From: Methyloversatilis thermotolerans | GTDB taxonomy: Bacteria > Pseudomonadota > Gammaproteobacteria > Burkholderiales > Rhodocyclaceae | DNA length: 64,000 nucleotides | NCBI RefSeq assembly: GCF_000372885.1 | Contig: NZ_KB889967.1 | Location: 1,918,655-1,982,654, forward strand | Direction of reading: 5' to 3' | Shown here: one piece after another, positions 1-64,000 of the stretch | Layout of the letters: each line of letters opens with the position of its first letter | Position numbering within the stretch: position 1 is the first letter of the stretch | Made by a program: the position numbers and the translations under genes | Notes under the pieces: model-generated | Databases searched by the model: none | What the model was told of the DNA's origin: nothing | What the model saw: only the letters and a program-made list of their open reading frames with translations

Positions 1-393
1 GACGAAAGTATTGGCGATGTGACTGAACACGGGTCCGACCACTTTCTCGATCAGGCGGCTGGAAAATTCGTAGTGCAGATTGAATTCGATCTTGCACGCA
101 TGCTCGCCCAGCGGCGTGAACAGCCAGGTGCCGTCGAGCCGGTTGAACGGTCCCTCGACCAGGCGGATGGTCATGCTGCGCGGAAACACCTTGTCGTTTG
201 CGGTGGCGAAATGCGCCTTCACCCCGTGGTAATTGATGTCGATACGGGCGCGGGTCAAGGTGTCGGTGCGTTCCATCAGTTCGCTCCCGCCGCACCACGG
301 CAGGAACTGCGGATACTGCTCGACGCCATCGACCAGCCGGAACATCAGTTCCGCGCTGCGCTCGATGAGCACGGTTTTTCGGACTTCGGCCAT
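1..393 (-). CDS. ratA: RatA/COQ10-like START-domain protein (3' end cut by window edge)
   Basis: 131 codons are visible from an ATG at 393 running off the left edge; the family is about 145 residues, so only the last few codons are missing. The protein begins MAEVRKTVLIERSAELMF and contains the EQYPQFLPWC motif near residue 25, typical of the RatA/COQ10 polyketide-cyclase/START-like fold. The family was described as a ribosome-association toxin (RatA) and as a ubiquinone-binding chaperone (COQ10); which role applies here cannot be told from sequence. Its divergent placement beside smpB is the usual proteobacterial arrangement and supports the call. Confidence 0.9.
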   Translation of the reverse strand, partial: MAEVRKTVLIERSAELMFRLVDGVEQYPQFLPWCGGSELMERTDTLTRARIDINYHGVKAHFATANDKVFPRSMTIRLVEGPFNRLDGTWLFTPLGEHACKIEFNLHYEFSSRLIEKVVGPVFSHIANTFV

Positions 394-495
394 GTCATCA
401 GAAGGTAAAATCGCAATTTTAGCCGCGCAGCGCGGCGACTCGCAGCCCTTGTTTGGCTCGCGGGATGTTCGGCGCTGCCGTACCGGTTCCCCCAC

Positions 496-942
496 ATGAG
501 CATCGCCGACAACAAGAAGGCCTTTCACGACTATTTCATCGAGCAGCGCTACGAGGCCGGGCTGGTGCTCGAAGGCTGGGAGGTGAAGGCGATACGGGCC
601 GGCCGCACCCAGCTCAAGGAAGCCTATGTGGTCCTGAAGGGCGAGGAGGTGTTCGTGATCGGCATGCATGTGTCGCCGCTGCCCACCGCGTCCACCCACA
701 TCAAGCCGGATCCGACGCGCAGCCGCAAGCTGCTGCTCAAGGGCGAGGAAATCCGCAAGCTCATCGGTCTGGTCGAGCGTGCCGGCTACACGCTGGTGCC
801 GCTGAACCTGCATTTCACGCGGGGCCGCATCAAGCTCGAGATCGGGCTGGCCAAGGGCAAGAAGCAGTACGACAAGCGCGAAACCGAGAAGAAGCGCGAC
901 TGGGACCGCGAAAAGGCGCGGCTCATGCGCGACCGCGTGTGA
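496..942 (+). CDS. smpB: SsrA-binding protein SmpB
   Basis: 148 residues, the normal SmpB length. It binds tmRNA and delivers it to stalled ribosomes for trans-translation. The N-terminal oligonucleotide-binding core is clear ([20 protein letters not shown], then [12 protein letters not shown] near residue 30). The basic C-terminal tail [17 protein letters not shown], which enters the decoding centre, is intact. The ATG at 496 matches the family N-terminus (MSIADNKKA). It is divergent from ratA with about 100 bases between the starts. The tmRNA gene itself is not in this window. Confidence 0.97.
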
Positions 943-965
943 TGCGCCGATGCGCGGGAGGCCCG

Positions 966-989
966 CCGGCGGCGAACCGTCGCGGCCGG
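966..989. terminator. Stem-loop between convergent smpB and hemerythrin genes
   Basis: CCGGC at 966-970 pairs with GCCGG at 985-989, and GCGA at 72-75 of this line pairs with TCGC across an ACCG loop, with one G-G mismatch between the two helices. It sits just past the hemerythrin stop and 23 bases past the smpB stop. There is no T-tract, so it is only a candidate bidirectional terminator. Confidence 0.35.
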
Positions 990-991
990 AC

Positions 992-1423
992 TCAGGCCGG
1001 TTGAAGCACCAGGCGCTCCAGCGTCGCCCGCGCAATGTATCCGCTGCGCGCTATGTGTTCCGCCAGCATGGCGTCCATGGTCGCCGCATGATGGGCGAAC
1101 CACTGCGGCAGTTCGCGCACCAGGCTGCGCACGATGCCGTGATCGCCGGCGGCTGCAAGGCGACGCACTTCGCGCACCACCTCGAGCACTCTTTCGTGTT
1201 CGCCGTGATGGCAATGGACGGGCGGAAAACCGCTCTCCTCCATCCACTGCTGTTCCTGCGCGAAATGGGCTTCGGTGTGCTCGATCAGCGCATCGAGACA
1301 GGCCATCATGTCGTCCCGCCCCGCGTCGTCGAGGCGCGCCATCAGGTGCATGAATTCGTGGTGGATGTCATCCATCGGTGCCAGGCCCAGGCGGTGGGCG
1401 TCGCTCAGTGCGATATCGGACAT
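992..1423 (-). CDS. Bacteriohemerythrin
   Basis: 143 residues with a non-heme di-iron four-helix bundle signature. Expected ligands are in order and at the right spacing: His22, HxxxE (His53, Glu57), HxxxH (His72, His76) and HxxxxD (His112, Asp117). Such stand-alone hemerythrins bind O2 (or NO) in the cytosol and are linked to O2 delivery or sensing in microaerobic bacteria. I chose the ATG at 1423 (MSDIALSDAHRL); the upstream in-frame GTG would add a Cys/Arg-rich stretch not seen in the family. It converges on smpB and has a possible FNR-type half-palindrome about 60 bases upstream. Confidence 0.9.
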   Translation of the reverse strand: MSDIALSDAHRLGLAPMDDIHHEFMHLMARLDDAGRDDMMACLDALIEHTEAHFAQEQQWMEESGFPPVHCHHGEHERVLEVVREVRRLAAAGDHGIVRSLVRELPQWFAHHAATMDAMLAEHIARSGYIARATLERLVLQPA

Positions 1424-1479
1424 GATCGGTACTCGACAGTGGAAAGCCTGGACTGTGCCTGCGCCGGGGCGCACGCACA

Positions 1480-1493
1480 TTGATCCAGATTAG
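1480..1493. promoter_or_regulatory. Possible FNR/ANR-type box upstream of the hemerythrin gene
   Basis: TTGATCCAGATTAG matches TTGAT-N4-ATCAA perfectly in one half and 3 of 5 in the other. It is centred about 63 bases upstream of the hemerythrin ATG, which would fit a class II position for a start near 1445. No good -10 hexamer is visible there, so support is moderate at best. Confidence 0.35.
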
Positions 1494-1513
1494 GGTCTGT
1501 TGACATCGGATCG

Positions 1514-1533
1514 CGGGATGCGCGCGCATCCCG
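1514..1533. repeat. Perfect 20-base palindrome in the hemerythrin/folK gap
   Basis: CGGGATGCGC is followed directly by its exact reverse complement. It lies in a 291-base divergent gap that otherwise contains only GC-rich imperfect hairpins and no open frame with family support. It could be a REP-like element, an operator or a cruciform; there is not enough here to choose. Confidence 0.5.
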
Positions 1534-1714
1534 GAGCGTCCGGATCAGGGCGGACCCACGCAGGCAAACGGCCGTCCGGCCGGGAGGCCCGACGTGGCGC
1601 CGGGTGCATCGGGACGGGATCAGCCAACCCCGGGCTATCGCCGCACCGCAGCGCAGCGGGCGGACGGGGCACGGTCGGTGATACAGTTGCGCGCTCTGCA
1701 AAAAGGCTTCCCGC

Positions 1715-2215
1715 ATGACCCTCCCTGCCCTGCCCCACATCGCTCACATCGGACTGGGCGCCAACCTCGAGGATCCGCAACGCCAGGTGCGCGCGGCGCT
1801 GGACGAACTGGCCGCAACACCGGGTATCGCGCTGGAGCGTCGCTCCTCTCTATACCGCACGGCGCCTATCGGCTATGACGACCAGCCCGACTTCATCAAC
1901 GCGGTCGCCCGGGTGCGGACCTCGCTCGCACCGCAAGCCTTGCTCGATGCGCTGCTGGGCATAGAACTGAAGCACGGCCGCGTGCGCGAATTCCAGAACG
2001 CACCACGCACGCTGGACATGGACGTGCTGCTGTACGACGACCTGACCATCGCCACCGAAACGCTGAACGTGCCTCACCCGCGCGCGCATCTGCGCGCCTT
2101 CGTGCTGCTGCCGCTGCTGGAGGTGTCACCCGATGTGGTGATACCCGGCGTCGGCCCGGCGCGCGACTGGCTGGCCGGCTGCCAGGACCAGGCGATCTCG
2201 CGCGTCGAGGAATGA
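1715..2215 (+). CDS. folK: 2-amino-4-hydroxy-6-hydroxymethyldihydropteridine pyrophosphokinase
   Basis: 166 residues, full length for HPPK. It transfers pyrophosphate from ATP to 6-hydroxymethyl-dihydropterin, giving the substrate that FolP (encoded at 24322-25155) joins to p-aminobenzoate. Motifs: GLGANLEDP near residue 13, SSLYRTAPIGY near 44, QPDFINAVARV near 57, and the signature RTLDMDVLLYDD near 97, then PHPRAHLRAFVLLPLLEV. The gene stands alone here rather than beside pcnB or panB as in many betaproteobacteria. It converges on nudF. Confidence 0.96.
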   Translation: MTLPALPHIAHIGLGANLEDPQRQVRAALDELAATPGIALERRSSLYRTAPIGYDDQPDFINAVARVRTSLAPQALLDALLGIELKHGRVREFQNAPRTLDMDVLLYDDLTIATETLNVPHPRAHLRAFVLLPLLEVSPDVVIPGVGPARDWLAGCQDQAISRVEE

Positions 2216-2243
2216 GCGTACAGGGATAGAGCGAACTGGCAGG

Positions 2244-2261
2244 GGCCGGCCGCTACCGGCC
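2244..2261. terminator. GC-rich hairpin between convergent folK and nudF
   Basis: GGCCGG at 2244-2249 pairs with CCGGCC at 2256-2261 across six bases. It is short, with no T-tract on either strand; candidate shared terminator only. Confidence 0.3.
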
Positions 2262-2268
2262 AGGCACT

Positions 2269-2817
2269 TCAGAAACCGCGCTCGAATACCCGGCGCGCCC
2301 AGACCAGCGCCGCCAGTGTCTTGGCGTCAGTCAGTTCGCCTTGCCATACGGCGGCCATGGCCGCATCGAGCGACAGCGCGGTCACTTCAAGGAATTCCTC
2401 TTCGTCCAGGCGGGCGCCGACGTGGCGCAGGCCGCGCGCGAGAAAGATTTCGATGCGCTCGTCGGAATAGCCTATGCACGGATGCATGGTGCCGAGATGT
2501 TCCCAGGCATCGGCTTCATGACCGGTTTCCTCGCGCAGTTCGCGTATCGCGGTCTGTTCGATCGGCTCGCCCGGATCGATCTTGCCTGCGGGAAACTCGA
2601 GGAAAACCTTGCCCGGTCCATAGCGGAACTGCCGTTCGAACAGCAGGCGCCCGTCGGGCAGGATGGCGATGACGACCACCGCGCCCGGATGGCGGACGTA
2701 TTCGCGCACGCCCTCGCGACCGTCCGGCAGGCGGACCTGATCGCGATACACCTTGAGCATGGCGCCGTCGTAGACCTGACGGCTGTCCAGTGTGTGCTCG
2801 GTCAGGTCCTGGCTCAT
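2269..2817 (-). CDS. nudF: ADP-ribose pyrophosphatase (Nudix hydrolase)
   Basis: 182 residues. The Nudix box is complete: GKIDPGEPIEQTAIRELREE then TG (GX5EX7REUXEEXGU) near residues 78-100, preceded by FERQFRYGPGKVFLEFPAG as in the NudF/ADPR-ase subfamily. It hydrolyses ADP-ribose to AMP and ribose 5-phosphate. The ATG at 2817 lies 7 bases after the nuoN stop, so it is the last gene of the nuo transcript; coupling an NAD-breakdown clean-up enzyme to complex I is plausible but inferred. Confidence 0.92.
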   Translation of the reverse strand: MSQDLTEHTLDSRQVYDGAMLKVYRDQVRLPDGREGVREYVRHPGAVVVIAILPDGRLLFERQFRYGPGKVFLEFPAGKIDPGEPIEQTAIRELREETGHEADAWEHLGTMHPCIGYSDERIEIFLARGLRHVGARLDEEEFLEVTALSLDAAMAAVWQGELTDAKTLAALVWARRVFERGF

Positions 2818-2824
2818 GCCGTCC

Positions 2825-4306
2825 TTACTTCATGGCCTGGCCGAGCGCGGTCGCACACAGCGTGAGCAGCGGTTGCGGCATCAGGCCGATCAGCGCGATC
2901 GCCAGCGCATTCACCGACAGCAGCGCGCGCATTTCGCCGGAAGCCACCAGCGGGGTGCTGTCCAGCGCCTCGTCGAAATACATGAGCTTGACCACGCGCA
3001 GATAGAAGAAGGCACCTACCAGCGACATGAGCACCGCAAACACCGCCGTGTAGATGTAGCCGGCAGCGACCACCGCCTGCAGCACGGCCAGCTTGGCAAA
3101 GAAACCGATGAAGAACGGGATGCCGGCCATCGAGAACATGACCATCATGAGCACCGCGGCAAACCACGGGCTGCGGCGGTTCAGGCCCTTCAGGTCATCC
3201 AGCGTTTCGGCTTCGACGCCGGCACGCGTGAGCATGAGCAGCGTGCCGAAGGCAGCCGCGCTCATCAGCACGTAGGCGATGGTGTAGAACATGGCGCTGC
3301 CGAAGGCGTAGGAAAGCTGGATATCGCCCGAGGCGCGCAGCTCGATCACGCCGCTGACCAGGCCGAGCAGCATGAAACCCATGTGGGAAATGGTCGAATA
3401 GGCCAGCATGCGCTTCACATTGGTCTGCGCAATCGCCACCAGATTGCCGAGCGCGATCGACAGCACGGCGAGCAGCATGAGCATCTGCTGCCACTCCGCC
3501 GCCAGCGCCGGCAGGCCATCGACCAGCAGGCGGATGGCCATGGCGAAACCGGCCAGTTTCGGTGCCGAACCGATGAGCAGCGTGATGGCGGTCGGCGAGC
3601 CGTGATACACATCCGGCGTCCACATGTGGAAGGGCACGACGCCGAGCTTGAAGGCGAGGCCGGCCACCAGGAACACCAGGCCGAAGCGCAGCACTTCCAT
3701 ATTGGTCGCCGGATCGACCAGCTTGCGCGCGATGGCGGAAATTTCCAGCGTGCCGGTCGCACCATAGATCATGGACATGCCATACAGCAGCAGACCGGAC
3801 GCCAGCGCGCCGAGCACGAAATATTTCATCGCCGCCTCGGTCGAGCGCGCCGATTCGCGGTCCAGCGCGACCAGCGCATAGACCGCCAGCGACAGCAGTT
3901 CCAGGCCCAGATAAAGGGTCAGGAAGTGGTTGGCGGAAATCATCACCTGCATGCCCAGCGTGGCGAACAGCACGAGCAGGTAGTACTCGCCGCGCTCGAG
4001 GCCGCGCGCCATCAGGTAGTCGCGGCTATAGACCACCACCGCGAACACGGTGATGTAGAGACAGCTCTTCAGCACATCGGCCAGACGGTCATCGACGAAC
4101 ATGCCGCTGAAGGTGAGCACGGTGTCGGGCGCCGCGGTGCTCACCTGGATGCCGAAAGCGCCCGCCAGCGTCGCCAGCGTCAGCACATACGGCAGCCAGC
4201 CCTGGCGTTCGGACTTGAACAGGTCGGCCAGCAACACGACGCAGGCCATCACCAGCACGAAGATTTCGGCTGATGCGGGGTAGAGATGGGGCAGCGGAAA
4301 GTTCAT
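2825..4306 (-). CDS. nuoN: NADH-quinone oxidoreductase subunit N
   Basis: 493 residues, an antiporter-like membrane subunit of complex I with about 14 hydrophobic segments. It carries the Proton_antipo_M core ([20 protein letters not shown] with the conserved acidic residue; [33 protein letters not shown]). It forms one of the proton-pumping units in the membrane arm. It follows nuoM by 12 bases. Confidence 0.97.
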
Positions 4307-4318
4307 TCTTGTGGTCCG

Positions 4319-5797
4319 TCAGAGCTTGCCCGCTGCAACCTGTTGCAGCAGCTGGTTCACGGAAGCGTGCATGATGTCGGTCACCGGCTGCGGCCAGATC
4401 CCCATGGCCAGCGTGCAGATCGCCAGCACGCCGAGTATGAGCATTTCGCGGCCGTTGATGTCCTGCAGTTCGGCCACATGGCTGTTGGCGATGTCGCCGA
4501 ACACGACGCGCTTGTACATCCACAGCGTGTAGGCGGCACCCAGTACCAGCGTCGTGGCAGCGGCGAAGCCGGTCCAGAAATTGAACTGTATGGCGCCCAG
4601 CGACACCATGAATTCACCGACGAAACCCGAGGTCGCCGGCAGACCGGCGTTGGCCATCGCGAACAGCAGGAACAATGCGGCGAACTTGGGCATGGTGTTC
4701 ACGACACCGCCGTAGTCGGCGATGTTGCGGGTGTGCATGCGGTCGTACAGCACGCCTATGCACAGGAACATCGCGGCGGACACGAAGCCGTGCGAAATCA
4801 TCTGCACCAGCGCGCCTTCCACGCCCAGCGGATTGAAGATGAAGAAACCGAGCGTGACGAAACCCATGTGCGAAATCGACGAGTACGCCACCAGTTTCTT
4901 CATGTCGGTCTGCACCAGCGCGACCAGACCGATGTAGATCACCGCAACCAGCGACAGCGCGATCACGACAGGCGCGAAATGCTGGGCAGCGTCCGGCACG
5001 ATGGGCAGCGCGAAGCGCAGGAAGCCGTAAGCGCCAAGCTTCAGGCCGATGGCCGCCAGCACGGCGGAACCGCCGGTGGGCGCCTCGACGTGGGCATCGG
5101 GCAGCCAGGTGTGCACCGGCCACATCGGGATCTTGACCGCGAAACTGGCGAAGAAGGCCCAGAAGATCAGCGACTGCGCGGCCATCGCGATCGGTTCGCG
5201 ATGCCAGTCGAGAATGGCGAAGCTGCCGCTCTTGTGGAACAGATAGAGCAGCGCCACCAGCATGAGCAGCGAACCGAGCAGCGTGTAGAGGAAGAACTTG
5301 AACGCCGCATACACGCGGTTCTTGCCACCCCACACGCCGATCACCAGGTAGAGCGGAATGAGCGACGCTTCGAAGAACACGTAGAACAGGATGCCGTCGA
5401 GCGCGGAAAAAATGCCGTTGAGCAGACCCGACATGATGAGAAAGGCGGCGAAGTACTGCGACGGCTTGTATTCGATCACCTGCCATCCGGCCATCACCAC
5501 CAGCACGGTAATGAAGCTGTTCAGGATGATGAAAGGCATGGAAATGCCATCCACGCCGAGGTGGTAGTTGATGTTGTAGTCGCGTATCCAGGGCGTGAGC
5601 TCGACGAACTGCATGGCCGCGCTCGCGTTGTCGAAGCCGGTGTAGAGCGGCAGCGTCACCAGGAAGCCGAACAGCGCGGACACCAGCGCAATCAGCTTGG
5701 AGAACGCGACGTTGCGTCCATCGCCGCTGGCGAGCACGAGCAGGCCCCCGACGATGGGCAGCCAGATGGCAAGACTGAGAAGAGGAATATCGGTCAT
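4319..5797 (-). CDS. nuoM: NADH-quinone oxidoreductase subunit M
   Basis: 492 residues, the second antiporter-like subunit. Conserved elements include FYVFFEASLIPLYLVIGVWG (acidic residue of TM5), AVKIPMWPVHTWLPDAHVEA and KLVAYSSISHMGFVTLG. Size and order (L, M, N) are standard. The gap to nuoL upstream is unusually long for this operon (119 bases). Confidence 0.97.
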   Translation of the reverse strand: MTDIPLLSLAIWLPIVGGLLVLASGDGRNVAFSKLIALVSALFGFLVTLPLYTGFDNASAAMQFVELTPWIRDYNINYHLGVDGISMPFIILNSFITVLVVMAGWQVIEYKPSQYFAAFLIMSGLLNGIFSALDGILFYVFFEASLIPLYLVIGVWGGKNRVYAAFKFFLYTLLGSLLMLVALLYLFHKSGSFAILDWHREPIAMAAQSLIFWAFFASFAVKIPMWPVHTWLPDAHVEAPTGGSAVLAAIGLKLGAYGFLRFALPIVPDAAQHFAPVVIALSLVAVIYIGLVALVQTDMKKLVAYSSISHMGFVTLGFFIFNPLGVEGALVQMISHGFVSAAMFLCIGVLYDRMHTRNIADYGGVVNTMPKFAALFLLFAMANAGLPATSGFVGEFMVSLGAIQFNFWTGFAAATTLVLGAAYTLWMYKRVVFGDIANSHVAELQDINGREMLILGVLAICTLAMGIWPQPVTDIMHASVNQLLQQVAAGKL

Positions 5798-5916
5798 TTC
5801 TGTGTTTGTTCAGACGCTCCGGGGGTCGAATCGACCTTCCTTCGCGGCACTCCCTCTGGATACACGCCGCGGGCGGCGGCTGCGCGCCACCCGCACCTCA
5901 TCATCCGGAACTTCTG
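5798..5916 (-). other. 119-base spacer between nuoL and nuoM
   Basis: Other junctions in this operon range from overlaps to about 65 bases. This spacer has no open frame with family support and only one short palindrome (GGTCGA/TCGACC near 5824-5836). No tRNA or terminator with a T-tract is seen. Confidence 0.5.
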
Positions 5917-7959
5917 TCAGGCGTTCCTGAAGCCCAGTCTCCACAGCAGCAGGAGACACACGCCGATCACCATCGCGAAGGCATAACGATAGATGTAGCC
6001 GGTCTGCACGCCGCGGGCGATGCGGGCGAACATGCCCACCGCCGACGCCGAACCATTCACCAGCACGCCATCGATCACGCCGCGGTCGCCCGCCGCCCAC
6101 AGGCCACGGCCGAGCAGGCGCGCACCGCCAGCGAACACGATTTCGTTGAAGCGATCGAAGAAGTACTTGTTCTCGAGCACGAAACTGACAGGCCTGAACA
6201 GCGGCGCGATGCGTGCCGGCAACGAAGGCAGCAGGATGTACATGACCCAGGCCAGCACCACACCGGCCAGCGCAAGCCAGAACGGCAGCGCGGTGAAGCC
6301 GTGCATCGCCATGCCGGCCGCGGAATGGAAATGCTCGCCCGCCTTCGCCAGCACATCGTGTTCCGGCAGCACGGTCACGACGCCGTGGAACCAGTCGCCG
6401 AACAGCATGGGCTGTACCGTGAAGTAACCGATGAAGACAGACGGAACGGCCAGCACCGCCAGCGGCACCCAGACCACCCAGGGCGATTCGTGCGGCTTTT
6501 CGCCCGGCGCGAGCCCGTGATGCTCGTCATGATGGTCGTCGTCGTGGTGATCATCATCATGATGCGCATCGGCGTGCGTGGCGTGATCATCATGCGCCTT
6601 GCCGAAGTTTTCCGGGCCGTGGAACACGCGGAAATACATGCGGAAGGAATAGAAGGCGGTGATGAACACGCCGGCCACGACGCAGAAGTAGGCATAGCCC
6701 GCTCCCGGGATGGACGAGAAATGCACCGCCTCGATGATGGAATCCTTGGAGTAGAAGCCCGACAGGAAAGGCATGCCTATCAGCGCCAGCGAGCCGAGCA
6801 GCGACGTGAACCAGGTGATGGGCATGTACTTCCACAGGCCGCCCATATTGCGCATGTCCTGGTCGTGATGCATGCCCATGATGACCGAACCGGCACCCAG
6901 GAACAGCAACGCCTTGAAGAAGGCGTGCGTCATCAGGTGGAACACAGCGGCCGAATACGCCGACACGCCCAGCGCCACCGTCATGTAGCCGAGCTGGGAC
7001 AGCGTGGAATAGGCGACCACGCGCTTGATGTCGTTCTGGATGATGCCGAGGAAACCCATGAACAGCGCGGTGGTCGCGCCGATCACCAGCACGAAGGACA
7101 GCGCGGTTTCCGACAGTTCGAACAGCGGCGACATGCGGGTGACCATGAAGATGCCCGCGGTCACCATGGTAGCCGCGTGGATGAGCGCGGAAATCGGCGT
7201 CGGGCCTTCCATGGAATCCGGAAGCCACACGTGCAGCGGCACCTGCGCCGACTTGCCCATGGCACCGATGAACAGGCAGATGCAGGCGGCGGTGAGCAGC
7301 GGCCAGTCGGTGCCCGGCACCGTCATCGCGACCAGTTCCTCGCGCCGGGCGAATACCTCGGCGTAATTGAGCGAACCTGCGTAAGCCGCGATCAGGCCTA
7401 TGCCCAGCAGAAAGCCGAAATCACCGACACGGTTCACCAGGAAAGCCTTCAGGTTGGCATAGACCGCAGTCGGACGCTTGAACCAGAAGCCGATCAGCAG
7501 GTAGGACACCAGACCGACCGCCTCCCAGCCGAAGAAAAGCTGCACGAAGTTGTTGCTCATGACCAGCATGAGCATCGAGAAAGTGAACAGCGAAATGTAG
7601 GAAAAGAAGCGGTTGTAGCCCGGGTCTTCTGCCATGTAGCCGATGGTGTAGAGGTGCACCATCAGCGACACCGAAGTGACCACCATCATCATCATGACGG
7701 TGAGCTTGTCGATCTGGAAACCGATTTCCATCGTCAGGCTGCCGCTGCTCGCCCAGGTATAGAGCGCGCCATTGAAGGTGTTGCCGGCCTGTACGTCCTG
7801 GAAAATGACCCAGGAGGCGATCAGCGCGACCGCGACGCCGAGGATGGTGACGCTGTGCGCGACCCAGCGCGGGATGACGCGGCAGAACAGGCCGGCGACG
7901 GCGGCGCCGAACAGCGGCGCGAGCGGGACCAGCAGATAGAGCTTTTGCATTGATGTCAT
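5917..7959 (-). CDS. nuoL: NADH-quinone oxidoreductase subunit L
   Basis: 680 residues, the distal antiporter-like subunit with the long C-terminal lateral helix. It has FFGWEAVGLVSYLLIGFW, GKSAQVPLHVWLPDSMEGPT and RVVAYSTLSQLGYM. Of the possible starts, the ATG at 7959 (MTSMQKLYLLVPLAPLFG) has an AAGG sequence upstream; MQKLYLL at 7950 is the alternative. Residues about 456-482 form a His/Asp-rich loop with 11 histidines in 26 residues, between the antiporter core and the C-terminal helices. The start overlaps the end of nuoK. Confidence 0.96.
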   Translation of the reverse strand: MTSMQKLYLLVPLAPLFGAAVAGLFCRVIPRWVAHSVTILGVAVALIASWVIFQDVQAGNTFNGALYTWASSGSLTMEIGFQIDKLTVMMMMVVTSVSLMVHLYTIGYMAEDPGYNRFFSYISLFTFSMLMLVMSNNFVQLFFGWEAVGLVSYLLIGFWFKRPTAVYANLKAFLVNRVGDFGFLLGIGLIAAYAGSLNYAEVFARREELVAMTVPGTDWPLLTAACICLFIGAMGKSAQVPLHVWLPDSMEGPTPISALIHAATMVTAGIFMVTRMSPLFELSETALSFVLVIGATTALFMGFLGIIQNDIKRVVAYSTLSQLGYMTVALGVSAYSAAVFHLMTHAFFKALLFLGAGSVIMGMHHDQDMRNMGGLWKYMPITWFTSLLGSLALIGMPFLSGFYSKDSIIEAVHFSSIPGAGYAYFCVVAGVFITAFYSFRMYFRVFHGPENFGKAHDDHATHADAHHDDDHHDDDHHDEHHGLAPGEKPHESPWVVWVPLAVLAVPSVFIGYFTVQPMLFGDWFHGVVTVLPEHDVLAKAGEHFHSAAGMAMHGFTALPFWLALAGVVLAWVMYILLPSLPARIAPLFRPVSFVLENKYFFDRFNEIVFAGGARLLGRGLWAAGDRGVIDGVLVNGSASAVGMFARIARGVQTGYIYRYAFAMVIGVCLLLLWRLGFRNA

Positions 7960-7964
7960 GTCGC

Positions 7965-8276
7965 TCAACCTTTCAGGCTGTCCAGATCATCGACGTGGAT
8001 GGTGTTCAGGTTGCGGAACAGCACCACGAGGATGGCCAGCCCGATCGCGGATTCCGCGGCGGCTACGGTCAGGATGAAGAAGACGAAGATCTGGCCGGAC
8101 GGATCGCCGAGATAGTGCGAGAAGGCCACGAAATTCATGTTCACGGCCAGCAGCATGAGCTCGATCGCCATCAGCAGCACGATGAGGTTCTTGCGGTTCA
8201 GGAAGATGCCGACAATGCTGATCGCGAACAGCACCCCGCCCAGAACGAGGTAGTGGGAAAGTGACAGGGATGTCAT
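7965..8276 (-). CDS. nuoK: NADH-quinone oxidoreductase subunit K
   Basis: 103 residues with three transmembrane helices; conserved glutamates sit in the helices ([17 protein letters not shown], and [12 protein letters not shown]). It is the Mnh/MrpC-like subunit of the proton path. It starts 5 bases downstream of nuoJ. Confidence 0.97.
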
Positions 8277-8281
8277 GGCGT

Positions 8282-8899
8282 TCAGGCCTCGCTCTGTTGT
8301 TCTTTTTCGGCCGGCATGGACACCAGGCGCACGCGGTCCTGGCGACGCACGGCGATCTGCCTGGCCGGTTCCTGGAACTTGGTTTCCTTGCGCTTGCGCA
8401 TGGTGAGCGCGATGGCGGCGATGATGCCCACCAGCAGAACGACCGCCGCCAGTTCGAACGGATACACGTACTCGGTGTAGATGAGCCGGCCCAGTTCCTT
8501 GGTGTTGCTGTAGCCGGCGGCGGCCGCCTCCGGCGCCGGCACCGCTTCGGCCGAGAAGTACTTCGCGCCGAGCACCGCGAACATTTCCATCAGCATGAGG
8601 CCGGCGACGATCAGCCCCGGGATCAGGTTGGCCCAGAAGCCCTCGCGCAGCCGCTCGATATTGATGTCCAGCATCATCACGACGAACAGGAACAGCACCA
8701 TGACCGCGCCGACATAGACCAGCACCAGCGCGATCGCGAGGAACTCGGCCTGCAGCAGCATCCAGATGCCGCCCGCGGTGAAGAAGGACAGCACCAGATA
8801 CATCGCGGCATGCACCGGGTTGCGCGCAGTGATGACACGCAAGGAAGCGAGCACCAGTATCGTGCTCAGGAAGTAGAAGACTGCAGTCTGGAAATCCAT
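8282..8899 (-). CDS. nuoJ: NADH-quinone oxidoreductase subunit J
   Basis: 205 residues, five predicted transmembrane helices. The ATG at 8899 ([20 protein letters not shown]) begins the family-conserved part; the frame stays open further upstream only because it overlaps the nuoI coding end. [20 protein letters not shown] and [18 protein letters not shown] are characteristic. The C-terminus is a charged cytoplasmic tail. Confidence 0.95.
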
Positions 8900-8936
8900 C
8901 GTCGGTTCGTTCTTGTCCGTTCCCTGGGTGGGCGGT

Positions 8937-9425
8937 TCAGCGGTACTTGGCGTCCGCTTCCCTGTCCTTCGCGATCTGAGCTTCGTAGCGGTCACCGACC
9001 GCCAGCAGCATCTGCTTGGTGTAGTACAGGTCACCCCGCTTCTCGCCGTGATACTCGAGCACGCGCGTCTCCACGATGGCATCGACCGGACAGGCTTCCT
9101 CGCAGAAACCACAGAAGATGCACTTGGTCAGATCGATGTCGTAGCGCGTGGTGCGGCGGGTGCCGTCATCGCGCTGGTCCGATTCGATGGTGATCGCCAG
9201 CGCCGGGCACACCGCCTCGCACAGCTTGCACGCGATACAGCGCTCTTCCCCGTTCGGGTAGCGGCGCAGCGCATGAAGGCCACGGAAGCGCGGCGACTGC
9301 GGCGTCTTCTCTTCCGGGAACTGGATGGTGATCTTGCGCGCGAACAGGTGGCGGCCGGTCAGCGCCATGCCCTTCACCAGTTCCGTCAACATCAGACCGC
9401 CGAACAGATCTCTCATTGAACCCAT
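8937..9425 (-). CDS. nuoI: NADH-quinone oxidoreductase subunit I (2x[4Fe-4S])
   Basis: 162 residues. Two ferredoxin motifs, [12 protein letters not shown] near residue 63 and [12 protein letters not shown] near 102, carry clusters N6a and N6b, which pass electrons to NuoB. The start at 9425 has AAGGA eight bases upstream; a second ATG lies three codons in. [20 protein letters not shown] is the betaproteobacterial/mitochondrial TYKY style. Confidence 0.97.
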
Positions 9426-9435
9426 GACGCGTTCC

Positions 9436-10503
9436 TTACTTCCAGATCGACAGCGGGGACATCATCCAGCCGCCGATGAACACGAGCCACACGATGGTGA
9501 CGGGAATGAACACCTTCCAGCCCAGACGCATGATCTGGTCGTAGCGATAGCGCGGAAAAGTTGCGCGCAACCACAGGAAGAAGAACAGGCAGAAAGTCGT
9601 CTTGGCCGCCAGCCACCATATGCCATCGGGCAGGAAACCGACCGGTGACAGCCAGCCACCGAGGAACATGATGGAGGTGAGCGCCGAAATCAGGATCATG
9701 TTCGCGTATTCGGCGAGGAAGAACAGCGCGAACGCCATGCCGGAATACTCGATCATGTGGCCAGCCACGATTTCCGATTCGCCTTCCACCACGTCGAACG
9801 GCGAACGGTTGGTTTCCGCGACACCGGCGATGAAGTAGAGGACGAACATCGGAAACAGCGGGATCCAGTTCCACGACAGCACGCTCAGGCCCATGTCGGC
9901 GAACATGCCCTGGCCCTGCCCCTTCACGATGTCCGACAGGTTCAGGCTCTGCGACACCATCAGCACGGTCACCAGCGCAAAGCCCATCGCGATTTCATAG
10001 GCGACGATCTGTGCCGCCGATCGCAGGCTGCCAAGGAAAGCGTACTTCGAGTTGGATGCCCAGCCGGCGATGATCACACCATACACGCCCATCGAGGTGA
10101 TGGCCATGATGTAGAGCAGGCCGGCATTGATGTCGGCGAGCACCAGGCCGTCGCTGAAAGGAATGACTGCCCAGGCCGCCAGCGAAGGCGCCAGCGCAAG
10201 CACCGGCGCCAGGATGAACAGCGCCTTGCTCGACGCCGACGGCAGCACGATTTCCTTGAACAGAAGCTTGAGGCCGTCGGCGATGGGTTGCGCCAGACCG
10301 CCGAGTGCCTTGATGCCGAAGAAGGTGACGCGGTTCGGGCCGTTGCGCACCTGCATCCAGCCGATCACCTTGCGTTCGGCCAGCGTGAGGTAGGCGACAC
10401 AGCCCAGCAGCGGCAGGATGATCAGGAAGATCTTGACCACGGTCCACACCGGCACCCAGGCGACACCGAGCAGGTCCTGCACGGGTTGCAGCAGCGCTTC
10501 CAT
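9436..10503 (-). CDS. nuoH: NADH-quinone oxidoreductase subunit H
   Basis: 355 residues, eight or so transmembrane helices, ND1 homologue forming the quinone-entry chamber. Seen: [36 protein letters not shown], and [19 protein letters not shown] with its cluster of acidic residues. Its ATG overlaps the nuoG stop by one base (TGATG), implying translational coupling. Confidence 0.98.
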
Positions 10504-12827
10504 CAGAGGGCCTCCACGGTCAGTGCGCCGGACAGCGTGCCCAGCGGTGCCGTCTGCGGCCAGCCGGCGGACACGCGCACACAGCCGGCGGGTACGGTGT
10601 CGTCAATCTGCAGATCGAGTTCGCACGACCACGCCGAGCCGCGCACCCGCACCCGTGCGCCGGCATTCAGTCCGGCATCGCCTGCGGTGGCGGCGGACAT
10701 GCGTGCGGCAGGCGCCGCCGAATCGCGGGCCGCGGCGAGCGCGGGGGCCCGGCGTACGATGGCGTCATTGCGGTAGATCGGGAAGTCGGCCACACGCTGC
10801 AGACCGCCCAGCGCGACCGGACGCGCGAACGCGACGTCGCCTGCGGTGTTGCCGAGCTTGTATTCCGGCAGCCAGTCACGCGCACCGGACAGCGCTTCGT
10901 CGCGCACCTGTTCCGACGAATCGAACCTGAAGCCGCCCAGTTCAAGCATGCTGCCCAGCACGCGCAGCACCTTCCACGCCGGACGGGTGTCGCCCTTGGG
11001 ACGCACCACCGCGTGGAAGCTCTGGATGCGGCCTTCGGCATTGACGAAGGTGCCCGATGTTTCGGTGAAGGGCGATACCGGCAGCAGGCAGTCGGCGTAA
11101 TCGAGCCCGGTCTTGAACGGCGACATGACGATGACCGTGTCGGCCGCCTTCAGCGCTTCCAGCGCCATCGGCGCATTGGCGCAATCCAGTTCCGGCTCGG
11201 CGTGCAGCACGACGCAGGCGCGCAGGCCGGACAACAGCATCTGCTGCGCGTTCAGGCCGCTCTGTGCGCCGACTGCCGCGGCGCCGACCGCATTGCCGCC
11301 CTCGACCAGGTAGCCGAGCGTGGCGCCGGTCAGGCGGGCCAGTTCCTGTGCCAGCGCATGCAGGCCGGAAGCATCGGCATGCTGCTGCACGACGGAACCG
11401 AGGAAGATGGCGCGGCTGCCGTCATTCATCAGGCTGGCGACGATGCTGCGCGCGGCCTCGCTCACCTGGACCGACTCCACGCCAGCGGGCAGCGCAACGC
11501 CACGTGCTTCGGCCGCGGCCTTCACCAGAGCGGCCAGTTCGCCTGCGAGCTGCGACGGCGCGACCGTGACGCGGGCATGCAGCGTCATCAGCCAGTCCTC
11601 GCCGCTTACACCCAGCGCGCTGACCGCGGTGCCGCGCCGCGCCGCCTGGCGCAGACGCTGCGCGATCAGCGGCTGATCCTTGCGCAGGAAGCTGCCCACC
11701 ACCAGGGCGGCATCCAGACGCGACACGTCAGCCACCTTCATGCCCAGCCAGGGGATGCCCGACAGCTTGCCATCGAGGCGGAAGTCGCTCTGGCGCAGAC
11801 GGGTGTCCATGCTCGCACCGCCCAGTCCGCGCATGAGCTGGGCCGCCAGATACAGTTCCTCCACCGTGGAATGCGGCGCGGCCAGCATGCCTATCTTCGA
11901 TGCGCCCTGCTCGGCCGCCACGCGCTTCAGACCGTTGGCGGCATATTCGAGCGCGGTCTGCCAGTCGACCTCGAGCCAGCGACCGTCCTGCTTGATCATC
12001 GGCCGGGTCAGGCGCTCCTCGCCATTGAGCGCTTCATAGGAAAAACGGTCGCGATCGGAAATCCAGCACTCGTTCACCTCTTCGTTCTCGAAGGGCAGCA
12101 CGCGTTTGACCTCGTCGTGCTTGACCTGGACCACCAGATTGCTGCCGAGGCTATCGTGCGGACTCACCGTCTTGCGGCGCGAAAGCTCCCAGGTACGGGC
12201 GGAATAGCGGAAGGGCTTGGAGGTGAGCGCACCGACCGGACACAGGTCGATCATGTTGCCCGACAGTTCGGAATCCACGGTGTGACCGACGAAGGTCATG
12301 ATTTCCGAATGCTCGCCGCGGTTGGCCATGCCCAGTTCCATCACGCCGGCGATTTCCTGGCCGAAGCGCACGCAGCGGGTGCAATGGATGCAGCGGGTCA
12401 TGTCGGTCGAAATCAGCGGACCGAGGTTCTTGTTCATGACCACCCGCTTCTCTTCCTGGTAGCGGGATGCCGACGAACCGTAGCCGACGGCCAGATCCTG
12501 CAACTGGCATTCGCCGCCCTGATCGCAGATCGGGCAGTCGAGCGGATGGTTGATCAGCAGGAACTCCATGACGCCCTTCTGGGCGGTCACCGCCTGGTCG
12601 GAGTGCGTCTGCACCTTCATGCCGTTGGTGACCGGCGTCGCACAGGCCGGCAGCGGCTTGGGCGCGCGCTCCACCTGCACCAGGCACATGCGGCAGTTGG
12701 CCGCGATGGACAGTTTCTTGTGATAGCAGAAATGGGGGATGTAGACGCCCAGGCGGTTGGCCGCATCCATCACGGTGCTGCCGTCCGGCACCTCCAGCTT
12801 CTGGCCGTCGATTTCGATCTCTAGCAT
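10503..12827 (-). CDS. nuoG: NADH-quinone oxidoreductase subunit G (iron-sulfur, molybdopterin-like fold)
   Basis: 774 residues. The N-terminus is a [2Fe-2S] domain ([20 protein letters not shown]), then the His-ligated N5 cluster region ([22 protein letters not shown]) and N4 ([16 protein letters not shown]). The rest is the catalytically dead molybdopterin-oxidoreductase fold. The extra CxxCxxxC motif for cluster N7 found in the E. coli type is absent, as is usual for mitochondrial-like complexes. It overlaps the nuoF end by 7 bases. Confidence 0.97.
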
Positions 12828-14155
12828 GCTGCGTGTTCCACGTAAATGCGGCTGCCTTCGCGCTGAACCTCGACCGGGACCAGGCAGCGCTTGTGCTCGA
12901 CGTGATACTCAAATTCGGGGCGGAAGTGCTTGATGAAGCTCTTCACCGGAAAGGCGGCGGCATCGCCCAGCGCACAGATGGTGCGGCCGGCGATGTTGCT
13001 GGCGACATTGTCCAGCGTGTCCAGGTCGTCCGGCCGGCCCTCACCGTGCTCGATGCGATGCACCATGCGGTACAGCCAGCCGGTGCCTTCGCGACAGGGC
13101 GTGCATTGGCCGCACGACTCCTCGTGATAGAAGTAGGACAGGCGCTCCAGCGACTTCACCATGCAGGTGCTTTCATCCATCACGATGACCGCGCCCGAAC
13201 CGAGCATGGAGCCGGCCTTGGCGATGGAGTCGTAGTCCATCGTGCAGTCCATCATGATGTCGCCCGGCAGCACCGGCGCCGACGAGCCGCCGGGAATGAC
13301 CGCCTTCAGCTTGCGGCCGCCACGCATGCCGCCGCACATTTCGAGCAGCGCCGGGAAAGGCGTGCCGAGCGGAATCTCGTACACGCCCGGGCGATTCACA
13401 TGGCCCGACACCGAGAAGATCTTGGTGCCGCCATTGTTCGGCTTGCCGAGCGCCTGGAAGGCCTCGCCGCCGTGATCGATGATCCACGGGATGGAGGCGA
13501 ATGTTTCCGTGTTGTTGATCGTGGTGGGCTTGCCGTACAGGCCGTGGCTTGCCGGGAAAGGCGGCTTGAAGCGCGGCTGTCCCTTCTTGCCCTCGATCGA
13601 TTCGAGCAGCGCGGTTTCCTCGCCGCAGATGTAGGCGCCCCAGCCATGGTGGGCGAACAGTTCGAAATCGAAACCCTTGCCCAGGATGTTGCGGCCGATG
13701 AAGCCGGCGGCACGGGCTTCGGCCAGTGCCTGTTCGAAGCGTTCGTACAGCGACCACACCTCGCCGTGGATGTAGTTGTAGCCGCGGCTGCATCCCATGG
13801 CGAATCCGGCGATGGCCATGCCCTCGATCACCAGATGCGGATTGAAGCGCAGGATGTCGCGATCCTTGAAGGTGCCCGGCTCGCCTTCGTCCGAGTTGCA
13901 GACGACGTACTTGTCCATCGGGAAGTTGCGCGGCATGAAGCTCCACTTCAGGCCGGTCGGAAAACCGGCGCCACCCCGGCCACGCAATTCCGACTTCTTG
14001 ACTTCGGCGATGATCTGTTCCGGCGTCATGCCGGATTCCAGCACCTTGCGCAGCGCGGAATAGCCGCCGCGCTTCATGTAGTGCTCGATGCCCCAGGTGT
14101 TGTCGCCATCCAGACCGGCGAGCAGGATGCTTTGCGGTGTGTCCGGGCTGCTCAT
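12821..14155 (-). CDS. nuoF: NADH-quinone oxidoreductase subunit F (NADH/FMN binding)
   Basis: 444 residues from the ATG at 14155 (MSSPDTPQ), which overlaps the nuoE stop as ATGA. It binds NADH and FMN ([17 protein letters not shown] near residue 60; [28 protein letters not shown]) and holds cluster N3 ([12 protein letters not shown] near 350 plus a later Cys). It is the electron-entry subunit of complex I. Confidence 0.98.
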
Positions 14156-14634
14156 TTCAGTTCGTCCAGCAGTGCGTCGATCTTCTCGCGGCTCATCCAG
14201 CTGCACAGCCGCGTGTTGTTCACGATGATGGCCGGCGCGTCACCGCACACGCCCATGCACTCGCCTTCCTTCAGCGTAAAACGGCCGTCTGGCGTGGTTT
14301 CGTTGAAACCGATGCCGAGCTTTTCCTGCACGTACTCGGCGGCCTGTTCGCCACCGGACAGCGCACAGGGCAGATTGGTACAGACCACGATCTTCCAGCG
14401 GCCGACCGGCTTCACGTCATACATGTTGTAGAAGGTGGCCACTTCCATCGCCGCCATCGCGGGGATGGCGAGATAGTCCGCCACCGCCTCGATGGCTTCC
14501 GGCGACAGCCAGCCGTTCTGCTCCTGCGCGATGCGCAGGCCGGCCATGACGGCGGAAATCGCCTGGCCTTCGGGATACTTGGCGACCTCGCGATCTATCG
14601 CCGCGCGCGAGGCTTCGTTCAGCGCGAAACTCAT
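14152..14634 (-). CDS. nuoE: NADH-quinone oxidoreductase subunit E ([2Fe-2S])
   Basis: 160 residues from the ATG at 14634, chosen because AAGGAA lies just upstream; an ATG nine codons earlier (14661) lacks such a site. The thioredoxin-like [2Fe-2S] domain has Cys pairs in [12 protein letters not shown] and [11 protein letters not shown]. It holds cluster N1a beside NuoF. There are 56 bases between the nuoD stop and this start. Confidence 0.95.
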
Positions 14635-14690
14635 TGTTTCCTTGCTCACCGTATCGTTCATCGATCGCTCATCGGGCGCATGCCGGCCGC

Positions 14691-15944
14691 TCACCGGTCT
14701 ATCTCGCCGAACACGATGTCCATCGTGCCGATGATGGCCACCACATCGGAAATCATGTGACCGCGCGACATTTCGTCCATCGCCGCGAGGTGGGCGAAAC
14801 CGGGGGCGCGTATCTTCAGGCGGTAGGGCTTGTTGGCACCGTCCGACATCGCGTAGATGCCGAACTCGCCTTTGGGATGTTCGACCGCCGCATAGCATTC
14901 GCCCGCCGGGACGTGGATGCCTTCGGTGAACAGCTTGAAGTGATGAATGAGCTCTTCCATATTGCCCTTCATCGCCTCGCGCGACGGCGGCGCGACCTTG
15001 TGGTTGTCGCTGATGACCGGACCCGGATTCTTGCGCAGCCAGTCTATGCACTGACGCACGATGCGGTTGGACTGGCGCATTTCCTCGACGCGCACCAGAT
15101 AGCGGTCATAGCTGTCGCCATTCACGCCGACCGGGATGTCGAAATCCATGCGGTCATACACCTCATAGGGCTGCTTCTTGCGCAGATCCCAGGCGATGCC
15201 GGAACCGCGCAGCATGGGACCGGTGAAGCCCAGCGCCATCGCCCGCTCGGGCGTCACGATGCCGATATCGACCAGACGCTGCTTCCAGATGCGGTTGTCG
15301 GTGAGCAGCGTTTCGTATTCGTCGACGTAGCGCGGGAAGCGGCTGGTGAAGTCATCGAGGAAATCCAGCAGCGAGCCGCTGCGGTTCTCGTTCAACCGCT
15401 TCACCGCCTCGGCGTTCTTGAACTTGTTCACCTCGTAGCGCGGCATGCTGTCCGGCAGGTCGCGATAGACGCCACCCGGCCGGTAGTAGGCGGCGTGCAT
15501 GCGCGCGCCTGACACCGCCTCGTAGGCATCCATCAGGTCTTCCCGCTCGCGGAAGGCGTACAGGAACACCGTCATCGCCCCCACGTCGAGCGCATGCGCA
15601 CCGAGCCACAGCAGATGGTTCAGGATGCGCGTGACCTCGTCGAACATGACGCGGATGTACTGCGCGCGCTCCGGCACCTCGATGCCGAGCAGCTTTTCGA
15701 TCGCCATGCAGTAGGCGTGCTCGTTGCACATCATGGACACGTAGTCGAGACGGTCCATATAGGGCACGCTCTGTATCCAGGTGCGCGTCTCGGCCAGCTT
15801 TTCGGTCGCGCGATGCAGCAGGCCGATATGCGGGTCCGCGCGCTGGACCACCTCGCCATCCAGTTCGAGCACCAGGCGCAGCACGCCGTGCGCGGCCGGG
15901 TGCTGCGGCCCGAAATTCATCGTGTAATTGCGGATTTCAGCCAT
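14691..15944 (-). CDS. nuoD: NADH-quinone oxidoreductase subunit D (49 kDa type)
   Basis: 417 residues. The ATG at 15944 ([20 protein letters not shown]) is the standard start and overlaps the nuoC end by 8 bases. It is a separate NuoD, not the NuoCD fusion of enterics. It forms the quinone-reduction site with NuoB ([28 protein letters not shown]; the C-terminal DIVFGEIDR). Confidence 0.98.
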
Positions 15945-16539
15945 GGCCGACGTCCCCGTAGTTCTCTTCGCGCACGACGCGCGGCGTGTTTTCGCGCGGT
16001 GCAATGGTGACCGGCTGGTAGATGACGCGCCGGGTATCCGGGTCGTACCGCATCTCGACGTAGCCGGACACCGGGAAATCCTTGCGGAAGGGATGGCCGA
16101 CAAACCCGTAGTCGGTGAGCAGGCGACGCAGATCACCATGGCCGGCGAACATGATGCCGTACAGATCGAAAGCCTCGCGCTCGAACCAGTTCGCTGCCGG
16201 CCACACGTCGTTCACCGAGGCCACCACCGGGAAGTCGTCATCGGTCACCAGTGCGCGCAGGCGAAGGCGAAGGTTGGCGGCGATCGACATCAGGTGTGCG
16301 ACCACGGCGTAGCGCGCACCTTCGCTGCGCAACGCATGACTCGAAAAATCGAGTCCGCACAGGTCGATCAACTGTTCGAACGGGGTCTGGGGATGATCGC
16401 GCAGCGCAAGCGCAATATCGTGATAGTGCTCGGCGGACACTTCCACCGTCAGCTCGCCGAGCGCCACCGTGGCGCTGCGGATCCTGTCACCGAACTGCGC
16501 GAGCAACGCGTCGCGCAGGGTTTCAATGCGTGTGCTCAT
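15937..16539 (-). CDS. nuoC: NADH-quinone oxidoreductase subunit C (30 kDa type)
   Basis: 200 residues from the ATG at 16539, with GGGA upstream. The family signature ERECFDLYG-type motif appears as [38 protein letters not shown] in the second half (positions about 135-170). It is a peripheral-arm structural subunit. It starts 14 bases after nuoB. Confidence 0.96.
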
Positions 16540-16553
16540 GGTGTTCCCGGATA

Positions 16554-17030
16554 TCAACGGGCGATGGTGCTGGTTCGCCGGATCTTGTTCTGCAGTTGCA
16601 CCAGGCCGTAGATCAGCGCCTCGGCGGTGGGCGGACAGCCCGGTACATAGACATCGACCGGCACGATGCGATCACAGCCGCGCACCACCGAATAGGAATA
16701 GTGGTAATAGCCGCCACCGTTCGCACAGGAGCCCATGGACAGCACCCAGCGCGGTTCCGGCATCTGGTCGTAGACGCGTCGCAACGCCGGCGCCATCTTG
16801 TTGCAAAGCGTGCCGGCGACAATCATCAGGTCGGACTGGCGAGGACTGGGACGGAACACGATGCCGAAACGGTCGAGGTCGTAGCGCGATGCGCCCGCCT
16901 GCATCATTTCGACCGCACAACAGGCCAGGCCGAAAGTCATGGGCCACAGCGACCCGGTACGGGTCCAGTTGATCAGCTTGTCCAGCTGAGTCGTGACGAA
17001 GCCTTCCTGGAGTACGCCTTCGATGCTCAT
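16554..17030 (-). CDS. nuoB: NADH-quinone oxidoreductase subunit B (cluster N2)
   Basis: 158 residues, PSST homologue. The adjacent cysteines (LACCAVEMM near residue 36) plus [20 protein letters not shown] and [11 protein letters not shown] supply the ligands of cluster N2, the last cluster before ubiquinone. It is preceded by nuoA with 64 bases between. Confidence 0.98.
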
Positions 17031-17094
17031 CGATCAGTCCGTCAAAAAAACTTGGGGGGCGATGCACCCTGCGGGCACACCCGGACGCGAGGGA

Positions 17095-17451
17095 TCACTC
17101 CCAGTCGAGCGCGCCCTTCTTCCATTCATAGACAAATCCCACGACCAGAATGCCGAGGAAAATCATCATGGCCACGAAGCCGAACATGCCGATCTCCTCG
17201 AGCACGATGGCCCAGGGAAAGAGGAAGGCGATTTCGAGGTCGAACAGGATGAACAGGATGGCCACGAGGTAGTAGCGCACATCGAACTTCATGCGCGCGT
17301 CTTCGAACGCTTCGAAGCCGCACTCGTAGGGGGAGAGCTTTTCGGGGTCAGGACGGCTGGGACCCACCAGCTTGCCGGCGATCATCGGAACGAAGCCGAA
17401 GCCGACGCCAATGAGGATGAACAGCAGGATCGGAAAATATTCGATCAACAT
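17095..17451 (-). CDS. nuoA: NADH-quinone oxidoreductase subunit A
   Basis: 118 residues with three transmembrane helices, ND3 homologue; [39 protein letters not shown] is spread over residues 44-85. It is the first gene of the 14-gene nuo operon. Upstream lie a 16-base palindrome and a strong hairpin next to secG. Confidence 0.98.
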
Positions 17452-17499
17452 GACGGGTCATTCATGCCTGTAATCATCTCCGGCGGGGCGGTGAGTAAT

Positions 17500-17515
17500 C
17501 CGTGGCCGGCCACGG
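17500..17515. promoter_or_regulatory. Perfect 16-base palindrome upstream of nuoA
   Basis: CCGTGGCC is followed by GGCCACGG. It sits 49-64 bases before the nuoA ATG, where an operator could act on the nuo operon. No known consensus is recognised; a chance GC palindrome is possible. Confidence 0.35.
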
Positions 17516-17554
17516 TGCGCCTCTTGTCGGCTGCGCACCTCGTTGCACTGCAGC

Positions 17555-17585
17555 GTGAAACGCGCCGGAGTATAGCGCGTTTCAC
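17555..17585 (-). terminator. 11-base-pair stem-loop downstream of secG
   Basis: GTGAAACGCGC (17555-17565) is exactly complementary to GCGCGTTTCAC (17575-17585) with a 9-base loop. It begins 13 bases past the secG stop on the minus strand and separates secG-tpiA from nuoA. There is no T-run after it, so it may be a Rho-assisted or processing hairpin rather than a classical terminator. Confidence 0.55.
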
Positions 17586-17597
17586 AGGTACTGAAAC

Positions 17598-17963
17598 TTA
17601 CTTGGGAATATCGGCCGCCTTGGAGTCGGTCGGCGCCGGAGTTTCCGTCTTCGGCGCTTCCGGCGCGACCGGCACGGCCACGCTCTTGGCTGCGTCAAGC
17701 ACCGAACTGGCGCCGGATCGCGGCTGGTTGGTGGCGAGATAGCTCAGCGCGAGACTGGTGCAGAAAAACACCGCCGCCAGCACCGCGGTCGTGCGGCTCA
17801 GAAAATTGGCCGACCCCGACGAACCGAACAGACTGCCCGACGCGCCGCTACCGAAGGCCGCCCCCATGTCGGCGCCCTTTCCGTGCTGCAACAGCACGAG
17901 CACGATGATGCCGATGCCGACCAGCACGTGGACCGACAGAACCAGAGAAAAAACGATACCCAT
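17598..17963 (-). CDS. secG: Protein translocase subunit SecG
   Basis: 121 residues. There are two transmembrane helices (residues about 2-22 and 56-75) flanking the conserved VLLQHGKGADMGAAFGSG motif. It is a stimulatory component of SecYEG. The start was set at the ATG at 17963 preceded by GAGGTG. A Pro/Ala-rich C-terminal tail of about 45 residues follows the second helix, as in other betaproteobacteria. The tRNA-Leu often found between secG and nuoA is not here. Confidence 0.95.
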   Translation of the reverse strand: MGIVFSLVLSVHVLVGIGIIVLVLLQHGKGADMGAAFGSGASGSLFGSSGSANFLSRTTAVLAAVFFCTSLALSYLATNQPRSGASSVLDAAKSVAVPVAPEAPKTETPAPTDSKAADIPK

Positions 17964-17972
17964 CACATCACC

Positions 17973-18719
17973 TCACACCGCGGCCGCAACGATGGCGAGG
18001 AAATCCTCCGCCACCAGCGATGCACCGCCTATCAATCCACCATCGATGTCGGCCTGACCGAACAGGTCCGCCGCATTCTGCGGCTTGACACTGCCGCCAT
18101 ACAGAATCGTCGTTGCCACAGCCCGATCCGCACCACACCACTGCGCGATGCGCCCGCGCAGGAAGGCGTGCACCGCCTGCGCCTGCTCCGGCGTCGCCGT
18201 CCTGCCGGTGCCTATCGCCCACACCGGCTCATAGGCAATGACGCACGCCGCGAGCGCATCCGCACCCGCCAGCCGGCACACGGCGGCAAGCTGACGTTCG
18301 ACCACCGCTTCAGTCACGCCCTGCTCCCGCTCGTCCAGCGTTTCGCCGACGCACAGGATGGGTTTGAGTCCACCGGCGAGCGCCGCCTTTACCTTCGCCG
18401 CCACCCTCTCGTCGCTGTCGCCGAACAGCGCACGCCGTTCAGAGTGACCGACGATCACGTAGCGACACGCAAAATCGGCAAGCATGGCCACCGACACTTC
18501 TCCAGTGTAGGCGCCCGACGCATGTTCGCTCACATCCTGCGCGCCCCAGGCGACCGTAGAGTCTTCCAGCGCCGCACGCGCCTGCGCCAGATAGGGAAAA
18601 GGCACGCACACCGCCATCGGACACGGCGCATGGCCCGCAGCACGCAAAGCACCCAGCAGCGCGCCATTCACGGCCAGTCCGCCATGCATCTTCCAGTTTC
18701 CGACCACCAGCTTGCGCAT
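17973..18719 (-). CDS. tpiA: Triose-phosphate isomerase
   Basis: 248 residues from MRKLVVGNWKMHGG at 18719, the standard N-terminus with the active-site Asn/Lys. Catalytic His is in VIVGHSERR near residue 95 and catalytic Glu in VIAYEPVWAIGTG near 166; the phosphate-binding loop is LYGGSVKPQNA. It interconverts dihydroxyacetone phosphate and glyceraldehyde 3-phosphate. The 3' end lies 9 bases before the secG start, giving a tpiA-secG transcript. Confidence 0.98.
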   Translation of the reverse strand: MRKLVVGNWKMHGGLAVNGALLGALRAAGHAPCPMAVCVPFPYLAQARAALEDSTVAWGAQDVSEHASGAYTGEVSVAMLADFACRYVIVGHSERRALFGDSDERVAAKVKAALAGGLKPILCVGETLDEREQGVTEAVVERQLAAVCRLAGADALAACVIAYEPVWAIGTGRTATPEQAQAVHAFLRGRIAQWCGADRAVATTILYGGSVKPQNAADLFGQADIDGGLIGGASLVAEDFLAIVAAAV

Positions 18720-18757
18720 AGACCCCCGCATTGCCCCTGATTCCCTGTGCCTGCCTG

Positions 18758-18808
18758 ATAAAAGCAAAGCCCCGGATTCTAGCGCATCGGCGCGCAAAAA
18801 TCCGGGGC
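18758..18808 (-). terminator. Rho-independent terminator after pstB
   Basis: GCCCCGGATT (18769-18778) pairs with AATCCGGGGC (18799-18808). On the minus strand the stem is followed by TTTGCTTTTAT. It is 27 bases past the pstB stop, ends the pst operon and insulates tpiA. Confidence 0.8.
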
Positions 18809-18834
18809 CCGGCGGGGTGCGGGACGATTGCCTG

Positions 18835-19623
18835 TCAGCCGAAGCGACCGGTGATGTAGTCCTCGGTCTCCTTCTTCTGCGGCTTGATGAAGATCTGGTC
18901 GGTCAGACCGAACTCGACCAGTTCGCCCATATACATATAGGCGGTGTAGTCGGACACCCGCGCCGCCTGTTGCATGTTGTGGGTGACGATGAGGATGGTC
19001 ACCTTGTCCTTCAGCTCGGTCACCAGTTCCTCGATGCTGGCGGTAGCGATCGGATCAAGCGCAGAGGTCGGTTCGTCGAACAGGATGATTTCCGGATCGG
19101 TCGCCAGCGCGCGAGCAATGCACAGGCGCTGTTGCTGTCCGCCCGACAGATTGGCACCGAGCTCGTTAAGGCGGTGCTTCACCTCGTCCCACAGCGCGGC
19201 ACCGCGCAGCGCTTGTTCGACGCGCTCGTCGATCACCGAGCGACGCTTCTCGCCGCGCACGCGCAGGCCGTAGGCGACGTTCTCGTAAATGGACTTGGGA
19301 AAGGGGTTGGGCTTCTGGAACACCATGCTGATACGCATGCGCACCTCGATCGGGTCCACATCGTCGTCAAGCAGATTGGTATTGTCCGGGTGCAGCAGAA
19401 TCTTGCCTTCGTAGCGGTTGCCCGGGTACAGGTCGTGCATGCGGTTGAAGCAGCGCAGAAGCGTGGACTTGCCGCAGCCGGAGGGGCCGATCAGCGCGGT
19501 GACCTTCTTTTCGTGCACAGGCATGTTGATGCCCTTCAGCGCATGGAAGGCACCGTAATGGAAATTCAGGTTCTGGACTTCGGCCTTGGCCTGAGAGCGC
19601 ACTTCGGTCGCGGTCGTCATCAT
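18835..19623 (-). CDS. pstB: Phosphate ABC transporter ATP-binding protein
   Basis: 262 residues. It has Walker [10 protein letters not shown], the Q-loop in [18 protein letters not shown], signature [15 protein letters not shown], Walker [15 protein letters not shown] and the switch His in [10 protein letters not shown]. It powers PstSCA high-affinity phosphate import. A second ATG lies at 19620. No phoU follows within the window; the operon ends at a terminator. Confidence 0.97.
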
Positions 19624-19663
19624 GGTCAGTTCTCTCGATGGATTGTTCGGCAGGCGATGCGGC

Positions 19664-20587
19664 TTACCACTTGATATTGCGACGCAGGCGGTAGCGCAGC
19701 CAGATGGCCATGCCATTCATCGCCAGAGTCATGAGGACCAGAATGAAACCGGCTGCCGCGGCATTGACCTGAAACGCCGCCTCCGGACGCGAGGTCCAGT
19801 TGAACATCTGGATGGGCATGACGGTGAAGGGCGCCATCAGCCATTCGAAGCTGATGTAAGGGAACACCTCCGTGTAGGGGGCCGGCGGCAGGAAGGCGAT
19901 GAAGGTGAGCGCGCCGATGGTGATGATGGGCGCGGTCTCGCCGATCGCACGAGCCATGCCGATGATGACGCCGGTCAGGATGCCGGCGCTCGAGTACGGC
20001 ACAATGTGGTCGCGTACCGTCTGCCAGGTCGTGGCCCCGCAAGCATAGGCGCCCTCGCGCACCATCTGCGGAATCGCGCGGATGGATTCACGGGTAGCGA
20101 CGATGACCACAGGCAATATCAGCAAGCCCAGTGTAAGGCCTGCCGACAGGATGGACTGACCGAAGCCGAACTTGTAGACGAACAGACCGAGTGCCAGCAG
20201 ACCGTACACGATGGACGGCACGCCGGCCAGATTGGTTACGTTGATCTCGATCAGGTCGGTCACCCAGTTCTTCGGCGCATATTCTTCAAGATAGACGCCG
20301 GCGGCCACGCCCAGCGGTACCGCCGACATGGCGGTCACCAGCATGACCAGTATGGTGCCGACCCAGGCCGACAGGATGCCGGCACTGCCGGCGCGACGCG
20401 ACGGAAAGCTGGTAAGGAAGTCATAGTCGATGCGTGCCGCGCCCTTGATCGCCATGTCGGCGAACAGCACGGTGAGCGTGAGAACCCCCACCATCAGCGC
20501 GAGCAGACCAAGCAGCCCGAACAGCATGTCCCAGCGCTTGTGGCGCGTGATGATGGCCCGGATGGCCTGAATGTCCTTCTGGTTCAT
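19664..20587 (-). CDS. pstA: Phosphate ABC transporter permease PstA
   Basis: 307 residues with six predicted transmembrane helices and the permease EAA-type loop ([21 protein letters not shown] near residue 190). It pairs with PstC in the inner membrane. It starts 3 bases after the pstC stop. Confidence 0.96.
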
Positions 20588-20590
20588 GGA

Positions 20591-21562
20591 TCAGTAGACC
20601 TCGCGGAAGCGCTTGCGCATGTAGTAGCCGAGCAGGTTGAAGCACAGGGTCATCAGCATGAGCGTCAGGCCCGCGGCGAAGATGGTCTGGTAGCCGATGG
20701 AGCCATGCGGCAGGTCGCCCAGAGCCACCTGCACGATGTAGGACGTGATGGTCGCTCCCGGCTCAGCCGGATTGAAAGTCAGATTGGGCTGCATGCCGGC
20801 CGCCACGGCCAGGATCATGGTTTCGCCGACCGCGCGCGAAATACCCAGGATGTAGGCCGACGCGATGCCGGACGTCGCCGCCGGCACCACGGTGCGCAGC
20901 GCGGTCTGCAGCCGGGTGGCACCCATTGCATAGGAACCCTCGCGCAGGCTCATCGGCACCGCGCGCATCGCATCCTCGGACAGTGAACTCACGTACGGAA
21001 TGATCATGATGCCCATGACCAGACCGGCGGAAAGCAGGCTGAAGCCGGGCAGTTCGGGAAACAGGTACTGCAGCGCTGGCGTCACCACCATCAGCGCAAA
21101 ATAACCGTAGATGATGGTCGGCACCCCGCCAAGCAGTTCGAGGATGGGCTTGGCAATCTCGCGCGTCCTGAACGAGGCGAATTCCGACAGCCAGATCGCG
21201 ATGATGGTCCCCAGCGGAAGCGCCACGGCCAGCGCGACGAAGGAACTGGTGAGCGTACCGGACAGCAGCACCATGATGCCGTAGTGCGCGTCGTCGAACA
21301 GCGGCGTCCATTGCGTGTCGGTCAGGAAATCCCACAGGGACACGTGCTCGAACAGCGTCAGCGACTCGCTGACCAGAATATACACGATGGCGGCCGTGGT
21401 CAGCACCGAGATGGAGGCCGCGGAGAACAGGATGAACTCGATCACCCGCTCCTTCATATGGCGGGAGGCGCGCTTGCGCAGACGGTCGCTGACCGAATCC
21501 GGGGCACTCGTCATGGGAACAGACATGGTCTGGGCGTTGGCTGTCATCAGTGGGGCGCTCAT
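20591..21562 (-). CDS. pstC: Phosphate ABC transporter permease PstC
   Basis: 323 residues from the ATG at 21562; ATGs at 21547 and further in are alternatives because the first 35 residues are poorly conserved. It has six transmembrane helices and the EAA-type loop SLREGSYAMGATRLQTALRTVVP. It is separated from pstS by an intrinsic terminator-like hairpin. Confidence 0.94.
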   Translation of the reverse strand: MSAPLMTANAQTMSVPMTSAPDSVSDRLRKRASRHMKERVIEFILFSAASISVLTTAAIVYILVSESLTLFEHVSLWDFLTDTQWTPLFDDAHYGIMVLLSGTLTSSFVALAVALPLGTIIAIWLSEFASFRTREIAKPILELLGGVPTIIYGYFALMVVTPALQYLFPELPGFSLLSAGLVMGIMIIPYVSSLSEDAMRAVPMSLREGSYAMGATRLQTALRTVVPAATSGIASAYILGISRAVGETMILAVAAGMQPNLTFNPAEPGATITSYIVQVALGDLPHGSIGYQTIFAAGLTLMLMTLCFNLLGYYMRKRFREVY

Positions 21563-21599
21563 TTTACGAGCCGCCGGCGCGATCCGGGCGCCGGACGGC

Positions 21600-21624
21600 A
21601 AAAAGCCCCGGGAAACCCCGGGGC
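21600..21624 (-). terminator. Intrinsic terminator between pstS and pstC
   Basis: GCCCCGGG (21605-21612) pairs with CCCGGGGC (21617-21624), with a 4-base loop and TTTTT following on the minus strand. It lies 16 bases after the pstS stop. Partial termination here would give more binding protein than permease, a common pattern in binding-protein operons. Confidence 0.8.
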
Positions 21625-21640
21625 CGCAGCGACAGAACAC

Positions 21641-22645
21641 TTATTCCTTCGGATCCCGCTTGAGCAGATCGGACACCTGCACACCCACTTCGGCGTGACC
21701 ACCGAAAGCCGTACCGGTCTTCTTCTTGGCGAAGTTCTCGGCGGCGTGCTTGTAGTCGGCATCTGTCAGCGGCACGTACTTCACTTCCTTGGTGAGTTCG
21801 GCGGCGTTCTTCAGGTAGAACTCGACGAATTCCTTCACTTCCGGACGGTCGATCGCGGCGGCATTGACATAGATGAAGATCGGACGGGACAGCGGCTGGT
21901 AGTCACCCGAGATGACCGCTTCCATCGACGGCTCGACCGCCTTGCCGGTCTTCGGATTGACAACCGGAACGGCCTTCAGCTTGTCCTTGTTCTCGATGTA
22001 GTAGGCGAAGCCGAAGTAACCGAGCGCACCCGCGTCACGTGACACGCCCTGCACCAGCACATTGTCGTCTTCCGAAGCAGTGAAGTCACCACGGCTGGAC
22101 TTGGACTTTCCGACGATGGCTTCGGTGAAGTAATCGAAGGTGCCCGAGTCGGCTCCCGGCCCGAACAGCTTCAGGCCGGTATCCGGCCACGCGGGATTGA
22201 CCTGGTTCCACTTCAGGATCTTGCCTTGGGCGGCCGGTTCCCACATGGTCTTCAGCTCGGCGGAAGTGATCTGCTTCAGGAAGCTGTTCTTCGGATTCAT
22301 GACCAGGGTCAGCGCATCGAAAGCCACCGGCAGTTCGATGTACTTGATGCCTGCGGCCTTGCAGTCGGCCATTTCCTTGTCCAGGATGGGACGGGAAGCA
22401 TTCGAAATGTCGGTCTCGCCGCGGCAGAACTTCTTGAAACCGCCGCCGGTACCGGAAATACCCACGGTGACTCGGACGGTACCCTTCTTCGCCTTCTGGA
22501 ACTCTTCGGCAACGGCTTCGGTGATCGGGAACACCGTACTGGAACCGTCGATCTTGACCAGCGCTTCGGCGGCGTGCGCGGAAGAAACAGAGGCGAACAG
22601 GGCGCCGACAGCGGCAGCGAGGGTGGCGATCTTGCGTACGTTCAT
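21641..22645 (-). CDS. pstS: Phosphate-binding periplasmic protein PstS
   Basis: 334 residues. The signal peptide MNVRKIATLAAAVGALFA ends near residue 25 (SSAHA). The mature part begins ALVKIDGSSTVFPITEAVAEEF; phosphate-contacting segments are GSSTVFP and GISGTGGGFKKF. It captures phosphate for PstCAB. First gene of the pst operon, with a candidate Pho box upstream. Confidence 0.97.
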   Translation of the reverse strand: MNVRKIATLAAAVGALFASVSSAHAAEALVKIDGSSTVFPITEAVAEEFQKAKKGTVRVTVGISGTGGGFKKFCRGETDISNASRPILDKEMADCKAAGIKYIELPVAFDALTLVMNPKNSFLKQITSAELKTMWEPAAQGKILKWNQVNPAWPDTGLKLFGPGADSGTFDYFTEAIVGKSKSSRGDFTASEDDNVLVQGVSRDAGALGYFGFAYYIENKDKLKAVPVVNPKTGKAVEPSMEAVISGDYQPLSRPIFIYVNAAAIDRPEVKEFVEFYLKNAAELTKEVKYVPLTDADYKHAAENFAKKKTGTAFGGHAEVGVQVSDLLKRDPKE

Positions 22646-22695
22646 CAGACTCTCCGTGTGGGTTGCGTCGTGTTGCGATGCGACGTATGCAGTTT

Positions 22696-22724
22696 ATGAA
22701 TGCTTTGTTACGCCTCTGTGAAGG
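22696..22724 (-). promoter_or_regulatory. Candidate Pho box array upstream of pstS
   Basis: On the minus strand three 7-mers spaced exactly 11 bases apart read CCTTCAC, GCGTAAC and CATTCAT, matching the PhoB repeat CTGTCAT/C at 5, 4 and 5 of 7 positions. They lie about 50-80 bases before the pstS ATG. The spacing and context are right; the match is moderate. The rest of the 302-base gap holds only small GC-rich hairpins. Confidence 0.45.
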
Positions 22725-22914
22725 TGAAACATTTCATCCAGCGACGCGCTGGCCCTGATCAAGAGCGGTGAAAGGAACGCGGCAGCGATGCCGCCGCAGT
22801 CGACGCAAGGACATCGACCACCACGGACGGGATGGCCGGTCCTGCGCGATACGACGGATGAACAGCCGGCAAACAAAGCCGCGGACGCGGTACACGGGGA
22901 CCGCAGACCCGGCA

Positions 22915-22935
22915 TGCGCACCGTGAAGGTGCGCA
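22915..22935 (-). terminator. Hairpin downstream of glmM
   Basis: TGCGCACC pairs with GGTGCGCA across five bases, 12 bases past the glmM stop. It has no T-tract, so it is a weak terminator candidate. Confidence 0.35.
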
Positions 22936-22947
22936 CGGGACGGACGA

Positions 22948-24303
22948 TCAGGCTGCCATCGCGGACCGCACGACTTCCGCGAGACGGTGGGCAAGGCGGC
23001 CGACCTCCTCCGCGTCCTGGCCCTCGACCATGACCCGGAGCAGCGGCTCGGTGCCGGACGGACGCAGCAAAACCCGGCCACGGTGAGCCAGTTCCCGCTC
23101 TACCTCATGGCGCGCACGGTCGATCTGGCTGGCGGACTTCCAGTCGAACCCCGGCGCCAACTTCACGTTCACCAGCTTCTGCGGGTACAGAGTGAGCCCC
23201 GCACAGGCCCGATCCAGTCCGGCCTTCTCGAACTGCAGCGCCGCCAGCACCTGCAGGGCCGCTATGATGCCGTCACCGGTGGTGTGGCGATCCAGATCGA
23301 TGATATGGCCCGAATTCTCGCCGCCCAGACGCCACCCCTGCTGATGCAGCGTTTCCAGCACATAACGGTCACCCACCTTGGCGCGCACCAGTCCCACACC
23401 CAGTTCGTTCAGGGCGTGTTCGAGTGCAAGATTGGTCATCAGCGTGCCGACCACCCCCTGCAAGCGTCCCTCGCGCATGCGCTGGCGGGCAATCACGTAG
23501 AGCAACTCATCGCCGTCGTAGATGCGTCCGGTCGCGTCGGCCATCATGAGGCGGTCGGCGTCGCCATCGAGCGAAATGCCGATGTCGGCGCCATGCTCGC
23601 GTACAGCTTCGGACAAGGAACCGGGCACGGTGGCGCCCACCCCGTCATTGATGTTCATGCCATTCGGGCTGCAGCCCACGCACACCACCTCGGCACCCAG
23701 CTCGTGGAAAACCTTGGGTGCGATGCTGTACGCCGCGCCGTGCGCGCAATCCAGCGCGATCTTCAACCCGCGCAGATCCAGTTCGGTCGGGAAGGTACTC
23801 TTGCAGAATTCGACATAGCGGCCGGCGGCATCCTCGATGCGTCGGGCCTTGCCCAGCCGGGCCGATTCCATGCAGCCCATCGGTTCGTCGAGCAGTGACT
23901 CGATCTGCAGTTCCACCTCGTCCGGCAGCTTGGTGCCGCGCGCCGAGAAGAACTTGATACCGTTGTCTTCATAGGGGTTGTGCGAGGCGCTGATCACCAC
24001 GCCGGCCTGCAGACGCAGCGCCCGCGTGAGGTAGGCGACAGCCGGTGTCGGCACCACCTTGGCCTGTACGGTATCCACGCCGGCAGCGGCGAAACCCGCC
24101 TCCAGAGCCGATTCGAGCATGTATCCCGACACCCGGGTGTCCTTGCCGATCAGCACGGCCGGATGTTCGCCAGCCGGCAGATGCTCCGTGGCCACAAGCG
24201 CGCGGCCCGCGGCATAGCCCAGCCGCATGACGAAATCCGGGGTGATCGGCGCCTGGCCTACCCGGCCGCGCACGCCATCGGTTCCGAAATAACGTCTCGA
24301 CAT
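22948..24303 (-). CDS. glmM: Phosphoglucosamine mutase
   Basis: 451 residues. It converts glucosamine 6-phosphate to glucosamine 1-phosphate for UDP-GlcNAc synthesis. The phosphorylated serine is Ser107 in [12 protein letters not shown]; the metal loop is [11 protein letters not shown]; the sugar loop is [12 protein letters not shown] and the phosphate site [12 protein letters not shown]. The start is the ATG at 24303 because AGGGGGAG lies 7 bases upstream; an ATG two codons earlier is too close to it. It is 18 bases after folP. Confidence 0.97.
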
Positions 24304-24321
24304 CTGCATGCTCCCCCTCAG

Positions 24322-25155
24322 TCATTCAAACAGGCCGGCGACCTGCCATACCGCGATCGCGTCGCGCGTTGCGGCCACGTCATGAACCCTCACCATCAGC
24401 GCGCCCCGCGCGATCGATGCGAGCGCCGCCGCCACGCTGGCCGCCACGCGGTCGGTGACCGGTCGCCCGGTCAGGCGCCCGAGCACCGACTTGCGCGACA
24501 GTCCGGCCAGCACCGGATAACCGTGTCCGGCGAGGGCATGCAATCCCTTGAGCAGGTCGAGGTTGTGCTGTGATGTCTTGCCGAATCCGAATCCCGGATC
24601 GAGCATGATGCGGTCCCGCGCAATACCGGCAGCTTGCGCCGCCCCCGCCTGTTGCAGAAGGAAATCAGTCACTTCCGCGCACACATCGCGGTACCGGGGA
24701 TCCTGCTGCATGGTTTGCGGCGTCCCCTGCATATGCATGATGCACACGGCCGCATCGGATGCGGCGACCGCCTCGACGGCACCGGGAGCGCGCAGGCCAT
24801 TGATGTCGTTGACCAGGGTCGCGCCTGCCGCGATCGCCGCGCGCATCACCTCGGGCTTCCAGGTATCGATGGACAGCGGTACGTCCAGCGGCCGCAGGGC
24901 TTCGATCACCGGCAGCACGCGTCGCAGCTCCTCGTCGGCAGCTACCGGGTCGGAGCCCGGCCGGGTGGACTCGCCTCCGATGTCGAGGATGTCCGCGCCA
25001 TCGGCAATGAACTGCCGGGCCTGCGCCACCGCCCGTTCGATGTCGAAGGCGATTCCGTCGCCGGAGAACGAATCCGGCGTGGCGTTGATGATGCCCATCA
25101 CCAGCGGGCGGTCGAAGGTGAGCCGGTAGCGGCCGCAGTTCAATAGGGCGGTCAT
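24322..25155 (-). CDS. folP: Dihydropteroate synthase
   Basis: 277 residues. It joins dihydropterin pyrophosphate to p-aminobenzoate in folate synthesis. Signatures: VMGIINATPDSFSGDG near residue 20, DIGGESTRPGS near 57, LVNDINGLRAPG, and LDPGFGFGKTSQHNLDLL near 200. The folP-glmM pairing after ftsH is the classic proteobacterial order. Confidence 0.97.
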   Translation of the reverse strand: MTALLNCGRYRLTFDRPLVMGIINATPDSFSGDGIAFDIERAVAQARQFIADGADILDIGGESTRPGSDPVAADEELRRVLPVIEALRPLDVPLSIDTWKPEVMRAAIAAGATLVNDINGLRAPGAVEAVAASDAAVCIMHMQGTPQTMQQDPRYRDVCAEVTDFLLQQAGAAQAAGIARDRIMLDPGFGFGKTSQHNLDLLKGLHALAGHGYPVLAGLSRKSVLGRLTGRPVTDRVAASVAAALASIARGALMVRVHDVAATRDAIAVWQVAGLFE

Positions 25156-25185
25156 GGTGTCCCCTGGCGTCGCGATGCGACATAC

Positions 25186-25214
25186 AAAAGAAAACCGGAG
25201 GCAAGGCCTCCGGT
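25186..25214 (-). terminator. Rho-independent terminator after ftsH
   Basis: ACCGGAGGC (25194-25202) pairs with GCCTCCGGT (25206-25214) across a 3-base loop, followed on the minus strand by TTTTCTTTTGT. It lies about 45 bases past the ftsH stop, so folP-glmM is probably transcribed mainly from its own promoter or by read-through. Confidence 0.85.
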
Positions 25215-25257
25215 CACGGGATGGAACGGGATGAGGACGCAGCGTCCCCGGTGGCCC

Positions 25258-27144
25258 TCAGGCGGGGGCCGCTGCGTTGGCCGCTGCCCCGGATGCCCCG
25301 CCGTCGGACGAGGCCTTGGGCGGGCGCGAGGTCGGCTTGGGCGGACGCACCGGACGGCCGTTCATGATGTCGTCGATCTGGTCCGCATCGATGGTTTCGT
25401 AGTCCAGCAGCGCCTGCGTCATGGATTCGACCTTGTCGCGGTTGTCCTCCAGCAGCTTGCGGGCAACCGCATAGCGCTCGTCGATGATGCGCCGGATTTC
25501 AGAATCCACCCGCTGCATCGTGGTTTCGGACACGTTGCGGTGCGTCGCCACGCTGCGGCCCAGGAAGACTTCGCCTTCCTCTTCGCCATAGACCATGGGG
25601 CCCATGGAATCCGACATGCCCCACTGGGTGACCATGCGGCGCGCCAGGTCGGTCGCCCGCTGGAAGTCGTTGGCTGCGCCGTTGGTCATCTGGTTCATGA
25701 AGATTTCTTCGGCGATGCGGCCGGACAGCATCATCGAAATGAGCTGCAGGCAATATTCCTTGTCGTAGCTGTAGCGATCCTTTTCCGGCAGCGACATGGT
25801 GACGCCGAGCGCCCGTCCGCGCGGAATGATGGTCACCTTGTGCACCGGATCGCACTTGGGCAGCAGCATGCCGACGATGGCATGACCGGACTCGTGATAG
25901 GCCGTGTTCTTCTTCTCTTCCTCGTCCATCACCATGGTGCGACGCTCAGCGCCCATGATGATCTTGTCCTTGGCGCGCTCGAAGTCCTCCATGTCGACCA
26001 CGCGCTTGTTGCCGCGCGCAGCGAACAGCGCCGCCTCGTTGACCAGGTTCGCCAGATCGGCGCCCGAGAAGCCGGGCGTGCCACGGGCGATGATCTCGGC
26101 CTTCACGTCCGGCGCCAGCGGCACCTTTCGCATGTGCACAGCGAGGATCTGTTCGCGTCCGCGGATGTCGGGCAAAGGCACCACGACCTGACGGTCGAAA
26201 CGACCCGGGCGAAGCAGTGCCGGATCCAGCACGTCCGGGCGGTTCGTCGCGGCAATCACGATGATGCCGGTCTGGCCTTCGAAACCATCCATTTCAACCA
26301 GCAACTGGTTCAGCGTCTGCTCGCGCTCGTCGTTGCCGCCGCCAAGACCCGCGCCGCGCTGACGACCGACCGCATCGATTTCATCGATGAAGATGATGCA
26401 CGGTGCCTGCTTCTTCGCCTGTTCGAACATGTCGCGCACGCGGGCGGCACCGACGCCGACGAACATTTCGACGAAATCGGAACCCGAGATCGAAAAGAAC
26501 GGCACCTTGGCTTCGCCGGCGATGGCCTTGGCCAGCAGCGTCTTGCCGGTACCCGGCGAACCGACCATCAGCACGCCCTTCGGAATGCGGCCGCCCAGCT
26601 TCTGGAATTTCGAAGGATCACGCAGGAATTCGACCAGTTCGGCCACCTCTTCCTTCGCTTCGTCACATCCGGCGACGTCGGCAAAAGTGACCGTGTTGGT
26701 CGATTCGTCCAGCATGCGCGCCTTGGACTTGCCGAAGGAAAAGGCGCCGCCGCGTCCGCCGCCCTGCATCTGGCGCATGAAGAATATCCATACACCGATG
26801 AGCAGCAGCATCGGGAACCACGACACGAAGATGCTCATCAGGAAGCTCTGTTCCTCTTCCGGCTTGGCGACCACCTTCACATTGCTCTTCAGCAGGTCAC
26901 TTACCAGCCAGATGTCCTGCGGCGGCGCATAGGAATTGATGCGCTTGCCGTCGGTGGTCTGGGCGGTGAGCGTGCGGCCCTGGATTTCCACCTTGGAAAT
27001 CCTGCCCGCCTTCACCTCGTCGAGGAATTCCGAATATTCGACCATGCCCTGCGTGGCCTGGCGCTGATTGAACTGGTTGAACACCGTCATCAGCACGATG
27101 CCGATCACGAGCCAGATCGCAAGATTTTTGAACATGTTGTTCAA
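25258..27144 (-). CDS. ftsH: ATP-dependent zinc metalloprotease FtsH
   Basis: 628 residues if the TTG at 27144 is used ([15 protein letters not shown]); GAGGAA lies six bases before this TTG, while the ATG three codons later has no suitably spaced site, so I prefer TTG. There are two N-terminal transmembrane helices with a periplasmic domain, then an AAA module (Walker A GSPGTGKT near residue 200; Walker [13 protein letters not shown]) and the zinc HESGHAIVG near residue 422. It degrades membrane and short-lived proteins. The C-terminal tail is Pro/Ala-rich. Confidence 0.96.
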
Positions 27145-27234
27145 GGCAATTCCTCTGTATTCCAGATTCCGGGATGACCGGGACGACGAGTGACAGACCG
27201 GTATCACCCGCCGATGTTCCGCAACCCGGCCGAA

Positions 27235-27867
27235 TCAGCCGCCGGGTGCTCCTTGCCGGCCACGACACAGAAGATACACCTCTGCGCTGCGATCGCGGGA
27301 ACTGTCGGGTTTTCGCACGGCCACCGACGCAAAAAGGCGCTCCATTTCGCGCCTGAGTTCATCGAAACCCGACCCCTGGAACACTTTAACGAGCATGTCG
27401 CCACCTGTCTTGAGATGTTCGCGAGCAAATTCCAGCGCCAGCTCGAGCAGATGAATGGAACGCGCCTGGTCGGTGACCGCTATACCGCTCAGATTGGGGG
27501 CCATGTCGGACAAAACAAGGTCGACCTGTCGCCCGTCCAGCGATTCCACCAGTTCGGCCAGCGGCGCATCCTCGCGGAAATCGCCCAGTATGAAACGCAC
27601 GCCATGCACCGGCTCCATCGGCAGCAGGTCGATCGCGACCACTTTCCCGGACGGCCCCACCTTCTTCGCCACCACCTGCGACCATCCGCCGGGCGTGCTG
27701 CCCAGATCGACGACAACCTTGCCCGGCCCCAGCAACCTGTCCTTGTCGTCGATCTGCATCAGCTTGAACGCGGCGCGCGAGCGGAAACCCTGGGCTTGCG
27801 CCTGCTTCACATAAGGATCATTGATATGGTCGTGCACCCACTGACGACTGGTTTTGTTCTTGGCCAT
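27235..27867 (-). CDS. rlmE: 23S rRNA 2'-O-ribose methyltransferase RlmE
   Basis: 210 residues. It methylates U2552 of 23S rRNA using S-adenosylmethionine. Seen: RSRAAFKLMQIDDKDRLLGPG with the catalytic Lys, VVVDLGSTPGGWSQV (SAM motif I), VLSDMAPNLSG (catalytic Asp) and GGDMLVKVFQGSGF (second Lys). It precedes ftsH, as in enterics, and is divergent from yhbY with 40 bases between starts. Confidence 0.96.
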   Translation of the reverse strand: MAKNKTSRQWVHDHINDPYVKQAQAQGFRSRAAFKLMQIDDKDRLLGPGKVVVDLGSTPGGWSQVVAKKVGPSGKVVAIDLLPMEPVHGVRFILGDFREDAPLAELVESLDGRQVDLVLSDMAPNLSGIAVTDQARSIHLLELALEFAREHLKTGGDMLVKVFQGSGFDELRREMERLFASVAVRKPDSSRDRSAEVYLLCRGRQGAPGG

Positions 27868-27907
27868 GACTTAGCTTAGACTGCTGCGCCTTTCCGGAAA
27901 CACCGAC

Positions 27908-28360
27908 ATGCTTACACTGACCCCCGACGAACGCCGCGCACTGCGTGCGCAGGCCCACCCGCTCAAGCCGGTGGTGATGATTGCGCAGAACGGGCTGACC
28001 GCAGCGGTACTGAAGGAAATCGAGCTCGCCCTCAAATCGCATGAACTGATCAAGGTCCGGGTATTCGACGCGGAGCGCGAACAGCGCGAGGCCTTGTTGA
28101 ACGAGGCCTGCGAGGCGACCGGCGCGGCGCCGATACAGCGCATCGGCAACATACTGGTGCTCTACCGTCCGAATCCGGAACTGCACAGGCCTGCGGCCGA
28201 GCCGGCCAAGCCGGCGCGCAGGACAAGCAGCCGGCCCGAAGCCGCGAAGAAGCCCGTGCCCACACGCAGCATGCCGGCCAAGCCGGTGCCGGGTCGCCGC
28301 GGTGTCGCGCGCAATACCCCTGCCCGATCGCTGAAACCGCGCGCCAAGACACCCCGCTGA
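27908..28360 (+). CDS. yhbY: YhbY family CRM-domain RNA-binding protein
   Basis: 150 residues. The first ~95 are a CRS1-YhbY domain (LTPDERRALRAQAHPLKPVV, then AQNGLTAAVLKEIELALKSHELIKVRV), which associates with 50S precursors. The remaining ~55 residues are an Ala/Pro/Lys/Arg-rich tail (several KPVP and RP repeats), longer than the ~97-residue E. coli protein and likely disordered and RNA-binding. Divergent from rlmE, a conserved pairing. Confidence 0.93.
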   Translation: MLTLTPDERRALRAQAHPLKPVVMIAQNGLTAAVLKEIELALKSHELIKVRVFDAEREQREALLNEACEATGAAPIQRIGNILVLYRPNPELHRPAAEPAKPARRTSSRPEAAKKPVPTRSMPAKPVPGRRGVARNTPARSLKPRAKTPR

Positions 28361-28365
28361 GGTCA

Positions 28366-28398
28366 CGGCGGGCGGGGCGCGCCAAGCGCGGCCCGCCG
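28366..28398. terminator. Hairpin between convergent yhbY and greA
   Basis: CGGCGGGC (28366-28373) pairs with GCCCGCCG (28391-28398); the intervening 17 bases can add a few more GC pairs. It sits within the 40-base convergent gap and has no T-tract. Candidate shared terminator. Confidence 0.45.
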
Positions 28399-28400
28399 CG

Positions 28401-28874
28401 TCAGACGTAGCGGACGTCGACGATTTCGTATTCGCGCACGCCGCCCGGCGCCTGCACTTCGGCCATATCGCCGGCGTACTTGCCGATCAGCGCGCGGGCG
28501 ATCGGCGAATTGACCGAAATCATGCCGGCCTTCAGATCCGCCTCGTCGTCACCGACGATCTGGTAGGTCACCTGCTTGCCGGCTTCCACATCCTCAAGCT
28601 CCACGGTCGCACCGAACACGACCCGGCCTTCCGCATCCAGCTCCTTCGGATCGATGATCTGGGCATTGCCCAGTTTGCCCTCGATCTCGGCAATGCGGCC
28701 TTCGATGAAGCCCTGACGTTCCTTGGCTGCGTCGTATTCGGCGTTTTCCGACAGGTCGCCGTGCGAACGCGCTTCCGCGATCGCAGCGATGACATTGGGC
28801 CGATCAACAGTCTTCAGGCGGTGCAGTTCAGCCTTGAGCTTTTCGGCACCCGTGACGGTAAGGGGAATGCTCAT
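28401..28874 (-). CDS. greA: Transcription elongation factor GreA
   Basis: 157 residues. The N-terminal coiled coil (residues 1-75) ends in the acidic tip [17 protein letters not shown]; the C-terminal domain carries [26 protein letters not shown]. It stimulates RNA cleavage by backtracked RNA polymerase. Its start lies one base from the carB stop, so it is the distal gene of carAB-greA. Confidence 0.97.
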
Positions 28875-28875
28875 A

Positions 28876-32091
<3,216 letters not shown>

Positions 32092-32106
32092 TTGTCTGTG
32101 AGGGGC

Positions 32107-32132
32107 CAGGGATCAGGGGTCAGGGATCAGGG
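32107..32132. repeat. Tandem 12-base direct repeat in the carA-carB spacer
   Basis: CAGGGATCAGGG occurs at 32107-32118 and again at 32121-32132, giving a 14-base period. It lies in the 86-base gap between carA and carB, next to an 8-base-pair hairpin (32142-32160). Related short GGGTCAGG-type runs occur on the other side of the hairpin in inverted sense (CCTCTGACCCC near 32182). Confidence 0.6.
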
Positions 32133-32141
32133 TGAAATTTC

Positions 32142-32160
32142 CGGGCGGCTGCGCCGCCCG
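32142..32160 (-). terminator. Tight stem-loop in the carA-carB spacer
   Basis: CGGGCGGC pairs with GCCGCCCG across a 3-base loop. It is 17 bases past the carA stop. On the minus strand it is followed by GAAATTT rather than a T-run; it may attenuate carB or protect the mRNA end. Confidence 0.4.
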
Positions 32161-32177
32161 CATGCTTTCCCTGGGCC

Positions 32178-33320
32178 CTAGCCTCTGACCCCTTTCCCCT
32201 CCTCCATCATCTTCACGAATCGATCGAACAGGTAGGCCACGTCATGCGGGCCCGGGCTCGCTTCCGGGTGACCCTGGAAGCAGAAGGCCGGGCGATCGGT
32301 CCACGCCATACCCTGCAGGCTGCCATCGAACAGCGACACATGGGTCACCCGCACATTGTCCGGCAGCGTAGCCGGATCGACCGCAAAACCATGGTTCTGG
32401 CTGGTGATGAGCACGCGGCCGCTATCGTTGTCCTTGACCGGGTGATTCGCGCCATGGTGGCCGAATTTCATCTTCAGCGTCTTCGCGCCGGCGGCCAGTC
32501 CCATCAACTGATGCCCCAGGCAGATGCCGAAGGTGGGCAGTTTGCGGTCGAGGAAGCGACGGATGGCGGAGATCGCGTAATCGCACGGCTCAGGGTCGCC
32601 CGGTCCGTTGGACAGGAACACGCCGTCCGGATTCATCGCCAGCACGGTGTCAGCAGGCGTCTGCGCCGGCACCACCGTGAGGCGACAGCCGCGGCTGGCC
32701 AGCATGCGCAGGATGTTGCGCTTGACGCCGAAATCGTAGGCGACGACATGAAAAGGCGTGGCAGCGGGCTGGACGAAACCCTGGCCAAGCTGCCATTCGC
32801 CCTCACTCCACTCGTAGGGCTCGGTCGCGCTCACCACCTTGGCCAGATCCATGCCAGCGAGGCCGGAAAATTCGCGCGCCTTGGCCACGGCTTCACCGGC
32901 ATCGACGCGGCCGGCCATGAGACAGGCCCCCTGCGCGCCCTTCTCGCGCAGCATGCGGGTGAGCTTGCGCGTGTCTATATTGGCGATGCCGGGAATGCCC
33001 TGTTCACGCAGATAGGCATCCAGCGTCTGATTGCTGCGGAAACTGGACGAGCGCAGCGGCAGGTCACGAATGACCAGACCGGCGGCGAACACCCGGCCGG
33101 CCTCGACGTCCTCGACATTGACGCCGGTATTGCCGATGTGCGGATAGGTCAGCGTGACGATCTGGCGCGTGTAGCTCGGATCGGTCAGGATTTCCTGATA
33201 GCCGGTCAGTGCAGTGTTGAACACCACCTCGCCGGTCGTGACCGTTTCCGCCCCTATGCTTCTGCCGTGAAAAACCGTTCCATCGGCGAGTGCAAGCAGC
33301 GCGGGCGCATGGGCGGACAC
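32178..33320 (-). CDS. carA: Carbamoyl-phosphate synthase small subunit
   Basis: 380 residues. The glutamine amidotransferase domain has the catalytic Cys in [15 protein letters not shown] near residue 270 and the His/Glu in [13 protein letters not shown] near 353; the N-terminal CPSase domain starts [15 protein letters not shown]. It supplies ammonia from glutamine to CarB. The start codon is GTG at 33320, supported by AGGAG 7 bases upstream. Confidence 0.97.
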
Positions 33321-33380
33321 GTTTTACTCCTGAAATGCGTATAGGGGGGATGTCGGCGCGTGCGTGCGCCACATATGCGA

Positions 33381-33414
33381 AGCGGGAGACGCCTTGTATG
33401 GGGCATCTCCCGCT
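33381..33414 (-). promoter_or_regulatory. Leader hairpin in the carA 5' untranslated region
   Basis: AGCGGGAGA (33381-33389) pairs with TCTCCCGCT (33406-33414); after one mismatch GCC/GGC extends the stem. It begins about 4 bases after the predicted transcription start. No T-run follows, so it is not an obvious terminator; it could stabilise the mRNA or mediate pyrimidine- or arginine-dependent control. Confidence 0.5.
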
Positions 33415-33424
33415 GGATTCGAGA

Positions 33425-33453
33425 ATTATACCCGCGCAGGGTGCGGCGCGCAA
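33425..33453 (-). promoter_or_regulatory. Sigma-70-type promoter of carA
   Basis: On the minus strand TTGCGC (33453-33448), a 17-base spacer, then a perfect TATAAT (33430-33425). Start of transcription is expected near 33418, about 98 bases before the carA GTG. This is the cleanest sigma-70 promoter in the window. Confidence 0.75.
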
Positions 33454-33486
33454 TTTCGGTGCATGCGCCGACGGTCTGCGGCCCTC

Positions 33487-36090
33487 TCAGACCTTGCCGG
33501 CGAACGCGGGCTTCGCCTGCACCAGCGCTTCACCCGTTTTTGCGAGAAGAAGGTCGAGTTCCCTGTGCAAGACGGGGAACTCGGCCGCTTTTCCGCCTCG
33601 CGCCACGTCCTCAAGCCGCGACGCGCAGAACGAGGTCGCCGTTGCACCGAATACAGCCAGTGAGCCGCGCAGGCGGTGGCAAATGCGCGCCACCCCCTCG
33701 CCGTCGCCCGCGTGGACCGACACGCCCAGCATACGCCTCAATTGGGGCAGTTCGGCCAGGAACACATCGATCACCCGCAATGCCATGGCGCGGTCGCCCT
33801 CCAGCGTCTGCAGGGTGTGCTGCATGTCGAACACGTCCTCGGCTGCGTCGGTGCGCTCGCGCACGAATTCCGCGGCATCGGTACCCGAAAAGGAGAAAGA
33901 GGCATCCTCCCCGCCACGCGACAGCGCGCGTTCAAGTGCCGACAACAGATCCTCGGCCGTGACCGGCTTGCTGACGTAATCGTCCATCCCCTCGTCCAGG
34001 CAGAGCTCGCGATCGCCCTTCATGGCATTGGCTGTCATTGCAATGATGGGCAGGTGCTGGACGCGGTCAGCGTCGGCCAGCCAGGAGCGGCGCTGTTCGC
34101 GGGCACGGATGGCGCGCGTCGCCTCGATGCCGCCCATCACCGGCATCTGCACATCCATCAGCACGGCGTCGAAGGTGTGATGCTCGATCAGGTCGAGCGC
34201 TTCCTGACCGTTGTTCGCGACTGTCACCTTGTAGCCGGCACGTTCCAGTGTGCGCGTGGCGACCAGTTGGTTCACCGGATTGTCTTCCGCGAGCAGGATG
34301 TGCCGGACCGCCGCTGGCGGACTGTGCGCGCCAGCGAGTGAGCTTTCGATGTCGATGTCGCCAATGGTCAGCAGGAACTCGTCCTCCTCGCCAGGGTCGG
34401 CCGCCGCGCCCGCCGCATCGTCCGCGGCGCCATTCAGAGCGGCGTCCAGCGCAGTGGCGAGCTCGCCAGCGGAAAAGGGCTTGTGCAGGCGGCCGCGTAT
34501 GCCGAGGGCGCGCGCGCGGGCATTGTCCGACGCCTGGTTGGCGCCGCTGAGCATCATCACCACGCGGTTGAGGCGATGCGGCCCCTCACAGAAACCGGAT
34601 ACGAAATCGAACGCTTCGGCGTCGGGCAAGGTGCGATCAACCAGCAGCATGTCGAACGGTCGTCCGCTTTCGTGTGCCTGCTTCAAGGCCTGGCGCGCTG
34701 CCTGTATCGAGCCGACCGCGAGCGCCGATGCACCCATGTCTCCCAGCATGGCGGCCACCACGCCCCGGCTGGGCGGGTGATCGTCTATCAGCAACACACG
34801 CAGACCTGCAAAGCGCTGGAAATGGGGTGACAGCCCGGCCGCCTCGAGCACCCGGCAGCGCAATGTGAAGTGAAAAGTGGATCCCTGGCCCGGTGTGCTA
34901 TCCAGCCACAGGCGACCGCCCATCAGATGCGCCAGCTTGTTGCAGATCGCCAACCCGAGTCCGGTGCCGCCGAAACGCCGGGTGGTCGACGTATCCGCCT
35001 GCGCAAACGCTTCGAAAACCAAAGCCTGCTTGGCCGCATCGATGCCTATGCCGGTATCCCTGACCCACAGATGCAGTTCCGCATCGGAGCCGGATGCGGC
35101 GGGCACCCCCACCGCTTCGCATCCCACTTCGATTTCGCCCTGCTCGGTGAACTTGATGGCGTTGCCGATCAGGTTCACCAGGATCTGTCGCAGCCGCCCG
35201 GGGTCGCCCAACATCCTCGCCGGCAGGTCTGGAGCCAGCCGGCAATACAGTTCCAGCCCCTTCTGCTGTGCGGAAATGGCCAGACCGCGAGCCGCCTCGC
35301 CGACCAGCTCCGCCGGCACGCACTCCACTTCCTCGATCGCCAGCTTGCCGGCCTCGATCTTGGAAAAGTCCAGGATGTCGTTGATGATGACCAGCAGCGC
35401 ATCGGCCGAGGTCTTGATGGCATTCACGTACTCGCGCTGCTCGCTGTCCAGCGCGGTATCGAGCATGAGTTCCGACATGCCCATGATGCCGTTCATCGGT
35501 GTGCGGATTTCATGGCTCATATTGGCCAGGAAGTCGCTCTTCGCCCGACTTGCGGCCTCTGCCTTCTCCTTCGCGCGCAGCAGCTCGATCTCGGCCTGGC
35601 GACGCGCATCGAGCAGGCCCATCTGGCCGGACACGCTCACCATGCGCCCGCGATCGTCGCGTTCCGCGGCGCTCGCCTCCATCCTGACCCACACCATATT
35701 CCCGTCGCTGCGGCGCATGCGCAGATCGACCTCCGGCTGCCCGCTGGCACCGGCAAGGCGCTCTTCCAGCCAGGCGTCGAAGGTCAGTACGTCGTCGTCG
35801 TGCAGGATGTCGCGCCACACGACCAGCGTATCGGGCAGCTCGTTCTCGCCGTAGCCCAGGCTGGCGCGGAACGCGGCCGGCACGATCAGGCTGCCGTTGG
35901 CCGGCACCCAGCGCCAGGCGTGCCGGGTGGCATCGGTATCGCCGCCCGCGGCGAGCAGATGATCGATGCCGCGCAAGGCCGCGGCAAGCGCGGCCGGGGA
36001 TGGAGCACGCGCGAGCCAGGCGGCGATCGACGCGTCGTCGAGCGCGCTCAATCCGACCGGTGCAAGTTGGGAAAGAAGTGCTGGGTGCAT
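33487..36090 (-). CDS. Hybrid sensor histidine kinase (PAS-HisKA-HATPase-REC-REC-Hpt)
   Basis: 867 residues, BarA-like layout but with no transmembrane segment. Domains: PAS-like (about 55-165), HisKA with His193 in [10 protein letters not shown], HATPase (N box near 310, GTGLGL near 376), a first receiver (about 430-550, phospho-Asp485), a second receiver (about 597-720, Asp646 in LMDVQMP) and a C-terminal Hpt with His805 in CHRLRGS. The full internal phosphorelay is intact. No response regulator adjoins it, so its output partner is unknown. It is likely cytoplasmic, sensing through the PAS-like domain. Confidence 0.92.
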
Positions 36091-36153
36091 GGTAGCCGTC
36101 GGGTCCGGGACAGACAGTATGCGGCGCAGGCGCGCGTTCAGAAAGCCAGGCGT

Positions 36154-36969
<816 letters not shown>

Positions 36970-37003
36970 TCAGTTGAGGGTGGGGACAACGGGCCGAGAG
37001 AGT

Positions 37004-37453
37004 TCACTTCGCCGGCGCGGTGGCCGACACCTCGCCCAGATCCAGCGTGCGGGTGCGTGGCTCCGGCGGCTTGAGTTCACCCTCCTCGGCGGCGATCACG
37101 TCGCCACCGACGCTGACCAGCTTTTCATCCTCGAAATACACGACGAGGCGACGCTGCTGGATGTCCTCCGGCTTGTTGCCGGGCTTGAAGTAATACACAT
37201 AGTCCCAGCGATCGGGATGGAACACGTCGCTCAGCATCGGCGAACCGAGTATGAAGCGCACCTGATCGCGACTCATGCCCGGCTTGAGCTGCGCCACCAT
37301 GTCCTGGGTGACCAGATTGCCCTGCCGGATGTCGATGCGGTAGGGGTTGAGTTTGCTCACGATATCCAGGGAATCCGGCACCTCGATATTGCTGCAGCCG
37401 GCAAGCAGCGGAACGAGGACAAGACTGGCGCGGCGTGCAACGAGGAAGGACAT
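37004..37453 (-). CDS. bamE: Outer membrane assembly lipoprotein BamE
   Basis: 149 residues. Lipoprotein signal with lipobox LLAGC, lipidated Cys20. The SmpA/OmlA domain follows (RQGNLVTQDMVAQLKPGMSRDQVRFILGSP, then DRWDYVYYFKPG). It is an accessory subunit of the BAM outer-membrane protein insertion machine. The last ~30 residues are Pro-rich. Divergent from fur, the usual proteobacterial pairing. Confidence 0.95.
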   Translation of the reverse strand: MSFLVARRASLVLVPLLAGCSNIEVPDSLDIVSKLNPYRIDIRQGNLVTQDMVAQLKPGMSRDQVRFILGSPMLSDVFHPDRWDYVYYFKPGNKPEDIQQRRLVVYFEDEKLVSVGGDVIAAEEGELKPPEPRTRTLDLGEVSATAPAK

Positions 37454-37511
37454 GCGGAGGAAACCCGAGAACGGAGGAAGGGCAGAGGAACGTCGCCCGC
37501 TGGCGAAAGTC

Positions 37512-37521
37512 TATATTATAT
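37512..37521. promoter_or_regulatory. AT-rich -10-like patch in the bamE-fur gap
   Basis: The only AT-rich stretch in the 98-base divergent gap reads TATAAT on the minus strand (37520-37515) and TATATT on the plus strand. It could serve as -10 for both genes. No good -35 hexamer and no recognisable Fur box are visible. Confidence 0.35.
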
Positions 37522-37551
37522 CGACCTTGGTCATGCCTCTAGGCGACACGG

Positions 37552-37995
37552 ATGAGCGCGAATTCCCAGAACCTGAAGAACATCGGACTCAAGGCAACGC
37601 TGCCGCGGTTGAAGATTCTTGAGCTGTTCCAGCGAGCCGATGTCCGTCACATGAGCGCAGAAGACGTCTACAAGGCGTTGCTGCAGGAAGACATGGATAT
37701 CGGGCTGGCCACGGTGTACAGGGTGCTGACCCAGTTCGAACAGGCGGGTCTGCTCGAACGTCACTTCTTCGAGTCCGGCAAGGCCGTATTCGAGCTGAAC
37801 GAGGGCCATCACCACGACCATCTGGTCTGCATACAGTGCGGCAAGGTCGAGGAGTTCTACGACCCGGAAATCGAACGCCGCCAGAACAAGGTCGCAAAGG
37901 ACCGTGGCTTCACGGTGCACGACCACGCGCTGACCATTTTCGCCGACTGCTCCAGCGAGAACTGCGAGAACAAGATCCGCAAGACCCGGAACTGA
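37552..37995 (+). CDS. fur: Ferric uptake regulator Fur
   Basis: 147 residues. Winged-helix DNA-binding N-terminus ([29 protein letters not shown]) and a metal-binding C-terminus with HHHDH (86-90), CxxC (Cys93, Cys96) and a second Cys pair (Cys133, Cys138). It represses iron-uptake genes when loaded with Fe(II). Start [16 protein letters not shown]. Confidence 0.97.
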
Positions 37996-38015
37996 GCCGG
38001 GACCGGATGATCCCG

Positions 38016-38045
38016 CTGCGCCCCGTATCCATCAGGGTGGCGCAG
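38016..38045. terminator. Hairpin between convergent fur and recN
   Basis: CTGCGCC (38016-38022) pairs with GGCGCAG (38039-38045), with some extra C-G pairing inside. It lies in the 61-base convergent gap; no T-tract. Confidence 0.35.
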
Positions 38046-38056
38046 CGCGGCATCCT

Positions 38057-39712
38057 TCACACGCCCAGCATTTCCTTCGCGTGCGCTCGCGTGGTGTCGG
38101 TGATCACTTCGCCTCCCAGCATGCGCGCAATCTCGTCTACCCGGCCCTTGTCGTCCAGCGGCGTGACGCTGCTGACGGTGCGCCCGCCATTGCTGCGCTT
38201 GGCGATGGACCACTGCCAGTGCGCGCGCGCCGCAACCTGCGGCAGATGGGTGACACACAGGACCTGACGCGCCTCGCCCAGCCGGGCGAGCTGTCGCCCC
38301 ACCACCTCGGCCACCCGACCGCCGATCCCCACATCGACCTCGTCGAACACCAGTGTCGGCGTACCACTGCGCGCGCTGGCGATCACCTGTATGGCAAGAC
38401 CGATGCGTGAAAGCTCGCCACCCGACGCCACCCTGGACAGTGGCGCCAGCGCCTGGCCAGGATTGGCCGCCACCTGGAACTCGATCTCCTCAAGACCACT
38501 GGCGCAGGGCTCGTCGAGCGGCTTGAGCACCACAGCGAAACGTCCCCCCGCCATGGCCAGCTCGGACATCGCCGCACTCACTGCATCGGACAGCGCCCGT
38601 GCAGCCGGGGCGCGCGCGGCGCTCAGCTCGCGTGCGGCGTCCACGCAGGCTGCGCGCGCCTGGTCACGCGCAATGGTCAGCGCCACCGGATCGGAAACGG
38701 CCTCGATCTGTGCGAGGCGATCCAGGCTGTCCGTCAGCAAGACCGGCAGATCCTCCGGATCGACGCGATGCTTGCGCGCACACGCCATGACCTCGGCGAT
38801 GCGTTCATCCGCCCGCGCCAATGCCTGCGGATCGGCATCCAGCCGGCCGGCATAGGCACGCAACGCCCGTATGGCTTCATCCATCTGGGCCGCTGCGGAA
38901 TCCACGAGCGCCCGGCATTCGGCCAGCGTCGGGTCGAATGCCTCCAGTCGCCCGAGCAGCGCGGACAGATGCGCCAGCCGAGCGTCGAGTGCGTCATCGC
39001 CCTCTTCCATCATCGCCATGGCTTGCGCGCTGCCTTCGAGCAGTTGCGTGGCGTGCGCCAGTCTGCCGTGTTCCTGTTGCAGCGCAAGCCAGGCCTGCGG
39101 CTCGAATGCCAGCGACTGCAATTCTTCGACCTGCCACTGCAGGCGCTCGCGTTCGCGCGCGGCCGCCTCGCCGTCCCGCAGAGCGCTGGCCAGCCGCTGC
39201 TCGCTCTGCTGCCACGCGCGATACAACTGCCCGACGCGCGTCACCAACTGCTGCACGCCAGCGTGCTGATCGAACAATGCGCGTTGGGCCGATTCGCGCA
39301 TCAGTGCCTGGTGCGCGTGCTGGCCATGGATATCGACCAACTGCGTGCCCAGCTCGCGCAACTGGGTCACGCTGGCGGGCGCACCATTGATGTAGGCGCG
39401 GGAACGGCCGCCTCCGTCTATGACGCGCCGTACGATGACGACACCTTCCGCCGCCTCGAAATCCTGTTCGCGCAGCCAGTCGGCCGCGGCACCCTCGTGC
39501 GGGCAGGTGAATTCGGCGGACAGATCGGCCCGCTCGCAACCGGCGCGGACGACCGAAGCGTCGGCACGGCCACCGAGCAACAGACCGAGCGCATCCACCA
39601 GAATGGACTTGCCGGCGCCGGTCTCACCGGTGAGCGCGCCGAAGCCCGGCTCGAATTCCAGTTCGAGCCGTTCGACCAGAATGAAGTCGCGGATGAATAG
39701 ACGTTCGAGCAT
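38057..39712 (-). CDS. recN: DNA repair protein RecN
   Basis: 551 residues, SMC-like ATPase for double-strand break repair. Walker A ALTGETGAGKSILVDAL near residue 30; central coiled coil (about 155-360); C-terminal VASGGELSRIGLAIQV signature and FDEVDVGIGG Walker B. It follows nadK by 12 bases. No LexA-type operator was seen nearby. Confidence 0.97.
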   Translation of the reverse strand: MLERLFIRDFILVERLELEFEPGFGALTGETGAGKSILVDALGLLLGGRADASVVRAGCERADLSAEFTCPHEGAAADWLREQDFEAAEGVVIVRRVIDGGGRSRAYINGAPASVTQLRELGTQLVDIHGQHAHQALMRESAQRALFDQHAGVQQLVTRVGQLYRAWQQSEQRLASALRDGEAAARERERLQWQVEELQSLAFEPQAWLALQQEHGRLAHATQLLEGSAQAMAMMEEGDDALDARLAHLSALLGRLEAFDPTLAECRALVDSAAAQMDEAIRALRAYAGRLDADPQALARADERIAEVMACARKHRVDPEDLPVLLTDSLDRLAQIEAVSDPVALTIARDQARAACVDAARELSAARAPAARALSDAVSAAMSELAMAGGRFAVVLKPLDEPCASGLEEIEFQVAANPGQALAPLSRVASGGELSRIGLAIQVIASARSGTPTLVFDEVDVGIGGRVAEVVGRQLARLGEARQVLCVTHLPQVAARAHWQWSIAKRSNGGRTVSSVTPLDDKGRVDEIARMLGGEVITDTTRAHAKEMLGV

Positions 39713-39724
39713 GAGCGACGTGAA

Positions 39725-40615
39725 TCAGACTTCCTTGGGTGCTTCGCTCCAGCGAAGCTTTTCGCGCAGCATCGCAAAATAGCTGTACCCCGGCGGATGC
39801 AGCAGGGTCACGCTGTGCGGCGAGCGTTCTATGCACAGTACATCGTCGCCCTGCATATTGACATGATCCTGGCCGTCGAAATGTGCCCGCGCATCATGGC
39901 GCGAGAACAGCCTGACCTTGAGCACCGCGCTGTCGCCGAGCACGATGGGACGGGAAGACAGGGCGTGCGGACACAGCGGCACGATGAGCAGGCCACCCAG
40001 CGACGGATGGACGATGGGGCCATTTGCCGAAAGCGAATAGGCGGTCGAGCCGGTGGGCGTCGATACGATGAGCCCGTCCGAACGCTGGCTGTATACGAAT
40101 TCCTCGTCCACCCGCACCTCGAACTCGATCATGCGCCCGAGATCGCCCTTGGAAATCACCACGTCGTTCAGAGCCAGCGCGGAAAACACCGGATGCCCGG
40201 CACGCAGCACATCGGCACGCATGAGGGCGCGACGTTCCGGGCGGAAGCGCCCCTGTATGAGCGCTTCCATCGCCGCCAGCATATTGGAGCGCGCGACATC
40301 GGTCAGGAAACCGAGCCGTCCCTGGTTGATACCCACCAGCGGCACATCGTGCGGCGCAAGCTGTCTGCCCGCGCTGATCAGCGATCCGTCGCCGCCCACC
40401 ACGACCGCGAGGTCGGCGCGCTGTCCCAGCACCTCGAAATCGCTTGCCTCGTAGCCTTCCGCGTGCATGACCTCGGCCGAGGCCCGCTCGATCAGAACCT
40501 CGCGGCCCGAGGCTCGCAGCCATTGCGCAAGCGTGCGCAATGATTCGGCCACTTCGGCGCTCTGGTACTTGCCGATGAGTGCCACACACTGAAAGGCCGG
40601 GAAGTCGGTAGTCAT
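39725..40615 (-). CDS. nadK: NAD kinase
   Basis: 296 residues from MTTDFPAFQCVALIGKY at 40615. It phosphorylates NAD to NADP. GGDGSLISAGR near residue 66 (catalytic Asp), NQGRLGFLTD near 91, and GSTAYSLSANGPIVHP near 180 are all intact. Divergent from hrcA and cotranscribed with recN. Confidence 0.97.
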   Translation of the reverse strand: MTTDFPAFQCVALIGKYQSAEVAESLRTLAQWLRASGREVLIERASAEVMHAEGYEASDFEVLGQRADLAVVVGGDGSLISAGRQLAPHDVPLVGINQGRLGFLTDVARSNMLAAMEALIQGRFRPERRALMRADVLRAGHPVFSALALNDVVISKGDLGRMIEFEVRVDEEFVYSQRSDGLIVSTPTGSTAYSLSANGPIVHPSLGGLLIVPLCPHALSSRPIVLGDSAVLKVRLFSRHDARAHFDGQDHVNMQGDDVLCIERSPHSVTLLHPPGYSYFAMLREKLRWSEAPKEV

Positions 40616-40841
40616 CGCTGAATTAAACCACAAAGGCCGGCCCGCTCCGGCGCTGCATAGGGGGCCGGCCACTGCCCCATCGCACGACTCGGGGGCTGCC
40701 GGCGGCGGAATGCACGGCGGCGAACGAAGCGGGAAACGCAGGAAGGCCGCGATGTGACACTATCCGGAATCAAGTACCGGTACGCGGACCGGACCCGTCC
40801 GCTAGAATTTCGCCGGATATTGCTGCCATGCTGGTCGCACC

Positions 40842-41861
40842 ATGCTCGAAGATCGCTCACGACTGCTGCTCAAGACCCTGGTCGAACGCTATATCGCGGA
40901 TGGACAACCCGTCGGTTCGCGCACGCTGTCGAAGTTTTCCGGACTCGATCTGTCGCCGGCAACGATACGCAACGTGATGTCCGACCTCGAGGACATGGGC
41001 TTCATCGCCAGCCCGCACACGTCGGCCGGCCGGATACCCACGCCACGCGGCTACCGCTTCTTCGTGGACACCCTGCTGTCGGTGCAGCCGCTGGAACCCG
41101 GACAGCTGAGCGAACTGAAGGGCGAACTGCGCCCGGCAGATCCACGCCTGCTGGTGAACCAGGCGTCGCAACTGCTGTCGCAGCTCACGCGCTTCGCCGG
41201 CATCGTGGTTGCGCCGCGACGCCAGTTGCCTCGCATCCGGCAGATCGAGTTCCTGAGTCTGTCCGACAAGCGCATCCTGCTCATCATCGTCACCGAAAGT
41301 GGCGAAGTGCAGAACCGCATCCTGCTGACCGAACGCGGTTTCACGCCATCGGAACTGGTGAGCGCGGCGAACTACCTGAACCAGCACTATGCCGGCCTGG
41401 ATTTCGACGAGATCCGCGGCCGCCTTCAGGCGGAACTGAAACAACTGCATGGTGATCTGACGTCGCTGATGGCGGCCGCACTGCAGGCAGGCAACGAAGC
41501 CTTTGCCGACAACAAGGATCAGTACGTCATCAGCGGAGAACGCAATCTGCTTGAGGTCGACGATCTGGCCTCCAACATGTCGCGACTGCGCGAGCTGTTT
41601 TCCCTGTTCGATCAGCGCACCCAGCTCGCCAGTCTGCTCGATGTTTCGCAGAAGGCGGAAGGCGTGCAGATTTTCATCGGCGGCGAATCCGGTCTGGCGC
41701 CACTTGATGAATGCAGCGTGGTCACCGCGCCCTATGAGGTACAGGGCCAGGTGGTGGGCACGGTGGGGGTGATCGGCCCCACCCGCATGGCTTATGAACG
41801 GGTGATTCCCATCGTCGATGTCACCGCCAAGCTGCTGTCCAGCGCACTGAGCCAGACCTGA
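40842..41861 (+). CDS. hrcA: Heat-inducible transcription repressor HrcA
   Basis: 339 residues. N-terminal winged helix ([50 protein letters not shown]) and the C-terminal HrcA domain ([37 protein letters not shown]). It binds CIRCE operators, usually before groES. No CIRCE was seen in front of hrcA, grpE or dnaK here. Confidence 0.97.
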
Positions 41862-41902
41862 ACCCCGTCCCCGGCGGGACGAAAGAAAACAAGAAACCCA
41901 CG

Positions 41903-43003
41903 ATGTCCCGATTCCTCGACGAACCTTCCTACACCCACGGCCAGCGCGCGCGCACCGGCATCCTGCTGGTCAATCTGGGCACGCCGGACCGCCCGGACGC
42001 ACCTGCGCTGAAGCGCTATCTCAGGCAGTTCCTGTCGGACGATCGCGTGGTCGAAATACCGAAGGCTCTGTGGTGGTTCATCCTGAACGGCATCATCCTG
42101 AACGTGCGGCCACGCAAGTCTGCAGCCAAGTACGCGACGGTATGGACCGACGAAGGCTCGCCGCTGCGCGTGCATACCGAGCGTCAGGCCAGGCTGCTGC
42201 AGGGGTGGATGGTTGCCGAAGGACGCTCCGATATCGATGTGCGCTTCGCCATGCGCTATGGCAGCCCGTCCATCGCCGAAGTGATGCAGCAGATGAAGAT
42301 GGACGGCTGCCAGCGCATGCTCGTCGTGCCCATGTACCCTCAGGGTGCGTCCAGCACCACCGGCTCGGTGATCGACGAGGTCGCGCGCACCCTGCTGCGC
42401 TGGCGCAATCTGCCGGAAGTCCGCTATCTGCGCGCTTTCGCCGGTGACACCGGCTATGTCGGCGCAGTTGCCGCCAGCATCCGCGAACACTGGGCGCGCA
42501 ATGGCCGCGCGGACAAGCTCGTCATGTCCTTCCACGGCGTGCCCTATTTCCACCTGTCCAGCGGCGATCCCTATCACTGCGAATGCCACAAGACCGGCCG
42601 GCTGATCGCCGAGTCGCTGGGCATCGGACCGGACAACTACATGGTCACCTTCCAGTCGCGTTTCGGCCGCGCGCGCTGGCTCGAGCCCTACACCCAGCCG
42701 ACGCTGGAAAGACTGGCCTCCGAGGGCCTGCGCAGCGTGGACGTCGTATGCCCCGGCTTCGTTGCCGACTGCCTTGAAACGCTGGAAGAGATTGGCGAGG
42801 AAAACCGCGATGCCTTCCTTGCCAGGGGAGGTCAGCAGTTCAGCTACATTCCCTGTCTGAACGAACGGCCGGACTGGATTGCCGCGCTCGGCCAGCGCAT
42901 ACGCCTGGAACTGGGCCACTGGTGGGATGAAGCCGCACCCGGCGTCGGCGACGAACTGCAACAGCAAGCCGCTCGCGCACGGAGCATGGGCGCGGCGCGG
43001 TGA
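41903..43003 (+). CDS. hemH: Ferrochelatase
   Basis: 366 residues. It inserts Fe(II) into protoporphyrin IX. Seen: GILLVNLGTPDRPDAPALK at the N-terminus, YPQGASSTTGSVIDEV, the active-site His in SFHGVPYFHLSSGDPY and the conserved Glu region CLETLEEIGEENRD. Its end is followed closely by the hairpin that terminates the opposite-strand AP2-like gene. Confidence 0.97.
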   Translation: MSRFLDEPSYTHGQRARTGILLVNLGTPDRPDAPALKRYLRQFLSDDRVVEIPKALWWFILNGIILNVRPRKSAAKYATVWTDEGSPLRVHTERQARLLQGWMVAEGRSDIDVRFAMRYGSPSIAEVMQQMKMDGCQRMLVVPMYPQGASSTTGSVIDEVARTLLRWRNLPEVRYLRAFAGDTGYVGAVAASIREHWARNGRADKLVMSFHGVPYFHLSSGDPYHCECHKTGRLIAESLGIGPDNYMVTFQSRFGRARWLEPYTQPTLERLASEGLRSVDVVCPGFVADCLETLEEIGEENRDAFLARGGQQFSYIPCLNERPDWIAALGQRIRLELGHWWDEAAPGVGDELQQQAARARSMGAAR

Positions 43004-43010
43004 TGCGGCG

Positions 43011-43039
43011 AAAAAAATGGCGACCCTGAGGTCGCCATT
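43011..43039 (-). terminator. Intrinsic terminator for the AP2-like gene (shared hairpin with hemH)
   Basis: AATGGCGACC (43016-43025) pairs with GGTCGCCATT (43030-43039) across CTGA. On the minus strand a T-run of seven follows, a strong Rho-independent signal 18 bases past the AP2-like stop. On the plus strand the same stem lies 13 bases after hemH but lacks a T-run. Confidence 0.85.
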
Positions 43040-43057
43040 CTGTGTCTCACGCCGGCT

Positions 43058-43591
43058 TCATGCGGCTGCGCGGGCCTGAATCACATTCTCGTCGTTCTTG
43101 GCCTTGCGCGGACGACCGCGACGGGACGCGCCCGGATCGAATGCGCCATCCAGCTTCTTCAGCGCATCCTTGCGCGCCTTCAGCGCCATCTTGAATGCAC
43201 CTTCCTCGCCGTACTTGTTCACCGAGAACTTCACCCGTTTGCGGCGTCCGGACGGCAAAGGCCAGGAGGCCACCCAGAACCAGCGCTGCTTGTCTTCGGG
43301 CATGTCGCGGGTTTCCGAGGCGCAGTAGCGGCATACGCCCACTACGCCGGAACGGTTGTTCTTCTTCACGATGCTCGAGTATTCGCGCAGCGAGAACGGC
43401 GGGAATTTCGAAATGATGTCATCGCGGAACTGCTTCGCTGCAGTAAACGCCTTCTGCTTGCCCCCGAACACCCCATCGCTGAAGTGCTTGCGGTGGATCA
43501 CTCCGCGTCGCTGTATGGTCACGAGCCAGCCATGCGTGCGGCTGGCCTCGTTATCCACGCGGCTGATGCCATAAACTGAATTGCGGCTCAA
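43058..43591 (-). CDS. Tandem AP2-like DNA-binding protein with AT-hook-like tail
   Basis: 177 residues from a TTG at 43591, chosen because AAGGAG lies 8 bases upstream. Two AP2-like units are visible: residues about 5-60 (VYGISR, HGWLVTIQRRG, then AFTAAKQFRDD) and about 80-147 (SGVVGVCRY, WFWVASWPLPSGRR, FSVNKYGEEGAFKMALKAR). A basic RRGRPRK segment near 158-164 resembles an AT-hook. AP2-like domains in bacteria occur mainly in homing endonucleases and phage proteins; here there is no nuclease domain. It is preceded by a sigma-28-type promoter and followed by its own terminator. Its targets are unknown; a role as a DNA-binding regulator is inference. Confidence 0.75.
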   Translation of the reverse strand: MSRNSVYGISRVDNEASRTHGWLVTIQRRGVIHRKHFSDGVFGGKQKAFTAAKQFRDDIISKFPPFSLREYSSIVKKNNRSGVVGVCRYCASETRDMPEDKQRWFWVASWPLPSGRRKRVKFSVNKYGEEGAFKMALKARKDALKKLDGAFDPGASRRGRPRKAKNDENVIQARAAA

Positions 43592-43643
43592 GATCGGTCT
43601 CCTTCCGGTCAGCAACGGGCTTGCCCCGCGGCTTGTGAGGAGA

Positions 43644-43670
43644 ACTTCGGCCTGCCGGATGGAAACTTTA
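43644..43670 (-). promoter_or_regulatory. Sigma-28 (FliA) type promoter of the AP2-like gene
   Basis: On the minus strand TAAAGTTT (43670-43663), exactly 11 bases, then GCCGAAGT (43651-43644). The FliA consensus is TAAAGTTT-N11-GCCGATAA: 8 of 8 in the -35, the first five of the -10, and exact spacing. Predicted start near 43637, leaving a ~46-base leader with a good ribosome-binding site. Confidence 0.75.
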
Positions 43671-43726
43671 GAGGGGCGTCCGTGAAGTGCGCACGCTCGG
43701 GGCGCGTTCCCGGATGGTGGCTTGCG

Positions 43727-45112
43727 TCAGCGCCGTGGCGGCTGGCCGTCCGGCAGCAGTTCCAGATCCAGTCCCGAGCCAACCACCGCGAAACCGGACT
43801 CCGTGGGGAGTACCACCTCGTCGCCCTGGGCCGCCAGCGCCGCGTTGGCTCGCGTCAATCTCTGCACCACCGTGCTGATGAGCTGGCCGCGGAAGTGCTC
43901 CAGACATTCGTCGGACGCAAGAGCCAGTGCGGACGGACTGACTTCGAGGAAGGCGACCGGCGATGTCGCCACGACCGTGGCCGAGCGGCGACTGTGGTTT
44001 GGATCGAGATAACCCATTTCGCCCACCACCTCGCCCGGTCCGAGCTCGGCCAGCAGACGGCCGCCGACCACGATGCGGACATGGCCGGACACGATGAGTC
44101 CGAACCGCGTATCGCTTTCACCCTCGCGCATCATGATCGCGTTGTCGGCGTACTGGCGCCAGTTCGAGAAGCGCAGCACCTCCCATACCTCGACGTCGTC
44201 GAATTCGGTGAAGAAGGGCATCTTGCGCAGGATAGAGAAACGGGTCGTGTCCGGCGGTACGTACTTGTCGTCCAGTATCTTGAAGCGCACCGACGACAGG
44301 TCCTTCGCGAACTCGGCACCATTCTTGTAACGCGAATACAGGTCCTTCTCGAGCGCCTTGCGGATCACACGATCCATTGCCTCCGGCACCTCGGGATTGA
44401 GCTGCGACGCCGACGGCGGATCGGCATTGATGATCTTGTAGATGAGCTGGGCCGGATGTTTCGCGCGGAACGGCAGGCGACCGGTCAGCAGGTGGAACAG
44501 CACCACGCCCAGCGAATACAGATCGGTCTTCTGGTTCAGCGGATAGCCCTTCACCTGCTCCGGGCTCATATAGGCTGGCGACCCCACACCCATGATGAAG
44601 GTCGAATCCTTGTCGTTTTCCTTCGCGACATTCAGTGCCAGCCCGAAGTCGGTCACCTTCACCAGATCATTGGCGCCGATCAGGATGTTGGCCGGTTTGA
44701 TGTCACGGTGCACAACCCCGTGCCGGAAGGCGTAATCGAGTGCCATCGCGCACTTGAACACGATGCTCACCGCGCGCGGCAGGGGCAGCATCGTGTTGAA
44801 TTCGCAGAAATGATCGAGCGGCTGGCCGTCGATGAATTCCATCACCAGGTAGGCGCGATCCTCCTCGACCTGCGCGTCGTAGATGCGGATGATATTGGGG
44901 TGGTCGAGCTTGGCGGCGATCGCCGCCTCGGTCAGGAACAGCTTGCGCATGCGGCGCGACCACTTGCCCTGGTCCCGGTTGCGGTCGCCGAAATCGACCA
45001 GCTTGACGGCGACCATCTCCTCGATGTCATCGGATTTGCACAGGTAGACCGTGGCGGTCGCGCCCTTGCCGATCTCGCGTATCACCCGGTATTTGCCGAT
45101 GCGTTCGAGCAT
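43727..45112 (-). CDS. Serine/threonine protein kinase fused to a cyclic-nucleotide-binding domain
   Basis: 461 residues from MLERIGKYRVIREIG. The kinase domain is complete: Gly loop GKGATATVYL (16-24), Lys37 in VAVKLVDF, HRDIKPANIL (Asp137), DFG (155-157) and SPAYMSPEQ. From about 298 a CRP-type cyclic-nucleotide-binding fold follows: FFTEFDDVEVWEVL, GLIVSGHVRIV, and a phosphate-binding cassette GEVVGEMGYL with SRRSATVVA, keeping the Glu and Arg that contact the nucleotide. No transmembrane segment is seen. It is divergent from grpE and codirectional with the AP2-like gene 135 bases downstream. Ligand (cAMP, cGMP or none) and substrates are unknown. Confidence 0.9.
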   Translation of the reverse strand: MLERIGKYRVIREIGKGATATVYLCKSDDIEEMVAVKLVDFGDRNRDQGKWSRRMRKLFLTEAAIAAKLDHPNIIRIYDAQVEEDRAYLVMEFIDGQPLDHFCEFNTMLPLPRAVSIVFKCAMALDYAFRHGVVHRDIKPANILIGANDLVKVTDFGLALNVAKENDKDSTFIMGVGSPAYMSPEQVKGYPLNQKTDLYSLGVVLFHLLTGRLPFRAKHPAQLIYKIINADPPSASQLNPEVPEAMDRVIRKALEKDLYSRYKNGAEFAKDLSSVRFKILDDKYVPPDTTRFSILRKMPFFTEFDDVEVWEVLRFSNWRQYADNAIMMREGESDTRFGLIVSGHVRIVVGGRLLAELGPGEVVGEMGYLDPNHSRRSATVVATSPVAFLEVSPSALALASDECLEHFRGQLISTVVQRLTRANAALAAQGDEVVLPTESGFAVVGSGLDLELLPDGQPPRR

Positions 45113-45244
45113 GAGTCCGTAGGAAAGGATGGAGCCGTCATGAAACCGCGCAATGATAGGCCATTGCGCCGCAGCAGAACAGGAAACCGGCCGGAAGGAT
45201 GAGGACCATGGCGAAAATCCAGCGGAAAAGTGGCCTGCGGGGGG

Positions 45245-45272
45245 CTTGAAAGCCCGATTCACGCCCCCACAT
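45245..45272 (+). promoter_or_regulatory. Sigma-32 heat-shock promoter of grpE
   Basis: CTTGAAA (45245-45251), 13 bases, CCCCACAT (45265-45272). It matches the sigma-32 consensus CTTGAAA-N12-15-CCCCATNT with one mismatch. Predicted start near 45280, about 23 bases before the grpE ATG. Confidence 0.85.
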
Positions 45273-45302
45273 CCGCTCGGTCCAGAAAGAGAGGATGTGC
45301 GC

Positions 45303-45857
45303 ATGACCGATCCCAACACCCCGCAGACGCCTGAGCAACCCGCTTCCGAACAGCCGGTGCCGACCGCCGCACCCGATACCGCTTCGCCCCTCCAGACGAG
45401 CGGAACGGATGCACTGGCCGCTGCCGAACAGAAGGTGGCCGAACTGCAGGACGCCCTGCTCCGGGCCAAGGCCGAAACCGAAAACGTCCGTCGCCGCTCG
45501 GCCGAAGAATCGCTGAAGGCAGGCAAGTTCGCCGCCGAAAAGTTCGCTTCCGCCATGCTGCCGGTCAGGGACAGCCTGGAAGCCGCGCTGGCCGACACCT
45601 CGAATGACGTGGCCAGGCTGCGCGAAGGCGTGGAGCTGACGCTGCGCCAACTGATCCAGGCTTTCAGCAGTGCCAGCGTGGAAGAAGTGAATCCTGCAGG
45701 CGAGAAATTCGACCCGCACAAGCACCAGGCCATCAGCCAGGTGGACGCGCCGGGCGAGCCGAACACCGTGATCCAGGTTCTGCAGAAGGGCTATCTGCTG
45801 CACGACCGTGTGCTGCGCCCCGCACTGGTCATCGTGTCCCGGGCGGCCGCGCAATAA
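45303..45857 (+). CDS. grpE: Nucleotide exchange factor GrpE
   Basis: 184 residues from the ATG at 45303 ([13 protein letters not shown]). The first ~45 residues are Pro/Ala-rich and disordered; then a long helix ([21 protein letters not shown]) and the beta domain [16 protein letters not shown] and [23 protein letters not shown]. It releases ADP from DnaK. Confidence 0.97.
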
Positions 45858-45859
45858 CC

Positions 45860-45888
45860 CTTGAAATGTGGGGGCAAGTGCCCCACTT
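45860..45888 (+). promoter_or_regulatory. Second sigma-32 promoter, upstream of dnaK
   Basis: CTTGAAA (45860-45866), 14 bases, CCCCACTT (45881-45888), directly after the grpE stop and 52 bases before the dnaK ATG. The elements partly overlap a GTGGGGGC/GCCCCAC inverted repeat, so the start of this transcript could also fold. Confidence 0.8.
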
Positions 45889-45939
45889 CGACCTCAGACG
45901 AACTGTTTCCTCCAACTGCCTATTCAGAGGACCCCGAAC

Positions 45940-47868
<1,929 letters not shown>

Positions 47869-47934
47869 GCTGCGCGGCGGCTCGGGACAATCCTGCTCCT
47901 GGCAGGGCGTCCCCGCACCGTACTCAACGAGCGG

Positions 47935-47972
47935 GGCACAGCGCGGCGGGAACATTCCTGGCGCGCTGTGCC
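47935..47972 (+). terminator. 11-base-pair hairpin in the dnaK-dnaJ gap
   Basis: GGCACAGCGCG (47935-47945) is exactly complementary to CGCGCTGTGCC (47962-47972) with a 16-base loop and TTT after it. It ends 25 bases before the dnaJ start within a 129-base gap. Likely partial terminator or mRNA-stabilising stem lowering dnaJ relative to dnaK. Confidence 0.6.
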
Positions 47973-47997
47973 TTTGCCGCATCTGTGGTGAACACGA

Positions 47998-49131
47998 ATG
48001 GCGAAGAAAGATTTTTACGACGTCCTCGGTGTCAATCGCGACGCCTCCGATGACGACATCAAGAAGGCTTACCGCAAGCTGGCGATGAAGTACCACCCGG
48101 ACCGCAATCCGGACAGCAAGGAAGCCGAGGACAAGTTCAAGGAAGCGAAGGAAGCCTACGAAGTCCTGTCGGATGGCCAGAAACGCGCCGCCTACGACCA
48201 GTACGGCCATGCCGGCGTAGACCCCAATATGGGCGGTGCCGGGGCGGGCGGTGCCGGCTTCGGCGGCTTCGGCGACGCATTCGGGGACATCTTCGGCGAA
48301 ATCTTCGGCAATGCGGCACGTGGCGGCGGCGGACGCAGCAACGTCTACCGCGGTGCCGACCTGCGCTACAACCTGGAAATCACGCTGGAGGAGGCGGCGC
48401 GCGGCACCGATACGCGCATCCGCATCCCGACCATGGACGACTGTGCGACCTGCGGAGGCACCGGTGCCACGCCGGGCACCAAGCCGGTCACCTGCACCAC
48501 CTGCAACGGCGTGGGACAGGTACGCATGCAGCAAGGCTTCTTTTCCATCCAGCAAACCTGCCCGAAGTGCCACGGCACCGGCAAGATGGTGAAGGATCCG
48601 TGCACCGATTGCCACGGCGCGGGTCGGGTCAAGGGCAGCAAGACCCTGCAGGTGAAGATCCCGGCCGGCATCGACGAGGGCGACCGCATCCGTCTGGCCG
48701 GTGAAGGCGAACGCGGCCAGGGCGGCGGTCCGGCCGGCGACCTGTACGTGCAGATCCACATCAAGCCGCACACCGTGTTCCAGCGCGAAGGCGACGATCT
48801 GCACTGCGAAATGCCGATAGGTTTCGCGACCGCCGCGCTGGGCGGAGAGATCGAAATCCCGACGCTGGATGGTGCAGCCAAGATCAAGATCCCGGCGGAA
48901 ACCCAGACCGGCAAGGTGTTCCGGCTGCGCGGCAAGGGCATCAAAGGGGTGCGCAGCGCCTACCCGGGCGACCTCATGTGCCATGTCGTGGTCGAGACAC
49001 CGGTGAATCTGACGGCGCGCCAGCGTGAGCTGCTGGAGGAATTCGACCGCATCAACCGCAGCGACGAAGCCAGCCACAGCCCACGTGCGAAATCGTGGAT
49101 GGACAAGATGAAGGATTTCTTCGCCGGCTGA
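47998..49131 (+). CDS. dnaJ: Chaperone DnaJ (Hsp40)
   Basis: 377 residues. J domain with [17 protein letters not shown] (HPD near residue 33); a Gly/Phe-rich region (about 75-120); four zinc motifs ([33 protein letters not shown]); and the C-terminal substrate domain. It stimulates DnaK ATP hydrolysis. Confidence 0.98.
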
Positions 49132-49156
49132 CGCACGGCCCACGGCAACGGATCGG

Positions 49157-49178
49157 GCCCGCCTGCGCGGGCTTTTTC
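49157..49178 (+). terminator. Rho-independent terminator after dnaJ
   Basis: GCCCGC (49157-49162) pairs with GCGGGC (49167-49172) across CTGC, followed by TTTTTCC. It lies 26 bases after the dnaJ stop. Confidence 0.85.
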
Positions 49179-49179
49179 C

Positions 49180-49709
49180 GTTTACCGGACGGAACACCGG
49201 ACGGGCCGGGATGTCGGCGCACAGGCGGTCGGGTGCCGCCTGTGTCCGTCCCGCGGCTGGAGCGCGCCCGTCGGCCGCGCTCGCACCGGATGTCGACCGG
49301 CGATCAGCGCGGCGACCATGTTCCCGATGATGTTCTTGGCTTGTGGCCATGACCCATCAGGCGGGTACCGGAAAGTCTGTTCCGGCGCCAGGATCATGCA
49401 GCTTCTGTCGGTCCTGGCCGCGAGCGCGTGTCGCGAACGCGGCTGACCGGACCTGCGTGCCGGCCGTGACCGCCGGGTAGGCGGTCTGATCCGGCATTGC
49501 ACGGTGCCAGGATCATGGCACCCGGTCCTGTGCGGAGCGCAATTTATACATAATTCGGACTTATGCATGTGATAAGAATTTTGTATGCATGCCGGCGTGC
49601 GCGGGCACGGACGCTGATGGATCGTGTTCGCCGTGCAAGCCCGACCATCTGCATGCGCAGCGCGGTCGCCAGAGCGGGAGGACAACGCGGAAGGACGAGA
49701 AAGCGGCGC
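49180..49709. other. Gene-free convergent gap with AT-rich island and short repeats
   Basis: 530 bases without a convincing gene. It contains GCCAGGATCATG twice (49387-49398 and 49506-49517), the second copy inside a GGTGCCA/TGGCACC stem (49503-49522). An AT-rich island at 49541-49590 carries an imperfect inverted repeat ATACATAA/TTATGCAT (49546-49568) and two TATGCATG copies 22 bases apart (49562 and 49584). Open frames present lack family support. A small RNA or binding region is possible. Confidence 0.5.
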
Positions 49710-50438
49710 TCAGGCGGCCTGGTCGTGCGACGCCAGGGTGGCCGCAAGGGCTTCGGTATCAACCCGCCAGTAGTATCGGTTATCCGACTGCGCCAGCAGT
49801 TTTCCGCGACGCAACACGCCGAGCGCCCGACTGGCCGATTCCGGCGCGACGCCGAGGATGGCGCCGATGTCCTCCAGACTGAGGCGTATGACCTCACCCG
49901 GCCGGTCATCGGAAGCCAGCCGCAACAGCAGTCGAGCCACCCGCGTCTTGACATCGCCCTGGCCCGACGCAAGTTCCGCCAGCCAGGCATCGGCTTCGGC
50001 CAGCGCGGCATACCAGCGCTCGAACAAGGGCTTCTGCAGCCGCGGCGTTTCGCGGTTCAGCCTCTCCACGATGGCGCGGGGTATCCGGCACAACTTGAGC
50101 GGCGCCAGCGAGATCGCTGTGTGGTCATAGGCGGGACGCACCAGCGCTTCGAGACCGCACACATCGCCGGGGCGAAGGATGCGCAGTATGCGCTGGCTGC
50201 CGTCGGCGCTGTAGCGCACCAGCTTGATCGCACCCGAGCGCAGCGTATACAGCCAGTCGCCATGCGCTCCAGCGTGGTAGACCACCGCTCCCGCGGGATA
50301 GTCGAGGTCGTCGACCTGGTCATGCAGCAGGTCGAAATCCTCTTCCAGGAGCTCTGCGAACAACGCTGACTGTCTCACTCCACACCGCTTGCAGTTGCTG
50401 TAGCCGTTGTTGACCGAATTGACGATGATTGCGCGCAT
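49710..50438 (-). CDS. CRP/FNR family transcriptional regulator (FNR-type recognition helix)
   Basis: 242 residues. N-terminal CxxC (Cys16, Cys19 in SNCKRCGVRQ) as in FNR, but no third cysteine at the FNR position, so an oxygen-labile [4Fe-4S] cluster is doubtful. A cyclic-nucleotide-like sensor fold (HAGAHGDWLYTLRSGAIKLVRY, PGDVCGLEALV) is followed by a helix-turn-helix LSLEDIGAILGVAPESASRAL. The recognition helix has the FNR-type E-x-x-S-R, predicting TTGAT-N4-ATCAA sites. ATG at 50438, 20 bases after cysS; the upstream ribosome site is weak. Signal unknown. Confidence 0.85.
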   Translation of the reverse strand: MRAIIVNSVNNGYSNCKRCGVRQSALFAELLEEDFDLLHDQVDDLDYPAGAVVYHAGAHGDWLYTLRSGAIKLVRYSADGSQRILRILRPGDVCGLEALVRPAYDHTAISLAPLKLCRIPRAIVERLNRETPRLQKPLFERWYAALAEADAWLAELASGQGDVKTRVARLLLRLASDDRPGEVIRLSLEDIGAILGVAPESASRALGVLRRGKLLAQSDNRYYWRVDTEALAATLASHDQAA

Positions 50439-50458
50439 GACTGTAGATGGACAAGCGC

Positions 50459-51838
50459 CTAGACGCGACGCCAGGTCGTGCCGCCTGCACTGTCCTCGAG
50501 CACGATGCCCTGCTGCTTCAATCGTTCACGCACATCATCCGCCTTGGCGAAGTCGCGCGCCTTCTTTGCTTCCGCGCGCTGGACAATCAGCGCCTCGATC
50601 TGCGCGTCGTCCAGCCCGCCGGCGAGCGCCCTGCCCTTCAGGAAATCGTCGGGTGAGCGGCCCAGCAAGCCAAGGACAGCGGCCAGCGCCTGCAGTTCGC
50701 CCGACACCTGCGCATCCGCCGTACGGTTGGCTTCATTGGACAGTTCGAACAGCACGGCCATGGCTTCCGGGGTATTGAAGTCATCGTCCATCGCCGCCTT
50801 GAATCTCTGTCCGGCCGGACTGGACCACTCGACCGGGCAGCTTGCGGGCGGCACGTTCTTCAGCGTCGTGTACAGGCGGGTCAGCGCACCGCGCGCATCG
50901 TCCAGATGGGCGTCGGAATAATTCAAGGGACTGCGGTAATGCGCGCGCAGGATGAAGAAGCGCACCACTTCCGCGTCGTACTTCTGCAGCACTTCGCGGA
51001 TGGTGAAGAAGTTGCCGAGCGATTTCGACATCTTCTCGTCATCCACGCGCACGAACCCGTTGTGCATCCAGTAATTGACGAAGGTGTGGCCGTGCGCCCC
51101 CTCGCTTTGTGCAATCTCGTTCTCATGATGCGGAAACTGCAGGTCGGCGCCACCGCCATGAATGTCGAAGCGCGGGCCCAGCAGCTCGGAACTCATCGCC
51201 GAGCATTCGATGTGCCAGCCGGGCCGGCCATCGCCCCAGGGCGACGCCCACTTTGCCTCATCCGGCTCGCTTGGCTTGGCATGCTTCCACAGCACGAAAT
51301 CGAGCGGATCCTGCTTGCCGTCGGCGACATCCACGCGTTCTCCGGCACGCAGTTCGTCGAGCGACTTGCCGGACAGCCGGCCGTAACCGGCAAACTTGCG
51401 CACGCTGTAGTTCACGTCGCCACTGCTCGCCCGATAGGCCAGGCCGCGTGCTTCCAGGCGCTGGATCAACGACTGCATCTGCGGTACGAATTCGGTCGCC
51501 CGCGGCTCGTGATCCGGCCGCAGCACGCCCAGCGCATCGGCATCCTGATGCATCGCGGCAATGAAACGATCGGTCAAGGCACGCAAGGACTCTCCATTTT
51601 CGCCCGCACGCTTGATAATCTTGTCGTCGATGTCGGTAATGTTGCGGACATAGGTCACCGCATAACCGGAGGCCCGCAGCCAGCGGGTCACCATGTCGAA
51701 CACCACCATCACGCGCGCGTGCCCGAGATGACAGTAGTCGTACACCGTCATGCCACAGACGTACATGCGTACCTTGCCGGCTTCCATCGGCACGAAATCC
51801 TGCTTGTCGCGGGCAACGGTGTTGTAGATTCTGAGCAT
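50459..51838 (-). CDS. cysS: Cysteinyl-tRNA synthetase
   Basis: 459 residues. Class I synthetase with HLGH (37-40, the HIGH motif), zinc ligands around Cys28, Cys212 and His237, and KMSKS at 269-273. It charges tRNA-Cys with cysteine; a Zn-bound thiolate gives selectivity. Divergent from the TPR gene. Confidence 0.98.
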
Positions 51839-51992
51839 GGCAATATGAGGGAAAACGGTGTGGCGAGTCTGAGGCGCGCCGCCGGCTGCAGGCGGACGGG
51901 ATCAATCAGACGTTGCGACAGGACGTCGTCACGCCTTCTTGATAAGATTCGGGACTGTCAAACGACGCATTCACGCCAAAAAGTCTAACACA

Positions 51993-53165
51993 ATGGCCCA
52001 CACGCCCCGCTTCGCTCCGCGCCTCGCAGGCCGCCTGTTTGCGAGTCTGCTGATGCTCTGCGTCTTGCCTGTTCCCGCACTCGCCGACGATTTCCAGGAT
52101 GCCGAACAACTGTTCCGCCAGAAGCAGGCTCAGCCGGCACTGGAAAAGATCGAATCCTTCCTTGCACAGAAACCGCGCGATCCACAGGGGCGCTTCTTCA
52201 AGGGGCTCATCCTGACCGAACTCGGCCGCATCCAGGAAGCCACCCTGGTATTCCAGAAACTGACCGAGGACTACCCGGAACTGCCCGAACCGTACAACAA
52301 TCTGGCGGTGCTGTACGCGCAGCAGAAGCAGTTCGAAAAAGCGCGCACGGCGCTCGAGATGGCGATACGCACCCACCCCAGTTACGCGGTGGCGCATGAG
52401 AACCTGGGCGACATCTATGCCCGTATGGCCACCCAGGCGTACGATCGCGCGCTGCAGCTCGACTCATCGAACGCGGGCGCCCAGAGCAAGCTCAATCTGA
52501 TCCGCGAACTGGTGAGCCGGGGCAAGCCGGGCAGCCCGTCGCCGGGCGCAGTCGCAGCCAAGCCTGCGGAAAACGCCCGACTGGCAGCGAAAGCACCCGA
52601 CGCCGTGAAGGCGACCGAAGCGGCCAGGCCGGCCCCGCCCGTCCCGCCGCCCCCCGCACCGGCCCCTGCGCCCCAGCCTCCCGCCAGGGCGGCTGATCCG
52701 GCGAAGGCGCCCGCACCGGCGGCCAGCACCCCGCCCCCCCCTCCTGCCGTCCCGGCGAAGGCCGTTGCACCCGCCTCTGCACCGGCCGCGGCCCCGGTCC
52801 GTCCAGGCCCCGCCGACACGCCGGCCAGCACCGAACTGAGCGGCACCGTACGCGACTGGGCCGCGGCCTGGGCACGCAAGGACGTGAAGAGCTACCTCGG
52901 TTTCTATGCGCCGGACTTCAAGGTGCCGGATGGCAAGTCGCGCGCGGCCTGGGAAGCCGAGCGCAGATCGCGCATCGACAAGCCGGGAGCGATCGAAGTG
53001 CGCGTCGAGAACATACAGGTCCGCAATGCTGCCGGCGAGCGCGCGGACGTCACCTTCCGCCAGCATTACAAGGCGGTGGGACTCAAGACCAGTACGACCA
53101 AGACCTTGTCGCTGGTACGTCGGAACAACCGCTGGCTGATCCAGCAGGAGCGCGTCGGAGGATGA
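51993..53165 (+). CDS. Exported TPR protein with NTF2-like C-terminal domain
   Basis: 390 residues from MAHTPRFAPRLAGRLFAS. A signal peptide ends near VPALADD (residue 32). TPR-like repeats cover about 33-160 (AEQLFRQKQAQPALEKIESFL; PYNNLAVLYAQQKQFEKARTAL; NLGDIYARMATQAYDRALQL). A ~100-residue Pro/Ala linker follows, then an NTF2/Cds6-like domain (VRDWAAAWARKDVKSYLGFYAPDF, FRQHY, NNRWLI) near the C-terminus. The next gene ends in a homologous domain and overlaps by 4 bases, so they are translated together. Likely a periplasmic partner in cell-envelope work; exact role unknown. Confidence 0.85.
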   Translation: MAHTPRFAPRLAGRLFASLLMLCVLPVPALADDFQDAEQLFRQKQAQPALEKIESFLAQKPRDPQGRFFKGLILTELGRIQEATLVFQKLTEDYPELPEPYNNLAVLYAQQKQFEKARTALEMAIRTHPSYAVAHENLGDIYARMATQAYDRALQLDSSNAGAQSKLNLIRELVSRGKPGSPSPGAVAAKPAENARLAAKAPDAVKATEAARPAPPVPPPPAPAPAPQPPARAADPAKAPAPAASTPPPPPAVPAKAVAPASAPAAAPVRPGPADTPASTELSGTVRDWAAAWARKDVKSYLGFYAPDFKVPDGKSRAAWEAERRSRIDKPGAIEVRVENIQVRNAAGERADVTFRQHYKAVGLKTSTTKTLSLVRRNNRWLIQQERVGG

Positions 53166-54394
53166 AGCCCGTTCGCTTTGCGCGTAGCCGCGCACTCGGA
53201 CTGTTGTTGCGCAATGTGCTGTTCCTGTCGTCGATGTCGGTACCGATGGCCATCGGTTCCGGTCAGTCGATGCCGGACGCGGTGCGCTATTCCGACAGCG
53301 GTCCGGAGCCCATGCTGGAACAGGCATTCCGCCAGATCGAGCACAAGCGCCTCGATCTGGCGCTGCGTCAGATCGACGCCCTGCTGGAGCAGTGGCCGAA
53401 TTTCCGTCTGGCGCATCTCATCCGGGGCGATCTGCTGCTGGCGCGCGCCAGCGCGTTAACCACTTTCGGCAACGTACCCAATGCACCGCAGGACCGGCTG
53501 GCCGATCTGCGCGACGAAGCGATCGCACGCATCCGCGCCTATCGCGACAAGCCGCCCGTGGATCGCGTGCCGCGCTACCTGCTGCAGATGGCCGCCGACC
53601 AGCGTCACGCCGTGGTGGTGGATGCGCGCCGCTCCCGCCTCTATCTGTACGAGAACATCGATGGCAAGCCTCGCTTCGTCGCCGACTGGTATGTGTCGCA
53701 CGGCCGGCTGGGCATAGAGAAGATGCGTGAGGGGGACAAGAAGACACCGGTGGGCGTGTATCGCGTGACCGGCTTTCTGCCACCGGAACGGCTGACCGAC
53801 TTCTATGGTGCCGGCGCGTTGCCGCTGAACTATCCCAATGCCTGGGACCGCAAGCTCGGACGAAACGGCCACGGCATCTGGCTGCACGGTACGCCATCGG
53901 ATACCTTTTCGCGTCCGCCGCGCGCCTCCGACGGCTGTGTCGTGCTCGCCAATCCCGATTTCCAGGCCCTGCACAACTATGTGCAGGGTGCATCGGTGCC
54001 GGTCATCATCAGCGAACAGGTGGAATGGCTCACGCTGGACGACTGGCAGGCGGAACGCACCACCTTCAACCGCGCACTCGAGCAGTGGCGCAGCGACTGG
54101 GAAAGCCGCGACAGTGACCGTCTGCTGTCGCACTATTCGTCGGAGTTCCGCGCCGACGGCAAGGACTACGCCACGTTTGCGAAATCCAAGCGCGAAGTGA
54201 ATGCGTCCAAGCAGTGGGTGAAAGTGTCGATCAGCAATGTGAGCACCTTCCGCAACCCCGGGCGCGACGAGATGGTCGTGGTCACCTTCGACCAGGACTA
54301 CCGTAGCAACAACCTGTCCAATGTGATGCGCAAACAACAGTACTGGCGCAAGGAAAACGGCCAGTGGCGCATCGTTTTCGAGGGCGCGGCCTGA
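53162..54394 (+). CDS. L,D-transpeptidase (YkuD) with NTF2-like C-terminal domain
   Basis: 410 residues. Hydrophobic N-terminus (about 10-32, signal or anchor), a short helical region (50-130), YkuD domain (about 148-285) and the NTF2/Cds6-like domain (about 300-408). The catalytic motif is IWLHGTPSD followed by ASDGCVV with His242, Ser256 and Cys259. Such enzymes make 3-3 cross-links or attach proteins to peptidoglycan. ATG overlaps the TPR gene stop. Sits before two cyclophilin genes. Confidence 0.9.
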   Translation: MKPVRFARSRALGLLLRNVLFLSSMSVPMAIGSGQSMPDAVRYSDSGPEPMLEQAFRQIEHKRLDLALRQIDALLEQWPNFRLAHLIRGDLLLARASALTTFGNVPNAPQDRLADLRDEAIARIRAYRDKPPVDRVPRYLLQMAADQRHAVVVDARRSRLYLYENIDGKPRFVADWYVSHGRLGIEKMREGDKKTPVGVYRVTGFLPPERLTDFYGAGALPLNYPNAWDRKLGRNGHGIWLHGTPSDTFSRPPRASDGCVVLANPDFQALHNYVQGASVPVIISEQVEWLTLDDWQAERTTFNRALEQWRSDWESRDSDRLLSHYSSEFRADGKDYATFAKSKREVNASKQWVKVSISNVSTFRNPGRDEMVVVTFDQDYRSNNLSNVMRKQQYWRKENGQWRIVFEGAA

Positions 54395-54455
54395 ACCCTG
54401 CGGTACGCCGCATGGTCTGTCCGCCTCAACCCGCAACATCCCCACGGAGAACCCG

Positions 54456-55031
54456 ATGAAGAAAATCCTGCTCGGCCTGCTGGCCGGACTGATGCCGCTG
54501 CTGGCGCTGGCAGCCAACCCGCAGGTCGAACTGAAGACCTCGCAGGGCACTATCGTGATCGAGCTCTACCCCGAAGCCGCACCGGTCACCGTCGACAATT
54601 TCGTGCAGTATGTGAAAGCCGGCTTCTACGATGGCCTGGTGTTCCACCGCGTGATCGACGGCTTCATGATCCAGGGTGGCGGCTTCGACGCCCAGATGAA
54701 CCAGAAGACCACGCGCGCGTCGATACGCAACGAGGCGAAGCAGGCGCTGGAGAAGGGCGTGCGCAACGCGCCCGGCAGCATCGCGATGGCGCGCACCAAT
54801 GACCCGAATTCGGCCACCGGCCAGTTCTTCATCAATCTGGTGGACAACCGCATGCTGGACTACCCGGCACGCGATGGCTACGGCTACGCCGCCTTCGGTC
54901 GCGTGGTGAAGGGCATGGAAGTGGTGAGCAATATCGGCCGCACCCGTACCGGCAACGTCGGCCCCTTCCAGGACGTACCGCTGACGCCGATCACCATACA
55001 ATCGGCACGCATGATCGAAACACAACCCTGA
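54456..55031 (+). CDS. ppiA: Periplasmic peptidyl-prolyl cis-trans isomerase A
   Basis: 191 residues. Signal peptide MKKILLGLLAGLMPLLALA cleaved before ANPQVEL. Cyclophilin core: [49 protein letters not shown]. It catalyses proline isomerisation in exported proteins. ATG preceded by ACGGAG. Confidence 0.96.
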   Translation: MKKILLGLLAGLMPLLALAANPQVELKTSQGTIVIELYPEAAPVTVDNFVQYVKAGFYDGLVFHRVIDGFMIQGGGFDAQMNQKTTRASIRNEAKQALEKGVRNAPGSIAMARTNDPNSATGQFFINLVDNRMLDYPARDGYGYAAFGRVVKGMEVVSNIGRTRTGNVGPFQDVPLTPITIQSARMIETQP

Positions 55032-55103
55032 GCGCGCACGCGATTCCGCGCCCGCGCGCACGCTCGAACCCGCGCCCTCGTGGCGCCCACCGGAGAAATC
55101 ATC

Positions 55104-55592
55104 ATGGTCAGACTGCACACCAATCACGGCGTCATCACGCTCGAACTGGACGCGGAAAAGGCGCCGGAAACCGTCGCCAATTTCCTGTCCTATGTCGAGT
55201 CGGGTCACTACGACAACACCATCTTCCATCGCGTGATCGGCAATTTCATGATCCAGGGCGGCGGCTTCGAGCCGGGCATGAAGCAGAAGGACACCCAGGC
55301 GCCGATCAAGAATGAAGCCGGCAACGGCCTGTCGAATACGGTCGGCACCATCGCGATGGCGCGCACCTCCGATCCGCACTCGGCCACCGCGCAGTTCTTC
55401 ATCAACGTGAACGACAACCTCTTCCTGGACAAGGAAGGCGCGCAGGACGGCTGGGGCTACTGTGTGTTCGGCAAGGTGAGCGACGGCATGGACGTGGTGA
55501 ACAAGATCAAGGCGGTGCGCACCGGCCGCTCCGGTTTCCACCAGGACGTGCCGGTCGAGGACGTGGTGATCGAACGCGCCGAAGTGGCCTGA
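55104..55592 (+). CDS. ppiB: Cytoplasmic peptidyl-prolyl cis-trans isomerase B
   Basis: 162 residues from [21 protein letters not shown], no signal peptide. Cyclophilin core [56 protein letters not shown] paralogue of the adjacent ppiA; tandem duplication with different cell location is common in betaproteobacteria. The start is supported by CGGAG. Confidence 0.96.
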
Positions 55593-55609
55593 GTGCCGGC
55601 CGTTTCCGC

Positions 55610-56368
55610 GTGGACCTGATCTGTTCCGATCTGCACCTGTCGGCCGCCACGCCAGCACTGAACGCGGCCTTCGTGGCCCTGCTCGAAGGTCGCGCGCGGC
55701 AGGCGCAACGGGTATTCCTGCTGGGCGATCTGTTCGAGGCCTGGACCGGCGACGAGGATGTGGATGATCCGGGCTGTCGCCCGGTCATCCATGCACTGCG
55801 GGCGCTCAGCGATGCCGGCTGCGAAATCCATGTGCTGCCGGGCAACCGCGACTTCCTGCTCGGTGCCGGTTTCGCCGCAGCGACCGGCGCGCGCATCCAC
55901 GGCGACTGGATGATTGCCGACATCGCCGGCGAGCGCACGCTGCTGCTGCACGGCGACACGCTGTGCACCGACGATCTGCCCTATATGCAGTTCCGCGCCA
56001 TGGTGCGCAACCCGCAATGGCAGGCCGCGTTTCTCGCCCGACCGCTGGCCGAGCGCCACGCCATGGCGGAAGACGTGCGCCGGCGCAGCAAGGAAGCCAC
56101 TGCCGGCAAGGGTGAATACCTGATGGATGCCAACGCCGATACGGTGGCCGCCACTTTCCGCCAGCACGACGTGCGGCAGATGATCCACGGCCATACCCAC
56201 AGGCCGGCCCGGCATGCGCATGAGGTCGATGGGGTGCGCTGCACGCGGCTTGTGCTGGCCGACTGGCGCGACCGCGCCTGCTGGTTCGAAGCCGACGCAC
56301 GGACGCGGGTCGCGCTCACCACTGCGGACGACGGTCAGGTCGTGCGCGACACCCGCTACCCCGACTGA
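55610..56368 (+). CDS. lpxH: UDP-2,3-diacylglucosamine diphosphatase
   Basis: 252 residues from a GTG at 55610 (translated MDLICSDLHLSAATP); no better start is available in frame. Metallophosphoesterase motifs: ICSDLHL, LLGDLFEAW, LPGNRDFLLG, LLHGDTLCTDD, and IHGHTHRPA. It cleaves UDP-diacylglucosamine to lipid X in lipid A synthesis at the inner membrane. Starts 17 bases after ppiB. Confidence 0.95.
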   Translation: MDLICSDLHLSAATPALNAAFVALLEGRARQAQRVFLLGDLFEAWTGDEDVDDPGCRPVIHALRALSDAGCEIHVLPGNRDFLLGAGFAAATGARIHGDWMIADIAGERTLLLHGDTLCTDDLPYMQFRAMVRNPQWQAAFLARPLAERHAMAEDVRRRSKEATAGKGEYLMDANADTVAATFRQHDVRQMIHGHTHRPARHAHEVDGVRCTRLVLADWRDRACWFEADARTRVALTTADDGQVVRDTRYPD

Positions 56369-56379
56369 GGACATTCACG

Positions 56380-56805
56380 ATGAGCACCGACGAACTGCGC
56401 ATCCGCCTCGCCGCGGACGGCCGCATCGAATGCCGGCGCGGCGACGCCGCCCCGGCCCTGACTTTCGACCCGCACTTCTTCGGCCGTCCCGACAGCAACG
56501 AAGCGCAGGCGGCACTCGGCCGCTTCGTGTTCGCGCTGCTGCAGACGGTGGCGCCAGCCGCCGCGGACACACGCGATGCCGTACTCCCCGCCGACGATCC
56601 GGACAGCCCGGCTGCGCTGTACCAGCAGTTCGTCGACCTGCAGAACCGCGCGATGAAGGAGTATTCGGACAGCCTGCTCGCGATGGCGGAACAGGCGCTG
56701 CAGCGCTCCGCCGCCGGCGGCTTCGAACAGGCCATAGACGCGCTGAAGGACTGGCCCACCATCAAGGGCGTGGCCAACATGATGTTCGCGCGCGGGCCGC
56801 AGTAA
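56380..56805 (+). CDS. Conserved-looking hypothetical protein, small and helical
   Basis: 141 residues, not recognised. It begins MSTDELRIRLAADGRIECRRG and looks like a short beta-rich N-terminus (LTFDPHFFGRPD) followed by amphipathic helices (LYQQFVDLQNRAMKEYSD, ALQRSAAGGFEQAIDAL). No signal peptide, membrane segment or cysteine cluster. It starts 11 bases after lpxH and ends 69 bases before the convergent sensor kinase, so it is probably cotranscribed with lpxH. Codon use resembles its neighbours. No function is proposed. Confidence 0.75.
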   Translation: MSTDELRIRLAADGRIECRRGDAAPALTFDPHFFGRPDSNEAQAALGRFVFALLQTVAPAAADTRDAVLPADDPDSPAALYQQFVDLQNRAMKEYSDSLLAMAEQALQRSAAGGFEQAIDALKDWPTIKGVANMMFARGPQ

Positions 56806-56874
56806 GCCGAACCGGGCCGATGCGCGCGATGCGACTCCGCTCGGCATGAACATCGCACAACCGAGGGCGGGCGC

Positions 56875-58224
56875 TCAGCGCGCGGCCGCCGGAAACCGTA
56901 CCTGTACCCGCGCCCCCGGGCGGCCGTCCCTGGGTTCGAGCGCATGGGCGTCGGCCTCATGCAGGCGCGCGATTTCGCGCACGATGGCCAGGCCCAGGCC
57001 ACTGCCCTGCCCGCCCGACTGCGGGCAACGGTAGAAGCGTTCGAACACCCGCTCCCGGTCCTCGGCCGGAATGCCCGGGCCGTCATCCTCGACCTCGATG
57101 AAGGCGTGGCCGTCCTCGACGCCGGTACGCACCGTCACGCGGGCGCCGGCTGGCGCGTAGATGAGCGCGTTGTCGATCAAGTTGGACAGCACTTCACGCA
57201 GCAGCCAGGTGGAGCCGATGATGCGCGCCGATCCCGCTTCAAGGCCGATGTCCATCTGTCGCGCGAGCGCGCGGTCGTGCGCGTCGGCCACCGCCTGTGC
57301 GGCGAGATCGGCCAGTTCGACCTGGTGCTGGTCGTGACCGGCGGCCGCCTCCGGCGTGGCACGCGCCAGCGCCAGCAACTGATGGGCGAGATGGCCGATG
57401 CGGTGGGCGGCGGTGAGCAACTGGCGTATGCGGCCCTGCTGCGCCGGCGGCACCTCTTCGTGCGCCAGTTCGAGCTGGGTCTGCAGCCCGGCCAGTGGCG
57501 TGCGCAACTGGTGTGCCGCATCGGCCAGAAACTTCTGCTGCGACTCCGATGCGCTGCGCAGGCGCGCAAGCAAGCGGTTCATCGCGCTCACCAGCGGCAT
57601 GGCTTCCGCCGGCACACCATCCACCGGCAGCAAACCGAGATCGCGCGCCGAGCGCGCCTCGATCTCGCGGCTCAGCGCGCGCAGCGGGCGCAGGCCCAGG
57701 CTCACGGCGGAAATGACCAGCACCAGGGCGACCAGCATGAAGGTGAGGTTGGGCCACATGACCGCAAACAGGATGCGGTCCGCCACCGCCTGCCGCTTGT
57801 GCATGGTTTCCGCGACCACCACGGTCACCATGCCGGCGCTGGTGGGCGTACGCAATGCGGCGATGCGCACCGGCTGACCGTCCAGTTCGCCATCGCCCAC
57901 CTGCAGCGTATCGCCGGCCTCCATCGCGGGCAGTTCCGGACGGCCGGCCAGCGTGTCCCCGTCCGGCGCGATGACGCGGAAGAACAGTTCGTCGCCGGAA
58001 CCGCGCAGGATGCGTATCACGTCCTCCGGCAATGTCACCTCGATGCCGGGCGGACGTACCCGGATGCGCGCCGCGATCGCCGCGGCGGCATCGGCCAGCT
58101 CGTGGTCGTAGGCGTCGTTTGCCTGGTCCAGCGCGAAACGGTAATCGAGCAACAGGCTCACTCCGAGCAGCAGCACCAGCGGCACCAGCAGCAGGGCAAG
58201 CAGGCGCAGCCGTATGCTCTTCAT
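56875..58224 (-). CDS. Sensor histidine kinase (TctE/QseC-like) of the efflux operon
   Basis: 449 residues from MKSIRLRLLALLLVPLVLLLG; the ATG overlaps the regulator stop (ATGA). Two transmembrane helices (about 8-26 and 155-176) flank a ~125-residue periplasmic domain resembling the 2CSK_N domain of TctE-type kinases. HAMP-like linker, HisKA with His238 in DAAHQLRTPLAGLQ, and HATPase (NALIYAPAG, DDGPGIP, GSGLGLAIV). The periplasmic part has no His- or Met-rich metal motif, so its link to metals rests on the operon. Confidence 0.9.
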   Translation of the reverse strand: MKSIRLRLLALLLVPLVLLLGVSLLLDYRFALDQANDAYDHELADAAAAIAARIRVRPPGIEVTLPEDVIRILRGSGDELFFRVIAPDGDTLAGRPELPAMEAGDTLQVGDGELDGQPVRIAALRTPTSAGMVTVVVAETMHKRQAVADRILFAVMWPNLTFMLVALVLVISAVSLGLRPLRALSREIEARSARDLGLLPVDGVPAEAMPLVSAMNRLLARLRSASESQQKFLADAAHQLRTPLAGLQTQLELAHEEVPPAQQGRIRQLLTAAHRIGHLAHQLLALARATPEAAAGHDQHQVELADLAAQAVADAHDRALARQMDIGLEAGSARIIGSTWLLREVLSNLIDNALIYAPAGARVTVRTGVEDGHAFIEVEDDGPGIPAEDRERVFERFYRCPQSGGQGSGLGLAIVREIARLHEADAHALEPRDGRPGARVQVRFPAAAR

Positions 58225-58892
58225 CGCGCCGGGGCTTCCATGCGGTAACCGAGCCCGCGCACGGTGAGGATGCGCACACCACCCGGTTCGAGCTTGGCAC
58301 GCAGCCGCGACACATAAAGCTCCACCGCATTCATGTTCAGTTCGCGATCCCAGGCACTGAGGCTTTCCAGAATCTTTTCCTTGGCGACCACGCGCGGTGC
58401 GGCCAGCAGCAGCAGTTCCAGGGTCGCCCACTCGCGGCCGGTCAGCGCCAGCGGCGCGCTGCCAAGCATGGCTTCGCGCGTGCCCATGTCCAGCGTGAGC
58501 GCGCCATGCACGATGACCGACGAAGCGACCGCACGGCTGCGGCGTATCAGCGCCCGCACGCGCGCCACCAGCTCACTCAGATGGAAAGGCTTGATCAGGT
58601 AGTCATCGGCGCCCAGTTCCAGCGCATCGACGCGGTCTTCCAGCGTGTCGCGCGCGGTCAGTATCAGTACCGGCAATGCCACGCCCTCGCGCCGCAGGCG
58701 CCGCACCAGTTCCAGTCCGTCCATGCGCGGCAGCCCGATATCGATCACCGCCAGATCGTAATGGGTGAGCTTGAGGCTGCCGAGTGCGGCTTCCGCGGTA
58801 TCGATCAGGTCGACATTGAAGCCCTGGGCGGAAAGCCCCTCGCACACGCCGCTGGCAAGCAGCGCATCATCCTCGACCAGCAGCAGACGCAT
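58221..58892 (-). CDS. OmpR-family response regulator of the efflux operon
   Basis: 223 residues from the ATG at 58892 (MRLLLVEDDALLASG), with GAGG just upstream; an in-frame GTG three codons earlier is the alternative. Receiver domain with Asp51 (AVIDIGLPRMDGLE) and Lys101 (IKPF), then a winged-helix DNA-binding domain (SAWDRELNMNAVELYVSRLRAKL and VRGLGYRME). It overlaps the RND gene by 26 bases and the sensor gene by 4. Confidence 0.93.
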   Translation of the reverse strand: MRLLLVEDDALLASGVCEGLSAQGFNVDLIDTAEAALGSLKLTHYDLAVIDIGLPRMDGLELVRRLRREGVALPVLILTARDTLEDRVDALELGADDYLIKPFHLSELVARVRALIRRSRAVASSVIVHGALTLDMGTREAMLGSAPLALTGREWATLELLLLAAPRVVAKEKILESLSAWDRELNMNAVELYVSRLRAKLEPGGVRILTVRGLGYRMEAPAR

Positions 58893-61800
58893 TGTCCTCA
58901 CCCGTTACCGCACCATGGGTGCCATCGTAGCGCGCCGGAGGGATGGCGAAGCGCGCGTACAGCGTGGGCAGCAGCAGCAGTGTGAACAGCGTGGCGGAAA
59001 TGACGCCGCCGACGATCACCACGGCGAATGGCCGCTGGGTCTCCGAGCCGATGGCGTGCGACAGCGCGGCCGGCAGCAGACCGAGGCCGGCCATCAGCGC
59101 CGTCATCAGGATGGGACGCAGTCGGGACACCGCGCCTTCGATGACGGCTGTCGACGCCGACCGTCCGTTCTCCAGCAGTTCCACGATCTGCTCCACCATG
59201 ATGACGCCGTTCTGCACCGATATGCCGGCCACCGCGATGAAACCCACGGCTGCCGACACCGACAGGTGCAACCCGGCCAGCCACAGCCCGACCAGCCCGC
59301 CAACCAGCGTGAAGGGCACCAGCGCCATGATGAGCGCCGCCACGCGCATCGAGCGGAAGGACCAGAACAGCAGCGAGAAGATGGCGAGCAGGCTGATCGG
59401 TACGATGACGGCGAGCCGCTTCATCGCACGCTGCTGGTTCTCGAACTGCCCGCCCCAGCTCATGCGGTAGCCCGCCGGCAGGCGGACTTCGCGCTCCACC
59501 GCCTGCATGGCTTCGGCAACGAAACTGCCCTGGTCGCGACCGATCAGATTGGCCTTCACCGCCACATTGCGTCCGCCGGCCTCGCGCTGGATGCGCGAGG
59601 CGCCCTGGCGGATTTCGATGTCGGCCAGTTCGGACAATGGCAGCGAGCCGCCAGCCGGCACGGACACCTCGAGGCGCCCGAGATCCTCGACCGCGTCGCG
59701 ATACGGCTTGTCCAGCCGCACCACCACATCGAACACGCGCTCGCCTTCGTAGAAGTGGCCGACCGCACGGCCGCCGAAAGCGGTTTCCACCAGCGCGGAC
59801 ACGTCGCCCACGCGCAGGCCCTGACGCGCCAGGCGCGCGCGGTCGGGCGTCACCACGATTTCGGTCTGCCCGCCGGTCTTGATCGCCGCCACGTCGGTGC
59901 TGCCGCGGATGCGCGCCAGAATGGCGGCCACCTGGTCGGCCTTGTCCTGCAGGATGTCCAGATTGGGACCGAATATCTTGACCGCCACCTCGCCCTTCAC
60001 GCCGGACAGCGTTTCCTCGACATTGTCCTGGATCACCTGCGAGAAGTTGGTGGGCAGACCGGGTATCGCCCGCAGCTTCGCCGTCATGTCGGCCACCAGC
60101 GCCTCCTTGCTGGCGAAATGCCACTGGCTGCGCGGCTGCAGGTCGGCCAGCACCTCGATATTGTTCGGGCCTTTGGGATCGGTGCCCTCGTCCGGCCGCC
60201 CGACCTGGGTGAGCACGCTTTTCACTTCCGGATACTGGCGCAGCAGCGCGCGGATGTCGCGTTCGACTTCCTTGGACTGGGCGAGCGCGGTGGCCGGAGC
60301 GAGCGGCACGGTGAGCCAGATATTGCCCTCGTCCAGCCTGGGCAGGAATTCGCTGCCCAGCCAGGGCACCAGAGCGAGCGATGCAGCCAGTGTGGCCGCG
60401 CAGGCCAGCAGCAGCGGGGCCATGCGCCGGCGCAGTGTGGCGAGCAGCGCACGATAGCGGTTCTGCAGCGACGCCATCCAGTGCAGATGTACTTCAGCCA
60501 TGTCCCGCTTCGTCAGCACGCCGGCCAGCAGTGTCGGTACCAGGGTGAGCGTGAGCAGGATGGCCCCCAGCAGCGAGAAGGACAGCGTGTAGGCCACCGG
60601 CGAGAAGATCTTTCCTTCCACCCGTTCGAACGTGAAGATGGGCAGAAAGGCCAGGATGATGATGGCCTTGGAGAACAGGATGGGGCGCGCAAGTCCGACC
60701 ACCGTGCTCCGCAACGCATGCAGCCGGAAGGACACCGGGTTGTCGCGCGCCGAAGCATCCTGCGCGTGAGTGGCCAAGCGCACCATGAGCGCTTCGACCA
60801 TCACCACGGCACTGTCGATGATGATGCCGAAGTCGACCGCGCCGAGCGATATCAGGTTGGCGGACACGCCGCGCGCATGCATCAGGATGAAGGCGAACAG
60901 CAGCGTAAGCGGAATGACGCTGGCAACGATGAGCGCTGCGCGCCAGTTGCGCAGGAACACGATGAGCACCGCCACCACCAGCAGCGCTCCCACCGCCAGA
61001 TTCTCGGCCACCGTGCGCACGGTGTGATCGATCAGGTCGGTGCGTTCGTAGATCGGACGCACGCGCACGCCGCGCGGTAACTGACCTTCGCTGTTCAGCC
61101 GGTCCACGCGTTCCTTGAGCGCCTCGACCACCTTGACCGCGTTCTCGCCCTTGGTCATGACGACGATGCCCTGCACCACCGAATCGTGCTCGTCGTAGGC
61201 GACCACGCCGGACGGCAGGCGCTCGCCGGTGCTTACCTCGCCCAGATCGCCCACCGTCACAGTACGGCCCTGGTCGGCACTCACCACCACGGCACGGATG
61301 TCGTCGAGGCTGCGGAACAGGCCCATGGAGCGCACCAGCAGGTTTTCCTCGCCGCGACGCAGCACACCGCCCGACGCATTGGCATTGTCGGCAGACAACG
61401 CCGACGACACCTGGTCCAGCGTCACGCCGTAGCGGCGCAGGCGGGCCGGATCGACGGCGACGTGGTATTCCTTCACCGTGCCGCCGAAACTGGTGATGTC
61501 GGCGATGCCGGGCACACGGCGCAGCGTCGGTCGCACCACCCAGTCCTGCAGTGCGCGTACCTCCGGAAGGGGCATGCCGGCTGGCGCCTCGATGATGTAG
61601 CGATACACCTCGCCCACCGCCGTGGCCAGCGGTCCGAGCTGGGCCTGCACGCCGGGCGGCAGGTCCACCGTCTGCAGCTTTTCCAGCACCTGCGAGCGCG
61701 CGAAGCGGTCCTCGGTACCGTCGGCGAACACCAGCGTGACGATGGACAGGCCGGTCATCGAGACCGAACGGATCTGCGTGGCGCGCGGCACACCGCTCAT

Positions 61801-62019
61801 TTCCCGTTCGATCGGCAGGCTGATCGAGCGCTCGACCTCTTCCGGCGACTGGCCGGGATACTGGGTGATCACCTGCACCTGCACATCCTGCACATCGGGA
61901 AAGGCCTCGATCGGCAGTTCCAGCCAGGCGCGCAGGCCGAACACGGTGAGCGCGAAGGTCATCAACAGCACGAACACGCGCTGCTGTATGGCGAAGGTGG
62001 CAATCTTGCTGAACATCAT
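58867..62019 (-). CDS. Heavy-metal RND efflux transporter (CzcA-type)
   Basis: 1050 residues. HME-RND family: N-terminal FALTVFGLRAWLELPIEAFPDV, then PGQSPEEVERSISLPIEREMSG. The TM4 motif VDFGIIIDSAVVMVEA holds Asp396, Asp402 and Glu409 with the CzcA spacing, which favours Zn/Co/Cd over the Cu/Ag (CusA) class. Two large periplasmic loops and 12 transmembrane helices are expected. MM at the start overlaps the adaptor gene stop. Confidence 0.93.
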   Translation of the reverse strand: MMFSKIATFAIQQRVFVLLMTFALTVFGLRAWLELPIEAFPDVQDVQVQVITQYPGQSPEEVERSISLPIEREMSGVPRATQIRSVSMTGLSIVTLVFADGTEDRFARSQVLEKLQTVDLPPGVQAQLGPLATAVGEVYRYIIEAPAGMPLPEVRALQDWVVRPTLRRVPGIADITSFGGTVKEYHVAVDPARLRRYGVTLDQVSSALSADNANASGGVLRRGEENLLVRSMGLFRSLDDIRAVVVSADQGRTVTVGDLGEVSTGERLPSGVVAYDEHDSVVQGIVVMTKGENAVKVVEALKERVDRLNSEGQLPRGVRVRPIYERTDLIDHTVRTVAENLAVGALLVVAVLIVFLRNWRAALIVASVIPLTLLFAFILMHARGVSANLISLGAVDFGIIIDSAVVMVEALMVRLATHAQDASARDNPVSFRLHALRSTVVGLARPILFSKAIIILAFLPIFTFERVEGKIFSPVAYTLSFSLLGAILLTLTLVPTLLAGVLTKRDMAEVHLHWMASLQNRYRALLATLRRRMAPLLLACAATLAASLALVPWLGSEFLPRLDEGNIWLTVPLAPATALAQSKEVERDIRALLRQYPEVKSVLTQVGRPDEGTDPKGPNNIEVLADLQPRSQWHFASKEALVADMTAKLRAIPGLPTNFSQVIQDNVEETLSGVKGEVAVKIFGPNLDILQDKADQVAAILARIRGSTDVAAIKTGGQTEIVVTPDRARLARQGLRVGDVSALVETAFGGRAVGHFYEGERVFDVVVRLDKPYRDAVEDLGRLEVSVPAGGSLPLSELADIEIRQGASRIQREAGGRNVAVKANLIGRDQGSFVAEAMQAVEREVRLPAGYRMSWGGQFENQQRAMKRLAVIVPISLLAIFSLLFWSFRSMRVAALIMALVPFTLVGGLVGLWLAGLHLSVSAAVGFIAVAGISVQNGVIMVEQIVELLENGRSASTAVIEGAVSRLRPILMTALMAGLGLLPAALSHAIGSETQRPFAVVIVGGVISATLFTLLLLPTLYARFAIPPARYDGTHGAVTGEDNASAAGRG

Positions 62020-63197
62020 CTGGACTCGGCGATCTCGGCATCCAGCAACAGGGCACCGCGCACCACCACGCTGTCCCCTCCCTTGAGCGCCCCAGCGTCG
62101 GCCGGCGTCACATAGGCCTCGCGTGCATCCTGGCGCAGCGCATGGACGCGCCGCTTCTCGAACCGTCCGGGCGCGGTCTGCACGAAGACCGAGGTGTACA
62201 GGCCGTCACTCACCAGGGCCGTGGTCGGCACGCGCAGCGCATGCTGGCCGCTGTCCGACAGCACCGATGCGCGCGCGAACATTTCCGGGCGCAGTTCGCC
62301 CCCCGGATTGGGCAGGCTGCAGCGCACCTGCACGCGGCGCGTCTGTGGATCCAGCAGCGGCGCGATGCGCGCGACGGTGGCGTCGAAACGACGTTCCGGC
62401 CAGGCTTCGACGCGCACGTCCAGCTTGTCGCCGACACGCAGCTTGCCCAGATCCTGTTCCGGCAGGTCGATGACCAGCCAGAGCGAGGACAGGTCGGACA
62501 CCACGAACAGCGGGCGCTCGGCATCCGGTCTCACTTCGAGCCCCGGCGTGGCATTGCGCTCGACCACGGTGCCGGCGAACGGACTGTGCAATGCCAGCGA
62601 CTGCCCGTCGCCCACACCGGCAGGCGCCAGCGCCGACAGCCGCAGTCGCGCGCGCTTCGCCTCCGCCTCGGCGGCGGCCGATTCCGCCTGCGCGACTTCG
62701 AATTCGCGCCGCGGCAACACCTCCGCCTCCATCAGCGTACGCGCGCGGTCCAGCGCCTTGCGCTTGAGATCGGCGTCCGCGTCGGCGCGTCGCTGATCGG
62801 CTGCGGCCTGGCCCAGATCCGGCGCATCGATGACCGCGAGCGCAACGCCTGCCGCGACCGTATCGCCCAGCGTCGCCCCGAGTTTCACGATCCGGCCGGC
62901 AAGCGGGCTGAACAGGCGCGCGGTGCGGTCTTCCGCCATCGCGATGCGCGCATTCAGCGGCGCCGTGACCGGAAGTTCGACATCCACTGCCGGCGCGGTC
63001 ACCACGAAGGACAGTTGGGACGCCCCGGGCGGCAAGGTCAGACCGTGCGCCGGTGCCACGGCCCCCTCGGGTCGGACGGTCGCCGGTGCACCATCCCCAC
63101 GCAAGGCGACAAGACCCGCCACCGCGAACACGGCACACGGCAAGGTCACGGCCAGCACGCGACGGCGGCGCGGGAGGAAAGAGGACAATGAGGTCAT
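62016..63197 (-). CDS. RND efflux periplasmic adaptor (CzcB-type)
   Basis: 393 residues. N-terminal membrane segment (RRRRVLAVTLPCAVFAVAGLVAL), barrel-sandwich hybrid with FSPLAGRIVKLGATLGDTV and LHSPFAGTVVERNATPG, alpha-hairpin (about 125-190), then beta-barrel and MP domains. It joins the inner-membrane pump to the outer-membrane channel. No His-rich or Met-rich extension is present. Overlaps the RND start by 4 bases. Confidence 0.92.
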   Translation of the reverse strand: MTSLSSFLPRRRRVLAVTLPCAVFAVAGLVALRGDGAPATVRPEGAVAPAHGLTLPPGASQLSFVVTAPAVDVELPVTAPLNARIAMAEDRTARLFSPLAGRIVKLGATLGDTVAAGVALAVIDAPDLGQAAADQRRADADADLKRKALDRARTLMEAEVLPRREFEVAQAESAAAEAEAKRARLRLSALAPAGVGDGQSLALHSPFAGTVVERNATPGLEVRPDAERPLFVVSDLSSLWLVIDLPEQDLGKLRVGDKLDVRVEAWPERRFDATVARIAPLLDPQTRRVQVRCSLPNPGGELRPEMFARASVLSDSGQHALRVPTTALVSDGLYTSVFVQTAPGRFEKRRVHALRQDAREAYVTPADAGALKGGDSVVVRGALLLDAEIAESR

Positions 63198-63202
63198 GGC
63201 AA

Positions 63203-64000
63203 TCAGAAGGGCTGGTTCAGTGCGGCAGCAAGTTCCGCACGGGCACGCGCATAATCGGCCCGAGCCGACAGCGCTTCACTCTCGATGGATCGCAGCGTGC
63301 GCCGGGCGTCGAGCACGTCGAGTACACCGACCGCGCCGTGCTGGAAGGCGAATTCGGTGGCTTCGGCGGAACGGCGCGCCGACGGCAGCACGGTATCGGC
63401 ATAGCGGCGCACGCGTGCCGCCTGCGCCTCGGCCTCGTTGCGCCGCAGCCGCAGTTCGGCGCCGGCTTCCGCCTCCACGCGCTGCTGCTCGTCCTCGGCC
63501 GCGCCCAGTTCGGTATAGGCAGCCTCGATCTCGCCGCGATAGTCATAGCCGTTGAACAGCGGAATCGAAACGCCCACGCCATACATGGCCCGGCCATCCG
63601 GCGGGAAGTGCTCGTACTGAACGCCTATCGTGATGTCGCGCGTGCGCAGGCTTTCCGCCAGGCTGCGCCCCTGTTGCGCGGCGAGCAGTCGGGCACGCGC
63701 GGCGCGCAGATCCGGTCGCTCGCCGGCGGCGGCATCCGCCGCTGCCGGCAGCGCATCGGGCTGCGGCCAAGGGTCGGCCGCATGCAGCAGAGCATCTTGC
63801 CCGTCGAGCGCCAGCAGGCGCGCGAGCGCGGCCTGAGCACGGCGCAGATCGCTGTCCGCCACCCTGAGGTCGGATTCGGTGCGCAACTGGTCCAGGCGCA
63901 CGCGCTCCAGGTCGCTTGGCGCCAGATCGCCCGCCGTCACGCGAGTGCGGGCACGACTGACCGTGTCGTCCAGCAAGGCCAGGGTCTGCTGCAACAGCGC
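63203..64000 (-). CDS. RND efflux outer-membrane factor (CzcC-type), 5' end cut by window edge
   Basis: 266 codons visible, the C-terminal part of a TolC/OEP family protein; the N-terminal ~150 residues lie beyond 64000. Characteristic TolC repeat features: ERPDLRAARARLLAAQQG, then the beta segment QYEHFPPDGRAMYGVGVSIPLFNG, a long helix, and a terminal ALSARADYARARAELAAAL. It ends 5 bases before the adaptor gene, so it is upstream in the same operon. Confidence 0.9.
   Translation of the reverse strand, partial: ALLQQTLALLDDTVSRARTRVTAGDLAPSDLERVRLDQLRTESDLRVADSDLRRAQAALARLLALDGQDALLHAADPWPQPDALPAAADAAAGERPDLRAARARLLAAQQGRSLAESLRTRDITIGVQYEHFPPDGRAMYGVGVSIPLFNGYDYRGEIEAAYTELGAAEDEQQRVEAEAGAELRLRRNEAEAQAARVRRYADTVLPSARRSAEATEFAFQHGAVGVLDVLDARRTLRSIESEALSARADYARARAELAAALNQPF

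Follow-up and report, generated by a model that had tools for sequence, protein, structure and literature searches.

Most of what is known of AP2 domains in bacteria concerns homing endonucleases. Export of FlgM, on completion of the hook-basal body, sets the flagellar sigma factor FliA free. Literature searches, judged by title, returned no AP2 gene under the control of FliA. In Escherichia coli the mapped FliA site of tsr is TAAAGTTT-N11-GCCGAAAA, and the gene is listed with TAAAGTTTTTCCTTTCCAGGCCGAAAAT in the FliA binding table (PMC4183435). The regulon also extends to small RNAs: UhpU, MotR, FliX and FlgO are described as sigma-28-dependent and UTR-derived in the available part of PMC10578931.

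The window, i.e. the whole 64-kb stretch of DNA that was analysed, carries on its minus strand (43670-43644) the arrangement TAAAGTTT-N11-GCCGAAGT upstream of an AP2-domain gene. Our main reading, to which we assign a probability of roughly 0.8, is that this is a functional and maintained FliA promoter, that freed FliA would transcribe the AP2 gene and that its product would act on nucleic acid. The site is flanked by a kinase gene, which ends at 43727, and by a 177-aa ORF with a TTG start (43591-43058); this ORF shares the frame of a longer mechanical ORF (43058-43615). The features are:

43727-45112, minus strand: Ser/Thr protein kinase with a cyclic-nucleotide-binding domain (Pfam), upstream and co-directional.
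43671, minus strand: C before the -35 element, also conserved (41/48 non-redundant sites).
43663-43670, minus strand: -35 element TAAAGTTT (pattern scan and profile of 48 non-redundant sites).
43644-43651, minus strand: -10 element GCCGAAGT, family form GCCGAAAN (pattern scan and 48-site profile).
43637, minus strand: predicted transcription start, about 7 nt after the -10 element, from spacing.
43598-43604, minus strand: ribosome-binding site AAGGAGA, read in the sequence, 6 nt before the TTG.
43591-43589, minus strand: TTG start codon of the AP2 gene, read in the sequence.
43058-43591, minus strand: tandem-AP2 protein, 177 aa, TTG start (ORF, Pfam, alignment, model and Foldseek).

The initial annotation had reported a FliA-type motif at this place, and it was indeed found there with an 11-nt spacer, followed by a ribosome-binding site and a start codon; the predicted start near 43637 gives a leader of 46 nt up to the TTG. 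AAGGAGA precedes the TTG in 13 loci of the same genus as well (L009-L021, upstream alignment). A sigma-70-like promoter was sought in 42950-43760 and none was found. Calling the promoter near-perfect was an overstatement: the site (TAAAGTTTCCATCCGGCAGGCCGAAGT) has three mismatches to TAAAGTTT-N11-GCCGATAA, i.e. 13/16, with 8/8 in the -35 element and only 5/8 in the -10 element against GCCGATAA. With up to three mismatches allowed, the FliA-type pattern matches once in the whole window; 0.07 such matches are expected in shuffled windows, and seven of 100 shuffles contain one. The whole genome has 19 such sites against 10 for the reversed-motif control. Because of this the match count alone is no proof of a promoter, and the argument that thirteen matches are very unlikely by chance was too strong. 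By itself, before conservation counts, the 13/16 match is only suggestive.

As the initial annotation had proposed, the motif was searched before orthologues. Orthologues came from a protein search of 61 genomes (own included) and from a scan of a species-level genome collection, which yielded 74 loci. These loci were scored for a site of at least 12/16 within 250 nt upstream, allowing spacers of 10 to 12 nt. Such a site precedes 68 of the 74 named orthologues, against one of 74 loci for the reversed motif. The scores are 12 (7 sites), 13 (12), 14 (38) and 15 (11), and the remaining six loci score 9-11. Most sites are at -60 to -90 from the match start and the spacer is 11 nt in 67 of the 68 (12 nt in L044). 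Among 297 family genomes, 67 of the 73 close orthologues have a site of at least 12/16; the 74-locus and 73-genome sets overlap in many identical assemblies and are not independent counts. Across the 829,174 bases of the 74 loci there are 72 sites of at least 13/16 against one for the reversed motif, and 60 of the 72 are the AP2 site.

Collapsing near-identical sites left 48 non-redundant ones, with an 11-nt spacer throughout. In their profile CTAAAGTTT and GCCGAAA are nearly fixed; in order, it consists of C (41/48), a near-fixed TAAAGTT, T or C, 11 spacer bases, a near-fixed GCCGAAA and a variable base. The information content amounts to 1.1-2.0 bits in the -35 element and, up to its seventh position, in the -10 element (within the -35 element 1.59-2.00 for the first seven and 1.12 for the last T). 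It is at most 0.58 bits in the spacer and at most 0.29 bits in the upstream flank, except for the C before the -35 element, and downstream of the -10 element a weak C/T bias reaches up to 0.84 bits. The window copy differs from the family -10 form at one position (GCCGAAGT). As far as comparison can tell, bases, position and spacing that are kept while the spacer has drifted are the signature of a maintained promoter, and the AP2 gene is very probably a long-standing member of the FliA regulon in the family Rhodocyclaceae, to which the genus of the window, Methyloversatilis, belongs.

The site is absent before six of the 74 named orthologues and before six of the 73 in the family genomes. Five of these six family genomes have FliA (G035, G063, G076, G085 and G090), the sixth (G119) has FlhA, and G035 has another possible site at -289. 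Six loci of the family genomes with less than 60% identity have no site of at least 12/16 (scores 8-11), and neither has any of the ten distant-relative loci scored outside the family (ten of eleven, L265 being left out as wrongly anchored). Within 350 nt upstream, L028 scores 9, L030 scores 10 and L029 scores 12 (with a 10-nt spacer, at -265). Since the distant relatives, except L029, are without a site of at least 12/16, the FliA-type site is a fixed feature of the close clade. The order dnaK-grpE-kinase-AP2-hemH-hrcA-nadK is widely kept over the 74 loci, with a kinase match near the AP2 gene in 63 of them; in seven the AP2 gene is alone among the seven queried genes. The kinase is a syntenic neighbour, and a common transcription unit is only putative.

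The product had been described as AP2-like, an assignment backed by Pfam (PF00847, 40.1 bits against a gathering score of 33.3, whole protein, two stretches) and, weakly, by Foldseek, which matched a tandem AP2 protein from Plasmodium. A six-frame genome search gives 28.3 bits for a single stretch, below the cut-off, and the protein is the single match in its own genome. Its Pfam matches up to E 1 include no HNH or GIY-YIG families, and an AT-hook stays below the cut-off (12.8 against 17.4 bits, E 0.11). NCBIfam yields no match and PHROG insignificant ones only. Thirteen aligned members have a mean identity of 85% per column; identity to the 12 aligned relatives is at least 83% in ten and 66-69% in the other two.

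The AlphaFold model, which is weak (pLDDT 69.3, pTM 0.39), predicts two strand-strand-strand-helix repeats. Foldseek finds no PDB match at E 0.001 or below. The first match is a Toxoplasma mitoribosome protein (weak, E 1.3e-3, TM 0.26) and the second is Plasmodium SIP2, a tandem AP2 protein (6sy0, weak, E 1.5e-3); the third is again a Toxoplasma mitoribosome protein and the others are double-stranded-RNA-binding domains. Against BFVD, viral intron endonucleases come first (E 5.5e-5), and a sequence search of PDB chains gave no match at E up to 1. Judged from sequence, the gene encodes a nuclease-less tandem-AP2 protein, for which a role as regulator is something we infer; the 'late regulator' suggested initially is plausible. 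Of 368 other genomes from the class, 11 contain distant relatives, and some more are found within the family. One of these (L272) is an AP2-HNH fusion. Another (L267:1402-2256, minus strand) carries a lysine-rich stretch resembling histone H1 (HC2), which hints at a nucleoid protein, and in L030:1501-2040 an AP2-like N-terminal part (assigned by eye) is in frame with a TIR domain (PF13676, 75 bits).

A second FliA-type site is present in a sister genus (g10, Sulfuritalea-like). In nine loci, at a distance of 605-618 nt from the start of the AP2 gene, the other strand carries TCAAG(T/A)TT-N11-GCCG-type sites, and some 7-8 nt further on lies a sequence of about 100 nt with 95% mean column identity (10 sequences):

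L105:5252-5354, minus strand: the sequence of about 100 nt, at the same place in L027, L100, L101, L102, L106, L108, L110, L111 and L112.

On one side of this sequence is the kinase gene, on the other a gene that looks thioredoxin-like by eye; its predicted fold (-40.4 kcal/mol, z -3.3) has a long terminal stem. It has no Rfam match at the gathering score, and 0 of 32 pairs of the fold show covariation, with no compensatory changes. Under stricter search filters it is found in nine of the 297 family genomes, all of genus g10; G298 keeps it without a detected AP2 orthologue. We regard it as a candidate sRNA. A gene of about 340-390 aa adjoins the AP2 gene in L106 (4113-5159, minus strand), L283 (1671-2798, plus strand), L041 and L049, and follows the 100-nt sequence in several g10 loci. 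Its identification by eye as an EF-hand protein is unsupported (Pfam 13.1 of 25 bits). The gene has a FliA-type site of its own 140-148 nt upstream in L276/L027 and L283, its best site in L106 and L277 is the promoter of the candidate RNA, and in other genera no clear FliA-type site precedes it (scores 9-12).

Both the fold matches and the candidate RNA bear on the main rival explanation, in which the promoter depends on FliA, and the AP2 protein would have RNA or the ribosome as its target and be no regulator of transcription. Such a role would agree with the mitoribosome proteins in first and third place among the PDB matches, with the double-stranded-RNA-binding domains among the others and with a candidate FliA-driven structured RNA at the locus in one sister genus. 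However, none of the fold matches is strong (E 1.3e-3 and TM 0.26 for the best), the protein belongs to the AP2 family by sequence, and the distant HNH and histone-H1-like fusions point to DNA; the candidate RNA, present in 9 of 297 genomes and one genus, cannot be a general partner. We consider a role in RNA or ribosome biology unlikely, though it deserves to be kept in mind.

With respect to the sigma factor itself, the genome encodes two FliA-type proteins over the TIGR02479 cut-off:

G000:C1:195064-195729: FliA-type sigma factor (family profile match).
G000:C1:1642262-1642885: FliA-type sigma factor (family profile match).

Two copies are found in six of the 13 genus members searched and one in the others. 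Around the second copy (1642 kb) there are fliE- and rod-protein-like ORFs, named by eye. The AP2 gene had been said to be far from any flagellar cluster; this holds for the FliA copies (195 kb and 1642 kb, against 1919-1983 kb for the window), the only feature compared. FliA-type sites of the same genome precede motA-, flgM-, cheV- and fliE-like ORFs (named by eye). In this genome the family form is matched without a mismatch only once (TAAAGTTT-N11-GCCGAAAA, G000:C1:2382801-2382827, locus L002), before a large ORF that is FimV-like by eye, and a 15/16 site at G000:C1:873043 (locus L001) precedes an ORF that is HDOD-protein-like by eye.

The next explanation to be weighed is a real promoter or binding site that is read by something other than FliA. 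Its starting point is the -10 element, which before the AP2 orthologues is GCCGAAA against the textbook GCCGATA; in a scan of flagellar-region loci the GCCGAA form occurs in one of eight FliA-type sites (reversed control 2). Yet the tsr site of E. coli FliA has exactly this -10 form, according to the available part of the source (PMC4183435), and in the relative G035 a MotA-type motor gene (by eye) has TGAAGTTT-N11-GCCGAAAA. For these two reasons GCCGAAA is not a strong objection to reading by FliA. Conservation, the presence of FliA in the genome and the tsr form as given in that source strongly support the flagellar regulon membership put forward in the initial annotation.

Co-occurrence of the AP2 gene and FliA fails as proof of this membership. 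Counting close orthologues, which 73 of the 297 family genomes have, 68 genomes contain both AP2 and FliA, 5 AP2 without FliA, 197 FliA without AP2 and 27 neither. There is no association across these genomes (Fisher 0.28), and a value of 0.021 is obtained only after post hoc recoding of three genomes. Since 197 FliA-positive genomes are without a close orthologue, the AP2 gene is dispensable for flagella. It is not a flagellar necessity, and a few lineages have uncoupled it.

The apparent FliA-minus genomes might be taken to refute sigma-28, an argument that we rejected, as three of the five do have flagellar genes: FlhA is present in G242 and G119, and G285 has fliC- and flhD-like genes behind FliA-type sites (by eye). 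The other two, G154 and G272 (both 99% complete), lack detectable FliA and FlhA yet keep a perfect site; either a recent loss or assembly gap, or another reader of the site, would account for them. G154 also has FliA-type sites at chemoreceptor-like and HD-GYP-like genes (by eye). Given such sites in G154 and G285, the missing FliA would partly be due to assembly gaps or recent loss, and a reader other than FliA appears improbable to us. A chance resemblance without promoter function, in favour of which stand the genome-wide 19 matches against 10 in the control and the one position at which the window -10 departs from the family, is highly improbable, because orthologues from many genera have the site at the same position and with the same spacing although their spacers are not conserved.

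In the preferred reading, that of a maintained FliA promoter, export of FlgM after completion of the hook-basal body would free FliA, which would then transcribe the tandem-AP2 gene alongside late flagellar and chemotaxis genes. The protein, with its two AP2-type domains and basic tail, would bind nucleic acid in motile cells and adjust expression there, its likeliest role being that of a DNA-binding regulator or a protein of the nucleoid type. Comparison gives good support to the promoter step; FliA-dependent transcription, its timing, DNA binding and the regulatory role we infer from known flagellar biology and domain content. A tentative evolutionary scenario, possible but rather doubtful, starts from a homing-endonuclease-type DNA-binding module that shed its nuclease, became established by dnaK-grpE in the family ancestor and turned into a dedicated FliA-controlled late-flagellar regulator. 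In one sister genus this locus would then be a small FliA island in which the AP2 gene is joined by a non-coding RNA with structure and, in part of the genomes, by an additional protein gene.

If correct, the main reading enlarges the flagellar sigma regulon of a large family of environmental bacteria by a very conserved, uncharacterised gene, and it provides a testable physiological setting for a nuclease-less bacterial AP2 protein. At stake is whether the late flagellar programme reaches as far as a DNA-binding protein that acts on gene expression in the motile cell.

Compared with known systems, the window protein shares a predicted AP2-type fold with the AP2 homing endonucleases of phages and giant viruses, and its distant bacterial relatives include an HNH fusion (L272). 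Unlike these enzymes, it has no detected nuclease domain, is a single match in its genome and is well conserved. With Plasmodium SIP2 (ApiAP2, 6sy0) it would have in common two AP2-type repeats in one protein, as modelled; it differs in being bacterial and without a PDB sequence match, and the fold match is weak. The g10 candidate resembles UhpU, MotR, FliX and FlgO of E. coli as a small RNA behind a sigma-28-type promoter, whereas those are UTR-derived in the available part of the source (PMC10578931) and the candidate is an almost invariant intergenic sequence whose transcription is predicted. The AP2 site also resembles that of E. coli tsr, with the same TAAAGTTT-N11-GCCGAAAA arrangement and late flagellar control (available part of PMC4183435). 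Here, however, the site would drive a tandem-AP2 gene instead of a chemotaxis or motor gene, with FliA dependence predicted, and this gene is found beside the dnaK-grpE / hrcA-hemH region.
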